Source: Exiguobacterium sp. s146
Lineage (GTDB): Bacteria; Bacillota; Bacilli; Exiguobacteriales; Exiguobacteriaceae
DNA: 64,000 nt
Assembly (NCBI RefSeq): GCF_018618415.1
Contig: NZ_JACSMA010000001.1
Coordinates: forward strand, 372,001 to 436,000
Direction: 5' to 3'
The translations under genes and the position numbers were made by a program. How positions within the stretch are numbered: position 1 is the first letter of the stretch; each line of letters opens with the position of its first letter. This document shows, one piece after another, positions 1-64,000 of the stretch. Under the pieces are notes generated by a model that was not told where the DNA came from, ran no database searches, and saw only the letters and a list, made by a program, of their open reading frames with translations.

Positions 1-1094
1 AAGTATCCTCAAATTTCAATCATTTTACAAAAGAGTTGGCTGTACAAGACGATTATCTCAATAGTAAATTTAAAATAACTCTAATTCCAACTATCCCTTA
101 TAAAAAAAATCTTTCATTGAACAGATACCTAAGCCAAAAGAAATTCGCTAAAAATTTGGAGAAATATTTAAATGAGAGAGAAAAACCAGATTTAATCTAT
201 AATTTTATACCTTCTCTTGACGTTGGACAGGTAGTTGCAAAATATGCTAAAAAGAACGACATTAAATACGTAATTGACGTTAGGGATTTGTGGCCAGAGG
301 CTTTTAAAATGGTTATTAAAAATCAAATGATTTCAACTGTTTTATTCTATCCAATGACTAGAAAAGCCAACAGAGTTTACAATGCTGCTGATGGAATCAT
401 TGCAGTTTCTGATACTTATAGAGAAAGAGCGCTATCTTCGAGAAAAAATAGTACGATTTCTAAAACGGTTTATCTAGGTACTAACTTAGATTTCTTTAAT
501 TTTAAAACTAGAATGAACAACCTTCTCACTAAACAAACAAATCAGATCAATTTAGTATACACTGGGACTTTGGGTCACAGTTATAATTTACCTTTAATTT
601 TTGAGGCGATGAAAATATTAAAAGAAGAGGAAGCTTATGATATTAAACTAACTGTTATAGGAAATGGACCACTAGAATCTCATTTTAAAAATGAAGCAAA
701 AAAATATGAATTAAATGTGAATTTCACTGGAAGAATTTCTTATGAAGAAGTCGTATCATATTTGCAATTAAGTGACATAGCAGTAAATCCAATCGTCCCT
801 AAAGCGGCACAGAGTATTATCAATAAACATGCAGATTATGCTGCGGCCGGCTTACCAGTTCTTAATACTCAAAATTCAAAAGAATATCGAGATTTAATTG
901 AATTAAATCAAATAGGAATGAATACTTCAAGTAACCCTCAGGATGTAGCGGAAAAACTAAAATTCCTCATTGAAAATAAAGAACTAAGACATCAAATGTC
1001 AATTAATCATAGGAATCTAGCTGAAGAAATATTTGATAGAGCGAAAACTTATAATGTAATAGTGGACATGATTCAAAGATTGCTGATGAAATAA
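1..1094 (+). CDS. Glycosyltransferase family 4, 5' end outside window
   Basis: Retaining GT-B glycosyltransferase, probably adding a sugar to a lipid-linked oligosaccharide at the inner membrane face. The frame is open to the left edge (codons for SSNFNHFTKE precede the first in-window start-like TTG at 36), so the gene is truncated by the window rather than starting at 36. Visible GT4 features are the start of the C-terminal Rossmann domain (YTGTLGHSYNL) and the donor-site segment NKHADYAAAGLPVLN near the C-terminus, which resembles WbuB/Fnl-type enzymes. It is the first of eight closely spaced co-directional genes. The DNA is strikingly AT-rich compared with the window after 9.4 kb. The family call is good; the sugar is unknown. 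Confidence 0.85.
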   Translation, partial: VSSNFNHFTKELAVQDDYLNSKFKITLIPTIPYKKNLSLNRYLSQKKFAKNLEKYLNEREKPDLIYNFIPSLDVGQVVAKYAKKNDIKYVIDVRDLWPEAFKMVIKNQMISTVLFYPMTRKANRVYNAADGIIAVSDTYRERALSSRKNSTISKTVYLGTNLDFFNFKTRMNNLLTKQTNQINLVYTGTLGHSYNLPLIFEAMKILKEEEAYDIKLTVIGNGPLESHFKNEAKKYELNVNFTGRISYEEVVSYLQLSDIAVNPIVPKAAQSIINKHADYAAAGLPVLNTQNSKEYRDLIELNQIGMNTSSNPQDVAEKLKFLIENKELRHQMSINHRNLAEEIFDRAKTYNVIVDMIQRLLMK

Positions 1095-1129
1095 GTGAAT
1101 GCTATTTAAAAAATGACAGAGGTGTAGAT

Positions 1130-1918
1130 TTGAATATTCAAGTGTTACTCTCAACAATGCACCAATCAAAAATAGATTGGCTAGACAAATTTAATTTACA
1201 AACAAATGCTATTATTATTAATCAATGTGATAAGAATGAATATATAAAGATTGATAAAAATTTTAAGGAAGTTGAAGTTTATTCTTACAACGAACTTGGA
1301 GTTGGTAAAAGTAGAAACAGTGCTCTTATAAGATCTAATGCTGACATATGTCTAATGGCAGATGACGATATGAGATATGTTGATGGATATGAAAAAATAG
1401 TCCTTGATGCTTTTAGAAATAATCCTTACGCAGATGTGATTCTATTTAACGTCGCCATCGAAGATGCAGAAGGAAATATCAATTTGAAAGTAAAAAAGAA
1501 TTCCAAGGTTAAGTTTTATAATTATTTAAAATATGGAACTGTTAATATTGCATTTCGCCGTGAAGTTATCATAAAAAACAATATATTCTTTTCACTTTTA
1601 TTTGGAGGTGGGGCAAGGTATGGCTCAGGAGAAGATACATTATTCTTAACTGAATGTATAAAAAAAGGACTAACAATATATTCTAACAAAGAAATTATAG
1701 CGGAAATTAAATATCGTCCTTCTTCGTGGTTTAAAGGATATAGCGAAAAGTATTATTATGACAAAGGTGCTTTGTTTGCTGCGATTAACCGAAGGTTTTC
1801 ATATTTATTGATGCTTCAGTATTTAATTAGAAAAAAGAAAAACATAGGTGGAAATATTTCGTTTGTCGAAGCCATGACTTTTATGATAAATGGAATTAAA
1901 GATTTTAATAATAAATAG
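1130..1918 (+). CDS. Glycosyltransferase family 2-like protein
   Basis: Probable GT-A glycosyltransferase of 262 residues. The segment [10 protein letters not shown] followed by [15 protein letters not shown] is the typical nucleotide-sugar/metal-binding part of GT2 enzymes (the DDD replaces the usual DxD/DSD). The later GSGEDTLF resembles the catalytic-base ED motif. The N-terminus ([20 protein letters not shown]) is not the usual VSIIVPVYN and matches a divergent subgroup often seen in capsule loci. The start is TTG at 1130 preceded by AGAGG; no better start is visible. It sits 35 bp after the preceding glycosyltransferase and 23 bp before the dehydrogenase, consistent with one operon. Acceptor and donor are unknown. 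Confidence 0.75.
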
Positions 1919-1941
1919 AGCTAGGAGTGGTGATAAAAAAA

Positions 1942-3108
1942 ATGAAAGTTACAATTGTGGGAACAGGATATGTTGGGTTGTCTTTAGCAACATTATTATC
2001 TAGTAACAATGATGTGATAGCATTAGATATTGATTCGTTTAAAGTTGAAAGTATAAACAAACGCAAGTCACCAATTTTAGATGAGGATATTGAATATCAA
2101 TTTAAAAACATGAAATTAAATTTAACCGCTACAACTGAAAGTTATTTAGCTTATAAGAGTGCAGATTTTGTTATCATTGCAACACCAACAGACTATGATA
2201 CTAAATTAAACTATTTTAATACAAGTTCAGTAGAGACTGTTATAAATAATATAAACGAGATTAACAATAAAACCTGTGTAATTATTAAATCCACAGTTCC
2301 AGTAGGCTTCACTGAAAGAATGAGGAAAAAACACCCAAACATGGATATTATTTTTTCCCCTGAATTCTTACGTGAGGGAAGAGCATTGTACGATAACCTT
2401 CATCCATCTAGAATTGTAATTGGTGATAATACAGACAACGCAAGAATATTTGCTAACTTATTAACTGAAGCTGCAACTAAAGTAGAAATTCCTGTACTAT
2501 TTACTCAACCTACTGAGGCAGAAGCTATTAAATTGTTCTCAAATACTTATTTAGCAATGAGAGTTGCATTTTTTAATGAACTTGATACTTATGCAGAAAT
2601 GTGTAATTTGAATGCAGAGCAGATAATAGAAGGCGTATCTTTAGATCCTAGGATTGGAAACCATTATAATAATCCTTCGTTTGGGTATGGTGGTTATTGC
2701 TTACCAAAAGACACAAAACAACTGAAAGCAAATTATGTGGATATACCTAATAACATTATAAGTTCTATAGTAGAAGCAAATAAAACTCGAAAAGAGTTTA
2801 TTACAAAAACAATACTAGATAAAAATCCAAAATCAGTCGGGGTATATCGTTTAACTATGAAATCAAACTCCGATAACTTTAGATATTCCTCGATTCAAGG
2901 AGTTATGAAAAGAATTAAATCAAAAGGTATTGAAGTAATTGTTTTTGAACCTGGAATAAATGAATCTGAATTTGAAGGATACAAAATCATTAATGATATA
3001 CAAAAATTCAAAGAAAAATCAGATATAATCATTACGAACCGTATGAGTAGTGATCTTGAAGATGTCAAAGATAAACTATATACAAGAGATATCTACAGAA
3101 GAGACTAA
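1942..3108 (+). CDS. ugd: UDP-glucose/GDP-mannose dehydrogenase family protein
   Basis: NAD-dependent oxidation of a nucleotide sugar (most likely UDP-glucose) to the uronic acid, supplying an acidic precursor to this polysaccharide cluster. The N-terminal Rossmann motif GTGYVGLS is at residues 6-13. The active-site cysteine is Cys253 in [10 protein letters not shown], and the substrate-binding segment [11 protein letters not shown] is intact. At 388 residues it is of normal family length. I chose ATG 1942 because the family N-terminus begins there; in-frame GTGs at 1927 and 1930 overlap the TAGGAG ribosome site. A second, GC-rich and diverged dehydrogenase of the same family lies at 48990, so the two probably serve different polymers. 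UDP-ManNAc or UDP-GalNAc as substrate cannot be excluded by eye. Confidence 0.85.
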
Positions 3109-3133
3109 GGGACTAAGTTACAAGGAGAATGAA

Positions 3134-4660
3134 ATGACAAAACCAACGCGTTTGCAAGCAACATATAAAAATGCGAAGTTTGGATTAATTAGTCAAATAA
3201 TTTTATATTCAACTCAATTCATTTCAAGAACTATATTCATACAAACGCTTGGCGTAATATATTTGGGGATTAACGGTCTTTTTACAAACATATTAACTAT
3301 ACTGTCATTAGCAGAACTTGGATTGGGTTCTGCTATTACATTTAGTTTATATAAACCTTTAGCAGATAACGACAAAATTAAAATTTCAGGATTGATGAAC
3401 CTTTTTAGAAAAGCATACCTTGTAATTGGAATAATAGTTTTAATTATAGGTTTAAGTCTTATTCCCTTTTTAAATATTTTCTTTGAAGAAAAACCTGATG
3501 TTGAAAATTTAGAAATTATATTTCTACTTTTTTTAATTAATACAGTTTCTACTTATCTACTAAGTTATAAACGCTCAATAATCATTGCTGATCAAAAAAA
3601 TTATATCATCATTGTGATACACACATTTTTTACGCTATTTATGAGTGTTCTTCAAATCATGATTTTAATAGTTTTTGAAAGTTTCATTATATATCTATGT
3701 GTTCAAATTATAGCTACGATAAGTATTAATCTGTTTATATCTCAAAAAGCAGATAAAATGTATCCGTACTTAAAAAAATCTCAACATATTATTTTAGAGA
3801 CTACATTTAAAGCTGAAATATTTAGAAAAATTAGAGCAATGTCTTATCATCAAATTGGTCAAGTGCTTGTCATTGGTACAGATAATTTGTTGATTTCGAT
3901 GTTTATAGGTATTAATTTTGTAGGAATTTACTCGAATTATTTGATGATAATTGGAGTTATCAGCGCTTTAACTAATCAACTACTTAATTCAGTTGCTGCT
4001 AGTATAGGAAATGCTACTGCTTCTGAAAGTATAGAAAAAAATTCAGACATTTTTCAAAAACTGTTTTTTGGTACGTTCATAATTTTTAGTTTTTGTAGTG
4101 TAAGTTTGTTTACGTTACTCAATCCTTTTATAGAAATGTGGTTAGGAAAAGAATATCTTCTTTCAAATGCTCTAGTAATATTGATCATTGTGAATTTTTA
4201 TTTGTCTAGCATGCGTAGAAGTGTATTGTCATATAGAAATGCTTTAGGGCTTTATTATCAGGATAGGTATAAACCATTAGTTGAAGTAGTGATCAATCTA
4301 GTATCTTCATATATTTTCATTCAATTTTATGGTTTAGCGGGTGTGTTTTTAGGAACAATTCTTTCTACACTTGCAACTAGTGTGTGGATAGAACCCTATA
4401 TTTTATACAAATATTATTTTAAAAAAAATCTTCTTAATTATGCTAAGAGCTATATTCAATACATTTTAATTACAATAATAATAACTATATTCGCATTTTA
4501 TTCTACTTCATTAATATTTAATGGAACATGGATTACATTAGTATTTTCATTTATTAGCGTATTTGCAACGTACTTCATATTTATTTTATTTTTCTTTAAA
4601 GGAAACAAAAACTATATTTACTACCGTAAGTTATTTTTAAAGAAAATTAAAAAAATATAG
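3134..4660 (+). CDS. wzx: Polysaccharide flippase, Wzx/MATE-like
   Basis: Integral membrane protein of 508 residues with about 12-14 hydrophobic segments and the N-terminal pattern NAKFGLISQIILYSTQF seen in polysaccharide-exporter (MVF/MATE-like) flippases. The expected role is moving undecaprenyl-pyrophosphate-linked repeat units across the membrane. ATG 3134 follows a consensus AAGGAG (3122-3127) at 6 nt. The frame is open further upstream inside the dehydrogenase gene, but that part is not hydrophobic and looks like read-through. It lies 25 bp after the dehydrogenase stop. With the EpsG-like polymerase at 7901 it forms a plausible Wzx/Wzy pair. A different flippase is encoded at 39416 in the second polysaccharide locus. 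Confidence 0.88.
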   Translation: MTKPTRLQATYKNAKFGLISQIILYSTQFISRTIFIQTLGVIYLGINGLFTNILTILSLAELGLGSAITFSLYKPLADNDKIKISGLMNLFRKAYLVIGIIVLIIGLSLIPFLNIFFEEKPDVENLEIIFLLFLINTVSTYLLSYKRSIIIADQKNYIIIVIHTFFTLFMSVLQIMILIVFESFIIYLCVQIIATISINLFISQKADKMYPYLKKSQHIILETTFKAEIFRKIRAMSYHQIGQVLVIGTDNLLISMFIGINFVGIYSNYLMIIGVISALTNQLLNSVAASIGNATASESIEKNSDIFQKLFFGTFIIFSFCSVSLFTLLNPFIEMWLGKEYLLSNALVILIIVNFYLSSMRRSVLSYRNALGLYYQDRYKPLVEVVINLVSSYIFIQFYGLAGVFLGTILSTLATSVWIEPYILYKYYFKKNLLNYAKSYIQYILITIIITIFAFYSTSLIFNGTWITLVFSFISVFATYFIFILFFFKGNKNYIYYRKLFLKKIKKI

Positions 4661-4690
4661 ATCATTAATCAAAAAGGAGATTTATTTAAA

Positions 4691-5878
4691 TTGACAAAAA
4701 AAAAAATTATAATAGTTAACAATAATTTAAATATAGGTGGGGTTCAAAAAGCATTACTAAGTCTATTAAAAGAAATTGAGAATGAATATGACATAACCTT
4801 ATATTTATTTAATAACTTTAATAAAGTACAGAATCATTTAATCCCTAAAAGTGTAAAAGTTATAGAAGCGAAATCGTTTCTAAAGGTCTTGGGTGAAGCT
4901 CAAAGTAATATAAACAAAGAAAGTAAATACTTAGCTTTCTTTCGCGCTATCATGGTAGGTTGGACGAAAGTATTTGGAAATAAAATCCCTTTTAAAATTC
5001 TGTTCTTTCCAGAAAAACGCTTAAAAAATTTTGACATAGCTATTTCATATCTGCATGTTACTAATAACAAATCATTTTATGGTGGGTGCGTTGAATTCGT
5101 ATTAGAGAAAATTGAAGCTACGAAAAAAATAGGATTTATTCATTGTGATTTTTTAAATTATGGTGGAAATACTTCTGAAAATAGAAAGCTATATTGTAAA
5201 TTAGACGGTGTAGCTACAGTATCAGAAAGTTGCAAAAAAAGCTTTCTTCAGGCTATTCCTTCACTCAATGATAGAGTTTACAAAGTTGAAAACTTTCATG
5301 ACTATAACTCAATACAAGAATTAGCCTCAAATAATCCGTTTGAATACGAAAAAAGTATATTTAACATTGTAACAATCTCTCGGTTAAGTTCTGAAAAAGG
5401 TTTGATAAGAACTTTGTTTGTTATAAAAAAAATAATTGAGGATGGACATTTGATTATGTGGAATATCGTGGGAGATGGATCTTTAAAAGAAGAAATAATT
5501 GAAATAATTAATAATTATAATTTGAAAGATTACATTAAAATATACGGTGACACTATAAATCCATATAGGTATCTTCCTAACGCCGATTTGTTTTTACTAC
5601 CATCTTTACATGAAGCTGCTCCACTTGTCATCAGTGAGGCGATGAGTTTAGGAGTTCCAGTGTTAGCAACAGAAACACTTTCAGCTCGTGAAATAATTGC
5701 CGAATATAAACAAGGATTTATATGTGAAAACTCTGAAGAAGGTATCTACACAAAATTAAAATGGTTAGTTGATAATCCTGAATATTTAAATAAATCGCGT
5801 ATATACCTTAAAGAAAATTCACAAAACAATCGTAATGCACGTGAAGATATTAAAAGACTTTTGATAGATTTTGCTTAA
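4691..5878 (+). CDS. Glycosyltransferase family 4
   Basis: GT-B glycosyltransferase of 395 residues. The N-terminus carries the glycine-rich NLNIGGVQKALLSLL motif typical of GT4 donor/acceptor loops. The C-terminal domain has TISRLSSEKGLIRTL, the linker region HLIMWNIVGDGSLKEE, and the donor-binding PSLHEAAPLVISEAMSLGVPVLAT, where the E(x)7E pattern of retaining GT4 enzymes is met. The start is TTG 4691 after AAGGAG. It is part of the AT-rich polysaccharide operon, 30 bp after the flippase and 15 bp before the next glycosyltransferase. Substrate specificity cannot be read from the sequence. Confidence 0.88.
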   Translation: MTKKKIIIVNNNLNIGGVQKALLSLLKEIENEYDITLYLFNNFNKVQNHLIPKSVKVIEAKSFLKVLGEAQSNINKESKYLAFFRAIMVGWTKVFGNKIPFKILFFPEKRLKNFDIAISYLHVTNNKSFYGGCVEFVLEKIEATKKIGFIHCDFLNYGGNTSENRKLYCKLDGVATVSESCKKSFLQAIPSLNDRVYKVENFHDYNSIQELASNNPFEYEKSIFNIVTISRLSSEKGLIRTLFVIKKIIEDGHLIMWNIVGDGSLKEEIIEIINNYNLKDYIKIYGDTINPYRYLPNADLFLLPSLHEAAPLVISEAMSLGVPVLATETLSAREIIAEYKQGFICENSEEGIYTKLKWLVDNPEYLNKSRIYLKENSQNNRNAREDIKRLLIDFA

Positions 5879-5893
5879 AGGAAGTGAGCAAGT

Positions 5894-6919
5894 ATGAAAA
5901 AACTAGTTTCAATTATAGTTCCAGTATATAATTCAGAAAATTTTTTGTTTGAAAATATAAGTAGTATTTTAAATCAGACTTATTATAATATTGAAGTTCT
6001 ATTAATTAACGATGGTTCTTCTGACCGCAGTCTAAGTATATGTAAGGAATTAGCTCAAAAAGATCAAAGGATATTTGTAATCAACCAAGAAAATAAAGGT
6101 GTATCAGCGGCTAGAAACAAAGGTTTAGAAATAGCCCAAGGACATTACATACTATTTGTAGATTCTGATGATATTTTAGAAAAAAATATGATTATGGGAT
6201 TATTAAGAGGTTTTGAAAATAATATTGATTTAGTCATATGTGGATATAATGTTCAGCATTTATCTAAAGAAAAAAAAGTTAAGAACGAAAAAATAATTTT
6301 CGAAAGAAAGATAGTTAGTGTTGAAGACATCTCTCGAAATTACTGGGAATATTTCCGTAAAGGTGCAATAAATCCTCTTTGGAATAAATTATTCAAATCA
6401 TCTATTATAAAGAACGAAGGATTAAAATTTCCCGAAAATATCAAAATGGGTGAAGATGGATATTTTGTAGTGAATTATTTAAAATCATGCCAGAACATAA
6501 TGTTTACGAATGATATTTATTATAATTATATGGTTTATCCTTATCAAAGTTCTCAAAAAATATTTCCTGATTATTATGAAATGATGAGAATTAATTTCGG
6601 AATGATTGAGTCTTTTTTAAATCAGTATAATGGATTAGATAATGAACAGAATTTCAAATATCATCAAAATGAACTTTTCAAGGTCCTGAAACATTCTATA
6701 GTTTCTATTGAAAAGAGTAAACAAATTGATAAAAAACATAATATAAAATATATATTGAATGAGAACGAAGTTACTCGAAAAATCAGCTATCAGAATATTT
6801 CAAGTAAAAGAAATAAACTATTTTTATTTTTTTTCAAAAGAAAAAATACTTTGATTATTCGAATCTTAATTTCTGTGGAGAATTTAATCTTCTTATGGAG
6901 GAAAAAATGGAAAAAGTGA
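5894..6919 (+). CDS. Glycosyltransferase family 2
   Basis: Inverting GT-A glycosyltransferase of 341 residues. It opens with the canonical VSIIVPVYNSENFL, followed by LLINDGSSDRS, the acceptor loop GVSAARNKGL, and the metal-binding FVDSDD. A GEDGYFV segment supplies the likely catalytic base. The C-terminal part is basic and contains a weakly hydrophobic stretch that may associate with the membrane. ATG 5894 follows GGAAGTG. Its 3' end overlaps the start of the next GT2 by 13 bp, so the pair is probably translationally coupled. It resembles EpsJ/CpsI-type enzymes from capsule loci. Confidence 0.88.
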   Translation: MKKLVSIIVPVYNSENFLFENISSILNQTYYNIEVLLINDGSSDRSLSICKELAQKDQRIFVINQENKGVSAARNKGLEIAQGHYILFVDSDDILEKNMIMGLLRGFENNIDLVICGYNVQHLSKEKKVKNEKIIFERKIVSVEDISRNYWEYFRKGAINPLWNKLFKSSIIKNEGLKFPENIKMGEDGYFVVNYLKSCQNIMFTNDIYYNYMVYPYQSSQKIFPDYYEMMRINFGMIESFLNQYNGLDNEQNFKYHQNELFKVLKHSIVSIEKSKQIDKKHNIKYILNENEVTRKISYQNISSKRNKLFLFFFKRKNTLIIRILISVENLIFLWRKKWKK

Positions 6920-7899
6920 GTGTGATTATACCGATTTTTAATGCTGAAAATATACTTTCAAAATGTCTTACTAGTTTAGTACACCAAACCTATAAGAATA
7001 TTGAATTTATATGTGTTAATGACGCTTCTAAAGATCAAAGTATTGAAATTATTAAACAATATGCTGCAAAGGATAATCGTTTTATTATTATTGATAAAAT
7101 AGTTAATGAAGGGGTCTCTAGTGCAAGAAATTGTGGAATTAAGATTTCTTCAGGGAAATATATTATGTTCGTGGATTCTGATGATTATCTAGAAAAAACC
7201 TACATTGAAAATATGGTAGAAGAAATGGAGGAAAAAAATTCAGATATAGTGGTTTCTGGATACCAAAGAATACAAAAAAACGCTTCAAGCTTTATTAAGT
7301 TAAATAATTCAAACTATAAAAGCTTAGCCGAAGCTGTATTATATCTAATGAGAAGTAATGTTTTTGGATACACTTGGAATAAAATCATCAAACGTAAAGT
7401 TTTAATAGATAATGAAATTTTTTTTGATGAAAGTACAAGTCTTTTTGAAGATCAACTATTCTATATGGAGTACATTAAAAACATAAAGAGAATAAATACA
7501 TCTGCTGCAATCGGTTATAATTATGTGATTAACGATAATTCTTTATCTAATTCTTATAGAACTTCAAGGCTCACGCTAATGAATCAAATGATGACTTCTT
7601 TAGAACGATTTATGGAAAAAATTAATATGGATGAGAAAAGCAAAAATGAAATATTATATGACTATTCTTACAAAAGCTTGCATGAGTGTATAAGACAATT
7701 AGCATTAAACAAGAATGCAACGGAGATGAAAAAAGAGATAAAAAAATGGAAAGAAAAATATATAATTAATTATTTTATTAATAATTATAAAAAAATGGGA
7801 AGAGAACGTAAAAGTCAGATTTTATATTTTTTATTAAAAAGTAGAAATGAATGGTTGTTAGTTTTGTTCTATAAAACATTTGTATTTATTAGGAGGTAA
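6907..7899 (+). CDS. Glycosyltransferase family 2
   Basis: Second of two tandem GT2 enzymes, 330 residues, with VSVIIPIFNAENIL, CVNDASKDQS, GVSSARNCGI and FVDSDD in the usual order, then FEDQLFYMEYI as the probable catalytic-base segment. It is clearly related to the neighbour at 5894 over the first 120 residues, suggesting an old duplication. An in-frame ATG at 6895 is part of the sequence TATGGAGGAAAAAATG. The GGAGG there is better used as ribosome site for ATG 6907, so the shorter start is preferred. The gene ends one base before the ATG of the next gene. Confidence 0.88.
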   Translation: MEKVSVIIPIFNAENILSKCLTSLVHQTYKNIEFICVNDASKDQSIEIIKQYAAKDNRFIIIDKIVNEGVSSARNCGIKISSGKYIMFVDSDDYLEKTYIENMVEEMEEKNSDIVVSGYQRIQKNASSFIKLNNSNYKSLAEAVLYLMRSNVFGYTWNKIIKRKVLIDNEIFFDESTSLFEDQLFYMEYIKNIKRINTSAAIGYNYVINDNSLSNSYRTSRLTLMNQMMTSLERFMEKINMDEKSKNEILYDYSYKSLHECIRQLALNKNATEMKKEIKKWKEKYIINYFINNYKKMGRERKSQILYFLLKSRNEWLLVLFYKTFVFIRR

Positions 7900-7900
7900 A

Positions 7901-9067
7901 ATGCTAGCACTATTAATATTATTTTTTATCTTTATACTTTTTTTTATTGTTATACCAAAAAGAGTTCTGGGAATATATTTTTTGATATTTACTATTCTTT
8001 TATCTTTAATAAGTTTTTTCATAAAACCTTTTGAAACAATGGATTTATTTAGACATTTTATAATTCTTGAAAGTCTTAGATCAGGAGGATGGGATGCATT
8101 AATTAATTTCGATTTATTCGAATCCCTACCTTTATTCGGATACTATTTTTATGTCATCAGCCTTCTACCTTATAACGGTTTTTTACCTGCAATTACAACA
8201 TTTTTAGTCTATACATCGTCTTTTAGTATTCACATTAAGACATTTCGTGAATTAAAATCACCAAAAATTGTAATTTTTCTAGGGGTATTATTATTTATCA
8301 CTACTTTTAATTACTTAGCTATGGTGAGCGGGATTAGAAACATGTTGGCCTTCGCCATTTTTGCATACGTACTTTACTATGATTTAGTATATAAAAAGAA
8401 CGCTTTTTACAGTTGGATATTTTATATTTTATTATGCTTTCTACATTCTAGTGTGATTATATTAGTACTCTTGAGAATATTGTTGGTGTTTTATAATAAA
8501 ATGTCTTCGAAAATAATAATTCCTGTTCTTTTAGGATGGTCTTTTTCTTTAGAATTCATTTTAAAAATAGTAGCGAATTTAACATATATTGATTTCTTTA
8601 ATCTTCTTTATATGCAAATACTAGGCTATAGTGCAGTAGATTATTATTCTTTACTTCCAATTATAAACAAGGTGCTTATTATATCTTTGATTTTCATAAT
8701 GTCTTTATTTAATATATATAACTTCGAACATATCCCAAAAGGCTTTAAAAAAATACAAACCTATATTTTAATTGTGCTATGTTTTACGTTAGGATCCGTA
8801 TTGAATTATAATATTTTCATTAGATTTTCCGATTTCTTATCTATTCTTTCACCAATCGTAATTATGTTAACAGCAGAAGTAATTAGAAGTATTTCTCATG
8901 CTAATTACGACCTAATGTCTAGTAAGAATAATAATAAAGTTAGCATCTACTTTAACCTCATTAAATTAATGATTCTATCAATTTCTGTCTATTCATTTAT
9001 ATACTTATTGATGTTCCAGTATAGATATGTAATTTTATCCAGTAATTTTTATTTTACTACAATATAA
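7901..9067 (+). CDS. EpsG-like polysaccharide polymerase (Wzy-type membrane protein)
   Basis: Polytopic membrane protein of 388 residues with about ten hydrophobic segments. The DLFRHF motif after the second segment, followed by LRSGGWDALI, is characteristic of the EpsG family of putative repeat-unit polymerases. A GIRNMLAFAIFAYVLYY segment matches the conserved central region of that family. The start is ATG 7901 directly after AGGAGGTAAA, only one base after the preceding stop; a longer in-frame start inside the upstream gene has no ribosome site. It is the last gene of the AT-rich operon, and no clear rho-independent terminator follows before the IS relic begins at about 9081. Confidence 0.82.
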   Translation: MLALLILFFIFILFFIVIPKRVLGIYFLIFTILLSLISFFIKPFETMDLFRHFIILESLRSGGWDALINFDLFESLPLFGYYFYVISLLPYNGFLPAITTFLVYTSSFSIHIKTFRELKSPKIVIFLGVLLFITTFNYLAMVSGIRNMLAFAIFAYVLYYDLVYKKNAFYSWIFYILLCFLHSSVIILVLLRILLVFYNKMSSKIIIPVLLGWSFSLEFILKIVANLTYIDFFNLLYMQILGYSAVDYYSLLPIINKVLIISLIFIMSLFNIYNFEHIPKGFKKIQTYILIVLCFTLGSVLNYNIFIRFSDFLSILSPIVIMLTAEVIRSISHANYDLMSSKNNNKVSIYFNLIKLMILSISVYSFIYLLMFQYRYVILSSNFYFTTI

Positions 9068-9080
9068 AATGTCAATAAAA

Positions 9081-9367
9081 GTTTAAAACTGGTTGTCCTC
9101 GTTTTTTGATAATCCTCATCTTAGGGAGTTGGCTATCTAAAAAGATCAAAGGGATTTCTTATATTGAACGAGGTTTTTCGAAACTGGAAATATTCGATGT
9201 GAATCGTCGCGATGGAAGGTAGAAGGTATCAGTTCATTTGCCATGGAAATAGGTCATGTGCATCCTGTCCTCAATGCAATTCTTTTAACATCGTATCCAC
9301 AGCGGTACGTCAGGACGTTGAAGGATGACTACGTGTTCGGGATGGATGTAAAACTACGGATTCAGGC
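9081..9367 (+). pseudogene. Old ISL3-family element, 5' part (relic)
   Basis: The left end GTTTAAAACTGGTTGTCCTC matches the inverted repeat of the intact ISL3 copy (10105-11770) with substitutions. From about 9205 a broken frame reads YQFICHGNRSCASCPQC, which aligns with FQFICHGKQSCAPCPHC of the intact transposase; the DNA for the downstream zinc-finger region is also recognisable up to CTACGGATTCAGGC. Stops and frameshifts show it is dead. The sequence is interrupted at 9367 and resumes at 12248 (see the element 9368-12247). Confidence 0.75.
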
Positions 9368-9389
9368 GAGGGCACTGAAAAACTTCAAA

Positions 9390-9640
9390 TGATTTTGAAC
9401 AGAGGAGCGTCGTCCCGTGAGGAATGGCGCTCCTCTGTTTTCATCGCCCTTCAGCCGCCCTATCCGGCACGCCGCTTTCCTGGGGCGGGCGTCGAGCCGC
9501 ATCTCGACGTCGTCGTTGCTGGGTCTCGCCTTGCCCGCTGATTCCCCGGGAGTCGGCGTGCCCTCGGGCGGTGGCTGCACGCCTCCTGCATTCCGGACTA
9601 TACTGGCAGTAACCAACCAACTTGGAGGCGTGTAGACGTC
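9390..9640. other. GC-rich palindrome-dense segment, no convincing gene
   Basis: Sharply GC-rich DNA inside the IS mosaic with several perfect stems. These are ACAGAGGAGCG/CGCTCCTCTGT (9399-9409 with 9428-9438), GTCGAG/CTCGAC (9491-9508), GGCGTGC/GCACGCC (9555-9561 with 9577-9583) and CACGCCTCC/GGAGGCGTG (9578-9586 with 9624-9632). Open frames exist on both strands but have no ribosome site and resemble no family I know. A structured RNA or IS-end element is more likely than protein. It might belong to a transposon-associated noncoding RNA; I cannot name it. Confidence 0.4.
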
Positions 9641-9674
9641 AAGTTGATTTTGACACTTTTTGCTCGTTTGCCTT

Positions 9675-10104
9675 TTACACTTCTGCCGAAAATAATGATT
9701 TTCGGTTCCTCATCCGATGACTGTCGTCATCACTATGTATGATTTCGACGCGATGAAGTAAGCGGTCCAATGTCGCAGTCGTGATGCCCTGGTCTCCGAT
9801 CAATTCGCCCCATTGGTCGGGGCTTTTGTTCGAGGTCAGGATGATCGAGCTGCGCTCATAAAGGTGGTTGACGAGATGGAAGAAGAGATTGGCTTCTCGT
9901 TGGTCCATCGCCATGTACATAAGGTCATCGATGATGACCAGGTCCGAATCTCGCAACCTTTTTAACTGGATCTTGTGTAGTGCAAAATAGGAGTGGTTCT
10001 TATGTGTAGTGCAAAATAGGAGTGGTTCTTACGCAATGTTGGTGAGGTAGTGATGCCGACATTATGGGAATAAAATCAAAAAGGATTGATTCCTGTCAAC
10101 AGCG
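9675..10104 (-). pseudogene. istB: IS21-family IstB ATPase relic (C-terminal part)
   Basis: IstB is the AAA+ helper ATPase of IS21 transposition. The minus-strand frame from about 10004 to 9675 contains LVIIDDLMYM (Walker B), SSIILTSNKSP (sensor 1 region) and DRLLHRVEII near the C-terminus, all standard for IstB/DnaA-like ATPases. The Walker A half is absent. A 29-bp tandem duplication at 9976-10033 shifts the frame, and upstream codons (SPTLRKNHSYFALH) persist only weakly before the ISL3 insertion at 10105. No partner istA is adjacent, but an istA relic lies at about 14.5 kb. Confidence 0.8.
9976..10033. repeat. Perfect 29-bp tandem duplication inside istB relic
   Basis: The 29-bp unit beginning TGTGTAGTGCAAAATAGGAG occurs twice without a gap or mismatch (9976-10004 and 10005-10033). 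On the minus strand it lies in the istB frame, and because 29 is not a multiple of three it breaks that frame. Identity of the copies indicates a recent slippage or recombination event. Confidence 0.9.
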
Positions 10105-11770
10105 GTTTAAAATTGGTTCTTCCTCACTTTTGATGAAACGCTTCATTCCTGTGGTTATTTAGACATCGATTCATATTTCAGTATAATAACGAGCCTCAAG
10201 TGATATTCAATACTTTGATGCGCAACAGTTCCAATCCTGCCCGACCATACATTTGGCGTTTGGTCGTCTTGAGTCGGTTGACCTGCCCCTCGACAATGCC
10301 GTTCGACCAGGGCAGCGTCATCCCGAGCCGGATGGCGTCGATGTCCCCTCGTATATAGATTGCGAAAGAAGATAGCGAGGCTTCGTTCATCCGTTCCGCC
10401 TGTTCACACCACCATAAGATATCCTGTTTGGACGTCACTTCGTTGAAAAGGTTCTTGAACGAACGGACGAGGTCGTTCAACACCTTCAAGAAAGGATGGA
10501 TGTCCAGTATCTTTATGAGAAGTGGTTTGTTAGAAGGTTCGTCCTCCCAGAGGACTTTCTGGATGATTCGTCGATTGATGTTTATCTCATGCGGGACTGC
10601 TTTTTTCAATCTTGCCACATAAGGTCGAAACGTACTGATTCCACGGGGATATCCTTTCCGTTTCAACGTCCGGTACATCCATTCGGTCGTCCTACCTTGA
10701 CGGATCCATCTGACGTTGTCTGCCTTGTAGATGTCTGCGCTGTGTCGTCGATGTGACCGACTGATTCTTGGTGGCTCTGTCATCTGTAGGTATCTACGGC
10801 ACGTCTTTGGATCGATATGGTGACGTCTGATCAACTCGGAGATCGGAACGCCCTGTCTTGCATCCTGTTGTACTGCGAGAACAAGCGTCCATTTTCTTCT
10901 TTCAGCGTCTGTCAGTTCACGTTCGGTGATAAGACCGTCCGGTTCGAGAAGGATTTTTTCGCTAGATGGAAGACGTCGCTTCAAGATGTCCTCCATTTTC
11001 TTTCCTAAGTTATGAAACAAGTGCCATCGGTCACTCACCTGTTGAATCGTCTCATCGGCCAAACGGATGGCCTCCCGAAACTCCATGGACCCGTCTCGTG
11101 CCACCACCTGTATGGTGAGATGCGAACGGATCCAAGCACAGACGGTTTTGACATCCCGAGAGGGAAGTAAGGCGATTGGGCGTCGTGTCTCTAGATCACA
11201 GATGATTGTCCCGTACTTTTTTCGTTTTCTCCAGGCCCAGTCATCAATACCGACCACGCGGGGGGCAGCCACCTTCCGATTATGTTGTGAGCGTTTCAAC
11301 AGTCGGAGTAGCGTACTATCGCTGATATTGTTCAAGATACGTTCCAGCCCGATCGCACTCATCCCACTCAAGAGCCTCAGCAGCCCACGTTCTAAACGGA
11401 TTGTTCTGCGGGAGTGTGGTCGACACAGGGAGGGAAATCTCTCCGTAAAGATGCTTGAGGGACAGCTTGGTTCGTCGCAGAAGAAACGTCTTGCCTGAAT
11501 CCGTAGTTGCACATCGAATCCGAACACATGCTCATCGTGCAATGTCCTGATGTATCGGCTGTGGACACGATGTGAGCTTTTAGTGCAATGGGGACAGGGT
11601 GCACACGACTGTTTTCCATGACAAATGAACTGAAACGCTTCATCACAACGGTTCACCTCGACCACTTCTAGTTCTGGAAGAAACTCGTTTAACATGATCG
11701 ATCCCTTCAATCCTTTTAGTAAACTAATTCCCGAAGATTACCTTCATCAAAAGTGAGGAAGAACCATTTT
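10105..11770 (-). mobile_element. ISL3-family insertion sequence, apparently complete
   Basis: A single transposase gene is enclosed by inverted repeats with a perfect 23-bp core (GGTTCTTCCTCACTTTTGAT plus GAA at 10115-10137; complement at 11743-11765), extending outward as TTAAAAT on both sides. The direct repeat AACAGCG flanks it (10098-10104 and 11771-11777), close to the 8-bp duplication expected for ISL3. It is inserted at the junction of the istB relic and the IS1182-type tail. A much older relative lies at 9081-9367 plus 12248-12890. Confidence 0.85.
10196..11695 (-). CDS. ISL3-family transposase
   Basis: DDE transposase of 499 residues, of normal ISL3 length. An N-terminal zinc-ribbon has CPHC followed by a second CDEPSCPSS pair. 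The conserved catalytic-core segment reads VVGIDDWAWRKRKKYGTIICDLE, then AIRLADETIQQVSDRWHLFHNLG (second acidic site region) and WSNGIVEGQVNRLKTTKRQMYGRAG at the C-terminus, which holds the final glutamate. No internal stop or frameshift is visible, so the enzyme may be active. The start was taken as ATG 11695 (GAAGGGA upstream); a TTG 15 bp further upstream is the alternative. The same-strand upstream region contains the right inverted repeat only. Confidence 0.92.
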   Translation of the reverse strand: MLNEFLPELEVVEVNRCDEAFQFICHGKQSCAPCPHCTKSSHRVHSRYIRTLHDEHVFGFDVQLRIQARRFFCDEPSCPSSIFTERFPSLCRPHSRRTIRLERGLLRLLSGMSAIGLERILNNISDSTLLRLLKRSQHNRKVAAPRVVGIDDWAWRKRKKYGTIICDLETRRPIALLPSRDVKTVCAWIRSHLTIQVVARDGSMEFREAIRLADETIQQVSDRWHLFHNLGKKMEDILKRRLPSSEKILLEPDGLITERELTDAERRKWTLVLAVQQDARQGVPISELIRRHHIDPKTCRRYLQMTEPPRISRSHRRHSADIYKADNVRWIRQGRTTEWMYRTLKRKGYPRGISTFRPYVARLKKAVPHEININRRIIQKVLWEDEPSNKPLLIKILDIHPFLKVLNDLVRSFKNLFNEVTSKQDILWWCEQAERMNEASLSSFAIYIRGDIDAIRLGMTLPWSNGIVEGQVNRLKTTKRQMYGRAGLELLRIKVLNIT

Positions 11771-11781
11771 AACAGCGTTGA

Positions 11782-12150
11782 TTACATGGCGGACGCAAGA
11801 ACGTCGGACAGAACCAAGTGGAGAGCCATTTCTTCAACATCGAGCTGTGCAAGCAGTGCCCCTTGCGCGAAGGGTGTTACAAGGACGGGGCCAAATCGAA
11901 GTCCTATAGCGTGTCATTGAAATCGAGGGAGCACAGCGAACAGTTCGAATACGAGCAGACCGATGACTTCAAGGATCATCGTCGGAAGCGTTTCGCGATC
12001 GAGCCGAAGAACAGTCAACTGAAGAACCCCCAAGGTCTGGCGCGCAACAAGACGCCAGACCTGAAAGGCATGACCTTACAGAGCGTGATGGCGATCGTCG
12101 CGGTCAATCTGAAGCGAATCATCACCCTCCGGAAAGAAGAAACAGATTAA
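11782..12150 (+). pseudogene. IS1182-type DDE transposase, C-terminal fragment
   Basis: The frame opens after a stop at 11779 and runs to the natural stop. It contains the cysteine motif CKQCPLREGCY followed by RRKRFAIEPKNSQLKNPQGL, in which the late glutamate of the DDE triad and the downstream conserved basic stretch are recognisable from IS1182/IS5-like DDE_Tnp_1_6 proteins. The N-terminal two thirds, with the first two catalytic aspartates, are missing. About 80 bp after the stop lies the right inverted repeat at 12232-12247, so this is the original 3' end of the outer element. Confidence 0.8.
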
Positions 12151-12159
12151 AGGCAAGGA

Positions 12160-12206
12160 AAAAAGGCGATCGTCCCGACACAAGTTGGGCCAATCGCCTT
12201 TTTCAC
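12160..12206 (+). terminator. Hairpin at 3' end of IS1182-type fragment
   Basis: AAAAAAGGCGAT ... ATCGCCTTTTT forms a strong stem followed by T residues just downstream of the transposase stop. It is a rho-independent terminator, effective in either direction. Confidence 0.75.
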
Positions 12207-12247
12207 GTTCTCACGCTCGGATAGAGCTGGGGTTTTTCAGTGCCCTC

Positions 12248-12890
12248 ATTCAGGCAAGGCGTTTTTTTCTGCAGCGACCCATCCTGTCTCTAAAGCATTT
12301 TCACGAAGAGGTTTCTTGACCTGTGTCGATCACACTCCCGTAGAATGTCTAGTTTTGAACTTAGGTTGCTGAGGCTATTGCATGGGTTGAGCGTGGTCGA
12401 GTTAGAGTATATCTTGAACAATATCAGCGCTAATACGGTGCTCCGAGTGTTGAAACGCTCAGAACAACATCGAATCATGCCTGACTCTCGCATGATTGGT
12501 ATCAATGACTGGGATTGGAAAAACAAAAAAATATGAGACGAGCATCTGCGATTTGAGAACAGGCCGTTCGATTGAACTGCTGCCGTCGCGAGATACGGGG
12601 ACCGTGTTGGAATGGCGCAACAATAAGACGCCGATTCATTTTGGTGTCTCGAGGCGGCTTCTTGCCTTATGTAGGGGTAGCCAGTCTGGCATCCCATCCT
12701 GTCATAGACGTCCTCAATCGTTTTCATCTGGTCCAGAACCTTAGGAATTTGTATGAAACGGCGGTCATCAGCCATAATTCAAACGGTATCAAGTTCAATC
12801 AGAAGTTCGAAGATTTCTTGATCTATTTTAGTAGATTTTTTGATGGGCTATTCCGACATTCTTCCTCAATAAAGCGTAAGAGGCTTTAAC
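12248..12890 (+). pseudogene. Old ISL3-family element, continuation of relic
   Basis: Direct continuation of the relic that ends at 9367. ATTCAGGCAAGGCG matches the intact copy's ATTCAGGCAAGACG. Translated pieces LRLLHGLSVVELEYILNNIS and RMIGINDWDWKNKK align with LRLLSGMSAIGLERILNNIS and RVVGIDDWAWRKRK of the intact ISL3 transposase. A frameshift at about 12530 moves the match to YETSICDLRTGRSIELLPSRD, and a last match (VLNRFHLVQNL) ends near 12760. The 3' third and the right inverted repeat are absent. Confidence 0.78.
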
Positions 12891-12960
12891 GCACGATCAT
12901 TACCAGGCCGACCGCGCTCGGTCGTCCGGATTCATTCCCTACAGTAAGAGCAGCTCGTCA

Positions 12961-13084
12961 TGTTGGCGAACCAGTTGTTCGAGCATTGGGACCAGTATGA
13001 AGAAGTGGATATTATCCCGTATACAGGGGACTCAACCCCGGACCGCATCTTCCATTCATACGCCGATGTCCATCACAAAGGAAA
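12961..13084 (+). other. Unidentified coding relic
   Basis: Between the ISL3 relic and the galM relic a short frame reads MLANQLFEHWDQYEEVDIIP followed by SYADVHHKGKQVEG before degenerating. The codon pattern is that of backbone genes, so it is probably the remains of a gene, but I do not recognise the family. Confidence 0.35.
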
Positions 13085-13378
13085 GCAAGTCGAAGGATGA
13101 AGACATTGTAAAAGGTGGCGACCTCAATCGTCCCTCCATCTTGAAAGATGGGACGACACGATTACACGATTGGGTGAGTGGGTGCGTCATGGTCATCTAA
13201 CTTCTTCATTGAAGAGACGCCGATGACGTTCGGGGAGCGGCAGAAGCTTAGCACCATCTGTCTCGAAGCACAATCGTTTTAGGATGCAGCAAATCATTCA
13301 AACATCGCTACATCAATTGAACTGAAATAGGGGAAAGTTGTATCGCTCACGGACGATGTATCGATTTGGGGTGGAATA
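13085..13378 (+). pseudogene. galM (aldose 1-epimerase) relic, C-terminal part
   Basis: The broken frame KGGDLNRPSILKDGTTRLHD matches KAGGLDHPFILKDGVTRLHD of the intact galM at 16922. It continues after a stop and a small gap as EETPMTFGERQKLSTICLEA versus EETPVTLEGRQKHSAICLEA, and ends SRTMYRFGVE versus SRTVYRFGVD. At least three in-frame stops or deletions interrupt it, and the N-terminal two thirds are missing. It is a decayed paralogue or duplicated 3' end lying about 4 kb from the functional copy. Confidence 0.82.
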
Positions 13379-13381
13379 ACG

Positions 13382-13435
13382 AAAAAAGCAGAACAAAGCT
13401 TGGCTTGAACGTGGCCAACTTCTTTTCTGCTTTTT
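13382..13435. terminator. Bidirectional rho-independent terminator
   Basis: AAAAAGCAGAA at 13383 pairs with TTCTGCTTTTT at 13425, with T runs on both sides. It can end both the galM relic transcript (+) and the acetyltransferase transcript (-). Confidence 0.75.
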
Positions 13436-13517
13436 AGTTCACTTGATTTACATTTTGTTTTCAAGATTTTGATATTATATGTTTACGACTTGCATCGTAT
13501 TTTGGACTAATGGCACG

Positions 13518-14006
13518 TTAAAAGTTTCCATAATGAAGATTATTATTTGGGTCTTGGTCAGGGATATCTTTTAGTCGTTTAGCAGGTATGCCAGCATAAA
13601 CGCCGTTCGAAATACAATCTTTTGTAACCACCGAGTTTGCACCGATTATCACGTTATCCCCAATAAATATTGGCCCAACTATTTTAGCTCCCGCTCCGAC
13701 AAAAACATTTTTACCGATGATTGGGTGTCCGAATTCCCTGCCGTCTTGAACTCTCATCTTTCCATGGTTTCCTCCGATTGTCACTTGTTGCATGATTACA
13801 GAGTTTTCACCAATTGCTGAATTAGGGTGTATGACCAGACCTAAACCGTTATGCCCTAACTTTGTAGTTGGGTGAATTTCGGAAGTGGGTGGAATATCGC
13901 ACGAAAAAAGAATTCTATTACATATCGTTATGAGGTTAGGAATTACAGGTATTCTTCTCATGTGTAATTTCCTTGCGAATAAATAGCTTTTCATAATTGC
14001 GTTCAT
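13518..14006 (-). CDS. Serine acetyltransferase-like (left-handed beta-helix) O-acetyltransferase
   Basis: A 162-residue acyltransferase of the hexapeptide-repeat family, probably using acetyl-CoA. The C-terminal half shows CysE-like features: LGLVIHPNSAIGENSVIMQQ, VTIGG, then repeated I-G-x4-I/V turns (PIIGKNVFVGAGAKIVGPIF, GANSVVTKD) and the closing GIPAKRLK. It is much shorter than housekeeping CysE (about 220 residues or more) and lacks its N-terminal helical domain. It therefore more likely decorates a polysaccharide than makes O-acetylserine. The gene is AT-richer than the backbone and isolated between relics, as expected for a leftover of a surface-polysaccharide gene block. ATG 14006 follows GGAGGTTACC. 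Confidence 0.8.
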   Translation of the reverse strand: MNAIMKSYLFARKLHMRRIPVIPNLITICNRILFSCDIPPTSEIHPTTKLGHNGLGLVIHPNSAIGENSVIMQQVTIGGNHGKMRVQDGREFGHPIIGKNVFVGAGAKIVGPIFIGDNVIIGANSVVTKDCISNGVYAGIPAKRLKDIPDQDPNNNLHYGNF

Positions 14007-14499
14007 ATGGTAACCTCCGGTATTTTACCTAAAAATACCATGAAAAAGCATATGAGTCGACCCTTATAATCAAACTATAGAAATTTTAATTCAGAGCAAC
14101 CAAACTGTGGAGTCACAAATCCGCTCCACATAACATTTTTTTCGGTACTCCCGCAATACTTACTTGTCACACGCGTCGTCACTAATCCTTTAAATTGTGA
14201 CAATCCCGGCACTAACTGCGGAGATGAACTACCTTCACTGTTTTAATATAAGGTGTTGATGATATTTTTTGGAAAGTTAGTGAACGATTTCGCGTTACCA
14301 AATGGAGTTCCCCTGATTTTGACTGGGTGGTATTCGTGTATCGTGAAACTTGTTGACAAGTCTTTCGTGTGCGGACTGGGTTGAAGCACCAAATTCAGAT
14401 TTTATCGCCGTTGTATTATCGTCACTCTTTGGTAAATAGGATTGCAATGCTGGTACATTTCACTGGCCGTTATCATTCCCTCGACATGAAGTCACAATC

Positions 14500-14725
14500 A
14501 TGATCATTGGCGCATGTAAACGCCTTTGAATACTTCGACGTCGTCACCGAGACCTGGCCCCGAAAAATCTCAAGATTGGAATCATTAAGCATCAACGAGG
14601 CAATTCACAGGTGAATGAAGCATACCGCGAGCTGGCTGACCATTATCGGACGGTCGTCGTACCCAGTCGTTTCCGTAAACCGAAAGACAAATCGAGCGTC
14701 GAAGGCGCGGTCGGCTTCCTTTAGC
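14500..14725 (+). pseudogene. istA: IS21-family IstA transposase relic
   Basis: Short pieces in shifting frames, HVNAFEYFDVVTETW and then IIKHQRGNSQVNEAYRELAD, VVVPSRFRKPKDKSSVEGAV, match the catalytic-domain end of IstA (the NLKTGV..., NxxYRE, and RPxKPKDKASVEN region holding the last catalytic glutamate). Two frameshifts and loss of both ends make it non-functional. It may derive from the same IS21 element as the istB relic at 9675. Confidence 0.72.
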
Positions 14726-14904
14726 TCAGTCTCCGCATTAGGTGGCTCACAAGTCCGTATTAGTGGCTCCCTGTCTCCACAATACTCATCAACGAATCGA
14801 TGGTTAGAAATTGAGTTTATTCAAAGGTCGTGTCGCTCCTGCAGTGATTTTTTGCCAGCCGCATCTTCCTGTTACCAAATAGAGAGGATGACGTTATGAT
14901 GTTC

Positions 14905-14932
14905 CTAATATAGTTGTCCGAATATAGTTGTC
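14905..14932. repeat. 14-bp perfect tandem repeat
   Basis: AATATAGTTGTCCG occurs twice back to back (14905-14918 and 14919-14932) in the degenerate stretch. A second short perfect tandem duplication in this IS-rich region, besides the 29-bp one at 9976. Confidence 0.85.
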
Positions 14933-15094
14933 CGAGCGAGTTTAGAATGAATTTTTGTGCGACAGACTTTGAGTTATGGAATGGTCGATGCATCTCACGG
15001 TTAGATACAAACCGTGACGCTTGATGGTACATAAGATGTTAGAAGCGTTAAAACATTATGTCTGGAATCAATCTTCACTGAACATGCGTGAGGG

Positions 15095-15138
15095 CCAAAA
15101 AAGGGACAGGAATAGTTGGAATCAATCACTCCTGTCCA
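15095..15138 (-). terminator. Terminator of the recombinase operon
   Basis: On the minus strand GGACAGGAGTG ... TATTCCTGTCC forms a stem followed by CTTTTTTGG, 12 bp after the recombinase stop. It is the expected end of the two-gene minus-strand operon. Confidence 0.75.
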
Positions 15139-15149
15139 AATTCTCTCGT

Positions 15150-16034
15150 TTACTGTTCTTTGTTCAATCCTTCAATCAACTTCCGACTCCGCTCTCTTGA
15201 CACGTGAAGATAGCGCTCGGTCGTATTGATTGACTTGTGTCCGAGCAAGTCGGCTACGCCAAGAATGTCTTGGCTCTGATTGTACAATGTTGTCGCAAAG
15301 CTATGCCGCAACATATGGCTCGTCAGCTTCACGCCGAACTGTTCTTGCGCGATTTTCTTCAAGTCAATGTTCACAAAGCCGGGCTGGACGATGCGTCCGG
15401 TCGGCATCAAGAAAATGCGATTCGAATCTCCGACGTTCGGTCGATGCGTGGCGATATACTTCTTTAATTCCGTCGTAAGTCGAGGTGTCATCGGGACATG
15501 ACGTGTCTTGTCGCCTTTTCCTTTTCGGACCGTCAACAACCGCTCTTCGAAATTGATGTGGTCGAGCTCCAAATTCAGAATCTCACTGATTCGTAATCCG
15601 GCATCCCCTCCTACGAGATAAATCGTATAGAGCGTGTAATTGCGGGCGTGATACAGCACCGTGTTCATTTGTTCGCGTGTAATGATTGTTGGTGGTTCAC
15701 TGACACCTTCCCGCGTGACAATTCGACTGAACGGATTATGATTCATCCAATGCTGATCGATAGCGAACGTGAACAGCCCACGGATGCGCATAATATAGGA
15801 TTTGACCGTATTGTCGGCCATCCCGCTGAGGTGTTTTTTGTATGGGATGGCATGGTTCGTCTCGTCGATCTCTTGGATGTACACTGCACCGTGCTCGGCC
15901 GCATAGCGGGCGAAGCGCAATAACGAATTGCGCGTGCTTTTCAGCGTCGTTTCGGGCGCTTCCTTTCGTTCTCTCAAGTCCGTTAAGTACAAGTCGATGG
16001 CATCATTCAGTAACACGTGTTTCATGTCATTCAC
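15150..16034 (-). CDS. Tyrosine recombinase/integrase (XerC/D-like)
   Basis: Site-specific DNA strand exchange enzyme of 294 residues. The N-terminal SAM-like core-binding domain covers about residues 5-105, the catalytic domain about 118-290. The full catalytic set is visible: Arg148 (GGDAGLRISE), Lys173 region (RKGKGDKTRHV), His240 and Arg243 (HMLRHSFAT), His266 (LLGHKSI) and nucleophile Tyr275 (TTERYLH). Its start overlaps the stop of the upstream sigma-like gene by 4 bp (ATGA), implying translational coupling. It lacks the Arm-binding domain of phage integrases and sits at the border of the IS-rich block. A role in excision or inversion of a mobile segment, or a stand-alone DNA switch, is possible; chromosome-dimer Xer enzymes are not usually in such an operon. 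Confidence 0.9.
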   Translation of the reverse strand: MNDMKHVLLNDAIDLYLTDLRERKEAPETTLKSTRNSLLRFARYAAEHGAVYIQEIDETNHAIPYKKHLSGMADNTVKSYIMRIRGLFTFAIDQHWMNHNPFSRIVTREGVSEPPTIITREQMNTVLYHARNYTLYTIYLVGGDAGLRISEILNLELDHINFEERLLTVRKGKGDKTRHVPMTPRLTTELKKYIATHRPNVGDSNRIFLMPTGRIVQPGFVNIDLKKIAQEQFGVKLTSHMLRHSFATTLYNQSQDILGVADLLGHKSINTTERYLHVSRERSRKLIEGLNKEQ

Positions 16035-16483
16035 TCCTTCAAGTTGATTGCCTCTTTCAGTTCTCGTTGGACGTCGGCCTTATATGCCCGCAAACGACTC
16101 GGCGAATAAGACAGCGTCTGTTCGGTCCCATCAATCAAGTGGCAGAGGAGTTCGAAATGGCGGGGAGACAGTAACAACCGTTGTTCGTCGAGCCAGTCGA
16201 AGAGATTGCGTTCGGACGTCATGCACTGTTCCGGAATCCGTTCGGCTGCGACCTCGTGCTTCAAATGTCTGGCGTTCTTTTGTTGGTGATTCAGAATGGC
16301 ACCCCGGATCCGCTGGAAGCAATATGTCTTTGACAGCGTGCAACCGCGATTCAACGCTTCCCATAGGGCGATTCGTGCGATTTGGGCGCAGTCTTCCTGT
16401 TCGTTCGGGTGAATCGATAGGTGGCGGATGACATAGTGAATCATCGGTTCCCATTCATAGATTTGATCATCAATGTGATTCAT
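16031..16483 (-). CDS. Sigma-70 region 2-like small protein
   Basis: A 150-residue protein coupled to the tyrosine recombinase. Residues 10-55 (EPMIHYVIRHLSIHPNEQED followed by CAQIARIALWEALNRG) resemble sigma-factor region 2.1-2.3, where the usual pattern is a helix, then D-L-x-Q-x-A-x-x-A-L-W-x-A. The middle YCFQRIRGAILNHQQKNAR matches the region 2.3/2.4 pattern (I-R-G-x-I-x-D-x-x-R). A weak C-terminal helical segment (LSPRHFELLCHLIDGTEQTL) could stand for region 4. It might be an ECF-like or phage/ICE-type sigma factor, or an anti-termination or DNA-binding accessory. No strong ribosome site precedes ATG 16483. Confidence 0.6.
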   Translation of the reverse strand: MNHIDDQIYEWEPMIHYVIRHLSIHPNEQEDCAQIARIALWEALNRGCTLSKTYCFQRIRGAILNHQQKNARHLKHEVAAERIPEQCMTSERNLFDWLDEQRLLLSPRHFELLCHLIDGTEQTLSYSPSRLRAYKADVQRELKEAINLKE

Positions 16484-16912
16484 GTGGTGATTCTTTTCCG
16501 AGCGCTCTGTTGATTTTCCTAGGTTAATTCGAGTATAGTCATCGATATCCGAGATGGACTAGCGCCCTTATCGCACGTAAGCCTAGGGCTTAATTGAAAT
16601 ATCGGCTTACAATAACGAATGGAGTCGAAAGGCAAGCGTACAGCAACAACCAATCGTCGAATATCGATGAATATCCGACGAATATGAAATAGAAGGACTC
16701 AGGTAAGAGATTTCCCATGTAAGGTTCTTTGGTTCCATCAGCCGATCTTCTGGATTGATTGAAGGACACAGTCTGTACGAAGGGCACTCTCCAGCAACTA
16801 TATAAGTGGGCCTGTAGAACGCGCTAATGGATTCGTTTCTTAGCAGCGATGTCGACAAAGTGGAGTACGGAGCGACGTCTACGGGAATGAGAGGGTAAAC
16901 GAAGCGAAGTAG
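16484..16912. other. Intergenic region without recognised gene
   Basis: A stretch of about 430 bp between divergent genes. It contains the perfect palindrome TAAGCCTAGGGCTTA (16578-16592) and a nearby GGCTTAC repeat, which could be protein-binding sites for the recombinase operon. Short frames in it have no ribosome site and no recognisable content. Confidence 0.45.
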
Positions 16913-16921
16913 GTGAGTCAG

Positions 16922-17884
16922 TTGAGAGAAGCAACGATTGAGAACAAGAACGGCATGCGGCTGTCGGCCATTTCGTATGGGTGTGCCATGACCGAATTGA
17001 CTGCACCGGACCGTGACGGCAACATGGACTCCGTCATCTTGAAGTACGGCAGTCCCGAGCAATATCTTGAGAACCCGGTCTATCTCGGTTCCGTCGTCGG
17101 ACGGATTGCCGGACGGATCCGTAACGCGGAGATTGATGGCGTGGCCTTGACCCCAAGCGAGGCCCCGCATCATATCCACGGTGGAGACGACGGCATCACG
17201 TTCCGGCATTGGGACATGGACGCCGAAGGACAGGCGATCACGTTTACTTATCTAAGTCCGGATGGGGAAGAAGGCTATCCCGGCAACGTTACGTTCAAGG
17301 TGTTGTATGAGTTGACGGACGATAACGAGCTCGTAGTCACGATGACGGCTGCGACGGACAAACGGACGTGGGTCAACTTGAACCATCATAACTATTTCAA
17401 TCTCGGCGGACGGCCGACAATCCATGATCACGTGCTGACACTGCCATCGGATCACGTCGCACGGCTCGATGACGAGTCGTTGCCGACGGGCGAATTACTT
17501 GAAGTGGAATCGACACCGTTCGATTTTCGGGACGGGAAGCGAGTCGGGGAGGCAATTACGTCAGAGGACGAGGCGATTGCGAAAGCTGGTGGCCTTGATC
17601 ATCCGTTCATCTTGAAGGACGGGGTGACGCGATTGCACGACCCGGTGAGCGGACGCGTCATGGACGTCGAGACGAACCAACCGGTCATGGTCGTCTATAC
17701 GGCCAACTTCCTCAGTGAAGAGACGCCGGTGACGCTCGAGGGGCGGCAGAAGCATAGCGCCATCTGTTTAGAAGCTCAAGCACTGCCGGATGCACCGAAC
17801 CATCCAGACATCGCCACATCGATTGAACTGAAACCGGGGGAGTTATATCACTCGCGGACGGTGTATCGGTTTGGTGTAGATTGA
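16922..17884 (+). CDS. galM: Aldose 1-epimerase (mutarotase)
   Basis: Interconverts alpha and beta anomers of aldoses such as galactose or glucose in the cytoplasm. The 320-residue protein shows GalM signatures: GRIAGRI (substrate region), IHGGDDG with the catalytic His, LNHHNYFNLGG, LPTGELLEVE, DHPFIL and the late glutamate in HSAICLEAQALPDAPN. I prefer TTG 16922 because GTAGGTG lies 6 nt upstream; an in-frame GTG at 16913 is the alternative. A shared terminator at 17897-17939 separates it from the convergent sugar ABC transporter, which may feed it. A decayed second copy of its 3' end lies at 13085-13378. Confidence 0.9.
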   Translation: MREATIENKNGMRLSAISYGCAMTELTAPDRDGNMDSVILKYGSPEQYLENPVYLGSVVGRIAGRIRNAEIDGVALTPSEAPHHIHGGDDGITFRHWDMDAEGQAITFTYLSPDGEEGYPGNVTFKVLYELTDDNELVVTMTAATDKRTWVNLNHHNYFNLGGRPTIHDHVLTLPSDHVARLDDESLPTGELLEVESTPFDFRDGKRVGEAITSEDEAIAKAGGLDHPFILKDGVTRLHDPVSGRVMDVETNQPVMVVYTANFLSEETPVTLEGRQKHSAICLEAQALPDAPNHPDIATSIELKPGELYHSRTVYRFGVD

Positions 17885-17896
17885 TAAGCCTCTATA

Positions 17897-17939
17897 CAAA
17901 AAGGAGTTGGAAGATTATATTCTTCCAGCTCCTTTTTGA
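17897..17939. terminator. Bidirectional terminator between galM and ABC operon
   Basis: CAAAAAGGAGTTGGAAGA pairs with TCTTCCAGCTCCTTTTTG, a long stem with A/T tracts on both sides. It serves the convergent transcripts. Confidence 0.85.
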
Positions 17940-17959
17940 TTCGATTGCTGATTCCGACT

Positions 17960-18790
17960 TTATTTAATCCCCGAATTCGTGACGCCTTTGACGAAATATT
18001 TATTCGCCCAAAGGAAAATCAGAAGAGCCGGGACGGTCGCGACAACGGTCGAAGCCATCATGGCGGCCGGATTGACGAAGTTCGACCCTTGGACGAGCGT
18101 TGCGACACCGAGCGTGAGTGTCTTCATCTCATCACTGTTCGTCACGAGCGATGGCCAGAGGAAATCATTATAGATGGCGAGGAATGTGACGACACCGAGT
18201 GTTGTGACGACGGGCTTGATGGACGGGAAGATGACTTTCGTCAGTACTTGCCACTGGGTCGCACCATCAAGATAGGCGGCTTCCTCGAGCTCTTGTGGAA
18301 ATGAGCGTAAGAAGTTGTATATAAGGAACACGCCGAGTGTTCCTGCTGAATATGGCAAGATGAGCGGGTAATACGTATCGAGTAAGTTCACGCTTTTAAA
18401 TAGATAAAACGCCGGGAACAACGTCACGATTCCGGGTACGGTCAACGCGATGATGACAATGGCCAAAATGATTTTTTTACCGGGAATGTTGAGCCGCGCG
18501 AGCGCATAGGCGGCGAGGACATCGACGAAGATGACAATCACCGTTCCCATGAGCGTGACGACTGCGGTATTGATCGTCCATTGCACCATGTTGGAGTCCG
18601 CCGAGGCAGAGAAGATGGTCTGATAGTGCTCGAGTGTCCATTCGTTCGGGAAGAGACCGGCGCTCGAGAGTGATTCACTGAGTGTCTTGAACGAGGTAAA
18701 CACCATCCAGATGAGCGGGAATATGAACAATACGGCAAGGATGGACGTGAACGTCACGAGTAAAACCGATTTCATTCGTTTCTTCTTCAT
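17960..18790 (-). CDS. Carbohydrate ABC transporter permease, MalG-like
   Basis: Inner-membrane subunit (276 residues, about six membrane segments) of a CUT1-type sugar importer. The cytoplasmic EAA loop reads EEAAYLDGATQWQVLTKVIF, the docking site for the ATPase. The N-terminal KSVLLVTFTSILAVLFIFPLIWM and closing NKYFVKGVTNSGIK are standard for MalG-type proteins. Its ATG overlaps the stop of the upstream permease (ATGA), so the two are translated together. No MsmK/MalK ATPase gene lies in the operon; a shared ATPase elsewhere is the usual arrangement in Firmicutes. Confidence 0.93.
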   Translation of the reverse strand: MKKKRMKSVLLVTFTSILAVLFIFPLIWMVFTSFKTLSESLSSAGLFPNEWTLEHYQTIFSASADSNMVQWTINTAVVTLMGTVIVIFVDVLAAYALARLNIPGKKIILAIVIIALTVPGIVTLFPAFYLFKSVNLLDTYYPLILPYSAGTLGVFLIYNFLRSFPQELEEAAYLDGATQWQVLTKVIFPSIKPVVTTLGVVTFLAIYNDFLWPSLVTNSDEMKTLTLGVATLVQGSNFVNPAAMMASTVVATVPALLIFLWANKYFVKGVTNSGIK

Positions 18791-19803
18791 GTGACTTTCC
18801 GCTCCTTTTTCTCAATCGTCGTGGCTGGCCGTGAGCTGACATTTGTCGGTCCGACATTGGTGGCACGGGTGAACCGTTTCTTCTCGGACTTTCCACTTTC
18901 CGTTTCTTCTTTGTTGTTTCGGTATGACATCCAATATTGGAGGCCTGTGATGACCATCATGATGAGTCCCATCAAAAGCGCCATGGCGGAACCGACGCCG
19001 AGTTGGTTGTTTCCGAACACGGTCGCATGAATGCCCATAATCAAGGAACTCGTCGATTGACTTGGTCCACCGCGTGTGATGAGAAGGGACTGTCCGTATA
19101 AGTTGAAGGAGGCGATGACAGTCGTAATCATGACAAAAATCGAGATATTTCGAATGTCGGGTAACGTGATGTAGCGGAACTTGTTCCACGAGGAAGCCCC
19201 ATCTAAATCAGCTGCCTCGTACAAGTTCGGATCGACTTCATCGAGCGCGTTGACAAACAACAGCATGTTAAATCCGATCGTCCACCAGACGGTCGCGATG
19301 ACGATGACGAACCAAGCGTACGGTTGATCACCGGTCCAGTTGATCGGTGACGAAATCATACCGGTATTTAACAATAAGTTGTTAATGAACCCACCGTTGG
19401 CGCCGAACAACCAAAGATAGAGCGCTGAGACGGCGGTGACAGAAATGGCATAAGACAAGAAAAAGACGGTCCGGAAAAATGTTTTCAACCGCTTCGGCAA
19501 GTTATCGATTAATAGGGCCAAGCCGAGGCTGATCAAGATGAGCGGTGGCACGCTCAAGACGATAAACATTAACGTGTTCTTTAAAGAATTCATGAACACG
19601 TTGTTATAGAGCGTGTCCGGCGTGAGAATATCGACATAGTTCTTTAATCCGATGAACCCGTTATTGCCCACGGACAAACGAAAATCATGCAAACTGATCC
19701 AGATGCCGTAAAGTAACGGGGTCAGCCAAAAGATGAGAAAACTGAGGAGAAATGGAATCACGAACAAAAAGCCAATCCATTTGGTTCGTTTCGTCATATA
19801 CAT
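18787..19803 (-). CDS. Carbohydrate ABC transporter permease, MalF-like
   Basis: Second CUT1 permease, 338 residues with about six membrane segments. It opens MYMTKRTKWIGFLFVIPFLL and has the EAA loop YEAADLDGASSWNKFRYITL. ATG 19803 follows AAGGAGGA; the frame is open further upstream, but that stretch is the intergenic hairpin and is not coding-like. The C-terminal 45 residues after the last membrane segment (NKEETESGKSEKKRFTRATN and onward) are polar and unusually long for this family. It lies between the binding-protein gene and the MalG-like gene in one operon. Confidence 0.92.
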   Translation of the reverse strand: MYMTKRTKWIGFLFVIPFLLSFLIFWLTPLLYGIWISLHDFRLSVGNNGFIGLKNYVDILTPDTLYNNVFMNSLKNTLMFIVLSVPPLILISLGLALLIDNLPKRLKTFFRTVFFLSYAISVTAVSALYLWLFGANGGFINNLLLNTGMISSPINWTGDQPYAWFVIVIATVWWTIGFNMLLFVNALDEVDPNLYEAADLDGASSWNKFRYITLPDIRNISIFVMITTVIASFNLYGQSLLITRGGPSQSTSSLIMGIHATVFGNNQLGVGSAMALLMGLIMMVITGLQYWMSYRNNKEETESGKSEKKRFTRATNVGPTNVSSRPATTIEKKERKVT

Positions 19804-19823
19804 CGCACGTCCTCCTTCCAAAA

Positions 19824-19853
19824 CGATCAGTGTAGGAGCCCCCACACTGATCG
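19824..19853 (-). other. Intercistronic hairpin between binding protein and permease genes
   Basis: CGATCAGTGT pairs perfectly with ACACTGATCG around a 10-nt loop, with no T run. Such hairpins after binding-protein genes commonly stabilise the upstream part of the mRNA or cause partial termination, giving more binding protein than permease. That role is inferred. Confidence 0.75.
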
Positions 19854-19864
19854 AAATGTCATCT

Positions 19865-21121
19865 TTACTGTTGGGTATCGGCGACTTGTTTCGCTGCTTT
19901 CGTCGCTTTTTCAAGTTCGGCCATCAAATCCTCTTTCGTGAGATTTGCTTCACCTGTCAATTTCGTGAAGACGACCTCGTTCATATAACGCATTTGCTCG
20001 TCAAATTGATACACACGAGGAGCTGGTTCATATATTTCTAATTGCTCCTGGTTTTGATTGGCGAGCGCATATTTTTCAGGGTCTTCTGAAATCAATTCAA
20101 GAGTGGCGACATGTGTCGGTGTTTGACCGGACTCGGCCCAGTTCGCTAAATTCTCAGGGGTGTACATGAATTTCAAGAACTCGGCAATCCCGTCTTTTGT
20201 TTCTTGGTCATCGACAGCGGCGGCTACGGCGATCGTATGAGCGTTCCCGGTCGTCGCTTCTTGTTCAAACAAGGTCGGCATTTTGCCGATGCCAAGCGCA
20301 TCGCCGTATTTCTCTTTCACGGCTTGATAATACCAAGGACCGGTGAAGGTGACCGCGGTCTGTTTCGAACTGTCCTCGGCCGACTTCATGAACGCTTGGA
20401 ACTCACCGTCAAGGCCGAGCTTCTCAGGCGAGGTCTTGTCTTCAAACACCATCGCGTGATACTGCATCAACGCGTCCGCATATGTGCTATCAGTGAAATT
20501 CAAATAGCCTTCCTTAGCCAAATCGATACCGTTTTGAGCGGCAGCGACCGTGAAGTAGAATGTCGTCAATCCGGTCGATGGAAGACCAAATGCATACAAG
20601 TTCGAATCTTCAGCTTGAAGCGATTCTCCGAGTTGCTTCAACTGTTCATAATCGGTCGGTGCTTCTTTGACCATGTCCTTGTTGTAGAACATCGTCAGTG
20701 GGTGAATGTCGAGTGGGACACCAAACATCTTGTCGTCGACTGAACCGGATTGGACACCCGCCTCGTTGAAGTCGCTCTCCGAAATCTCGGCCGCCTCCAT
20801 GAACGGTCCGACGTCTTGAATCAATTGATCTTTTTGATACGTATCCAGGTTCGTTTCATGCATGACGACCAAATCGTAATCCCCGGACTTAAATTTCGTG
20901 TAATGCTCTTTTTCTTGGGACTGGACGACTTGATATGTGTCTTGACTGGAGTTAAAGTCATCGACGATTTTTGTCATGTAGTCGCCGTCACCACCAGTGA
21001 ATCCATTGATGAATTTGATTTCTGTTTTTCCACTGTCTCCCGAATCGTTCGGGGTACAACCGGACATCGCGAACGTCAATAATCCAGCAGACATGAGCAT
21101 GGCATATTTTCGATTTAACAT
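19865..21121 (-). CDS. Sugar ABC transporter substrate-binding lipoprotein
   Basis: Extracytoplasmic solute-binding protein of the MalE/UgpB class (SBP_bac_1), 418 residues, anchored by a lipobox (FAMSGC, Cys22). Typical features are the N-terminal beta strand TEIKFINGFTGG, the substrate-cleft segment GVPLDIHPLTMFYNKDMVKE, and VTFTGPWYY. It is first in the operon, ahead of two permease genes. ATG 21121 follows AAAGGAGGA; a 14-bp cre-like palindrome sits immediately upstream of that ribosome site. The substrate is unknown; galM downstream suggests an aldose-containing oligosaccharide, but this is weak. Confidence 0.93.
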   Translation of the reverse strand: MLNRKYAMLMSAGLLTFAMSGCTPNDSGDSGKTEIKFINGFTGGDGDYMTKIVDDFNSSQDTYQVVQSQEKEHYTKFKSGDYDLVVMHETNLDTYQKDQLIQDVGPFMEAAEISESDFNEAGVQSGSVDDKMFGVPLDIHPLTMFYNKDMVKEAPTDYEQLKQLGESLQAEDSNLYAFGLPSTGLTTFYFTVAAAQNGIDLAKEGYLNFTDSTYADALMQYHAMVFEDKTSPEKLGLDGEFQAFMKSAEDSSKQTAVTFTGPWYYQAVKEKYGDALGIGKMPTLFEQEATTGNAHTIAVAAAVDDQETKDGIAEFLKFMYTPENLANWAESGQTPTHVATLELISEDPEKYALANQNQEQLEIYEPAPRVYQFDEQMRYMNEVVFTKLTGEANLTKEDLMAELEKATKAAKQVADTQQ

Positions 21122-21135
21122 TTCGTCCTCCTTTA

Positions 21136-21149
21136 AGTAAGCGCTTACA
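21136..21149 (-). promoter_or_regulatory. cre/LacI-type operator upstream of sugar ABC operon
   Basis: Minus-strand TGTAAGCGCTTACT fits the CcpA consensus TGWAANCGNTNWCA at all but the last base and contains a perfect 12-bp palindrome GTAAGCGCTTAC. It lies between the probable promoter and the ribosome site, where a bound CcpA or LacI-family repressor would block transcription. Confidence 0.7.
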
Positions 21150-21320
21150 AATGACGACGCTGACGTTTAATCCACCACTGATTTGTATCAAATGGTTTTT
21201 TATGTCTAAACTTTTTTTAACACACTTATCGCACATCAATTAAAGAATTCCCTAAGTTGTCACATTCATAAACAAAATTGAAGAAATATTTATTAACCGA
21301 AGCATAAGTGCTGATAAAAT

Positions 21321-21359
21321 TCGCCTCTCCTTACATAAAAATCATGGAAGGTGAGGCGA
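21321..21359 (-). terminator. Terminator of the PD-(D/E)XK gene
   Basis: TCGCCTCTCCTT pairs with AAGGTGAGGCGA (one internal mismatch), followed on the minus strand by AATTTTATC. It lies about 25 bp after the stop of the 21384 gene. Confidence 0.7.
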
Positions 21360-21383
21360 TTGGAAATGGTGAATTGGCTATTC

Positions 21384-22718
21384 TTAAAGTTCTACTGGCG
21401 ATTCGTTGTAAATGTTACTTAGGACTTCGGTTATCGTATCACTGAACGAGCGGAACGATGGGGCGTCGATGAGTGATGTCATTGCCTCTTTCACGATTAT
21501 TGCGCTCGTCCAATCGGACACATCGGTCGTCTCAGTGTAGATGCGAGTGAATTTTTTGCCTTCTTGTTTCCCGGACTTCCAAAACGAGATGTTCTTCGCT
21601 TCGAATGCCTCGAGGAGCGGGAGACGTTCGGTGTAGTCAATCGGTCCAACTTCCACATAGAGTTTGAGACGCTTGCTGCCTTTCCGTTCGAACCAAATGA
21701 TCAGTCCATAGTTGAGCCAATAGCGATTCAACCGGTCCATCTGTTCTAAGTGAGGCAACCAATCGTTCATGACGAAGTTCGGGACGCGAGTATGAGCGGA
21801 GTATGTCGTAATCGCCTGTTCATTTACAAACTCGAGAAACGCTTGATGGACGATATTGCCGCCGGTCTTGAAGATGTAGTCGATTGTTTGTCGCTTGCGG
21901 TTGTAGATGAGCAGGAGATGTCGTCTCGTCTCTGCATCGAACGTCTCGAGTGTTTTGACCGCTTGCCGCAACTCTATTTGTTTATGCTTCGCCGGATTGG
22001 CGTTCGCATACAGTAGATGAATCGCGGAGGCGTAGTCTTGATACAGCTCGAGCGCCGTGTTCATCGTATCCTCGTCATCGACGAGACGTTCCTCGAGGAG
22101 CGCGATATAATACGTCAGAAAATCGTAAATGTTGTCGGCGATTGTCGCCCGGTTCAATTCGAGTTCTTGCGTGATCATCAAACGGACGTCCTCGTAGTCG
22201 AGGAACCAGTAGTCGTCGTGGGACGGGGCATCACTCGAGAGCGTCAAATAGACCGGCAAGATGTTCCGGTTCGGGAATGTCTCATGGACGTGGTCAAAGT
22301 AATGACTGAGTTGGCCTGCTGACTCGCTCGAATGAAATTTGTTTTCGATGAGAAGCATCAAGTTCAGTGATGGAATATCAATCAACAAGTCGATGGCGCC
22401 ATTGCCGGTCCACCACTCGCGATGGACCGTGACGTCCGAGAGTGGGGCGTGCAGGAATGGGAGATAGTCGATGCCAACGATTTTTTCTTCATTCTCCGGC
22501 TTCGTGATCAAGTTCATCAACACTTTCCGTAAAAAGAAGCTGCCAAGCCGGTGGTTCTCGTTCGGGTCGAACAGCCAGGCGAGAACGTTCGAGTGACGAA
22601 TCTCGTATTGATCGACGCGGAGCACTTTGAGCGGATTGAATTGGTGGAACTGCTGATGAAGACGGTTGAATTCGGTCGAGTTTTCGAGTTGTAAGATGGT
22701 GTCGAGTGAGTAGGGCAT
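21384..22718 (-). CDS. PD-(D/E)XK nuclease superfamily protein (PDDEXK_4-like)
   Basis: A 444-residue protein with the nuclease-fold signature Asp110 (GAIDLLIDI) and Glu125-x-Lys127 (LLIENKFHSSE), spaced as in PF14281-type proteins. The N-terminal NVLAWLFDPNENHRLGSFFL motif (H-S-x-x-L-x-W-L-x-P-x-x-x-H) is typical of that family. It is preceded by a good GGAGG and followed by its own terminator. The rest (residues 180-444) is alpha/beta with no motif I recognise. The family is widespread and often found near restriction or defence genes; here it stands alone beside an unrelated GTPase, so a defence role is only possible. Confidence 0.75.
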   Translation of the reverse strand: MPYSLDTILQLENSTEFNRLHQQFHQFNPLKVLRVDQYEIRHSNVLAWLFDPNENHRLGSFFLRKVLMNLITKPENEEKIVGIDYLPFLHAPLSDVTVHREWWTGNGAIDLLIDIPSLNLMLLIENKFHSSESAGQLSHYFDHVHETFPNRNILPVYLTLSSDAPSHDDYWFLDYEDVRLMITQELELNRATIADNIYDFLTYYIALLEERLVDDEDTMNTALELYQDYASAIHLLYANANPAKHKQIELRQAVKTLETFDAETRRHLLLIYNRKRQTIDYIFKTGGNIVHQAFLEFVNEQAITTYSAHTRVPNFVMNDWLPHLEQMDRLNRYWLNYGLIIWFERKGSKRLKLYVEVGPIDYTERLPLLEAFEAKNISFWKSGKQEGKKFTRIYTETTDVSDWTSAIIVKEAMTSLIDAPSFRSFSDTITEVLSNIYNESPVEL

Positions 22719-23038
22719 AGGGACCTCCTAAAAATCGTTGATAAGATTAGTAAACTATAAATGGAATAGGAGCGCTGTATAAATATTAAACAGGGTCAGA
22801 AATTGTGTCAGGGTGTTGTGGGGAAAACAGTTAGAATTTTGACAAGGGGGTGATAACAAGAAAAGAAGAAGGTGTTGTCGAATAGATGTCGAACGATTCA
22901 TGTGTGATAGCTGAGATATCATCTACCTTTTTTAAACAAATAAAGAGTATTTAAAGTTCATCTTTTGTAACATCTAGAACGAGAGATGCTAAATAATAAA
23001 TGCTTCGTTAGGAAGCGTACGAACACGGAGGAATTGAA
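22719..23038. other. Divergent intergenic region
   Basis: AT-rich stretch of 320 bp between the divergent PD-(D/E)XK and GTPase genes. A TTGACA hexamer occurs at 22839-22844 but lacks a well-spaced -10 box. No small gene with a ribosome site was found. Confidence 0.45.
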
Positions 23039-24055
23039 GTGGATAAAACTTTTGAATATAACGAGGAAACAATTGAACAAGAATTTGACCAAAACTATGA
23101 AGAACAACTTAAACAAACGAATGATCAATTAGAAAATGATATTTTAATTGCACTTGTCGGGGATGTAAACTGTGGGAAATCGTCTACAATCAACAAGTTA
23201 ATGGACGGTGAATTTGTATCGACTGGAGCAAAACCAGGCGAGACAGTAGAAATTAAAGAAATTCAGTACACTGATAAAATTGTATTCGTTGATACTCCTG
23301 GACTTGATGATATTAATAAAGAAAACTCACAAGTGACGCTCGATTATTATAAAAAGTCAGATGTCATCTTATTCTTCACGAATGCTGCAGGTACGGTACT
23401 GTCTGAGAATGAATTAAAAAATTTAAAAGAAATTGAAAAAACGAACAAAAATATCATCATCGTCTTAAATAAAATTGACGCGGCTGAAGACATCGGTGGC
23501 CTTGTTCAATACATTCAACAAGCGACAAACTATAAGTATCCCGTCACTCCAATTTCATCGCGCACAGGTGAAAACATTGGTATGTTACAACGAGAGCTCT
23601 TAAAAATTTTAGAGGAGAAACAAAAAGATATCTTAATGGCTCGCGAGTTAAAGGATAAGTCGACAACGGCGAATCGTTGGATCAACAGCGCTGGAGTTGC
23701 TTCGGCAGCAATCGGTGCATCACCTATTCCTGGATCAGATATCATTCCACTGACGGGGATTCAAGTAGGATTGATCATCAAACTATCTATGCTTTACAAC
23801 AAGCCAGTCTCGAAAGAAAGTGCGAAAGAATTGTTGCTTGCGACAATCATTGGGAATGCCGGTAAAACAGCATTTCGTCAATTGGTAAAACTAGTACCAG
23901 GAGCAGGATGGGCAGTCGGAGCTGGTGTGGCTAGTGCTGCGACTATCGCTTTAGGATACGCTGTGAAATACTTACACGAACATGACATTGAATTATCAGC
24001 CGAACAATTGAAATTTGTATACAGTATGTTTTTAGAAAAAGAAAAAAGTAAATGA
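23039..24055 (+). CDS. Era/TrmE-like GTPase with C-terminal DUF697-type domain
   Basis: A 338-residue predicted GTPase. G1 is GDVNCGKS (residues 41-48), G3 is DTPG (85-88), G4 is NKID (144-147), and SSRTGENI supplies G5. The C-terminal 120 residues contain ASAAIGASPIPGSDIIPLTG, the hallmark of the DUF697 domain, with glycine/alanine-rich hydrophobic helices probably inserting in or lying on the membrane. The first 35 residues are strongly acidic and probably flexible. GTG 23039 follows GGAGG at 7 nt. The gene is more AT-rich than most of the backbone and is monocistronic. Related proteins are linked to stress and membrane remodelling in several bacteria, but the function here is unknown. Confidence 0.8.
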   Translation: MDKTFEYNEETIEQEFDQNYEEQLKQTNDQLENDILIALVGDVNCGKSSTINKLMDGEFVSTGAKPGETVEIKEIQYTDKIVFVDTPGLDDINKENSQVTLDYYKKSDVILFFTNAAGTVLSENELKNLKEIEKTNKNIIIVLNKIDAAEDIGGLVQYIQQATNYKYPVTPISSRTGENIGMLQRELLKILEEKQKDILMARELKDKSTTANRWINSAGVASAAIGASPIPGSDIIPLTGIQVGLIIKLSMLYNKPVSKESAKELLLATIIGNAGKTAFRQLVKLVPGAGWAVGAGVASAATIALGYAVKYLHEHDIELSAEQLKFVYSMFLEKEKSK

Positions 24056-24068
24056 TCATCCTACACCA

Positions 24069-24103
24069 AATGAGCCGCCCCGATAAATTCGGAGTGGCTC
24101 ATT
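24069..24103. terminator. Bidirectional terminator after GTPase gene
   Basis: AATGAGCCGCCCC pairs with GGAGTGGCTCATT; it lies between the convergent GTPase and nanE genes. Confidence 0.7.
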
Positions 24104-24126
24104 AATATGTTTCAGAATGAATAGAG

Positions 24127-24822
24127 TTAATTCGTAGCCCGACTTTTTTCGGACATCGCCTCTTCAAATCGTGCCGTAATCTGTTGCGGCCGTGTGATGG
24201 CACCGCCGACGACGACAGCGTGTGTGCCGAGGTCCATGCAGCGTTTCGCCATCTCGGGCGTCAAGATATTGCCTTCGGCGACGACCGGTTGCGTGACGTG
24301 GTCGAGCACGTTCTTCAAGAATTTGAAGTCGTCGTGGAAGAGGAGCGAACCGTTCGTCTCGGCCGTATAGCCGTGGAGCGTCGTCGAGATGTAGTCGAAG
24401 CCGAGTCGATCCGCCTCGATACAATCCTCGAGCGTCGCACAGTCGGCCATCAACAGTTGATTCGGATAAATCAAACGGATGGTGTGGACGAGCTCTTGGA
24501 GCGTCATGTTGCCGGGACGCGGGCGATGGGTCGCATCGAGGGCGATGACGTCGACGCCAACCTCGATTAATTCTTCGACTTCCTTCATCGTCGCCGTGAT
24601 GAACACGTCGCTGTCCTCATAGTCGCATTTGACGATCCCGATGATTGGGACGTTCACTTGTTGTTTGATTTCACGGATATCTTTCGCCGAGTTGGCCCGG
24701 ATGCCTTTCGCGCCGCCTTGGACGGCCGCGATGGCCATCCGACCCATAATGAAATCGCTATGGAGCGGCTCATTCTCGAGTGCCTGACACGAGACGATCA
24801 ATCCGGTTGGTAAATCGGTCAT
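24127..24822 (-). CDS. nanE: N-acetylmannosamine-6-phosphate 2-epimerase
   Basis: Converts ManNAc-6-phosphate to GlcNAc-6-phosphate. The 231-residue TIM-barrel protein carries NanE signatures: [15 protein letters not shown] at the N-terminus, [20 protein letters not shown] (catalytic Lys), [13 protein letters not shown] and [20 protein letters not shown], and TTLHGYT. It is last of a three-gene operon (PTS EIIBC, RpiR regulator, nanE) with only a few bases between genes. That context implies the PTS imports and phosphorylates ManNAc or a related amino sugar, and NanE feeds it into the GlcNAc-6-P pathway. No nanA/nanK is present, arguing against sialic-acid degradation encoded here. Confidence 0.93.
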
Positions 24823-24824
24823 GT

Positions 24825-25631
24825 TTAATCACTTCTTTCTTTTAATCGGTCGAGCGCTTTCAATGTTTTGAGGTAATGCGCTTTTAAGTCTTCATTTGTT
24901 TCCATCAACGTCTTTGTCACCGCGTCCGCCGTGAAGAGGAGGGGGAGCTGTGTGTTGATTAAGAACGCCTCACCCGAAGCGCCGGCCGTCAACAGTCGAT
25001 GGTCGACGAGCTCGGCGAGCGGGGAGTGCTGATAGCCGACGAAGGCGATGGTCGTACAGCCCGATTCTTTGGCGAGCTGGACGGCTTGGACGACCTCACG
25101 GCTCTCGCCACTGTTCGAGAAGGCGATAATCAAATCGTCTTTCGTCGCAATCGAGGCGTCCATGACCATGCTGTGGCTATCGAACGCCGTCGTGGCGAGC
25201 AGTCCCATCCGCCGCAAGCGATACTCCATCTCTTGGGCGACGAGCCCGGCGTTACCGAGTCCGTATAAGTGGACCGAGCGGCAACGTCGGATATGGTCGC
25301 AGATCGCGAGAAGCTCGTCTTGGTCAATCAAGTGAGCGGTCGTCTGAATCAATTCGATGTACGACCGTTGCATCGGTTCGAGCGACGTCGCCGTCTGGGG
25401 CAAGTTCGTTTCCGTCAATGTCTTTTGCATCATGAGCTTCAGTGCCGAATAGCTCCCGACCCCGATCGTCTTACAGAATCGGGTCACGGTCCCAGGTGAC
25501 GTCTGGATGGCTTGCGCCAACTCGGTGATCGTCAACTCGATGGCGTCGTTCATATTCGTCATGAGGTAATCGGCAATCTTCTTCTCACTGTCCGTCATCT
25601 CTGGATAGACGTCTTTCATTTGTTCCCACAC
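24825..25631 (-). CDS. RpiR/MurR-family transcriptional regulator
   Basis: Regulator of 269 residues. The N-terminal HTH_6 domain has [20 protein letters not shown] and then [20 protein letters not shown], the recognition-helix region. The C-terminal SIS domain (residues about 120-250) has [20 protein letters not shown] and [13 protein letters not shown], which bind a phosphosugar. I placed the start at GTG 25631, which has GGAGGG at 7 nt. Longer starts at 25649 or the next codon lack a ribosome site, because that GGAGGG lies inside them. Located between its presumed target transporter and nanE, it probably senses an amino-sugar 6-phosphate and acts on the palindrome in the operon promoter. 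Confidence 0.9.
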
Positions 25632-25655
25632 GGCTGTTCCCTCCAACACAATTCG

Positions 25656-27197
25656 TTATTCGCCCCGGCCTAACGCCTCTTGGACTTCATTCTTAATAAT
25701 TGTAACAGAAGGACCGTAAATTACTTGAATCCCATTTCCTTTTTGCACAACCCCGTGGGCGCCCGTCGCCTTCAACAAATCCTCGCGGACGTGTTGATGG
25801 TCGTTGACGGTGACGCGGAGGCGTGTCGCACAGCAGTCGACCGTGTCGATGTTGGCATCGCCACCGAGTGCGGCGATGATCGCCGTCGTGCGGTCCGATG
25901 CGTCGACGTCGGCTGTTTTTACAGCTGTTTCGTCTGAACGTCCCGGTGTCATGAAGTTGAACTTCGTGATGAGGAAGCGGAACGTCACGTAGTAGAGCAA
26001 GAACCAGAAGGCACCGATGACCGGTACGAGCATCCAGTTCGTCTTGTCATTTCCCTGTAAAATCCCGAATAAGATAAAGTCGATGAACCCACCTGAGAAC
26101 GTTTGACCAATCGTGATCTCGAAGATGTGGGCCATCATGAAGGCGAGCCCGTCAAAGATGGCGTGGACCAAGTAGAGGACCGGTGCCACGAACAAGAAGG
26201 CGAACTCGAGCGGTTCGGTGATTCCCGTCAGGAACGACGTGAGCGCCGCCGAGAACAAGAGACCGAAGACGACTTTCTTCTGTTCCGGTTTCGCACAGTG
26301 GTACATGGCGAGCGCGGCACCGAGCAGACCGAACATCATCGTGATGAAGCGACCTGACATGAAGCGGGCCGTTCCTTCGTAGAACTGAGTCGTGCTCGGA
26401 TCGGCGAGCTGGGCGAAGAAGATTTTCTGCGTCCCTTCAATCAACGTCCCGTCGATGACCATTGAGCCCCCGAGGCCGGTCGTCCAAAACGGGATGTAGA
26501 AGATGTGGTGCAACCCGAACGGTCCGAGCATCCGGAGCACGAAGCCGTAGATGAACGTCCCGATGTAACCTGTCTTGTCGACGAATCCGCCGAGCGAGAA
26601 AATACCGCTCTGAACCGTCGGCCAGATGAAGTAAAGTCCAATCCCGACACCGATGGCGACGAACGACGTGATGATCGGCACGAAGCGCGATCCGCTGAAG
26701 AAGCCAAGGAACTGTGGAAGCACTTGCTTGTTGTAGCGGTTATGCAAGAGCGCCGTCACAATCCCGATTAAAATACCGCCGAAGACCCCGGTCTCGAGCG
26801 TTTGAATGCCGAGCGCCATCCCTTGACCGGCACTGGCGAGATCCGTCTCCATCAATTCACCCGTGATTTGAAGCATGGCGTTGATGGTGGCGTTCATAAT
26901 CAGATAGCCGAGCATGGCGGCGAGTCCCGCCGTCCCTTTATCCGACTTGGCGAGTCCGACCGCGACCCCGATCGCGAACAGGACAGCCAAGTTGGCGAAG
27001 ACGATCGACCCGGCGGCGGCCATGATGGTAAACAAATGCTGAAGCCAGGTGATGTCGAGGAATGGATACGCCTGGACCGTGTTCGGGTTCGAGAGGGCGC
27101 CCCCGATCCCGAGCAAGAGTCCCGCTGCCGGTAAGACAGCGATGGGCAACATAAATGATTTCCCGAATTGTTGTGCCCGTTCGAATAGACGTGACAT
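25656..27197 (-). CDS. PTS system EIICB component, glucose/GlcNAc family
   Basis: Membrane permease and phosphotransfer protein of 513 residues. The EIIC domain spans about residues 1-410, with LPIAVLPAAGLLLGIGGAL, the GLHHIFYIPFW loop and the GITEPLEFAFLFVAP signature. The C-terminal EIIB domain (about 435-513) has the phospho-cysteine region NIDTVDCCATRLRVTV; the double Cys is unusual, the second aligning with the usual phosphorylated Cys. No EIIA is fused, so it must borrow a cytosolic EIIA. Encoded first in an operon with an RpiR regulator and nanE, its likely substrate is ManNAc or GlcNAc rather than glucose. ATG 27197 follows AAGGAGG. Confidence 0.9.
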   Translation of the reverse strand: MSRLFERAQQFGKSFMLPIAVLPAAGLLLGIGGALSNPNTVQAYPFLDITWLQHLFTIMAAAGSIVFANLAVLFAIGVAVGLAKSDKGTAGLAAMLGYLIMNATINAMLQITGELMETDLASAGQGMALGIQTLETGVFGGILIGIVTALLHNRYNKQVLPQFLGFFSGSRFVPIITSFVAIGVGIGLYFIWPTVQSGIFSLGGFVDKTGYIGTFIYGFVLRMLGPFGLHHIFYIPFWTTGLGGSMVIDGTLIEGTQKIFFAQLADPSTTQFYEGTARFMSGRFITMMFGLLGAALAMYHCAKPEQKKVVFGLLFSAALTSFLTGITEPLEFAFLFVAPVLYLVHAIFDGLAFMMAHIFEITIGQTFSGGFIDFILFGILQGNDKTNWMLVPVIGAFWFLLYYVTFRFLITKFNFMTPGRSDETAVKTADVDASDRTTAIIAALGGDANIDTVDCCATRLRVTVNDHQHVREDLLKATGAHGVVQKGNGIQVIYGPSVTIIKNEVQEALGRGE

Positions 27198-27230
27198 GAT
27201 AAAGTCCTCCTTAAAATTATTTTCACCTGA

Positions 27231-27268
27231 ATCATAATATGAAAAATATTTTTATGCAAGCGGTTACG
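27231..27268 (-). promoter_or_regulatory. SigA promoter with overlapping cre and spacer palindrome (EIIBC-nanE operon)
   Basis: On the minus strand TTGCAT (27259-27254), a 17-nt spacer and TATGAT (27236-27231) form a good SigA promoter. The spacer contains the perfect palindrome AAAAATATTTTT (27242-27253), a plausible RpiR-family operator. A cre-like site TGCAAGCGGTTACG (27255-27268, 12 of 14 consensus positions) overlaps the -35 box. The arrangement predicts substrate induction plus glucose repression. Confidence 0.72.
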
Positions 27269-27283
27269 GTAAAAATCTTTTTA

Positions 27284-27320
27284 ACAAAAAATCGAACCAG
27301 TCAACGGGACCGGTTCGATT
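27284..27320 (-). terminator. Terminator of beta-glucoside operon
   Basis: AATCGAACC at 27290 pairs with GGTTCGATT at 27312. On the minus strand the stem is followed by a TTTTTTG tract, directly after the glucosidase stop and only a few bases from the next operon's cre/promoter. Confidence 0.85.
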
Positions 27321-27327
27321 CGCATGG

Positions 27328-30724
<3,397 letters not shown>

Positions 30725-30766
30725 GTCCATACCTTCCTTTTCCATTGGATTTTACGTTCGCGTCAA

Positions 30767-30834
30767 ATAAAAAACCTGACCCGTGTCAGAGGAAATACGT
30801 AACATCACGTATACCATCTGACTCGAGTCAGGTT
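30767..30834 (-). terminator. Conditional leader terminator of beta-glucoside operon
   Basis: On the minus strand AACCTGACTCGAGTCAGA pairs with TCTGACACGGGTCAGGTT, followed by TTTTATTTG, about 45-110 nt ahead of the EIIBCA start. The 5' arm shares the AACCTGA bases with the upstream RAT, so the two structures are mutually exclusive. Confidence 0.85.
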
Positions 30835-30857
30835 ATGCCCACTAAAGGTAACATTCC
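30830..30857 (-). promoter_or_regulatory. RAT antiterminator element (LicT/SacY/BglG type)
   Basis: The minus-strand 28-nt element starts GGAATGTTACC and ends GGGCATAACCT, matching the RAT consensus (GGATTGTTACTG...GCAGGCAAAACC) in its 5' and 3' conserved arms. It overlaps the terminator's 5' arm. A BglG-family antiterminator would stabilise it in the presence of a beta-glucoside. No such protein is encoded in the window. Confidence 0.82.
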
Positions 30858-30894
30858 TGCGCAGGAGACCGTTCAGTTGTTATTTGATACTTGA

Positions 30895-30931
30895 AATGTA
30901 GCACCCGCCAAAACAAATGTCAACGCTTACA
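30895..30931 (-). promoter_or_regulatory. SigA promoter overlapped by cre (beta-glucoside operon)
   Basis: Minus-strand consensus -35 TTGACA (30923-30918), 17-nt spacer, -10 TACATT (30900-30895). The cre TGTAAGCGTTGACA (30931-30918) matches TGWAANCGNTNWCA at 13 of 14 positions and contains the -35 box within it, so CcpA binding would exclude RNA polymerase. Confidence 0.85.
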
Positions 30932-31067
30932 TTTGGGGATTTTCAGATTTCTTTTTTCTGTCAGAAGTGATAATATTTCACTTCTATAGATGGGAATCAT
31001 TTTGACTTGAAACCAAAGGGAAACAGAATTCGTACATAGATTAACAATTCAAAAGGGAGTCCAAATC

Positions 31068-31523
31068 ATGAGACGTGAACAACATATCCGCCGCCTCGTC
31101 GACTACGCGCGGCAAGGGAATACGAAGACGTTTATCCTAGGAGCCGCCTCGGCGATCATCACGGGAACGCTCGTCCAGTACGTCTCCCAATACGAATTCA
31201 TCGTGCTCGGCATCGGCTTTCTAGGTGTCATCCCGCTAGCCGTTCGCGAATGGAAACTTGGTACAATCCGGGCCACGTTCAATGACAATGCGACGTATCA
31301 GCGGCTCGTCCGGTTGCCATTCTGGCTGACGTTATGTGGATTGGTCATGCTGTATGGACTTCTCGGGTGGTACGATTCTGGCTCGGCGGGACCGTCCTTC
31401 TTAATCGGGTTCGCGGCGCTCTGCATGGTGATGTTCGGTCTCCAGCGCGCCTTCGATCGGGTCATCTTGAAGCTCGAGCCGGACTATATCACCGACCGTG
31501 AGCTGCATCGCGAGTTGAAATGA
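31068..31523 (+). CDS. Small membrane protein of unknown function
   Basis: A 151-residue protein with a basic N-terminus (RREQHIRRLVDYARQGN) and four hydrophobic segments at about 22-38, 42-60, 84-102 and 108-128, ending in a charged cytosolic tail. I recognise no family. ATG 31068 has AAAGGGAG at 8 nt. It is monocistronic, divergent from the beta-glucoside operon, and ends at a strong terminator shared with the convergent acetyltransferase gene. Confidence 0.75.
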   Translation: MRREQHIRRLVDYARQGNTKTFILGAASAIITGTLVQYVSQYEFIVLGIGFLGVIPLAVREWKLGTIRATFNDNATYQRLVRLPFWLTLCGLVMLYGLLGWYDSGSAGPSFLIGFAALCMVMFGLQRAFDRVILKLEPDYITDRELHRELK

Positions 31524-31560
31524 AAAACGAGGTCACCCGGCGCGGGGTGACCTTGTTTTT
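31524..31560. terminator. Bidirectional terminator
   Basis: AAAACGAGGTCACCC pairs with GGGTGACCTTGTTTTT across a GC loop between two convergent genes. Confidence 0.85.
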
Positions 31561-31562
31561 GC

Positions 31563-32210
31563 TTACAGATAACGCTCGTTCATGACCCGACCCCGGACCG
31601 GCTTGGCGGGGGACCCGTAGGCGACGACGTGGTTCGGGATGTCCTTGACGACAGTGGCACCGGCACCGATGACCGTGTCGTGTCCGATGTGGACGTTGTG
31701 AATGACCGTCGAACTCATGCCGATGAACGTCCGGGTGCCGACATGGACGTTGCCCCCGAGATGGGCGCCTGGGGCGACCGAAGCGAACGGTTCGAGCACA
31801 CAGTCGTGATCGACCGATGCCATCGTGTTGACGATGCTGTGCGGGCCGATGACGGCGTTCGGATTGATGACGCTGCCGGCCATGACGGCCGTCCCTGCGC
31901 CGAGGGTAACGTTCTTGCCGATGACGGCGCTCGGATGGATGGCGTTGATGAACTCGAAGTCCGGCATCCGGGCCCGAATGTTCCGCTCCAGCATCTCGCG
32001 TTGGACGTTATCGCCAATGCCGATGATGCCTTTTTGGGCGACGACGTTGGAATGGACGAGACCGAGCACGGGGTACCCGGCGACGAACTTCCCGATGAGT
32101 GCTGGGTTATCGTCATAAATTCCTGCGATCCGGTAGAGCCCCATCAACTCAAGAATATCGATGATGACTTGTGCGTGACCGCCTGCACCAAAAATCACAA
32201 TCCATTCCAT
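31563..32210 (-). CDS. NeuD/PglD-family sugar O- or N-acyltransferase
   Basis: A 215-residue acetyltransferase. The N-terminal Rossmann-like half opens IVIFGAGGHAQVIIDIL, the UDP-sugar binding motif of NeuD/PglD proteins. The C-terminal left-handed beta-helix has repeated hexapeptides (IGKNVTLGAGTAVMAGSVIN), the catalytic HDCVLEPFAS His region, and the closing GSPAKPVRGR. In this context it probably acetylates a UDP-amino sugar or a sugar precursor for the second exopolysaccharide locus that starts nearby on the other strand. ATG 32210 has AAGGGGTG upstream. Confidence 0.85.
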   Translation of the reverse strand: MEWIVIFGAGGHAQVIIDILELMGLYRIAGIYDDNPALIGKFVAGYPVLGLVHSNVVAQKGIIGIGDNVQREMLERNIRARMPDFEFINAIHPSAVIGKNVTLGAGTAVMAGSVINPNAVIGPHSIVNTMASVDHDCVLEPFASVAPGAHLGGNVHVGTRTFIGMSSTVIHNVHIGHDTVIGAGATVVKDIPNHVVAYGSPAKPVRGRVMNERYL

Positions 32211-32491
32211 GATTGGTCACCCCTTTTTGCCGAAAACTGTCGAAAATATTGTTCTGTACGTTAGTTATTTCCGATTCCCTGTATTTGAAACAAAACAAAA
32301 AAGAAGTTACGAGCATGGTTTGATATCGAAGCATATTCCAGGAACAGACATGTGACTTCCTATAAAGGGATTCGTTCAAAAATCTGTAAACCTTCCAAGT
32401 ACAATCCAAAAGCATTATCCGCATTTCCGTTTTGTTGTTTTTCGGACGGGCTATTTTCCTAAGGTAATCTACTGATGGGAGGAGTGCTCAC

Positions 32492-33337
32492 ATGCCTTTG
32501 AAACTGATGTACATCACGAACCAGCCGGAGATCGCGCTGCTCGCTGAACAGAACGGGGTCGATTGGGTGTTCGTCGACTTAGAGTTGAACGGGAAAGTGG
32601 AACGGCAAGGTCATCTCGATACGGTCATCTCACGCCACGCGGTCCGCGACGTGAGCCGGTTGCGCGCGGTCTTGAAGCATGCGGAGTTGCTCGTCCGCGT
32701 CAATCCGATTTTCCAAGGATCGCGCTTTGAAATCAATGAAGTCATCAACCGAGGAGCCGACGTCGTCATGTTGCCGTATTATAAGACGGTCGACGAAGTC
32801 GCGACGTTCATTGAGCTCGTCGATCGTAGGGCCGGCGTCTGTCTGTTGTGTGAGACGAAAGAGGCCGTCGCCTGTATGCCGGACGTGCTCAAACTATCGG
32901 GCATCGACTACGTCCATATCGGGTTGAACGACTTACATCTGAGCTACGGGCAAAGTTTTCTGTTCGAACCGCTCGCCGACGGGACGGTCGAGGCGGTGAC
33001 GCGTCAACTCCAGGCGGCGGGCATCCCGTATGGCTTCGGCGGCATCGCCCGAATCGGGGAAGGGAGACTCCCGGCCGAGAAAGTGCTCGGGGAGCATGTC
33101 CGGCTCGGCTCGTCGCTCGCGATTCTATCGCGTAGCTTCTGTAATATCGGGGCGACCGGAAAATTTGATGCCAGACAGGCACAAATGTTCCAAGAAGGGG
33201 TATGGAAAATTAGGGTGTACGAGCAACAGCTCGAACACGCGACACCGGAGTGGTTGGAATTGAACCGGTTGAGCCTCGTCTCGACCGTCGATGCCATCGC
33301 GACGGAAATCCAGAACCGGAAAGGGATTTTGTCATGA
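32492..33337 (+). CDS. HpcH/HpaI aldolase-family protein
   Basis: TIM-barrel enzyme of 281 residues in the class-II HpcH/HpaI aldolase/citrate-lyase family, which makes or splits C-C bonds of 2-oxo acids using a divalent metal. Recognisable are LMYITNQPEIALLAEQNGVD with WVFVDLELNGK (where this family binds metal and substrate), VRVNPIF, GADVVMLPYYKT, the CLLCETKEAV Glu, and YVHIGLNDLHLSYG. The usual arginine and pyruvate-binding pattern is only partly kept, so the substrate may differ from classic HpcH. Its stop overlaps the ATG of the 2-hydroxyacid dehydrogenase, so the two act together. GGAGG precedes ATG 32492. Confidence 0.82.
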   Translation: MPLKLMYITNQPEIALLAEQNGVDWVFVDLELNGKVERQGHLDTVISRHAVRDVSRLRAVLKHAELLVRVNPIFQGSRFEINEVINRGADVVMLPYYKTVDEVATFIELVDRRAGVCLLCETKEAVACMPDVLKLSGIDYVHIGLNDLHLSYGQSFLFEPLADGTVEAVTRQLQAAGIPYGFGGIARIGEGRLPAEKVLGEHVRLGSSLAILSRSFCNIGATGKFDARQAQMFQEGVWKIRVYEQQLEHATPEWLELNRLSLVSTVDAIATEIQNRKGILS

Positions 33338-34239
33338 ATTTGCTATCGACAGGAGTGCGGTTGACTCCTGAACAACTCGCGACACTCGAACGACTCGGTT
33401 ATACGGTGACGACACTCCGCGAAGAGGCGGATGTGACGGACATCGATGTCTCAGAGGTCGAGGGCTTGATTTGTAATAACTTGTTCCAATATCGCCAATG
33501 TGCGGATTTCAAACGACTTCAGTTCGTCCAAGCGATCAGTGCCGGACTAGACCGTCTGCCGCTCGACGAACTGAAGGAACGAGACATCCGCATCTATAAC
33601 GCCGGCGACACGTACGCCGTCCCAATGGCCGAATGGATCGTCTGGCAATTGCTCGACTTTATGAAGCACGGGGCGGCGTTTCGCGAGAAACAGGCGAACC
33701 GGCATTGGGAGAAGGAGCGTCGCTTGCGCGAACTGACCGGCAAGACCGTGGCACTGCTTGGACTTGGCCATGTCGGCGAGGCAATCGCCACACGGCTCCG
33801 CGCGTTCGATATGACTCTCATCGGCGTCGGGCATCGGGAGAAGCAGGTCCCGTTCGTCGACCGTTACGTGTTGATGGATGAGTTGCATGACGTCTTGGCG
33901 GAGAGTGATGTCATCGTCATCGCGTTACCGCTCACCGACGATACGTATCATCTCATCGATGCGGAGGCGATCGCGTCCATGAAGGAAGATGCCGTCCTGT
34001 TGAACGTCGCGCGCGGATCGATTATCGATGAGACGGCGCTCATCGCGGCGCTCGAGGAGGGCAAGTTCTTCGGGGTCGCCTTGGACGTCTTCGAGACCGA
34101 GCCGCTCCCGTCGGACCACGCGCTCTACAACTTCGAATGGGTGACGCTCACCCCGCACAATTCGTATGTGTCGGACCGGGTGAACGAGCGGCTGTTCGAG
34201 AACATCGTCCACAATTTGCGGCACGAACAACTTCACTGA
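33334..34239 (+). CDS. D-isomer 2-hydroxyacid dehydrogenase family protein
   Basis: NAD(P)-dependent oxidoreductase of 301 residues that interconverts 2-oxo and D-2-hydroxy acids. The cofactor domain has LLGLGHVGEAIATRL, VIVIALPLTDDTYHLI, then LLNVARGSIIDETALI (catalytic Arg), ALDVFETEPLP (Glu) and LTPHNSY (the catalytic His position). The N-terminal substrate domain is short. It is coupled to the upstream aldolase by a 4-bp ATGA overlap and followed by a terminator. The pair may make a small hydroxy acid, perhaps a polymer substituent such as a glycerate- or lactate-like group; that is inference from location. Confidence 0.85.
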   Translation: MNLLSTGVRLTPEQLATLERLGYTVTTLREEADVTDIDVSEVEGLICNNLFQYRQCADFKRLQFVQAISAGLDRLPLDELKERDIRIYNAGDTYAVPMAEWIVWQLLDFMKHGAAFREKQANRHWEKERRLRELTGKTVALLGLGHVGEAIATRLRAFDMTLIGVGHREKQVPFVDRYVLMDELHDVLAESDVIVIALPLTDDTYHLIDAEAIASMKEDAVLLNVARGSIIDETALIAALEEGKFFGVALDVFETEPLPSDHALYNFEWVTLTPHNSYVSDRVNERLFENIVHNLRHEQLH

Positions 34240-34245
34240 CATGCG

Positions 34246-34272
34246 AAGCTGACCAAACGGTCGGCTTTTTTC
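34246..34272 (+). terminator. Terminator after aldolase-dehydrogenase pair
   Basis: AAGCTGACC pairs with GGTCGGCTT followed by TTTTT, immediately after the dehydrogenase stop. Confidence 0.85.
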
Positions 34273-34313
34273 GTTTTTTATAATTCACGAAAAGATTATC
34301 CACGACTCATTCC

Positions 34314-34338
34314 GTTTGTGAGTTACCGCAAAGGGCAT
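34314..34338 (+). promoter_or_regulatory. Candidate SigB-type promoter for exopolysaccharide operon
   Basis: GTTTGT, a 13-nt spacer and GGGCAT resemble the general-stress consensus GTTTAA-N12-14-GGGWAW. It lies about 75 bp ahead of the first glycosyltransferase start. No equally good SigA promoter was seen in the 140-bp gap. One base in the -10 box deviates. Confidence 0.4.
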
Positions 34339-34411
34339 ACGGGAACAACGAGGATAGAATGATAGTCATTCACTCACATCATGAAACGACAACCTAGAAG
34401 GAGTGACCTAC

Positions 34412-35467
34412 ATGCCAAGTCTGACCCCGCTCGTCAGCCTCGTCGTCCCCGTCTACAATACGGGCCCTTACATCCGGCAATGTCTCGACAGTCTGACGCA
34501 ACAGACGTACCCGCACGTCGAGATCATCTGTATCAACGACGGAAGCACCGACGACAGCCATCACATCTTGATGGAATATATTTATGACCCGCGTGTCCAA
34601 GTGCTCGACCAAACGAATCGGGGCTGCGCCTTCAGCCGCACCCGAGGGCTCGGCATGGCGACGGGGGAGTACATCATGTTCATCGATGGTGACGACTGGC
34701 TCGATTTGGACGCGATTCGCATCCTCGTCGCACACGCCGAACGAGAACAGGCCGACGCGGTAATGGGCACGTACGTCCGCGAGTACAAGGGCCGCTCGTT
34801 ACCGAAGAAGATATTTGACGCGGACTTTTTGTCGTTCGACGCGGAACAGACGAAGCGCCACGTCCATCGCCGTCTGTTCGGACTGATTGGCGAGGAGCTG
34901 GCCCATCCGGAAAACGTTGATGCCCTCAACTCGAACTGTTTCACGCTCTATCACCGCGATCTCGTCAAACATCTCGTGTTCGGGAACGGTCCGTACGGCA
35001 CGTTCAGTGACCTTTATTTCCAAATCGAGGCGCTCGAGCATTGCCGCCGATTCATCTATGTCGATTACCCGGTCTACCATTATCGGAAGACGGACGCTCA
35101 GTCGATGTCGAGTGCGTACAAGCAGGACTTGATTGCCTCCCGGCTTCATTTTTTCCACATTCTCATGAACTATATCGAGACGCATCATCTCGGCGAGGAG
35201 TACATGCGCGCCCTTTACAACCGGATCGCCCTCAGCATGATCGGCATCGGCTTGAACGAGCTGGCGGCACCGAAGACGCTGTTCGCCCAGGCCGAGTCGT
35301 TGAAGCAAGTGCTCCGCCAAGACGAATACAGACAGGCCTATTCGCAGATGGAACTGCAGCATTTCGATGTGAAGTGGCGGACGTTCTTCCAGCTCTGTAA
35401 ACATGAGCGGACCGTCCCGCTCGTCCTGATGTTGCATGGGGTCGATTATCTTCGGAAACGTGTGTGA
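34412..35467 (+). CDS. Glycosyltransferase family 2
   Basis: Inverting GT-A enzyme of 351 residues. VSLVVPVYNTGPYIRQCLDS, CINDGSTDDS, the loop GCAFSRTRGLGMA and the metal site FIDGDDW are in standard order. A glycine replaces the usual Ser in DSDD, which is tolerated in many enzymes. ATG 34412 lies 8 nt from AGAAGGAG; an in-frame GTG at 34403 overlaps that site. It is the first gene of the GC-rich exopolysaccharide operon that runs to 41616, probably adding one sugar of the repeat unit. Confidence 0.88.
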   Translation: MPSLTPLVSLVVPVYNTGPYIRQCLDSLTQQTYPHVEIICINDGSTDDSHHILMEYIYDPRVQVLDQTNRGCAFSRTRGLGMATGEYIMFIDGDDWLDLDAIRILVAHAEREQADAVMGTYVREYKGRSLPKKIFDADFLSFDAEQTKRHVHRRLFGLIGEELAHPENVDALNSNCFTLYHRDLVKHLVFGNGPYGTFSDLYFQIEALEHCRRFIYVDYPVYHYRKTDAQSMSSAYKQDLIASRLHFFHILMNYIETHHLGEEYMRALYNRIALSMIGIGLNELAAPKTLFAQAESLKQVLRQDEYRQAYSQMELQHFDVKWRTFFQLCKHERTVPLVLMLHGVDYLRKRV

Positions 35468-35479
35468 GGAGGAGAAACG

Positions 35480-36634
35480 ATGAAACGAGTGCTCATGGTC
35501 GCCTCGGTCGTCTCGATGATCGAGAGCTTCAACCGCGACAATATCCGCATGCTCCAAGAGATGAATTATCAAGTCGACGTCGCCACGAACTTTGAGTGGG
35601 GCAGCATGTATTCCGCTGAAAAGATTGCCCGTATCAAACAGGACTTGGAGGCGAACGGGGTCACCCTCTATCAAATCGATTTCGAGCGCGACATCAAGAA
35701 GATGAACGGCCATGTCCGCGCCTATCAACAGTTGAAGGCCGTCATGACGGCGAACCACTATCACTTCATCCACTGCCACTCGCCGATCGGCGGGGTCGTC
35801 GGCCGGCTCGTCGCCCGCCAGACGCACACGCCGTGCATGTATACGGCGCACGGCTTCCATTTCTTCAAAGGCAGCCCGTCGCTCAACTGGATGTTATACT
35901 ACCCGGTCGAACGGACGCTCGCCCGCCTGACCGACACGATCGTCACCATCAACGAGGAGGACTTCTCGCGGGCACAGACGTTTAAGACGTCGCACACGTT
36001 CCGTATCCCCGGCATCGGTGTCGACACGAAACGGATTGAGGCGGTCACGATTGACCGTCCGCTGAAACGTCGTAGCCTCGGCATCGACAGTGACACCGAC
36101 TTCGTCTTATTGTCGGTCGGCGAATTGAACGAGAACAAGAACCACGAGACGATTATCCGCGCCATCGCCTCGCTACATGAGCCGACACTCCGCTATTTGA
36201 TCGCCGGGACGGGTGATAATAAAGACCACCTCGAGCGGCTCATCCGGGAGCTCGGGCTCGAGCAACAAGTCGCCTTGCTAGGTTTCCGGGACGACGTCAT
36301 CGAAGTGATGAAAGCGTCCGACTGCTTCGTCTTCCCGTCGAAACGGGAAGGGCTCGGCATGGCCGCGCTCGAGGCGATGGCCGCCGGATTGCCGCTCATC
36401 ACGTCGAACGTGCATGGCATCAATGACTATTCGATTGACGGAGTGACCGGCTACAAATGTTCGCCGGAAGACGTGGCCGGCTTCGCCCGGGCCATCCGGA
36501 CGATGCAACTCGATTTCGATTTGTCCCACCAGATGGGGCTCCATAACAGCGAGTCGGTCAAGGCGTTCGACGTCGACCGTTCGAAGATGGAGATGCGACG
36601 CATCTATGAGAGTTTTGATCGACCGATTGCCTGA
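35480..36634 (+). CDS. Glycosyltransferase family 4, EpsD/CapM-like
   Basis: GT-B enzyme of 384 residues. The N-terminal domain contains MVASVVSMIESFNRDNIRML and the HCHSPIGGVVGRL, TAHGFHFFKG segments typical of the EpsD/CapM group. The C-terminal donor domain has SVGELNENKNHETIIRAI, LLGFRDDV and PSKREGLGMAALEAMAAGLP (E(x)7E). ATG 35480 follows GAGGAGG. It is 12 bp downstream of the GT2 gene in the same operon. The EpsD-like group commonly transfers the second sugar onto the lipid-linked initiating sugar. Confidence 0.9.
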   Translation: MKRVLMVASVVSMIESFNRDNIRMLQEMNYQVDVATNFEWGSMYSAEKIARIKQDLEANGVTLYQIDFERDIKKMNGHVRAYQQLKAVMTANHYHFIHCHSPIGGVVGRLVARQTHTPCMYTAHGFHFFKGSPSLNWMLYYPVERTLARLTDTIVTINEEDFSRAQTFKTSHTFRIPGIGVDTKRIEAVTIDRPLKRRSLGIDSDTDFVLLSVGELNENKNHETIIRAIASLHEPTLRYLIAGTGDNKDHLERLIRELGLEQQVALLGFRDDVIEVMKASDCFVFPSKREGLGMAALEAMAAGLPLITSNVHGINDYSIDGVTGYKCSPEDVAGFARAIRTMQLDFDLSHQMGLHNSESVKAFDVDRSKMEMRRIYESFDRPIA

Positions 36635-36651
36635 AGAGAGGAGGGAGACGC

Positions 36652-37842
36652 ATGAAACTCGATACCGAGGTCGGCGTCGTCAAGTATTTGGTGCTGTTCT
36701 ATTATTTGCTCGCGACGACCGTCTTCTACGCGCTCGCGATTTACGCGACCGGGAACGGGGTGTCGTATCACTTGTTCGGGGAAGGGGATGACGGCGTCTT
36801 CTACTGGGAACAGGCGATGAACGTGTTCTACGACTTGTCGTGGATCCGCACGTCAATCTACCCATGGATTATCGGCAAGCTGATGCAGGTGATCGGCACC
36901 GAGAGCGTGTTCGCCATCCGGCTGTTCAACTTCGTCGGGATGGCGCTCCTCATCCATTTCGCCTTGAAGCTCGTCGCCGTCCAGCTCGCGACGACAGAGC
37001 TCGGCGAGAAAGAAGAACGCATCCGTCACTTCGCCTATCTGTACGCGCTGTTTTGCTTCATCGCCTATATCAGCCTGTTCATCAACATCACGACCTCGAT
37101 TTACCGGGACGTCTGGATTTACATGCTCTATATCGCGGCGACGTATCTCGCCATCCGTTGGCTGTTCGAGAAGAACTGGACGTACTTCCTGCTGTTGATC
37201 CCGACCGTCTGGTTGCTCGGCGAGTTCAGGACGTACGCGCTCTTGTCGTTCGTCATGGCGACCGTCCTGTGGCTGACGCTGCAAGCGGTCCGTAAAATCG
37301 CTGGACCGTTCGTCATCCTGACACTCGCGCTCTTCATCTTCGGGATCATCTACACGTTCTTCATGGACGTCCAAGTCCCGATTGTCGACAAGACGCTCCG
37401 CTCGGCGTTGCAGTATCGCTCTGACGGCATCGGCTTTCTCGCCGGGGGCAGTCAGATGGGGATCCGGCTCGATGCGTCGAACTACTTCGGCTTCCTGTTC
37501 AATTACATGCACAGTTATCTCGGAAATCTCGTCGGCCCACTCCCATGGGACGTACGAGGCCTCACCATCTTGCTCGTCTTCTTCATCGAGGCGTTGCCGA
37601 TGACGCTCATCTTGTTGTTCCTCTGGTCACGCCGCGCTTACGTTTCGAAAGTGCAACAGTTCATCTTGATGCAGGCGTTCGTCTGGAACGGTTTGATTGC
37701 CATCACGAACGATAACATCGGGACCGCCTTGCGGCTCCGGGCCATCGCCTATCTGTTGATTCTGCTCGTCTTTGTCGTCACCTATAGTCGGTATCGGGCC
37801 GAGCATGTGAAACAGACCGTCCCGCCTGTCGTCACGACGTAG
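36652..37842 (+). CDS. Polytopic membrane protein, candidate polysaccharide polymerase
   Basis: A 396-residue membrane protein with about ten hydrophobic segments and a loop GEGDDGVFYWEQAMNVFYDL after the first segment, followed by WIRTSIYPWIIGKLM. This topology, with an acidic first loop, recalls GT-C enzymes or Wzy/EpsG polymerases. In an operon holding Wzx, Wzz, BY-kinase and the initiating transferase, the polymerase is otherwise missing. Assignment as Wzy is therefore by elimination, and a GT-C glycosyltransferase is the alternative. ATG 36652 follows AGGAGGG. Confidence 0.65.
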   Translation: MKLDTEVGVVKYLVLFYYLLATTVFYALAIYATGNGVSYHLFGEGDDGVFYWEQAMNVFYDLSWIRTSIYPWIIGKLMQVIGTESVFAIRLFNFVGMALLIHFALKLVAVQLATTELGEKEERIRHFAYLYALFCFIAYISLFINITTSIYRDVWIYMLYIAATYLAIRWLFEKNWTYFLLLIPTVWLLGEFRTYALLSFVMATVLWLTLQAVRKIAGPFVILTLALFIFGIIYTFFMDVQVPIVDKTLRSALQYRSDGIGFLAGGSQMGIRLDASNYFGFLFNYMHSYLGNLVGPLPWDVRGLTILLVFFIEALPMTLILLFLWSRRAYVSKVQQFILMQAFVWNGLIAITNDNIGTALRLRAIAYLLILLVFVVTYSRYRAEHVKQTVPPVVTT

Positions 37843-37872
37843 ATAAATCTTTCAAAAAAATGATAGGCATCT

Positions 37873-37899
37873 CCTTCCCGTTTGCATTTGACGGGAAGG
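37873..37899 (+). other. Intercistronic hairpin before Wzz gene
   Basis: CCTTCCCGT pairs perfectly with ACGGGAAGG around TTGCATTTG, with no U run after it. It could stabilise or process the mRNA between the membrane-protein and Wzz genes. Confidence 0.6.
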
Positions 37900-37971
37900 G
37901 GGACGGGGAAATGGTCATTATCCAACACGCATACAACTTTGAGTCGCACCAATGAAGGAGGTCAGGTTGCC

Positions 37972-38733
37972 GTGAAAGACATCAACGCATCGATTCGTGA
38001 TATTTGGTTCATCCTGAAAACGAAGAAGTGGGTCATCCTCTTCACGATGGTCCTCGTCGGGGGCATCGCCTACTCGCTCAGCCGCTACGTCATCCCGCCG
38101 ACGTATGAGGCGTCGACACAGATTCTCGTCGTGCCGAAACAGACGGGGACGGAGACGCTCGACAGCACGCAGATCCAATCGTCGCAAGGGCTCGTCAATA
38201 CGTATCGAATCATCATGAAGAGTCCGATCATCTTGAACGAGGTGCGCGAGAATATTGCGAACGCCCCGGAGAAGCTCGAGGATCAAATCGTCATCGAGAG
38301 CGAGGAGAACTCGCAAGTCATCACGATTCGGGCGACGGCCGGTTCGGCAGCGCTCGCGTCCTCGATCGCCAATGAGCTCGGACGGGTCTTCTCGAACGAG
38401 GTGCCGAAACTGATGAACATCGACAACACGCAAATCTTGTCACCGGCGTTCATCCCGGCCGAACCGGTCGAGCCGAACATTCCGCGCAACACGGCGCTCG
38501 GCGTCCTGGTCGGTTTCATCTTGAGTAGCGGCATCGTGCTCATGCGTTACTTGTTCAACAAGCAGATCCGTTCCGAGGCCGAGGCCGAAGCCATCTTGGG
38601 CATCCCGGTCATCGCGTCAATCCCGTTATTCGATCGCCAAATCGCGAAGCCGGAGAAACGGAAGCCGCAGGAACCAAAAGTCGTAAAGGAGGGTGACCCG
38701 TATGTTCCGAAAACGCAACGAAAACTATCATAA
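37972..38733 (+). CDS. Wzz/CapA-type polysaccharide co-polymerase
   Basis: Chain-length regulator and membrane activator of the BY-kinase, 253 residues. Two membrane segments, at about 20-38 and 183-200, flank an extracellular domain with TYEASTQILVVPKQTG at its start and PAEPVEPNIPRN just before TM2, the Wzz-type proline motif. The cytosolic tail (about 205-253) has EAEAILGIPVIASIPLFDRQ, where the kinase is activated. GTG 37972 follows AAGGAGG; upstream frame is non-coding. Its 3' end overlaps the kinase gene. Confidence 0.92.
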   Translation: MKDINASIRDIWFILKTKKWVILFTMVLVGGIAYSLSRYVIPPTYEASTQILVVPKQTGTETLDSTQIQSSQGLVNTYRIIMKSPIILNEVRENIANAPEKLEDQIVIESEENSQVITIRATAGSAALASSIANELGRVFSNEVPKLMNIDNTQILSPAFIPAEPVEPNIPRNTALGVLVGFILSSGIVLMRYLFNKQIRSEAEAEAILGIPVIASIPLFDRQIAKPEKRKPQEPKVVKEGDPYVPKTQRKLS

Positions 38734-39403
38734 CCGGATGACGAAAAACTTAATCACCATTTACGAGCCGAAGTCGCCGATCTCGGAGCAGTATCGGACG
38801 CTCCGGACGAACCTCGAGTTCACGTCGCTCGGCTCGAAATTACAGACGCTTCTCATCACCTCGACGTCGATGGGGGAAGGCAAGTCGACGACCGCGAGCA
38901 ACTTGGCCGTCGTCTACTCGCAACTCGGCAAGCGCGTCCTGCTCGTCGACTGTGACATGCGTCGCCCGACGATTCACCAAATCTTCCATATCGACTCACG
39001 GGTCGGACTGTCGAACGTGCTCGCCAAACGCTCGACAGCCGAGGCGGCCATCCAGCCGACGCAGCTCGACAACTTGTACGTCATGGTCGCGGGTGTCGTC
39101 CCGCCGAACCCGTCAGAGTTATTGGCGGCCCCGGCGTTCCGGGAGATGCTTGATCACTTGAAGGACGACTTTGATATTATCCTGCTCGACGCGCCGCCGA
39201 TTATGCAAGTGGCGGACAGCCGGATTATTGCCCAGGAAGTCGACGGGGCCGTGCTCGTCCTCAGCTGTGAGTCGGCCGACCGGGACGAGGTCGTCAAAGC
39301 ACGCGACCAGCTGCTCATGACCGGGGCGAAGATTCTCGGCATCGTTTTGAATCGCCGCGAGTCGCGTCAAGGCAAAGACGCCTACTACTATACGTATCAA
39401 TGA
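38702..39403 (+). CDS. Tyrosine-protein kinase (BY-kinase, CapB/EpsB-like)
   Basis: Cytoplasmic ATPase/kinase of 233 residues that pairs with the Wzz protein. Walker A is TSTSMGEGKSTTASN, Walker A' is LLVDCDMRRPTIH, Walker B is ILLDAPP. The arginine-rich start and EQYRTLRTNLEF helix match the family's oligomerisation motif (EAYRxLRTN). The C-terminal tyrosine cluster is AYYYTYQ with four Tyr, the autophosphorylation sites. ATG 38702 is 10 nt from AAGGAGG. No tyrosine phosphatase gene is present in this locus. Confidence 0.94.
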   Translation: MFRKRNENYHNRMTKNLITIYEPKSPISEQYRTLRTNLEFTSLGSKLQTLLITSTSMGEGKSTTASNLAVVYSQLGKRVLLVDCDMRRPTIHQIFHIDSRVGLSNVLAKRSTAEAAIQPTQLDNLYVMVAGVVPPNPSELLAAPAFREMLDHLKDDFDIILLDAPPIMQVADSRIIAQEVDGAVLVLSCESADRDEVVKARDQLLMTGAKILGIVLNRRESRQGKDAYYYTYQ

Positions 39404-39415
39404 GGAGGCTCTCCC

Positions 39416-40969
39416 ATGGCGACCAAATATGCCATCGAACCGGAACAGACGAGTTCGAATCAAATCAAATACGGCGCCTTGGTCTCGTACGGATCAATCG
39501 GGTTCAATATCATCTCGGGGCTGCTCTACACACCGTGGATGATCAGCAAGATCGGGCAGGGGGATTATGGGCTCTACGTCCTGTCGTTCTCGATTATCGC
39601 CATCTTCGCCTTTAACCTCGGGCTCGAGGTCGTCGTCGCCCGGTTCCTCAGCAACTATCGGACGCACGGCGACCGGGCCGGGGAGATTCGGTTTCTCGGC
39701 ATCGCCTATAAGCTGTTCTTCTTCTTGACGCTCATCCTGACCGTCGTCCTCGTCGCCCTCTATTTCTTGCTCGACGTCGTGTACGGCAATTTGAGCGCAA
39801 CCGACATGGAGAAGTTGAAGGTCATGTATCCGATTGTCGGGTTTTACATCTTGATCACGCTGCTCGCCAAGCCGATTGACGCCGTCTTCATCGTCAACGA
39901 GCGCTTCATCCAGCTGAACACGCTACTCTTCCTCGAGAAAATCCTAATCGTCAGCTTTACGATCGGGGCGCTCGTCATGGGATACGGGGTGTACGCCCTC
40001 GTCATCATCAACGCGGCGATGATTTTGTTGATCAATGTGTGTAAACTGCTGTACGTCTGGAAGGCGACAGATACGGAGATCGACTTCACCGCATCGGGGA
40101 GAGGGATGTACCGCGAGATTTTCGTCTTCGCCTCTTGGCAGACGACCGTGTCGGCGACGCAGAACTTTTTGATGCACATCATGCCGACGGTGCTCGTCAT
40201 CTTCGCGAGCGGGGTCGCGGTCGCCATCTTCTCGATCGGGATGGTCATCGAAGGATACGTCCTGTTGATTGCGACGGCCGTCAACTCGCTGTTCTTGCCG
40301 AAAGTGACCCGGCTCAACCACTCGGGTGGCTTGAAGGACATCGAGAACTTGATGATTCGGGTCGGCCGCATCCAACTGTACGTCATCGGACTGATCACGA
40401 TGGTATTTATCGCCATGGGCGCCGAGTTCATCCACTTCTGGGTCGGGGACGACTTTAAAGAGTCGTACGTCGTCGCGGCACTTTTGATCGCGATGGGGAT
40501 TATCACGCTCCCGCAAGAGATTGCCAACATCCACCTCGTCGCGACGAACCAAGTTCGGTACCGGGCGTACGGGATGGTGTTGTCGGCGGTGATCGCCTTG
40601 ATCGTCTCGGCATTCCTGAGCGGTCCGTACGGGGCGACCGGTGCGGCGCTGTCGGTCATGATCGGCTACTTGAGCGGCAACACGCTGTTCATGAACATCA
40701 TTTACGCGAGAGTGTTGAAGCTCGACGTGTTCCGCTTTTTCCGGGAGTGTCACCTGAAGCTCGCCCCGGGGCTGTTCTTCGTCCTCGGACTCGGCTTCAT
40801 CGTCCAGTATCTTTTTCCGGCTGACGCGTTGCTCGGATTCGTCTTCAAAGGAATGGGGCTCGTACTCGCCTACGCCGTCTTCATGTGGGTGTTCACGGTC
40901 GATGCGTTCGAGAAAGGCTTGGTCCGATCGATGATTCCAAGCAAGCGATTCGGGAAGGGGGAAGTGTGA
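39416..40969 (+). CDS. wzx: Polysaccharide flippase, Wzx-like
   Basis: Membrane protein of 517 residues with about 14 hydrophobic segments. The N-terminal KYGALVSYGSIGFNIISGLLYTPWM and the downstream MISKIGQGDYGLYVLSFSI are hallmarks of polysaccharide-synthesis flippases. It is expected to export the undecaprenyl-linked repeat made by this locus. ATG 39416 has GAGGAGG. The stop overlaps the start of the initiating transferase gene (TGATG). It is unrelated in composition to the AT-rich flippase gene at 3134. Confidence 0.92.
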   Translation: MATKYAIEPEQTSSNQIKYGALVSYGSIGFNIISGLLYTPWMISKIGQGDYGLYVLSFSIIAIFAFNLGLEVVVARFLSNYRTHGDRAGEIRFLGIAYKLFFFLTLILTVVLVALYFLLDVVYGNLSATDMEKLKVMYPIVGFYILITLLAKPIDAVFIVNERFIQLNTLLFLEKILIVSFTIGALVMGYGVYALVIINAAMILLINVCKLLYVWKATDTEIDFTASGRGMYREIFVFASWQTTVSATQNFLMHIMPTVLVIFASGVAVAIFSIGMVIEGYVLLIATAVNSLFLPKVTRLNHSGGLKDIENLMIRVGRIQLYVIGLITMVFIAMGAEFIHFWVGDDFKESYVVAALLIAMGIITLPQEIANIHLVATNQVRYRAYGMVLSAVIALIVSAFLSGPYGATGAALSVMIGYLSGNTLFMNIIYARVLKLDVFRFFRECHLKLAPGLFFVLGLGFIVQYLFPADALLGFVFKGMGLVLAYAVFMWVFTVDAFEKGLVRSMIPSKRFGKGEV

Positions 40970-41616
40970 TGGGAGTGTATGAGACGTATGTCAAACGACC
41001 TCAAGACGTGGTGCTCGCGTCGGCCGCGCTCGTCGTATTGAGTCCCGTCCTCGTGACGGTCGCGGGCCTCATCAAGTGGAAGCTCGGGGGACCGGTACTG
41101 TTCAAACAGAAACGGCCCGGCAAGGACGGCGTCATCTTCGAGATGGTGAAGTTTCGGACGATGACCGATGAGCGAGATGCGCACGGCGAACTGTTACCGG
41201 ACGAGGTGCGTTTGACTCCGTTCGGGCAGACGCTCCGGTCGCTCAGTTTGGATGAACTGCCGAGTTTACTGAATATCGTCAAGGGAGACATCGCCATCGT
41301 CGGACCGCGCCCGTTGCTCGTCGAGTACTTGCCACGCTATAACGACGAGCAGCGCAGACGGCACGATGTCCGCCCCGGATTGACGGGACTTGCCCAAGTG
41401 AACGGCCGTAACCGATTGTCGTGGCCCGACCGCTTCGCGCTCGACGTGACATACGTCGACCACGTCACATTCTTCAATGATTGGAAGATCATTCTGCAGA
41501 CGGTCGGGAAGGTCGTGAAGAAGGACGGGATTTCGTCGGATACGGCGGCGACGATGGAGGCGTTTATGGGGAATGAGCATAGGATTGAACCTCAAAAGGA
41601 ATTGCACTTGAGTTGA
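40969..41616 (+). CDS. Undecaprenyl-phosphate sugar-1-phosphate transferase (EpsL/PglC-like)
   Basis: Initiating enzyme of polysaccharide synthesis, 215 residues. One hydrophobic membrane hairpin (VVLASAALVVLSPVLVTVAG) is followed by the catalytic domain with GPVLFKQKRPGKDG, KFRTM, SLDELPSLLNI (the DE pair), GPRPLL and the RPGLTGLAQVNGRN motif. It is the small monotopic PglC-like type without the N-terminal four-helix domain of WbaP. Translation starts at ATG 40969 within the upstream stop (TGATG). It is last in the operon; a terminator overlaps its final codons. Confidence 0.93.
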   Translation: MGVYETYVKRPQDVVLASAALVVLSPVLVTVAGLIKWKLGGPVLFKQKRPGKDGVIFEMVKFRTMTDERDAHGELLPDEVRLTPFGQTLRSLSLDELPSLLNIVKGDIAIVGPRPLLVEYLPRYNDEQRRRHDVRPGLTGLAQVNGRNRLSWPDRFALDVTYVDHVTFFNDWKIILQTVGKVVKKDGISSDTAATMEAFMGNEHRIEPQKELHLS

Positions 41617-41640
41617 AAAAACTCGAGTGCAATTCCTTTT
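41594..41640 (+). terminator. Terminator overlapping end of sugar transferase gene
   Basis: AAAAGGAATTGCACTTGAGT pairs with ACTCGAGTGCAATTCCTTTT over nearly 20 bp. The 5' arm contains the last codons and stop of the gene. Confidence 0.88.
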
Positions 41641-41698
41641 GTCGTTTTTTGTCATGCTGAATTCACCTGTTCTATAAAAGTGAAAAGATAAACATTTG

Positions 41699-41774
41699 AA
41701 GGAGGTGATATATTTTATAAGGATTTAATTTGAATAGAAAAAGGCGGCAAGAAAATGAGAATCATGAAATCTAA
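41699..41774 (+). promoter_or_regulatory. Upstream consensus Shine-Dalgarno and possible 14-codon leader ORF
   Basis: AAGGAGGTGATA at 41699-41710 is a perfect anti-16S match but lies 45 nt ahead of the surface-protein ATG, with no start codon at normal distance. A TTG at 41730, preceded by TAAGGA, would open a 14-codon frame ending at 41774 and overlapping the start of the large gene. It may be an mRNA-stabilising ribosome site or a leader; neither is proven. Confidence 0.45.
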
Positions 41775-44700
41775 AATCGCTATGCTTACATTCATTATAT
41801 GTCTAGTGATTGGAACATTTTCGTTCTATCCAATGGACGAAAGTGTACACGGAGCAGCAACGTATACCATCAATCCTTTTAGTAAGGACAGTCAAGTAAT
41901 CACTGGGCAAGCGGATCCAAACACTCCAATCCAGTTAAATGTGGACGGTCAATTAGTGAACCTCCAAACGAATGCGACTGGTCAGTTTTCACATACCCTC
42001 ACTAACAAACTGACGAGTACGGATATCCATTTGTATCAAATCACAAAACAAGGTTATGCAGAGTGGAAGTTGACAGCCTATGCCTCTCAAGATACATCCA
42101 CTGTCGTTTATCCGGCGCAGTATCTTGGGATTAACAAAAGTAGCAAGGAAATGAAATTTTCGGCACAAGTAGATCATACGATTGTCGCAGTTTACGATGG
42201 GCGTTCTTACAGTGGCATTGGTAGCTTATCAATCCCTGTGAAAACGGCAAAAGAAGTTAAATTCTATACACAATATAATGGCAATCGTAGTACAACAACG
42301 ATTGTCCAAGACGTGAATGTTAACCCAAATTATCTTTATGAATTCAATCAATTTGGGTTTGAGTCAGGTTATCTTTCTGGAAAGACAGCACCTTATCTAA
42401 AGATGAATATAGTTATAAATCGAGAAAAAGAAGTTGAACTTTCAGCTGATGGAAATGGAGAATTTCATCACTATATGTCATTAACAGAACATGACGTGAT
42501 TTCTGGATTCGAATATAAAATTGTAGAGCCTTTGACGGGTCGTGAGTTGGTTGGTTCGACAATTGTAAAACCGTTCCAAGCCTCAGTAGATAACCCGTTC
42601 TATTCTGTAAATGAATTCAGTAATTATGAATTATACGGATACACATTTGCAAATGCTGAAATTAAAGCAGATGGGCAATTGATTGCTGTCTCAGATGAGA
42701 TGGGTAGAATTTATAACTATATTGAAGCTAATGGATCGCCAATTCGTACAATTGAAGTATCTAGAAATGAAAAAACCATTTCTACATTTACGCGTGAAAT
42801 GGCTTTTGATTCAAGTCAATTTAAGTTTGACCTCACGAAGCCAATCACTTCTGAGCAAAGTGAATTGATAGCTAAGACATATCCTAATCAGACATTTGTC
42901 GTACAGTATCAAAATCAGCATTATGGAGAATTGAAATCAACATCCGATGATCAAGGGAATTTAAAGTTGATGTTGCCGAAATTTACTTCGGGTTCATTTA
43001 ACGTATATATAATTCAGAAGAATGGGAATTGGCAACTTGTTGAAACGATTGAAGTAGAAGATGAACGGCCATTACCAAATCCAATTATTAAGATGATTGA
43101 TAGTAGTCTAGTAATTTCTAGTGATTTTTCGACATCCGAGCAACTTTATGTTGAAGTTCAAATCGAGAAAAAGAATGGAGAAATCGAAGTTTATAATGAA
43201 CTACTCAGTTCAAAAGGAAAACAAATCAATAAACTTCAATCTGGCGATAAATATAAGGTAAGAGTTTATGTAAACGAAAATCGAAGTTCGAAGTTTTTGG
43301 AAGGGATTTTTAATCCAATCAATCAACCGACATTTGAGAATTTTATTGAGGGCGAAAAAACGATTAAAGGAAAGACAGAGCCAAATGCAATAATTACAGT
43401 GTATGAATTGCAATATTATTGGAGCGAGTCCTATGTACTTGTACAACAAGTAACGGCCGATTCCGGTGGGAACTTCAGTTTTACAAACAAAACAAATTTG
43501 AACGTGCCGATGAAATTCTTGATTGAGCGAGAAAACAAACTTGATCAAGCGGAATTCAAATTTTCTCCCAAAGATGTTACTTCCCCAGTTCTTTGGGTTT
43601 ATGAAGGGACAAAAATTTCTGAAGACAGTCGTTCGATTACAATCAATGCCGATGATGTTTTGAAGAAATTGACTGTATCCTACTATTCAAAGGGAACATT
43701 ACTTAAGGAAAAAGACGTGAAAATCACTAGTCAAGATCCTTGGAACACCCAACAGTTTACTGTTTCTTTTGACGATGAGGACAATAAAACATTCAAAGAG
43801 TTAAAAGTAGATAAAATCACAATTGAAGGAGTGAACATAGCTGGATTGAGAGCGGAACCGATTTCCTTTGTGGTTAAAGATATTACCGCACCTAACTTAA
43901 GAGGAATGTATCCTATTCTGTACGGTGATCAAGTGGTAGAAGGAAAGACTGAGCCGTTCGCTAAAATTCAGATAGGAAATGGTCACTTGGCGAAAATTAC
44001 AAACGCTAATGCAGAAGGCTATTTCAAAGTAACGTTAGATTACCCATTCTCAATCTATTCAACTTCATTGCGGATTATTATTACTGACTTAGCAGGAAAT
44101 AAGGTTCAAGATTATCTCCGAGCAATGGACCACCGTGTCGAAGATATTCGAGTTAATCAAGACGGTTCTAAAATTTGGTTCGCTAACGACAATCGAAAGT
44201 TGTCTTATAGATATTATGAAATCTATATTAATGGTCAAAGATGGACAGAGAATGAATTGAAATATGGCCAATATAGTAGTCTTATCCAAACGAATAAAAA
44301 ACTTTCATTCCCATTGGACGTAAAGCTTGTAATGAAAAATCCTGGTGGCACGACTAAGTATGAGTTTTCGAAACGCTTAACTGACCCATCTGAGGTAATT
44401 GCTCCAAATAAGCTTGAAGCTTCTAATAACAGAAAGAGTCTTACAGGGTATGCAGACAAGTTCATTACAATCGACGTGTACGATACAGCTGGTAAAAAAG
44501 TTGGTACAAACCGTGCAGACAAAAATGGGAAATTTGCGGTTGTTTTGTATCGCTATCCAGTAGCAAACGAAACACTTAAAGTTGTAGCCAAAGACGCATT
44601 TGGCGGCACTAAAACGTCGACGTTGAAAGTGAGGGATCGTGTGGCTCCAACGAAACCGACCGTCTCGACGCTCACGAACAAGTCGACGTATGTGTCCGGG

Positions 44701-45129
44701 AAAGCCGAGAAAGGCGCGACCGTGTATATCACGTATAACAAACGCACGTACACGACGAAAGCATCGAGTACAGGCTCATATCGCTACAACGTGAAGACGA
44801 CGAAGCCAGGGGCGTCCGTCTCGGTGCGCGCGAAAGACGCGGCAGGCAACACGTCGAGCAGAACTTCTGTGAAGGTCCTCAACACGTTCCGGACGTTCAC
44901 CGTCAACTCCGTGAAGTCGACGGCGACGACGCTGACCGGAAAAGGCAACAAGGGGGCGACCGTCAAGGCATACGTCGGGACAAAGCTCATCAGCAAGACC
45001 GCGAAAGTCGATTCGAAAGGCAACTACAAGCTGACGGTGTTACGCCAGAAACCAGGCGTCGTTGTTACCGTGAAGATGACACAGAGCGGATATCAAGAAA
45101 TGAAGAAGACGACACGCGTCGTCAAATGA
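41755..45129 (+). CDS. Large secreted Ig-like repeat surface protein
   Basis: An 1124-residue exported protein. A signal peptide (MRIMKSKIAMLTFIICLVIG) ends near residue 35. The rest is beta-rich with many repeats of the pattern G-x-A-x-P-N/F-x-x-I-x-V...G...G-x-F (for example QVITGQADPNTPIQLNVDGQ, GKTEPNAIITVYE, GKTEPFAKIQIGNG), typical of bacterial Ig-like/Big domains. The last 170 residues form three closely related domains (YVSGKAEKGATVYITYNKRT, LTGKGNKGATVKAYVGTKL). No LPXTG, SLH or LysM anchor is visible. The base composition changes abruptly at about 44640 from AT-rich to GC-rich, suggesting a chimeric gene. A second protein of this kind is encoded at 60778. Confidence 0.82.
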   Translation: MRIMKSKIAMLTFIICLVIGTFSFYPMDESVHGAATYTINPFSKDSQVITGQADPNTPIQLNVDGQLVNLQTNATGQFSHTLTNKLTSTDIHLYQITKQGYAEWKLTAYASQDTSTVVYPAQYLGINKSSKEMKFSAQVDHTIVAVYDGRSYSGIGSLSIPVKTAKEVKFYTQYNGNRSTTTIVQDVNVNPNYLYEFNQFGFESGYLSGKTAPYLKMNIVINREKEVELSADGNGEFHHYMSLTEHDVISGFEYKIVEPLTGRELVGSTIVKPFQASVDNPFYSVNEFSNYELYGYTFANAEIKADGQLIAVSDEMGRIYNYIEANGSPIRTIEVSRNEKTISTFTREMAFDSSQFKFDLTKPITSEQSELIAKTYPNQTFVVQYQNQHYGELKSTSDDQGNLKLMLPKFTSGSFNVYIIQKNGNWQLVETIEVEDERPLPNPIIKMIDSSLVISSDFSTSEQLYVEVQIEKKNGEIEVYNELLSSKGKQINKLQSGDKYKVRVYVNENRSSKFLEGIFNPINQPTFENFIEGEKTIKGKTEPNAIITVYELQYYWSESYVLVQQVTADSGGNFSFTNKTNLNVPMKFLIERENKLDQAEFKFSPKDVTSPVLWVYEGTKISEDSRSITINADDVLKKLTVSYYSKGTLLKEKDVKITSQDPWNTQQFTVSFDDEDNKTFKELKVDKITIEGVNIAGLRAEPISFVVKDITAPNLRGMYPILYGDQVVEGKTEPFAKIQIGNGHLAKITNANAEGYFKVTLDYPFSIYSTSLRIIITDLAGNKVQDYLRAMDHRVEDIRVNQDGSKIWFANDNRKLSYRYYEIYINGQRWTENELKYGQYSSLIQTNKKLSFPLDVKLVMKNPGGTTKYEFSKRLTDPSEVIAPNKLEASNNRKSLTGYADKFITIDVYDTAGKKVGTNRADKNGKFAVVLYRYPVANETLKVVAKDAFGGTKTSTLKVRDRVAPTKPTVSTLTNKSTYVSGKAEKGATVYITYNKRTYTTKASSTGSYRYNVKTTKPGASVSVRAKDAAGNTSSRTSVKVLNTFRTFTVNSVKSTATTLTGKGNKGATVKAYVGTKLISKTAKVDSKGNYKLTVLRQKPGVVVTVKMTQSGYQEMKKTTRVVK

Positions 45130-45130
45130 A

Positions 45131-45158
45131 GCGAGCGGGCCATGCGGTCCGCTCGTTT
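45131..45158 (+). terminator. Terminator after Ig-like surface protein gene
   Basis: GCGAGCGGGCC pairs with GGTCCGCTCG, followed by TTTTCTTG, right after the stop. Confidence 0.85.
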
Positions 45159-45267
45159 TCTTGTGTGTCATTTCTTTTGATGAACGTCACCAGAACGTCA
45201 CTCGAGTCCACTCCCAAAACATGGTATAACTAAACATGTGAATGTTTGAACAAATAGGAGGTTATAC

Positions 45268-45912
45268 ATGAAACGATTTCTGTTTTTATTCGTCGGACTC
45301 ATCGTCATCCTCACGGCCTGCAGTCCAAGCGAGGCCGTCGACTCGGCGAAGTTCCATACATATACGACGTACGAGCTCCCGCTCGAAGACAAGGTCGCGC
45401 TCGGGGAAGGAGAGCACGAAATCGTGTTCGTCTTCGACTACAGCTGCCCGTGGTGCAAGAAGTGGATGGAGGAAGTGCTGCCGGAGATTGAAGAGCGCTG
45501 GCTCGACACGGGCGAGGCGACGTTCAAAGGACAGCCACTCGTCCTGTTGAACGAACAGTCGCAACTGCTCGCGAACGTGGACTATAACGTCGAACGCCTG
45601 ATTCCGGACCGCTATTACGAAGTGCAGCGCGCCATCGGACTCGACTCCGGGTCGGACGGTTTCGGGACGGAAGCCTACGCCCGAGAACTCGCCTCCGAGT
45701 TCGACCTCGACGCGGACGAACTGCTCGAAAATCACGTCGACGTCGGCATTCAAAACTCACGCCTGTTCACGCGTGACTTCGGCGTCGCCTACGTGCCGAC
45801 CGTGTACGTCGACGGCATCCGACTCGCCGACGCGTTCAGTCTAGATGAGATGGCGCAGGTCATGGACGGGACGATTGAAGCCGGGGACCAGGTCGAGTTG
45901 CCGGAGGAATGA
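45268..45912 (+). CDS. DsbA-like thiol-disulfide oxidoreductase lipoprotein
   Basis: Membrane-anchored thioredoxin-fold protein of 214 residues acting outside the cell membrane, probably introducing or isomerising disulfides. The lipobox is LTAC (Cys18). The active site is Cys60-Pro-Trp-Cys63 in VFDYSCPWCKKW. The cis-Pro loop is VAYVPTVYVDG, and the helical insertion characteristic of DsbA/FrnE-type enzymes lies between. It resembles BdbD-type proteins of Bacilli. ATG 45268 follows AGGAGG. No partner DsbB/BdbC-like membrane protein is adjacent. Confidence 0.88.
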   Translation: MKRFLFLFVGLIVILTACSPSEAVDSAKFHTYTTYELPLEDKVALGEGEHEIVFVFDYSCPWCKKWMEEVLPEIEERWLDTGEATFKGQPLVLLNEQSQLLANVDYNVERLIPDRYYEVQRAIGLDSGSDGFGTEAYARELASEFDLDADELLENHVDVGIQNSRLFTRDFGVAYVPTVYVDGIRLADAFSLDEMAQVMDGTIEAGDQVELPEE

Positions 45913-45915
45913 AAA

Positions 45916-45944
45916 TGACCCCTCGTCAATCGGACGAGGGGTCA
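45916..45944. terminator. Bidirectional terminator
   Basis: TGACCCCTCGTC pairs with GACGAGGGGTCA between the convergent oxidoreductase gene and ica operon; T content after it is modest. Confidence 0.75.
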
Positions 45945-45946
45945 AG

Positions 45947-46804
45947 TCAGTATTGCTCGAAATACGGTTTCACGAACAACTCGAACAGTTCAGCGTCGAG
46001 CAGATAACGGTTCGTGAAGAACGGGGCGTTGTCGGGGGTGATCGGGTTCGGGCTCAAGATGAACGCCTGCTCGAACCCGAGCTCCTGCACCGTCGCCGTG
46101 ACGGCGTCGTTCGTGTTGCCGAACGGATAGGCAATCGTCGTGACGCGTGTGCCAAGATGCTTCTCGATGGCGGCGACACTCGTCTCTAAATCTTGTCGGA
46201 GCTCGTCTTGCATGTCCTCCGGTAAGAACACGGCACCTCCGTCTTTCACGTAGTGCATGTCATGCGTATGCGTCCCGAAGTCGGCGAGTCCGCTCGCCTG
46301 CATGTCCTCCAACTCGTTCCACGGGGCGAGGTCCAAGTTTTGGAACGCCTCGCCGACGTGGCCGGTGATGATGAACAGCGTGAACGGGATCTGTTTGTCT
46401 TTCAAAATCGGGAACGCGTTCTCGTAGACGGTATGGTCGACGTCATCGAACGAGATCCATACACATTTGTCCGGAATCGGTTCTCCAGCACGATAGGCGA
46501 GCAGGTCGGCCTGCGTCGCGAAGTGGACGCCGGTGTCTTGGAGCCACGTCATCTGTTGCTCGAACTCATTGGCGTAGACGTTATAGCGGACCAGTTCGGA
46601 CGATCCGGTCACGTTCTCGACGAGCTTGTTCCATGTGTTCGGCCGTTTGACCCGGTGATAGTTGAGACCGAGACAGACGTCCTCGGTCGGGAGGAGTGCC
46701 GCATCGGGCACATCCTCATGCGTCGTCGAAGCCACGTCGTACACTTTCCAGGCGATGCCGCCAATAATCATTAGGGCGACCAACCATTTCACGTAGCGCA
46801 TCAT
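45947..46804 (-). CDS. icaB: Poly-N-acetylglucosamine deacetylase, IcaB/PgaB-like
   Basis: Extracytoplasmic polysaccharide deacetylase of 285 residues that partly deacetylates PNAG so that it is retained at the surface. An N-terminal anchor (YVKWLVALMIIGGIAW) precedes the CE4 domain. VWISFDDVDHTVYENAF carries the metal/catalytic Asp pair, DFGTHTHDMH the metal-binding histidines, and IAYPFGNTND the later motif. LNYHRV near residue 50 fits the IcaB group. Its start overlaps the icaD-like stop (ATGATG/TGA). It is third gene of the ica operon. Confidence 0.9.
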   Translation of the reverse strand: MMRYVKWLVALMIIGGIAWKVYDVASTTHEDVPDAALLPTEDVCLGLNYHRVKRPNTWNKLVENVTGSSELVRYNVYANEFEQQMTWLQDTGVHFATQADLLAYRAGEPIPDKCVWISFDDVDHTVYENAFPILKDKQIPFTLFIITGHVGEAFQNLDLAPWNELEDMQASGLADFGTHTHDMHYVKDGGAVFLPEDMQDELRQDLETSVAAIEKHLGTRVTTIAYPFGNTNDAVTATVQELGFEQAFILSPNPITPDNAPFFTNRYLLDAELFELFVKPYFEQY

Positions 46805-47280
46805 TTCAACTCTTTCACTGGATTTTCTGTGAATACGATGACCTTGTCACGCTGAAGCCGCTCGATGTCTTCCGGTTCCATCAAGTCGAGCTTGAGCCAA
46901 TCGTCGAGCGTCGTGTCTGTCGGCATTTGCCGGCGGTTGAGCGGGCCATATTTCCGTTTGTTGTACGTCCGCCAAAGGAAGAGCAATAGGGCGGCGACGA
47001 ACGACGAGACGAGCCCGAAGTAGAGCAGCTCGCGGATGTCGGCGTTCGTGACGTTCAACGCCGTCTTGAGGATGGCGATATAGCGGTCGTTCACGTCGAC
47101 GACGGCGCTGAGGAAGAACCACGTGACGATGAACGTGTAGAACCAGAACACGACCGTGAGCAATAGCTCAACCCCTTTGCGGAACACGTTCTGTTTCGTC
47201 TTGACGAGAATCTCTTGTTCGTAATCATATAACTCACTTACAGGCTGCTTCTCCGTGTCCCCCGGTCTGGTGAACTCCAT
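46801..47280 (-). CDS. icaD: IcaD/PgaD-like PNAG synthase accessory protein
   Basis: A 159-residue protein with two membrane segments (about 38-58 and 83-102), sited between the synthase and the deacetylase. The pattern of two central helices with a short ending charged tail matches PgaD/IcaD, which bind the synthase. It is longer than staphylococcal IcaD, owing to soluble ends. ATG 47280 lies within the icaA 3' end (43-bp overlap) behind AAGGAGG. The identification rests on topology and operon position more than on residue matches. Confidence 0.75.
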   Translation of the reverse strand: MEFTRPGDTEKQPVSELYDYEQEILVKTKQNVFRKGVELLLTVVFWFYTFIVTWFFLSAVVDVNDRYIAILKTALNVTNADIRELLYFGLVSSFVAALLLFLWRTYNKRKYGPLNRRQMPTDTTLDDWLKLDLMEPEDIERLQRDKVIVFTENPVKELK

Positions 47281-48497
47281 GTCGCATAGCCTCCTTTCAC
47301 ACGGGCTCTAATCGCTTTCGGCGTCGCCGCGATGACGACGGCCGTGTTGAGCATCCAGTAGATGACCGGATACCAAGCGGCCCAAACGTAATATTTAAAC
47401 ACTTTATCGTAACGGGCATCGTTCCAGAGCGAGATGATCAGCTGGACGTGGCTGACGAGGACGAGCGCGAACGAGTTGTACGTGAACCAAATCAACATGT
47501 CTTGCCACGTATCGGCCGTCACGAACAGATATACCGTGACGATGAGCCACGCATACGCCCAGAGGACGCTGACGACCTGTTCGATATAGACGGGCCAAAT
47601 CCGGCGCTGGCGCCAGTCTTTGAAGATGTCGAAGTGACGCAAGACGACTTCTTGCCCGCCTTGCGACCAGCGCACGCGCTGTTTCCAAATGCCGGAGATG
47701 GACTCCGGGACGAGCATCCAACAGAGGGCGCGCGGCTCATAGCGGATGTCCCAGAAATTCTTTTGGAGCTTCCACGAGACGGCGATGTCCTCGGTGATCA
47801 TGTCGCGGTCCCAGAGACCGACCGACAGCAACGCCTTCTTGCGGAACATGACGATGACGCCGGAGACGGTCATGATTTTACCCATGACGCGCTGCGTCCG
47901 TTTGATGGAGCCGATAATCGAGGAGTATTCGACGAGTTGCATCCGGCTAAGGAGCGTGTCGCGGTTGCGGATGCGCGGGTTGCCGGTGACGGCCCCGACG
48001 CGTTCGCCGCGGTTCAAGAAGTGACGGACGAGGTAGTACGGTGCCTCCTCACTGAGGAAGGCGTCCGAGTCGACGCAAAGCAAGTACTCGGAGCGGGCGG
48101 CGTGGACGGCCATATGTAGCGCGTTCGCCTTGCCTCGGTTCTCGTGACAGTCGATGACACGCAAGCGCTCGTACTCGTCGGCGAGTCCGACGAGGATGTC
48201 GCCGGTCTTGTCACGGCTGCCATCGTTGACGGCGATAATCTCAAAGTTCGGATAGGTGAGACGGTCCAAATACTCAATCGTCTCGGCGATCGTCTCTTCT
48301 TCGTTATAACAAGGAATCAAGATGCTGATGAGCGGCCATTCCCGCTCGTTCAAATCGAGTTCTTCCTCTTTCTCACGCGTCAAGCTGAATAAGAGAGCGC
48401 CAGCAATCCAAAACAGCGCCATGAAGAACGGATACCAAAACACAAATTGGGCCAGTGGTTCGATCCAAGGTGCGATGTCGAGCCCGTAAAATTTCAT
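47238..48497 (-). CDS. icaA: Poly-beta-1,6-N-acetylglucosamine synthase, IcaA/PgaC-like
   Basis: Processive GT2 membrane synthase of 419 residues using UDP-GlcNAc. An N-terminal membrane segment pair precedes the catalytic domain with ISILIPCYNEEETI, AVNDGSRDK, CVDSDAF, the catalytic-base ITEDIAVSW, and KQRVRWSQGG (the QxxRW motif of processive enzymes). Further membrane helices follow. ATG 48497 follows AAGGGGAG; the frame upstream is non-coding. The operon order icaA-icaD-icaB is clear, but the polymer-modifying membrane protein IcaC is not encoded next to it. Confidence 0.93.
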   Translation of the reverse strand: MKFYGLDIAPWIEPLAQFVFWYPFFMALFWIAGALLFSLTREKEEELDLNEREWPLISILIPCYNEEETIAETIEYLDRLTYPNFEIIAVNDGSRDKTGDILVGLADEYERLRVIDCHENRGKANALHMAVHAARSEYLLCVDSDAFLSEEAPYYLVRHFLNRGERVGAVTGNPRIRNRDTLLSRMQLVEYSSIIGSIKRTQRVMGKIMTVSGVIVMFRKKALLSVGLWDRDMITEDIAVSWKLQKNFWDIRYEPRALCWMLVPESISGIWKQRVRWSQGGQEVVLRHFDIFKDWRQRRIWPVYIEQVVSVLWAYAWLIVTVYLFVTADTWQDMLIWFTYNSFALVLVSHVQLIISLWNDARYDKVFKYYVWAAWYPVIYWMLNTAVVIAATPKAIRARVKGGYATWSSPDRGTRRSSL

Positions 48498-48617
48498 AAG
48501 TAGTCTCCCCTTATTTTCAAAAAAACCATGTATTGACAATATGATAGCATCAAAAAATTGTTTTCCCATATTTATCGAAAAAATTGTACGGAAATTGAAA
48601 AAGACATTCGACGTGTG

Positions 48618-48863
48618 TCAAATGTCTTGTTGCTTGTTCAGTTTCGTCCGTCTGTCTTTGCGCCATTTCCAAACGAACAAACCGATTAGCGCGAGGACGG
48701 GGGCCGCAACCCAAGGGCGGGCTTCGATGATGGAGACGAGCTCGAAAATCGAGAGCCAACCGCTGATCATGATGAGAATCAGCAGGAAAGTCTTGAGTCC
48801 ACCTCGAATAGGAAACCAGTAGAACACGAAGAGCGTAATCAAAAAGAAAGCGAGCAATCCCAT
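48618..48863 (-). CDS. Small two- or three-helix membrane protein
   Basis: An 81-residue protein starting MGLLAFFLITLFVFYWFPIR, with hydrophobic segments at about 3-15, 24-42 and 50-66 and a basic C-terminus (WRKDRRTKLNKQQ). GAAAGGA precedes ATG 48863. It lies upstream of icaA on the same strand but is separated by an AT-rich gap of about 120 bp, so it may be a separate unit. No family recognised. Confidence 0.65.
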   Translation of the reverse strand: MGLLAFFLITLFVFYWFPIRGGLKTFLLILIMISGWLSIFELVSIIEARPWVAAPVLALIGLFVWKWRKDRRTKLNKQQDI

Positions 48864-48989
48864 GCGGTTATTCCTTTCTAGCCTCATTTTGACTCATTAT
48901 AGCAGAGAATATTCAGAGAGTGTTAGAGCCTTCCCTTGCTCGCCGCTTTTCGGTACTGTTAATAGAAGACTATTGAAGGAGGAACTATC

Positions 48990-50231
48990 GTGAAATTTGG
49001 AATCATCGGCCTTGGCTATGTCGGGCTGGCCACCTTATGCGGGCTAGCAAAAGCGGGGCATGAAGTCATCGGTGTCGAGAAAGATCAACCGAGACTGCTC
49101 CGCCTCATGAACGGGGACGTCCCGTTCCACGAACCAGGCATGGCAGACGTGTTACGCGACCATCACGGTTCAATCACGTTTACGGACTCGATTGCCGATA
49201 CGGAAACGGCCGACTATCTCGTCCTCGCCGTCGGGACGCCGAGCAAGCAAGACGGCAGCTGTGATTTGACGTACGTCGATGCGGCCTTGTCCGAGGTCGA
49301 GTCAAAACATAAAATCATCATCCGAAGCACGGTGCCGCCGGGAACGACCGACATGCTGTCGGTCATGTATCCGGCCCACACGTTCGCCGTCGTGCCGGAA
49401 TTCCTTCAAGAGGGGCGCGCCCTCGCCGACGTGTTGAAACCACACCGCGTCGTCATCGGCAGTGACAACCTCGGGATGTGTGAGGAGCTGGCGGGCATCT
49501 ACGGACGCCTCGGTGTCCCGATCGTCTGCACGTCACCGGTCGACGCCGAGTTCATCAAGTACGCCTCGAACGCATTCCTCGCCACGAAAATCAGTTTCAT
49601 CAACGACTTGGCGCGTCTCGCCGACAAGGCAGGGGCGGACATCACGACAATCGCCGACGGGATGGGGCTCGACCCGCGCATCGGACGTTCGTTCTTGAAC
49701 GCCGGTCTCGGCTATGGGGGCTCGTGCTTCCCGAAAGACATGTACGCGCTCTTGAACGTCGCGGGCGAGAACGAGCTCGACTTGCCGGTCATCCGAGCTG
49801 CCATGCACGCGAACGACGCCCAGATGGCGTACGTCGCCTCGAAAATCGAACCGAAGGACGACCTTAAAGTCGCCTTCCTCGGCCTCGCCTTCAAACCGGG
49901 GACGGACGACATGCGCGACGCCCCTTCACTCACGCTCGCGCAACTGTTGGCCGTGCGTGGAGTCGATGTCATCGGCTACGACCCGCTCGCCAAATGGGAC
50001 TACCCGCAAGCCGAGACGGTCGAAGCGGCGCTCGAGGGAGCGGACGTCGCCATCCTCGTCACGGAATGGGACGAGCTCGTCGCGTTGACGCCGGAAGCGT
50101 TCGACGGGATGCGGACGAAGCGATTGATCGATGCACGCAACGCGTGGAAGTATGCACGCGACCCGGGTACCGTCCAGTACGAAGGGGTCGGCCGGATGCA
50201 AAACAAGGCGAATACGCCGTCATCGACATGA
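48990..50231 (+). CDS. ugd: UDP-glucose 6-dehydrogenase
   Basis: NAD-dependent two-step oxidation of UDP-glucose to UDP-glucuronate, 413 residues. The Rossmann motif is GLGYVGLA near residue 7, the active-site Cys246 lies in GYGGSCFPKDMYAL, and PEFLQEGRAL and AFLGLAFKPGTDDMRDAPS are standard. GTG 48990 follows AAGGAGGA. It is a monocistronic gene between the ica operon and a DinB gene, GC-rich like the second exopolysaccharide locus, which may use its product. It is clearly diverged from the AT-rich dehydrogenase at 1942. Confidence 0.93.
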   Translation: MKFGIIGLGYVGLATLCGLAKAGHEVIGVEKDQPRLLRLMNGDVPFHEPGMADVLRDHHGSITFTDSIADTETADYLVLAVGTPSKQDGSCDLTYVDAALSEVESKHKIIIRSTVPPGTTDMLSVMYPAHTFAVVPEFLQEGRALADVLKPHRVVIGSDNLGMCEELAGIYGRLGVPIVCTSPVDAEFIKYASNAFLATKISFINDLARLADKAGADITTIADGMGLDPRIGRSFLNAGLGYGGSCFPKDMYALLNVAGENELDLPVIRAAMHANDAQMAYVASKIEPKDDLKVAFLGLAFKPGTDDMRDAPSLTLAQLLAVRGVDVIGYDPLAKWDYPQAETVEAALEGADVAILVTEWDELVALTPEAFDGMRTKRLIDARNAWKYARDPGTVQYEGVGRMQNKANTPSST

Positions 50232-50232
50232 C

Positions 50233-50266
50233 AAAAGGTGAGGCCCCACGGGGTCTCACCTTTTTT
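50233..50266. terminator. Bidirectional terminator
   Basis: AAAAGGTGAGGCCCC pairs with GGGGTCTCACCTTTTTT between convergent ugd and dinB-like genes; the dinB-like stop lies at the edge of the stem. Confidence 0.88.
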
Positions 50267-50739
50267 CACGCCTGTATCTGTTCTTTCGTCGGTCCCATGA
50301 CACCTGGGACCGTGAGTCCAGCCTGCCGGAGCAGCACCGTCATCTGGCCGCGATGGTGCGTCTGATGGTCGATCATCATGCGTAGGACGGCACCGCGCGG
50401 TTGTCTCGCGCCGTGGACGTCGACTTCCTCTAACAAGTAGTCGTCCGAGAACTGTTCGGCCGCCTGGCGAATCTCGTCGGCGTAGCGCGCGTATTGGTCG
50501 GCGATCGCCTTGGCGTCGTTCGGTTGCGTCAAACTCTTCAGCGCGGACAAGCGGAAGCCGAGCAAGTTCGTGAAATAGCCGAGCGCGGTCGTCACGTGCC
50601 AGCCGATCCAGCCGAGCGAGTTATGGCCCGGGACGATCTCCTGACCGAGCGCCTCGTCGGTGACGGCGTGGAGCACGTCGAGCGTGCCGGTCGATGATTT
50701 GGTCCAATCTTGTAGAAAATCTGCTTTCGTGCGATACAT
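50266..50739 (-). CDS. DinB-family (YfiT-like four-helix) protein
   Basis: A 157-residue putative metal-dependent enzyme of the DinB/YfiT fold. The three metal-binding histidines are visible in LGWIGWHVTTALG and MIDHQTHHRGQMTVLLR. Such proteins are metal-binding four-helix bundles, some acting in bacillithiol or mycothiol transfer, many uncharacterised. ATG 50739 follows AAGGGGGA; the longer frame upstream lacks a ribosome site. It is monocistronic. Confidence 0.85.
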   Translation of the reverse strand: MYRTKADFLQDWTKSSTGTLDVLHAVTDEALGQEIVPGHNSLGWIGWHVTTALGYFTNLLGFRLSALKSLTQPNDAKAIADQYARYADEIRQAAEQFSDDYLLEEVDVHGARQPRGAVLRMMIDHQTHHRGQMTVLLRQAGLTVPGVMGPTKEQIQA

Positions 50740-50862
50740 CGAATTCCCCCTTGAGCGTTCTGCCTCGAGTATAAGACATCCTTGTTCCCTAGGCACGTCT
50801 CATGATTTTGAAACATTTCGCCTAATTTTCACGTAGACTATAGAAGAAAGGGGGACGCTTGT

Positions 50863-51597
50863 ATGTGGATCTTTATAAGTGCCGCACTCATTCTGTTCTT
50901 GCTCGGTTTCGCCGTCCATCGCTTAGGATGGCATTTCCTCATCTCCGGTTATAATACGATGAAGCGCGAGGACAAGGCGCGCGTCAACATCAAGGCGGTG
51001 GCGCGGTTGATCGGCTTCATGTGTTACGGGCTGGCCGGGATCTTCCTACTGATCGCCGCCGTCCACGGGCTCGGTTTCGGACTCGACATCCCGATCGAAC
51101 CGTTCTTCGGCTTGATGCTCATCCTCATCGTCGTCACGCTCTGGCGGGCCCAGAAGTATGACGGCAATATTTATGACGAGGACGGGAACATCCGTCCTGG
51201 CGGCAAGAAGAAACTCATCCCGGTCATTGTCGTCCTAGGTCTTCTCGTCACCATCGTGCCGGGCCTTTGGCTCTGGTTCAGTCAGCCGACCGAGGTGACG
51301 CTCACCGATTCGTCGCTCGTCATCGAAGGCAGTTACGGCGAGACGGTGCCGTATGACGAGATCAAAGCCGTCACGCTGACGTATGAACCGAGCCTCGCCC
51401 GCCGCACGAATGGGGCCGCGACCGGCTCACGCCTGACCGGACACTTCCGGACGACGGAGGGGGAGGACGTGCTCGTCTTCATCGACCGGGACATCGACGT
51501 GGTCATCCGAATCGATTGGAGCGGAAAACCGATTTACGTAAACGTGGAATCGCACGAGGCGACGGAAGCGTTATATGAGGAGGTACGACTGAAATGA
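50863..51597 (+). CDS. DUF3784-like membrane protein with soluble C-terminal domain
   Basis: A 244-residue protein. The N-terminal half has three membrane segments and the sequence HFLISGYNTMKREDKARVNI, typical of DUF3784 proteins. A fourth segment (LIPVIVVLGLLVTIVPGLWL) precedes a soluble beta-rich domain (about 150-240) with VTLTDSSLVIEGSYGETVPY, which looks like a bacterial PH-like fold. AAGGGGG precedes ATG 50863. It is translationally coupled to the next small membrane protein by a 4-bp overlap. Function unknown. Confidence 0.75.
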   Translation: MWIFISAALILFLLGFAVHRLGWHFLISGYNTMKREDKARVNIKAVARLIGFMCYGLAGIFLLIAAVHGLGFGLDIPIEPFFGLMLILIVVTLWRAQKYDGNIYDEDGNIRPGGKKKLIPVIVVLGLLVTIVPGLWLWFSQPTEVTLTDSSLVIEGSYGETVPYDEIKAVTLTYEPSLARRTNGAATGSRLTGHFRTTEGEDVLVFIDRDIDVVIRIDWSGKPIYVNVESHEATEALYEEVRLK

Positions 51598-51860
51598 CAC
51601 AACCTTGGTATACGCGGCACATGCCGTTCTTTTTCTTGACGTTCTTGTTCGCGCCGCTGACGTTGCTGCTCCTCGTCTGGCGCTGGGAGCGGTTTGAAGG
51701 CCACGAGCGGGGCGTCAAGCTGTTCTTCGCCATCGGGATGACGGCGTTCATCGTGTTCGGGCTCTTGCCACGTGGGTCGCTGCCGGTCATCTTGCCGGTC
51801 ATCGGACTGTTGATCGCGCTGAAGCTCGTCCTCAATCTCATCAAACGAAAAACCGGCTGA
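51594..51860 (+). CDS. Small membrane protein, coupled to DUF3784-like gene
   Basis: An 88-residue protein with two or three hydrophobic segments (FFFLTFLFAPLTLLLLVWRW, then two helices after a charged EGHERG loop) and a basic C-terminus. ATG 51594 overlaps the upstream stop and is 7 nt from GAGGAGG. No family recognised. Confidence 0.72.
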   Translation: MTQPWYTRHMPFFFLTFLFAPLTLLLLVWRWERFEGHERGVKLFFAIGMTAFIVFGLLPRGSLPVILPVIGLLIALKLVLNLIKRKTG

Positions 51861-51892
51861 CATGTGTCAACCGGTCGAATGGGGGCGCTCGC

Positions 51893-54601
51893 TTAGGCGA
51901 GGTGCCCTCGTTTGTCGTTCACCCAGACCTCGAACGCGGTCGCGTCAAGGGCCGGGGCGTAGTAATAACCTTGTCCGAGCTCGACGCCTTCGGCGATGAT
52001 ACGCTCGAGGTCTTGTTTCGTCTCGATGCCCTCGGCGAGTGAGGTCAGCTTCTGTTCGCTCGCAAAACGCGAGACGGCGCGGAGGAAGGACGTGCTGTCC
52101 TTCGCTTTCCCGCTGACGTACATGCGGTCGATTTTCACTTCTTGAATCGGCAAGTGCCAAATCGCTTCGAACGAGGCGTAGCCGGTCCCGAAGTCGTCAA
52201 TCGAGAGGCAATAGCCGAGGTCAGAGATATCCTCGAGCCGTTCGAGCTCTGTCGTGTGCGACATGATGTCGGCCGACTCGGTCAACTCGATTTTCAAGCG
52301 ATCCGGCAGCCATGGATATGTCTCGATCAACTCGCGCAGTTTCGTGACGATGGACGGGTCGACCGAATGGGCCGACAAGTTATACGACAGCGAGATGTCG
52401 GCGAACGGTGTGTCGCGCCAAGCGACGAGCTGTTCGACGACCAGGTCGAGAATCGAGTGCGACAGCCAGAGGATCTGGTCCGAGCGCTCGGCGATGCGGA
52501 TGAACTCGTTCGGCGGCACGTAGCCGATGTCCGGGTGCTGCCAGCGGGCGAGCGCCTCGGCCCCGACGACACGGCCCGTCTTCAGCTCGACTTGCGGCTG
52601 ATAGGCGACGGTGATATAGCCTTGTTCGATCGCCTCGGGGAGCGCCTGTTCAATCAAGGCGGCCCATTGGAGTTGGGCAAGGATGCTCGAGTCGTACCAA
52701 ACGAACGGGGTCCGCGTCTCTTTGGCATGTTGCAAAGCCTTCGTCGCCTCGAACAGACAATCGTTAAAGTTCGGCGTCGTATGCGTCGCCCCGATTTGAA
52801 GGTGGACGGTCTGACGCTTCTGATTGATTAACAGCTCGGTCGGGAACAGTTCCATCAACTCGTTTTCATCGACGGTGCTGAAGCCGCGGACGTACAGCAT
52901 GAGCGTGTCGTCCCGGTAACGGCCGAACAAGTGATGTGCGTACTTCTCGAGCCGGTCCTCGACGTGCCGGGCGAACTCGGTCATGAGCAGGTCGGCGTAC
53001 GTCGGGTCGTACCAGTCGACGAGGTGGTGGAAGTCGTTCAGTTTAATCAACAGGAACGTCCCGTCGATGTCCTGTTTCTCCCACGCCCGCAGGAAGCCGT
53101 ATTCATTGTACAGTTCGGTGGCGAGGTCGAACCGGACGAGCCGGTCGACTTTGCGCTCGCGTTCGACGCGCTCGGTCTCATCTTCGAGGATGAGGTAATA
53201 GGTGAGCGTCTCGCCACGCTTAAGTGGGATGATTTTGACGTTCAAGAAGCGGACGTGCTCGCCTTTCAAGTGCAGGATGAACTGGGCACTCGTCCCATTC
53301 TCCGTCACCCCGGCGAGCGCCTCGCGCAACAAGCGTCGCCCCGTGTCGGTGAACAATTGATTAATTTCATACAAGTTCCGTTCGCCGAAGAACTGGCGGA
53401 ACACATCGTTGCGTTCGATGAAGTTGTACGTATCATCGATTAAGGCGATGGCGAGACCCGTCTCGGAGAAGAGGGACGACCAGCGCTCGTGATACCGGAG
53501 CAGGTCGTTCGACTTCGTCTCGAGCGTGTGCACCGTCGAATGGACGCTGACGGCAATCTCGCGGAGCTCGTCCTCGATGCCACGGAAGTCATGGCTCGGC
53601 GGGAACGTCTCCTCGACCGGTTCCGTGCTCGGGTCGATGGCGAGGGCGCGCGCCTTCAAATGCCCGAGATCATGGGCGTACATCTTCCTTGTGTAGCAGA
53701 GGGCGAACAAGAGCGCCCCCGACAACAGGAGCGTGATGAGCAGGACGGTGAGGGCGAGTGCGCCGTAACGGTCCCGCTCGGTCAAGAGCGTGTCGTCAGC
53801 CGCCGACCGCACGGCTTGCAGCGCGGCATGCGAGTCCTCATAGAAGTTCGTCCCGTTGACGTAACGGGCCTCGAGCGTCGAATTGGCGGCCGTCACCCGA
53901 CCGAGGGCGAGCGCGCTCTCAATCAAGTCGTCGACCGGTTTCGTGCCGAGGGACGGGTCGGTCGCGACGATATCCTCAATCAGACGGGCCTCGTTCGCGA
54001 TCGTCGAGACCTCGAACTCGAGTTGGTCTTCATCCGGTGTCTCGGCGAGCAAGTTCGTGACGCCTTCGACGAACGCCATCTGCATGCGCATGACGGCATC
54101 GGTCAGCTCATAGGCCGTGTTCGCTTGGGCGGTCCGTTCGAGCCCTTGATAGAGCCAGCGCCGATTGATTGACTCGATGACGTCGAACGGCACGGCCTCG
54201 AAGCGGCTCGAGCCGTCCGCGTTCAACGTGTCCTCGAGGTCTTCCGAGAAGCGCAGCAACGCCTCCCGTTCACGCTCATCGACCCCGGTCTCGAAGTCGT
54301 CGAGCAGTTGCGCGTTGTATTGGAGCGCCCGTTCACGGTACGGGGCCGACAGTAACGCCGTCGGTTGTTCCGAGTTCGTCTCGTAGAGCTTGGCCGCGTG
54401 ATGCAAGACGAGATACGACTCGACGCCGGCCAAGTCGGAGGCGTGATTCAAGTCGCGCACCGTCTCGTCGACGGCGACGTGTTTTTCTTTCCAGTAATAG
54501 CTCAGGCCAAGCCCGAACAACAATACGCCGATGAGACAAGCGACGGCGAGAGCCATCGTGTAAATCCGGTACGGAATTTTAGCGAATCGATTGCTTCCCA
54601 T
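51893..54601 (-). CDS. Membrane PAS-GGDEF(degenerate)-EAL c-di-GMP phosphodiesterase
   Basis: A 902-residue signalling protein. TM1 (about 10-30) and TM2 (about 290-312) enclose an extracytoplasmic helical sensor. A PAS domain follows (about 375-490, FIERNDVFRQFFGERNLYEI), then a GGDEF-like domain whose signature is RYRDDT, so it cannot be a standard cyclase. The C-terminal EAL domain (about 640-895) keeps the catalytic set: VGAEALARW, SYNLSAHS, IELTES, SIDDFGTGYA, VKIDRMY, LAEGIET and GQGYYYA. It should hydrolyse c-di-GMP. ATG 54601 follows AAGGAGGTG. The opposite-strand EAL gene at 56640 is a relative. Confidence 0.9.
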   Translation of the reverse strand: MGSNRFAKIPYRIYTMALAVACLIGVLLFGLGLSYYWKEKHVAVDETVRDLNHASDLAGVESYLVLHHAAKLYETNSEQPTALLSAPYRERALQYNAQLLDDFETGVDEREREALLRFSEDLEDTLNADGSSRFEAVPFDVIESINRRWLYQGLERTAQANTAYELTDAVMRMQMAFVEGVTNLLAETPDEDQLEFEVSTIANEARLIEDIVATDPSLGTKPVDDLIESALALGRVTAANSTLEARYVNGTNFYEDSHAALQAVRSAADDTLLTERDRYGALALTVLLITLLLSGALLFALCYTRKMYAHDLGHLKARALAIDPSTEPVEETFPPSHDFRGIEDELREIAVSVHSTVHTLETKSNDLLRYHERWSSLFSETGLAIALIDDTYNFIERNDVFRQFFGERNLYEINQLFTDTGRRLLREALAGVTENGTSAQFILHLKGEHVRFLNVKIIPLKRGETLTYYLILEDETERVERERKVDRLVRFDLATELYNEYGFLRAWEKQDIDGTFLLIKLNDFHHLVDWYDPTYADLLMTEFARHVEDRLEKYAHHLFGRYRDDTLMLYVRGFSTVDENELMELFPTELLINQKRQTVHLQIGATHTTPNFNDCLFEATKALQHAKETRTPFVWYDSSILAQLQWAALIEQALPEAIEQGYITVAYQPQVELKTGRVVGAEALARWQHPDIGYVPPNEFIRIAERSDQILWLSHSILDLVVEQLVAWRDTPFADISLSYNLSAHSVDPSIVTKLRELIETYPWLPDRLKIELTESADIMSHTTELERLEDISDLGYCLSIDDFGTGYASFEAIWHLPIQEVKIDRMYVSGKAKDSTSFLRAVSRFASEQKLTSLAEGIETKQDLERIIAEGVELGQGYYYAPALDATAFEVWVNDKRGHLA

Positions 54602-54673
54602 CGGACACCTCCTTCTTTCTCTTCCCATTCTATCTCTCGTGTTCGAGTCTTTCGAGGGAAATCCTGCCCCACG

Positions 54674-54699
54674 AAAAAAAACCCGACAAAGGTCGGGTC
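54674..54699 (-). terminator. Terminator of NlpC/P60 gene
   Basis: ACCCGAC pairs with GTCGGGT. On the minus strand it is followed by a run of eight T residues, 20 bp after the stop of the 54717 gene. Confidence 0.85.
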
Positions 54700-54716
54700 T
54701 TTCAATGCGCCGAAGG

Positions 54717-56360
54717 TCACGGTCGCTTGTAACCGATGACGCGTGACTTCCAGTATGGCTCTTTACTGATCGTGTTATAACCGAGTCCGTACGTCCCGGC
54801 GTGGATGAACGTGTCCGCGTTAATCATGATGCCCATGTGTGACGGGCCGGCCGTGTACGTGTTCTCGAAGAAGACGAGGTCTCCTGCTTGCGGGACGAAC
54901 GTCTTGCTAAGCTGTGTTCCGAAATAAGACCCGGCCCAGTATGTGGCGACGTTCGTTCGTGGGACGCTGTAGCCTGCCTGGTTGAAGGCGTAATAGATGA
55001 GTCCAGAGCAGTCGAATCCGCCATTGGCCGGGTTCGAAGATGCCCAGATGTAAGGCGTGCCGACGTACTTCTTGGCGACCGCGATGGCGGCGAGGCCAGC
55101 ACCTTGTGAAGGAGCCGGAGTCGGAGTTGGGTTTACCGTAGACCCTTTCGGCACTGCCTTGACGTACGATGCCGCAACGAAACCGGTCGTATTCCCGATA
55201 TAGATTTGATGCCAACCGTTCGATGTCTGGACGATCCGGAGCGTCTGTCCGGCCGTGACACGACCGATGATGGCCGAGCTCGTCGAGGCCGACGTGCGGA
55301 CGTTCAACGATGGCGTGTTCACGACGTAGTCGAACGAGGCGTTGCCGGCACCGCCGTCTCCGGCGTTCGGTGTGACCGGCGCGCTCGGTGCCGTCGTCGT
55401 CTGTTTCAAGTAACCGGTGCTGACGTAACCGCTCTTGCCGTTATACGTGACGTATACCCACGTGCCGCTCTGCTTTGTCGCTTTGACGGTCGTGCCGTTC
55501 GGGATGCTCGTGACGAGGGCGTAGCCAATCCCAGGGCCTTGACGGACGTTCAAGTTGGCCGTCGTGACGTACGACTGGTTGATGTTTTGCTCTTGTGGAG
55601 CGGCCGGTGTTGTCGGCGCAGTGGGTGTAGCCGGTGTACTTGGTGTAACCGGTTTGACCGACGAGTTCGTCAAATAACCGTTATGTACCCAACCCGTCTT
55701 CCCGCCATAGCTGACTTTCGTCCAGGCGCCGCTCGTTTGAATCGGTGTGAGCGACTGACCTTTCGGGATCGTGACGAGCACTTGATGCCATGTGCCTGCG
55801 GCGAGGCGCATGTTCAATGCGGCCGTCGTGACGGTAGCATTGCTTGATGGAGCCGGAGCAGCAGGTGTCGTTGGCGTCGGTGTGCTCGGTGCAGCCGGTT
55901 TGACGGATGAGGTCGTCAAGTAACCGTTATGTACCCAACCGGTCTTCCCGCCATAGCTGACTTTCGTCCAGGCGCCGCTCGTTTGAATCGGTGTGAGCGT
56001 CTGGCCTTTCGGGATCGTGACGAGCACGGGATGCCATGTGCCTGCGGCGAGGCGCATGTTCAATGCGGCCGTCGTGACGGTACCCGTGCCTGACGTGGCA
56101 GGTGTGGCAGCAGGTTTCACCGTGGTCGGGGCGTTCCCGCTTAATTTGAGCGTCTGCCCGATGGCGAGACGGTCTGAGTTCAAGTTGTTGAAGGCTTTCA
56201 AATTGGCGAGTGACACGTTGTGCTGTTGGCTGATTGACCAAAGCGTGTCACCGGCACGGACGACGTGTGAGCTGGCTGCTGCGGCTTCGTCGGCCTGGGC
56301 GACGATCGTTACGGCGGCGATGGCTGCGAATGAGTACATGAGGCCGGACTTAGGGGACAT
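54717..56360 (-). CDS. LysM-SH3-NlpC/P60 peptidoglycan endopeptidase
   Basis: Secreted wall hydrolase of 547 residues. Signal peptide about 1-28 (ends DEAAAASS). LysM at about 30-75 (HVVRAGDTLWSISQQHNVSL). Four SH3-type domains follow; the first two are nearly identical, an 82-residue repeat unit including GKTGWVHNGYL. The C-terminal NlpC/P60 domain (about 430-547) has catalytic Cys in GGFDCSGLIYYAFN, His in SHMGIMIN and the third polar residue in FIHAGTYG. It cleaves stem-peptide bonds. ATG 56360 follows AAGGAAG; the longer frame lacks a ribosome site. Linkers rich in Pro/Thr/Ala separate the domains. Confidence 0.94.
   Translation of the reverse strand: MSPKSGLMYSFAAIAAVTIVAQADEAAAASSHVVRAGDTLWSISQQHNVSLANLKAFNNLNSDRLAIGQTLKLSGNAPTTVKPAATPATSGTGTVTTAALNMRLAAGTWHPVLVTIPKGQTLTPIQTSGAWTKVSYGGKTGWVHNGYLTTSSVKPAAPSTPTPTTPAAPAPSSNATVTTAALNMRLAAGTWHQVLVTIPKGQSLTPIQTSGAWTKVSYGGKTGWVHNGYLTNSSVKPVTPSTPATPTAPTTPAAPQEQNINQSYVTTANLNVRQGPGIGYALVTSIPNGTTVKATKQSGTWVYVTYNGKSGYVSTGYLKQTTTAPSAPVTPNAGDGGAGNASFDYVVNTPSLNVRTSASTSSAIIGRVTAGQTLRIVQTSNGWHQIYIGNTTGFVAASYVKAVPKGSTVNPTPTPAPSQGAGLAAIAVAKKYVGTPYIWASSNPANGGFDCSGLIYYAFNQAGYSVPRTNVATYWAGSYFGTQLSKTFVPQAGDLVFFENTYTAGPSHMGIMINADTFIHAGTYGLGYNTISKEPYWKSRVIGYKRP
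55657..56090 (-). repeat. Near-identical 246-bp tandem repeat in wall-hydrolase gene
   Basis: The segment starting TAACCGTTATGTACCCAACC at 55675 recurs at 55921, exactly 246 bp later, and about 190 bp around it are almost identical. It encodes two SH3 domains of 82-residue period. The low divergence implies recent duplication or gene conversion. Confidence 0.85.
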
Positions 56361-56639
56361 TGAGTCACTTCCTTCTCTATGAGTGCTTTTGACAATTATC
56401 GACAGGTGAAGCAATACATGTTTATTGTAGGGTTTACACAAACGGCAAGCAATGGTGGAAATGGCTCAATCCTTGGATTGCGTTAAAAATGAGGTCAATA
56501 TTTTTCGTCACGGACGAGGCGAGAGTACTAAAGAAACAGGGGAATTGAAAATTGACTTTCTGTTGAATTTTGGAAACCTATACATAGTTCTTTTCATGCT
56601 ATCATGAATGCAAAACGTTTGAACGAGAGTAGGGGACTT

Positions 56640-58493
56640 ATGAACGAGGGGAACTTTTCAACACAATCATATCGCAAACATCAAGAGAAACTGTTCGAAC
56701 TCGTCCGCATGCCTGACGTGACGGAAGCGGCGGTGAGACAGGCGCTATCCTATATGTGTGAGGTCGTCTCGGATATGCTCGACGTCGACACGGTGTCGAT
56801 TTGGCACTTCGACGAGTCGTATGCCTCGATTTCGTGCCAAGTCGCCTATTCGAAAGAGAACGGGCCGAGCGAACCGGTGTTGACGGTCATGCGTGGGGAC
56901 GCACCTGTCTATTTCGACGCGCTCCGGACGAACCGGGTGCTCCCGTTCGAAGACGTCCGGACACACGAATGGGTGAAGGATTTGTATCAGCAGTACTTCG
57001 TGGAAGGGCAACGGATTTATTCGATGCTCGATGCCCCGATTTATGCGAACAATGAGGCGAAAGGGGTCATCTGTTGCGAGACGTTCGCGCCGCGGCAATG
57101 GACGTTCATCGAGGAGCTGATCGTCAGCACGCTGTCCGATTTTATCGCCATCCTTTATCTACGGCTCGACCGTCGTGAGGTCGACGAACATATCGCCAAG
57201 CTCGCCTATACGGACGAACAGACCGGGCTCATGAACTTGAACGGGTTCGTCGAGCGGGTGGACGCGCTCCGTGAACAGGCGCCGCATCAGCTCGGCTCGT
57301 TGATTTATATGCGCGCCGATGAGTTTCGCTCTGTCGAGACGGCGATCGGCATCCAACGCGCCGATGATATCGTCATCGAACTGGCGGAACGGCTCGGCCA
57401 AGTCGTCGATGCGTCGCTGTTGGCGCGTGTCTCCCAATCGGGGTTCTTGCTGTGGACGCCTTATGGCGACCGAATCAAAGTGAAGGCGCTCGCCGATTTG
57501 ATTTGCGAGACGGTGACGAGCGAACCGTTCGCGGTCGGTGAACTCGACGTCGTCTTGACGATGAGCGCCTTCATCTCGATCGAGGACAAGTCGCGTTCGA
57601 CGCTCGAGATGATGGACACGACCCGAATCACGGCAAATGAGCGTCACGTACAGCGTGGGGGTATCGTCTTTTATGAGGAAGAAATGGGCGAGAAGGCGAC
57701 GGCCCGGCTGACGCTCGAGATGAACTTGCGGAAAGGGCTCGCCTTGAACGAGTTTTCGCTCTATTATCAGCCGAAGATTGAGGCGGCGACGGGCAAGCTG
57801 AACGGATTTGAAGGGCTGATGCGCTGGATCCATCCGAAACAAGGGTTGATTCCGCCGCTCGACTTCATCCCGCTCGCCGAGTCGACCGGTGTCATCATCG
57901 CGCTCGAGGAGTGGGCGCTCGAGGCGGCGTGCCGCCAGTTGAAGACGTGGCACGACGCGGGCCGGATGTATCAGCTCGCCTTGAACTTGTCGGCCCGGCA
58001 CTTCCTATCGGACGGGGTCGTCGAAAAGTTGGCCCACATCGTCAAGGTGATGGGCGTCTGTCCGAACTATTTGACGTTCGAGATCACCGAGAGCGTCGGC
58101 ATGGAGAATCAGCAGCACGTCATCGACCGGTTCGTCGCCTTCCGGGAACAAGGTTTCTCCATCTCGATTGACGACTTCGGGACGGGCTTCTCGGCGTTCG
58201 TCTATTTGAAGCACTATCCGATTCATGAGATAAAAATCGATCGGCAGTTCATCCAAGTGACGGACAACGACCCGACCGGCAACGTCATCGTCCAATCGAT
58301 TATCGAACTCGCCCGCGGGCTCGGCTTGAAGACGGTGTGCGAGGGCATCGAGACACCGGACCAGCGCCACACGCTCCGCTCGCTCGGCTGTGACGAGATG
58401 CAAGGTTATTATTTCTCACGTCCGCTCCCGGTTGACGAGCTCGAGACGTGGATTGAGGATTATGACACAACGAAAAAGGATTCGCTCCGTTGA
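56640..58493 (+). CDS. GAF-GGDEF(degenerate)-EAL c-di-GMP phosphodiesterase
   Basis: Cytoplasmic protein of 617 residues without membrane segments. The GAF domain (about 15-170) includes VSIWHFDESYASISCQ. The GGDEF-like domain (about 185-345) keeps YTDEQTGLMNLNGF but has SQSGF in place of GGDEF, so is not a cyclase. The EAL domain (about 360-610) reads EGL instead of EAL in GFEGLMRW, but retains ALNLSARHF, FEITES, SIDDFGTGFS, IKIDRQFI, CEGIET and MQGYYFS, so hydrolysis is likely. ATG 56640 follows TAGGGGA; an in-frame ATG at 56604 has no ribosome site. Confidence 0.88.
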   Translation: MNEGNFSTQSYRKHQEKLFELVRMPDVTEAAVRQALSYMCEVVSDMLDVDTVSIWHFDESYASISCQVAYSKENGPSEPVLTVMRGDAPVYFDALRTNRVLPFEDVRTHEWVKDLYQQYFVEGQRIYSMLDAPIYANNEAKGVICCETFAPRQWTFIEELIVSTLSDFIAILYLRLDRREVDEHIAKLAYTDEQTGLMNLNGFVERVDALREQAPHQLGSLIYMRADEFRSVETAIGIQRADDIVIELAERLGQVVDASLLARVSQSGFLLWTPYGDRIKVKALADLICETVTSEPFAVGELDVVLTMSAFISIEDKSRSTLEMMDTTRITANERHVQRGGIVFYEEEMGEKATARLTLEMNLRKGLALNEFSLYYQPKIEAATGKLNGFEGLMRWIHPKQGLIPPLDFIPLAESTGVIIALEEWALEAACRQLKTWHDAGRMYQLALNLSARHFLSDGVVEKLAHIVKVMGVCPNYLTFEITESVGMENQQHVIDRFVAFREQGFSISIDDFGTGFSAFVYLKHYPIHEIKIDRQFIQVTDNDPTGNVIVQSIIELARGLGLKTVCEGIETPDQRHTLRSLGCDEMQGYYFSRPLPVDELETWIEDYDTTKKDSLR

Positions 58494-58508
58494 GCGGATC
58501 CTTCTTTG
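58474..58508. terminator. Terminator after EAL gene
   Basis: AAAAAGGATTCGCTC pairs with GAGCGGATCCTTCTTT, overlapping the last codons of the EAL gene and ending where the convergent kinase remnant stops. Confidence 0.75.
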
Positions 58509-58961
58509 TTATGCCGGCAATTCGATGCGGATCGTCGTCCCATGGCCGCGTTCGCTCGACATCGTGACGGTGCCACCGTGCGCTTTGATGATGTCCCGGG
58601 AAATGGCCATACCAAGGCCGCTCCCGAGCGCGTCGGTCGTGTTCGTGCCCCGATAATAGCGCTCGAAAATGTACGGCAGTTCGCTCGCTTCGATGCCGAT
58701 GCCGTCGTCTTGAATCGTGATCACATCCTGCGTGACGGTCACATGGACGGCGACCGTCTCCTCGTTATGGAGCAGGGCGTTATACAAGAAGTTGAGCAGC
58801 GCCCGTTTCATGAAGTGCCGGTCGATGGCACGCGTCTCGGCGTCTTCACTCGTGAACGTGATGTTCCGCTCGGAGAAACGGGCATCGTTCAACACGTCGA
58901 TGACGAGTTCGCGGACGTCCCCGAGGCGGCTCGGGTGAAATTGTAAGGTATCCAAAAACAG
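58509..58961 (-). pseudogene. Histidine-kinase remnant (HATPase domain only)
   Basis: About 150 codons of a sensor kinase C-terminus with intact ATP-binding boxes: N box FLYNALLHNE, G1 VITIQDDGIGIEASE, F region IFERYYRG, and G2 GSGLGMAISRDIIKAHGG. The phospho-His domain and the sensor are missing. Recognisable kinase codons begin (LFLDTLQFHPSRL) exactly at the U-tract of the terminator that ends the neighbouring 59001 gene, so a deletion has fused the kinase 3' half to it. No ribosome site or start is plausible. Confidence 0.8.
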
Positions 58962-58987
58962 CCCTTCCTGACGATTCAGGAAGGGCT
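58952..58987 (-). terminator. Terminator of MerR-like gene
   Basis: AGCCCTTCCTGA pairs with TCAGGAAGGGCT. On the minus strand the stem is followed by GTTTTTGG, where the kinase remnant begins. Confidence 0.88.
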
Positions 58988-59000
58988 GCCTCATGTCCGC

Positions 59001-59441
59001 TCATTCATGCGGGAGTTCGGTTTTCAATTCCAATTGAAGTATGTACGCCAATTCTTTATGGGCTAGCTCGGAGAAGTTCGTCTTTTTGACGTGTGTCCGG
59101 GGCCGTAGTCCGCATTCCAATGCGATGTCGACGATTGTCCGAATCTGATTTTCCGTATAGAAGCGCTTGCGTCCCATCGTGAACGGGGTCGGTGGCAAGA
59201 CGCCGTCGGTTTCCCATTTGATCAGCTGTTGCTGGCTACGAGGAATCCCGGCGACATGAAACGCACGGCTCAGTTCTTTGAGTGGATAGACGGTCAATGG
59301 GCGTTCGTTGTACAGGAGCGGCTTCGCGTTTTCCGGGCTATATGCATCCCAGTCAGTCGCATAAAACGTCAGGTCGGTGTGGTCGAAGTCGAGTTGAGCG
59401 GAAGGAATAGAAGTGTTGAGTGCGAAGTCTAAGCTGTTCAT
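59001..59441 (-). CDS. MerR-like helix-turn-helix protein
   Basis: A 146-residue protein. Residues 48-112 form a MerR-type winged helix: YPLKELSRAFHVAGIPRSQQ, then LIKWETDGVLPPTPF and RKRFYTENQIRTIVDIALEC. The usual Y-x-x-x-G-L replaced by LIKWETDGVLPP is common in phage and spore-type MerR relatives. The first 47 residues are polar and without known domain; no effector-binding cysteines or long coiled coil follow. ATG 59441 follows AAGGAGA. It may regulate the divergent small-gene cluster at 59762. Confidence 0.75.
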   Translation of the reverse strand: MNSLDFALNTSIPSAQLDFDHTDLTFYATDWDAYSPENAKPLLYNERPLTVYPLKELSRAFHVAGIPRSQQQLIKWETDGVLPPTPFTMGRKRFYTENQIRTIVDIALECGLRPRTHVKKTNFSELAHKELAYILQLELKTELPHE

Positions 59442-59761
59442 CTAGAGTATCTCCTTCTTCAAGTCAAACTGGTCATTTCGAAAATGCCCTCCTCCGTATA
59501 GTAACCCATTTCTAAGCAATTAACTGCCAGTTTTTTCAAAGTGGGGAAATGAATTCATGGGACTTTAGGTGTGTTTTCGAAATTCGATTGACGTCTATTA
59601 AGATACCCTAATTGGTATGAGAATTCAAGGAATAAAGCCGATTTTGACCGATGAATGCACATTCATTCAGAATAGGTCTATAGTCGTTACGAAAAGGTTA
59701 CAAGGAAATATGAGCAAACATTCACCAACTTCGGTTAATAGGGGCGAAGGAGGTGAGACAT
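59442..59761. other. Divergent intergenic region, no gene supported
   Basis: Stretch of 320 bp between the MerR-like gene and the small-protein cluster. It has a TTGACG hexamer at about 59589 and several AT-rich stretches, but no well-spaced promoter that I would assign. Frames in it lack ribosome sites, apart from the AAGGAGGTGA that serves the 59762 gene. Confidence 0.45.
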
Positions 59762-59974
59762 ATGGCAGTGTATCGAGAATATGCAAGCGTCTTTTATCTC
59801 GACACGAAGCGGCTCGTTGACGGCAAGGAAAAGCGTCAGCTCGTCCGGTTCGGTCCACTCGGTGCGCGGATGGAGACCGAGGAGATCAAGCAGTTCGGTG
59901 ATCTGTTGATTCCGCTTCTCGCGGTCGAATCCGCCGCATACGTCGTGTCGCGTGAATTCCACGTGACGTTCTAA
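59762..59974 (+). CDS. DUF1659-like small protein (first copy)
   Basis: A 70-residue protein without membrane segments. The pattern (short strand, KRLVDGKEKRQLVRFGPLGA, a helix with ETEEIKQFGDLLIPLL, and the ending VVSREFHVTF) matches the DUF1659 family and is paralogous to the protein at 60210. A consensus AAGGAGGTGA lies 5 nt ahead of ATG 59762, so high translation is expected. It starts a compact + strand cluster of five small genes. DUF1659, DUF2922 and YvrJ genes recur together in Bacilli; function is unknown. Confidence 0.75.
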   Translation: MAVYREYASVFYLDTKRLVDGKEKRQLVRFGPLGARMETEEIKQFGDLLIPLLAVESAAYVVSREFHVTF

Positions 59975-59989
59975 TTGGAGGAACCCCTG

Positions 59990-60046
59990 ATGCGTGTACC
60001 GAAGCGTCCCGCCGGAACCGTGTTCGATGAGCGGGTGGGCCCATGA
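59990..60046 (+). CDS. 18-residue ORF coupled to YvrJ-like gene
   Basis: ATG 59990 has GGAGG at 8 nt and opens an 18-codon frame, MRVPKRPAGTVFDERVGP, whose TGA overlaps the ATG of the next gene (ATGA at 60043-60046). The following gene has no good ribosome site of its own, so this frame probably serves translational coupling. It could also be a functional micropeptide or residual sequence. No homologue recognised. Confidence 0.5.
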   Translation: MRVPKRPAGTVFDERVGP

Positions 60047-60183
60047 GCTGGCCCGAACTCATCTCGAACCTCGGCTTCCCAATCGTCGTCTCGCTTTATC
60101 TGCTCCACCGAATCGAGACGCGCCTTGAGCGCATGATTCAACTGCTCGAACGTCTCGACTCGACCTATCCATCTGAATTGTAA
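60043..60183 (+). CDS. YvrJ-family small membrane protein
   Basis: A 46-residue protein, too short for common gene cut-offs. It has a single membrane segment in the conserved family pattern (LISNLGFPIVVSLYLLHRIE) followed by an amphipathic helix TRLERMIQLLERLD. The LGFPI-V-x-x-Y-L-L-x-R-x-E-x-x-L-E signature is that of YvrJ. ATG 60043 overlaps the stop of the 18-codon ORF. It is flanked by DUF1659-like and DUF2922-like genes, as in other Bacilli. Confidence 0.82.
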   Translation: MSWPELISNLGFPIVVSLYLLHRIETRLERMIQLLERLDSTYPSEL

Positions 60184-60209
60184 TCCATCCCCGAAAGGAG
60201 CCATCCCCC

Positions 60210-60422
60210 ATGGCCGTATTGACTGAAAAGAAAGCCACGCTCGTCTTGACGACGCACCACGATTTGAACAGTTTGAAACCGACGAAGAAAACGCAGCGCT
60301 TCGGTCCGATTCGGGCGGCGCTCACGGCTGACAATGCCGAGGCGTTTGGTCACCTCATGCTCGACTTGACCGAACAAGAAGATTTCACCGTGTCGGTCGT
60401 TCGCGAATACGATCTCGTCTAA
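60210..60422 (+). CDS. DUF1659-like small protein (second copy)
   Basis: A 70-residue paralogue of the 59762 product: KKTQRFGPIRAALTADNAEA aligns with KRQLVRFGPLGARMETEEIK, and both close with V-x-x-V-R-E-Y/F-x. AAAGGAG precedes ATG 60210. It lies between the YvrJ-like and DUF2922-like genes. Function unknown. Confidence 0.8.
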   Translation: MAVLTEKKATLVLTTHHDLNSLKPTKKTQRFGPIRAALTADNAEAFGHLMLDLTEQEDFTVSVVREYDLV

Positions 60423-60452
60423 TCACACCCACATTCCAAGGAGGACTAACCC

Positions 60453-60665
60453 ATGACTGAGACTAAAGTAGAAATCGCATTTTTAGATATGTTCAATAAA
60501 GTATCGCGCTTCCGTTTGAATAACGTAAAGCAGCCAGTCGACGCGTTGAAAGTGCAAGCACTCGCCGACTTCATGGTCGCCAACGACCCGCTCGGCAAGA
60601 GCGTCGTCAAATGGACCGAGATCAAGATGATTGAAGGCACACAGACCGTGTTGAACGTCCAATAA
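60453..60665 (+). CDS. DUF2922-like small protein
   Basis: A 70-residue protein. The pattern VEIAFLDMFNKVSRFRLNNV, then VDALKVQALADFMVANDPLG and VVKWTEIKMIEGTQTVL fits DUF2922 (two strands, a helix and a strand). AAGGAGG precedes ATG 60453. It is last of the small-protein cluster; a strong terminator follows. Family partners suggest a common complex or pathway, so far undescribed to my knowledge. Confidence 0.82.
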   Translation: MTETKVEIAFLDMFNKVSRFRLNNVKQPVDALKVQALADFMVANDPLGKSVVKWTEIKMIEGTQTVLNVQ

Positions 60666-60668
60666 TCC

Positions 60669-60706
60669 AAAAGGCATCGTCTCAAAAAAGAGACGGTGCT
60701 TTTTTC
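60669..60706 (+). terminator. Terminator of the small-protein cluster
   Basis: AAAAGGCATCGTCTC pairs with GAGACGGTGCTTTTTT immediately after the DUF2922 stop. Confidence 0.9.
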
Positions 60707-60777
60707 CTGTTATTCTTCTAAAAATCACAAATTGAAGGTATATTTAAAATATATTGAATAAAAGGCAGGTATTGTAA

Positions 60778-63519
60778 ATGAAGAAATGGCACTATTTACT
60801 CTTATTCGTCGCACTGTTATTCGTGATGTTCCCGATGGGTCAAGCGAATGCGACATCGAAGTTCGAGCTGGGCACGCTGCTCGAACAAGAAGTGAAGACG
60901 ATTGAAGGGTCTTCCTTCTATTTAGATTATCAAGACGGATTCACGCGTCTTCATGATGTAAAGCGACAAACCGTCGTACCGATCGATTTCAACGACAATC
61001 TGACGGCGGATCGGTCGTATGATGAAGATGGGGCGTATGGAGATTTCTATACGTTCAAGCCGAGCCTAGATGGCGAAGCGTTCATGGCGACGCATCATCG
61101 GACCGGGGATATGATTCATGTTAATCGTGATGGAGCGACCCGCGAATTCGTCCCGCCGTTCGATACAGAATCGATTCGACTTATCACGTATGATGTGAGT
61201 CGTGACATCATGCTGTGGGAGAACAAAGTCTCGAAGCAACTCGTAATGACTGATTCGGAGGGCGTCAAAAAATGGGAACGTGCTCTTTCGGATCGCGAAC
61301 AAGTGATGTTGGCGACAAACGCGAATGAACTTGTCGTTGCGGACACGTACTCGGACGTCCTGCATCATCTGAATCCAGATACAGGCGAGACCATCGAGAC
61401 AGTCAAGATGCCGAATACGGTGACAGCGGTGTTTGCTGAACCTACGACAGATCATCTTCTGTTAGATGGAGTTAGTGACTTATACGTGTACGATTGGAAG
61501 CAACGTACCATCACGACACTGGATTTGAAAAATCAGTCGCTCTATGAAATCGAGTCGTTTACTTATCAAAACGGCACATACTACGCGATGACTGAGTTCG
61601 ATTATTTGGTCACCATCGATTTAGCGACGAAGACATTGAACAAATTACGACTAGATTCGTTCAATTCACGGCTTGACTATAAACTGTTGCACGGAGGCTA
61701 CTTGCTTCGAAACGATCAGCGCTTATTGGCGGCAGAGCGTGCCCACCTGATTCCAGCTCAGCTATACACATCGCTGAAAGCTACGAAACCGACTGGTGAC
61801 GACAACTACTGGTTAGGCGAGCCGTATCAACTGATGGCGACCGTCGTGACAATCGACCGCGTCTACCATAAGGTCCCGGTTGCGTATTTGGAAGGGGATG
61901 TAGAAGTCGTCGACGCGACGCGCTCATTCGATGAAGGATACACGGTCCCATCGTTCGACGAGTCGTTCAGTTATGCGGTTCGATTCGGTAACCTCACGAG
62001 TAGCAGAGTTACCTTGAATCCGGTGACGAAAGTGCCGCTTCAAATCGAGACGTCGTTTGCCAACGGGCCGGTCGGTGAGATTACCGGTATGACTGCGCCG
62101 AACATGACGGTGTATGTAACATGTGAAAACAACAAATACGCGAGCTGTGACGGGTCGGTCACGGCCGATGAGACAGGACGTTTCAAGTTCTCACGCGGCA
62201 TTCTCTGGGGAAATCAAACAATCACGGTTTGGGCAGCAAATCACGCGACGTATGACCAAGCCACAAAAGCATCGGTCAAACAGACGTTCCAGATGAATGA
62301 ACCGACCGACACGAACATCGCCGAGGTGTTGACCGAGACGGCGATGGAAGGTGTGACGATTCGGACGAAACCAAATGCCCGAGTCGAAGTGCGCCAATTG
62401 TTCTCACCGACAAACTTTGAAGTTCGTGAAGTCAAGGCGGACGCGGCGGGAATCGCGAAGCTGACTGCGTACAATCGGGACAAGCCGATGTACTACCGTG
62501 TCATTTATCGCATTCTCGACACGAACAGTCAGTATGCCAATCTTTACGTATCAACAGATTATCCGGTGCCTGACGTCACATGGACGGAACCACCGAAGAC
62601 AGGTGATACGACCGTGACCGTTCATTATAACGGGACGCTCTCACCACTGCTCGCGGTTGCCCGAAATGGCAGAGATGAATCGGCAAAGCGTCTCGTTCCT
62701 GGGACGAACGTCATCGCCTTGAAAGGTCCACTATGGGAAGGACAGACGATTCGACTCATCGCTAGCTTCCGTCCGGAGCTCAGTAAAACGTTCGAACAAA
62801 TCGTAACGAGTGATGCGCCGAAGACGCTCAGCATCAAAGATGTGCTCGTCACATCGTCTACTTCAACGTTTACGGTATTGAAAGATACACCGGCCTACTT
62901 AAACTTCATCGTGAATGGGAAACCGATCTCATTCACTGAGGTTGGAAAAGACCGCTACCGGATCTCGGTGAAACCCGGCACGTCGGTCGCCGTCGAGTCG
63001 TCGATCGGGTCGAAGAAAAAGCGGACGACGTACAAAATCCCGACGGCCTCGTTGACGTCTTTCGCGCCGTCTGACGAAGTGAGCACGTGGAAAGGCAAGA
63101 CACTCCCGAACGCCACGGTCAACGTCAAGGTCGGGACGAAAGTGATCGGACGGACGAAGGCGAACTCGACCGGCAGCTATCAAGTGAAGTTCGCCCGTCA
63201 GCGCGCCGGCACGAAGCTCGTGTTCGAGGCGAAAGTCGGAGTTGCCCGTGACGCGAAGAGCGCGACCGTCAAAGCAGGCGTGCGTCCGACGGTGAGCACC
63301 GGCACGATTCGTTCGACGACGAAAGCGATTGCTGTTCGCTCGAACGTCCCGTACGGCACGGTGACGATTTATAACGGGAAGACGCTCGTCGCGAAGAAGA
63401 CGATCACATCGACTTCGACGAACGTGTCTATCAAACCGCAAAAACGGGGGTCGAAGTTGACGATTAAAGTCGTGACGCCGGCCAACCGAAGCGGCCAGAC
63501 CGTAAAGACCGTTTTATGA
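60778..63519 (+). CDS. Large secreted protein: propeller-like N-terminus, Ig-like C-terminus
   Basis: A 913-residue exported protein. The signal peptide ends near ANA (residue 26; WHYLLLFVALLFVMFPMGQ core). Residues 30-340 contain repeated four-strand blades with DxxTGxT-like turns (LNPDTGETIETVKMP, YVYDWKQRTITTLDL, TIDLATKTLNKLRL), suggesting a beta-propeller. Residues about 430-913 are tandem Ig-like domains (ITGMTAPNMTVYVTCEN, KTLPNATVNVKVGTKVIGRT, VRSNVPYGTVTIYNGKTL), related to the C-terminus of the 41755 protein. No cell-wall anchor motif is seen. A weak AAAAGGCAGG precedes ATG 60778. Function is unknown; adhesion or wall association is inference. Confidence 0.8.
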   Translation: MKKWHYLLLFVALLFVMFPMGQANATSKFELGTLLEQEVKTIEGSSFYLDYQDGFTRLHDVKRQTVVPIDFNDNLTADRSYDEDGAYGDFYTFKPSLDGEAFMATHHRTGDMIHVNRDGATREFVPPFDTESIRLITYDVSRDIMLWENKVSKQLVMTDSEGVKKWERALSDREQVMLATNANELVVADTYSDVLHHLNPDTGETIETVKMPNTVTAVFAEPTTDHLLLDGVSDLYVYDWKQRTITTLDLKNQSLYEIESFTYQNGTYYAMTEFDYLVTIDLATKTLNKLRLDSFNSRLDYKLLHGGYLLRNDQRLLAAERAHLIPAQLYTSLKATKPTGDDNYWLGEPYQLMATVVTIDRVYHKVPVAYLEGDVEVVDATRSFDEGYTVPSFDESFSYAVRFGNLTSSRVTLNPVTKVPLQIETSFANGPVGEITGMTAPNMTVYVTCENNKYASCDGSVTADETGRFKFSRGILWGNQTITVWAANHATYDQATKASVKQTFQMNEPTDTNIAEVLTETAMEGVTIRTKPNARVEVRQLFSPTNFEVREVKADAAGIAKLTAYNRDKPMYYRVIYRILDTNSQYANLYVSTDYPVPDVTWTEPPKTGDTTVTVHYNGTLSPLLAVARNGRDESAKRLVPGTNVIALKGPLWEGQTIRLIASFRPELSKTFEQIVTSDAPKTLSIKDVLVTSSTSTFTVLKDTPAYLNFIVNGKPISFTEVGKDRYRISVKPGTSVAVESSIGSKKKRTTYKIPTASLTSFAPSDEVSTWKGKTLPNATVNVKVGTKVIGRTKANSTGSYQVKFARQRAGTKLVFEAKVGVARDAKSATVKAGVRPTVSTGTIRSTTKAIAVRSNVPYGTVTIYNGKTLVAKKTITSTSTNVSIKPQKRGSKLTIKVVTPANRSGQTVKTVL

Positions 63520-63528
63520 TGTAGTGAG

Positions 63529-63560
63529 AAGGTGACTGATTTTTCAGTCATCTTTTTTTA
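63529..63560 (+). terminator. Terminator after propeller/Ig-like protein gene
   Basis: AAGGTGACTGA pairs with TCAGTCATCTT (one G-T pair), loop TTTT, followed by TTTTTATTTT. Confidence 0.82.
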
Positions 63561-63639
63561 TTTTGGTCAATCCACTTTAGATTCCTCGACGTCAAGACGA
63601 TATAGGAAGAAACGTTGCATGCGAGAGGGGAATATACAT

Positions 63640-64000
63640 ATGTCAGTGAAACAGAAGTGGATAGCGTTACGGAATCGTTTAAACGTCCAGCGCTTTCAAT
63701 GGAAACCGAAACAACGAAAGCCGAGCACGCGTGAAGGTAAACGAGTGACCGGCAAGAACCTGACCATCCGTCAAAAGCTGTGGGGACTCGTCATTCTCGC
63801 GCTCCTCATGGTCGCAGGTGTCGGTGGCTACTCGCTCTTGTCGCTCGCCGATGCGAACCGACAAGGTGATGATATCGTCAACAACTGGAACAAAGGGCTC
63901 GACTACGCCCACGAACTGAACACACTCGCGGCGAACTATCGCGCGCTCGAGCTCGAACACATCGTGACGGACGACACGGCCGCGAAAGAAGAATTGATGT
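63640..64000 (+). CDS. Methyl-accepting chemotaxis protein, 3' end outside window
   Basis: The first 120 codons of a transmembrane receptor. A basic cytosolic N-terminus of about 40 residues (VKQKWIALRNRLNVQRFQWK) is followed by LTIRQKLWGLVILALLMVAG, the first membrane helix with the usual preceding I-R/G-x-K-L motif. Next comes the start of a helical ligand domain of the 4HB type (SLADANRQGDDIVNNWNKGL). GAGAGGGG precedes ATG 63640. The HAMP and signalling domains lie beyond the edge, so the MCP assignment is by N-terminal pattern; a histidine kinase or cyclase with the same sensor is possible. Confidence 0.7.
   Translation, partial: MSVKQKWIALRNRLNVQRFQWKPKQRKPSTREGKRVTGKNLTIRQKLWGLVILALLMVAGVGGYSLLSLADANRQGDDIVNNWNKGLDYAHELNTLAANYRALELEHIVTDDTAAKEELM

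Follow-up and report, generated by a model that had tools for sequence, protein, structure and literature searches.

Nested insertion sequences on an Exiguobacterium chromosome and hairpin-apex insertion by an IS1182-family clade

The locus and its elements

The window (the whole stretch of 64,000 nucleotides analysed here, positions 372,001 to 436,000 of contig NZ_JACSMA010000001.1) belongs to the chromosome of Exiguobacterium sp. s146, whose draft genome comprises 22 contigs, and lies inside a contig of 1.27 Mb. It contains a mosaic of insertion sequences (ISs) preceded by an ORF (7880-9067) that is membrane-protein-like and found no family match in Pfam or NCBIfam. Comparison with copies at other loci indicates that the mosaic consists of five elements nested in one another, three of them from the ISL3 family (hereafter ISL3-A, ISL3-B and ISL3-C); the breakpoints 9630/9631, 9974, 10093/10094 and 11786/11787 are all element ends known from other copies. 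A nested IS mosaic is in itself a common, ordinary kind of locus. The features are as follows.

5894-7899: two glycosyltransferase genes, left of the mosaic
9070-9367, plus strand: ISL3-A relic, left part, beginning TGTCAATAAAAG; transposase direction plus; aligns with ISL3-B
9360-9367: target duplication ATTCAGGC, left copy
9368-9630, plus strand: IS1182-family element, left part, with inverted repeat (IR), terminator-like hairpin, structured leader and three codons of a predicted transposase ORF
9398-9439, plus strand: terminator-like hairpin at the IS1182 left end, an inverted repeat followed by TTTT; terminator role predicted from sequence alone
9461-9564, plus strand: structured palindromic leader (model R1, 97.7 bits), the sole match in the window
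9631-9973, minus strand: IS21 right end with the C-terminal part of istB (istB 9675-9956); remainder missing
9974-10093, plus strand: 5' end of ISL3-C, a second ISL3 lineage, cut one base 5' of the likely ATG
10094-11786, minus strand: intact ISL3-B, with ends TGTCAACAGCGG... and ...GATTACA; transposase ORF 10196-11710
11787-12247, plus strand: IS1182-family element, right part, with transposase C-terminus (11818-12150), terminator-like hairpin and IR
12160-12203, no strand assigned: terminator-like hairpin after the IS1182 transposase, an inverted repeat with an A-run and a T-run; role likewise predicted
12248-12255: target duplication ATTCAGGC, right copy
12256-12884 (end approximate), plus strand: ISL3-A relic, right part, truncated; placed by DNA match, protein match and an ORF read by eye
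12885-13376 (start approximate): decayed galT-galM remnants, in pieces 70-90% identical to genes of two relatives

When the flanks of ISL3-A are rejoined with one copy of ATTCAGGC, 436 of 588 nt (74%) are identical to ISL3-B and the alignment runs unbroken through the insertion site; ATTCAGGC occurs once at the corresponding place in the intact ISL3-B. This unbroken alignment with a single ATTCAGGC in an intact ISL3 demonstrates that the IR-bounded element inserted into an older ISL3 copy, and it bears out the initial annotation, which had proposed an ISL3 relic interrupted at 9367/12248, continuous with the intact copy once joined, with a perfect 8-bp target duplication on either side of the element. 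The left part of the relic is 73% identical to a copy in genome G006 (L051). In the right part the DNA match ends at about 12562 and the protein match at about 12615, and the stretch from there to 12884 is a by-eye reading of the ORF 12572-12889. Extension of ISL3-A to 13376 was considered and discarded, the stretch matching galT-galM of other genomes. The mosaic had been placed at 9081-12890; its right end was about right, with the gal remnants starting at about 12885, while its left end needs correction to 9070, where the relic begins. An open galM-like gene is present at 16913-17884 of the same window.

The element that interrupts the relic has IRs identical at 16 of 16 bp (9368-9383 and 12232-12247), as originally described, and the same IRs bound copies of 1,830-1,833 bp in relatives (L050, 1,555 bp), so that they are genuine element ends. 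With at most one mismatch, the 16-bp IR has 40 matches in 11 of 19 Exiguobacterium genomes (own genome included) versus 8 for a reversed-pattern control. The left part is 89-95% identical to the copies L042-L049 (92.1% to L048) and the right part 91.5% identical to L048, relative to which 1,109 bp are missing between 9630 and 11787. L048 has a single transposase ORF of 493 aa that scores 338.1 bits with the IS1182 model NF033551 (cut-off 270). The start of the window ORF was set by comparison with L048, and its C-terminal piece matches model positions 389-488 with 69.6 bits, short of the cut-off since only a fragment is present. We found no other match to this transposase type in the own genome. 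Judged by the copies in relatives, the 16-bp IRs bound a single IS1182-family element, and the "IS1182 tail" is part of its right end. The tail had been listed among the contents of the IR-bounded element as a separate part, together with istB and an intact ISL3; these contents are all present, but the tail is not distinct. Similarly, the palindrome-rich segment, taken for a component of its own, was rejected as a separate element, since in related copies it is the 5' leader of IS1182.

The IS1182 transposase ORF is interrupted behind codon 3 by the IS21 piece. Over 345 bp this piece is 96% identical to an IS21 on plasmid pCXA of Exiguobacterium aurantiacum, with which it shares the terminus TGTAGACG. 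The pCXA copy is flanked by a 5-bp duplication, CCTTG; the window differs in holding just one IS21 end and part of istB, whose C-terminus scores 99.4 bits with NF038214 (cut-off 200). The adjacent ISL3-C fragment is 97% identical to L057 and 96-100% identical to L058, and has at its outer end a perfect 29-bp tandem duplication (9974-10002/10003-10031). That 9975-10093 might be an end of IS21 carrying tandem end repeats was considered and dismissed, L057 and L058 both showing an ISL3-type leader. This fragment had been overlooked: the nesting reported initially is real and the two ISL3 copies, one dead and one intact, are both there, but the four layers are five elements and a third ISL3-family piece has to be added. 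By eye, a tyrosine-recombinase gene of the window (15150-16034) closely resembles L057 4043-4921, near ISL3-C in G012, which suggests a common neighbourhood.

The ORF of ISL3-B (504 aa) scores 267.8 bits with NF033550, the NCBIfam ISL3 model (cut-off 180), over model positions 3-368 of 370, and has the Zn-ribbon/DDE domains of the family. Its ends, TGTCAACAGCGG and TGTAATCAACGCTG, recur at five other loci in four genomes, with divergence beginning immediately outside. The motif AACAGCG (10098-10104 and 11771-11777), given in the initial annotation as flanking the intact ISL3 on both sides, lies within these constant ends and recurs with them next to different outside sequence; it is therefore not a target duplication but an internal direct motif of ISL3-B. 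No target duplication of ISL3-B exists in the window, the left flank being ISL3-C and the right flank IS1182, and the sole ISL3-B copy with both flanks readable, in G006, has a 5-bp duplication (CTCCG). The target duplication of the ISL3 family is 8 bp. ISL3-B thus departs from its family both in this 5-bp duplication of one readable relative and in ends that carry a direct motif outside a long IR; it is an ISL3 by its transposase only, and its junctions are unlike those of a fresh insertion. A short direct motif outside the IRs is seen at each end in both ISL3 lineages (AACAGCG, or TGCAAAATA; L058 484-2210, approximate).

Insertion history

It is very probable that the locus arose by serial nested transposition into dead DNA followed by deletion, and that the IS1182 element, from a clade that targets hairpin apices, here used an atypical site. 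ISL3-A would have integrated two bases past the stop codon of the ORF 7880-9067 and then decayed (step 1), and the IS1182-family element would have entered it, duplicating ATTCAGGC (step 2). Step 2 and the element ends can be read directly from the sequence comparisons, and step 1 follows from step 2. The polarity and breakpoints of the pieces point to the later events: IS21 would have landed in the IS1182 transposase ORF behind its third codon (step 3), ISL3-C in istB (step 4) and ISL3-B just 5' of the ISL3-C start codon (step 5). A deletion with one end precisely at the right-hand terminus of ISL3-B would then have taken the rest of ISL3-C and of IS21 and the 1,109 bp of IS1182 (step 6); alternatively, recombination of two ISL3-B copies would have had the same outcome. 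The missing target duplication of ISL3-B points to such a deletion anchored on ISL3-B or to recombination between two copies, and a single deletion anchored on its right end, as proposed, would account for the loss of inner parts from ISL3-C, IS21 and IS1182 alike. IS21 and ISL3-C could also have been truncated before step 6. The order given in the initial annotation (old ISL3, then the IR-bounded element, then the intact ISL3) agrees with this scheme. Among related genomes, at one genome per species, neither an empty site nor an intermediate step was found.

It is possible, though we judge it unlikely, that the inner block (IS21, ISL3-C and ISL3-B) came about through homologous recombination between ISL3-B copies or was imported as a ready-made mosaic. 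Such an origin would fit an ISL3-B with differing flanks and no target duplication, as well as the situation in genome G001, where some 60 bp separate the ends of IS21 and ISL3-C, which there stand in a different order; this proximity could reflect a shared history outside the proposed steps. However, every inner junction falls at a genuine element terminus, which is what nested insertion would predict, and no second copy of ISL3-B was found in the own genome. An assembly chimera, in which repeated IS copies were misjoined, is conceivable in a draft genome but highly improbable here, given that no second copy of these ISs was found in the genome (other copies exist for the leader repeat only), that the window lies within one large contig and that the target duplication is perfect.

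Hairpin-apex insertion by the IS1182 clade

It is the outermost IS1182 element, rather than the mosaic itself, that leads to a strong regularity in structure-directed insertion. Thirty sequences (29 loci and the window) were inspected for element ends, and 16 proved two-ended; 13 of these (12 relatives and the window) have perfect duplications of 8-9 bp, and the other three (L083, L091 and L094), which have no perfect duplication, were excluded from the hairpin counts. A transposase search of 398 Bacilli genomes gave a match at E <= 1e-60 in 33. The 29 loci inspected from this search comprise three that repeat Exiguobacterium copies, 19 with a duplication of 5-9 bp and seven without usable ends (L180, L184, L185, L192, L195, L196 and L197). 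The boundaries of the 19 were placed by eye at conserved termini, not blind, the folds being already visible.

In 30 of 31 relatives, from 14 genera, a hairpin of at least 7 pairs has its loop centre no more than 1.5 nt from the centre of the duplication, as compared to 248 of 3,200 random positions in the same loci (7.75%) under the same centring. The result changes little with the stem threshold (at least 5 pairs, 30/31 vs 339/3,200; at least 8, 29/31 vs 203; at least 10, 26/31 vs 139), which was lowered from 8 to 7 pairs after L183 had been seen to have 7. L190, one of the 30, has a weak A/T stem of -2.5 kcal/mol. A strict palindrome score at fixed offsets had separated sites only weakly, missing bulged or centre-shifted hairpins, and folding took its place; the nulls first obtained by folding were permissive (21.6% at 5 pairs or more, 14.5% at 8 or more), because their pool held IS-rich loci and apex centring was not required. 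The hairpin is absent at two of the tested sites, L046 and the window's own IS1182 insertion, which fell in ISL3 coding sequence with no hairpin centred on its duplication. An AAAAC/GTTTT symmetry noticed by eye at the window site scores 6, or 9 if the best of seven offsets is taken; we do not claim it as a hairpin, since 13.5% of random sites score at least 8 and 6.1% at least 9.

Members of the clade thus normally enter terminator-like hairpins at the tip, with duplication of the 5-9 bp around it. In the simplest view, the transposase would recognise a folded hairpin or cruciform and cut symmetrically about its tip. The same pattern might be sought in a mere preference for terminator-rich intergenic regions, the survivors being selected because genes were spared; many sites do look terminator-like by eye, and insertion there should cost little. 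Selection for harmless regions, however, would not fix the position to the nucleotide, and with the duplication and loop centres coinciding so closely at nearly all sites we regard this explanation as very improbable.

Exiguobacterium harbors two further IS1182 types, named here after genomes G007 and G005. The G007-type transposase is about 25% identical to the window type and scores 490.4 bits with NF033551. The first frame of the G005 type (204 aa) matches model positions 11-174; being a fragment, it scores 180.7 bits and stays under the cut-off. By eye, this transposase spans two frames (L110 839-1453 onward), as do those of L123 and L128, and either decay or a programmed frameshift would explain this. 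In these two types (eight copies each), the duplication is the whole hairpin, 21-33 bp long, in 15 of 16 copies when the ends may shift by as much as 4 bp; L112 has no duplication. A miniature inverted-repeat element (MITE) of about 556-597 bp has hairpin duplications of 20-27 bp in four of eight copies, while the other four gave duplications of only 9-14 bp.

Passages of two papers (PMC4923244, PMC5678879) describe how IS1272 and TnSha1, IS1182-family elements of staphylococci, target inverted repeats, several of them terminators, without a sequence consensus, and how insertion of IS1272 removes the stem-loop and leaves no target duplication. PMC4923244 also cites a review by Siguier and colleagues (2015) for some IS1182 members targeting palindromes; on the strength of that citation, palindrome targeting as such is already known. 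The window clade resembles these elements, in the passages concerned, in its family and in its inverted-repeat targets. In contrast to IS1272 as portrayed there, it leaves the arms of the hairpin in place and duplicates 5-9 bp at its tip, while the two other Exiguobacterium types duplicate the entire hairpin; the window has an 8-bp duplication and 12 relatives 8-9 bp, so the IS1272 kind of stem-loop replacement does not apply to them. The model in Fig 13 of PMC5678879 sets two alternatives, pathways b (stem-loop-duplicating) and c (loop-duplicating), beside the IS1272 deletion, and as depicted in that figure both outcomes match the kinds of duplication counted here. There the pathways are alternatives under consideration, whereas the Exiguobacterium outcomes were counted in natural copies. 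None of the titles and abstract openings listed in searches of open-access literature described apex-centred IS1182 insertion with loop duplication.

A structured leader repeat

The leader of the window element (9460-9564) folds with a free energy of -59.3 kcal/mol (z -4.24; opposite strand z -3.99). Its sequence is one of the 34 used to build model R1, and an Rfam search of 9000-13600 at E up to 1 returned nothing on the leader and one match at 9693-9713, far below the gathering score. In all three IS1182 types similar leaders precede the transposase and lie on its strand, and those of the window and G007 types share 76% DNA identity while the proteins share only about 25%.

Covariation in the 34 sequences is consistent with a conserved fold. 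In all, 97.6% of the cells pair and both partners vary in 12 of 30 pairs; two-sided cells number 125, compared with 45 after shuffling and 10-27 after sliding. Several points weigh against a conserved fold: the number of pairs with two-sided change in this set does not exceed that of shuffles (93 of 500 reach the value), further pair types fall below them (500 of 500 reach the value), and the 34 sequences are related. A wider set, A2, fitted to model R1 and with Exiguobacterium sequences among its rows, has two-sided change in 20 of 30 pairs, a value reached by 0 of 500 shuffles.

With scoring limited to 13 candidates in any one genome, model R1 matches 73 of 299 Bacilli genomes, which fall in 25 of 118 genera. 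For 30 leader loci from this search, transposases were sought with a profile built from three of these IS1182 transposases; an IS1182-like transposase lies within about 1.5 kb in five of them and in none of the other 25, and in L144 the nearby transposase is not downstream of the leader. Conversely, at the 29 transposase loci the leader lies within the element in three Exiguobacterium loci and in L182, and outside it in L175; L195 has a leader with element ends undefined. The leader is therefore a repeat family tied to IS1182 elements and not confined to them. None of the titles and abstract openings listed in searches of open-access literature described this repeat.

That one structured leader is shared by the three types points to a possible regulatory or insulating part of IS1182 elements, and our guess is that it may act as an insulator or regulator. 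A tentative wider reading, which we regard as somewhat less probable than even, is that IS1182 transposases of Bacilli read the shape of a hairpin and not its sequence, that the height of the cut (apex, base or removal) gives three scars, and that the leader, whose conservation exceeds that of the transposase, propagates as a repeat and has a function in the cycle as an insulator, a regulator of transposase expression or a substrate. If this is true, one mechanism would leave a duplicated loop after an apex cut, a duplicated whole hairpin after a base cut and a removed hairpin in IS1272. The apex-centred sites in 30 of 31 relatives across 14 genera, beside sister types with whole-hairpin duplications, form a natural data set on structured-target choice by a DDE transposase, and the models proposed for IS1272 become testable with native elements of an environmental genus.

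The structured repeat, about 105 nt long with covarying stems, is seen in IS1182 leaders, in MITEs and as solo copies (L102, L110, L070, L118-L121). At the MITE loci L070 (904-1471), L071, L072, L073, L074, L076, L077 and L081, a structured leader is present at both ends in inverted orientation. In another genus, an IS1182 copy at L182 (~1176, ~3050) occupies a hairpin apex, the hairpin looking by eye like the structured repeat itself, and this copy carries a leader of the structured-repeat family.
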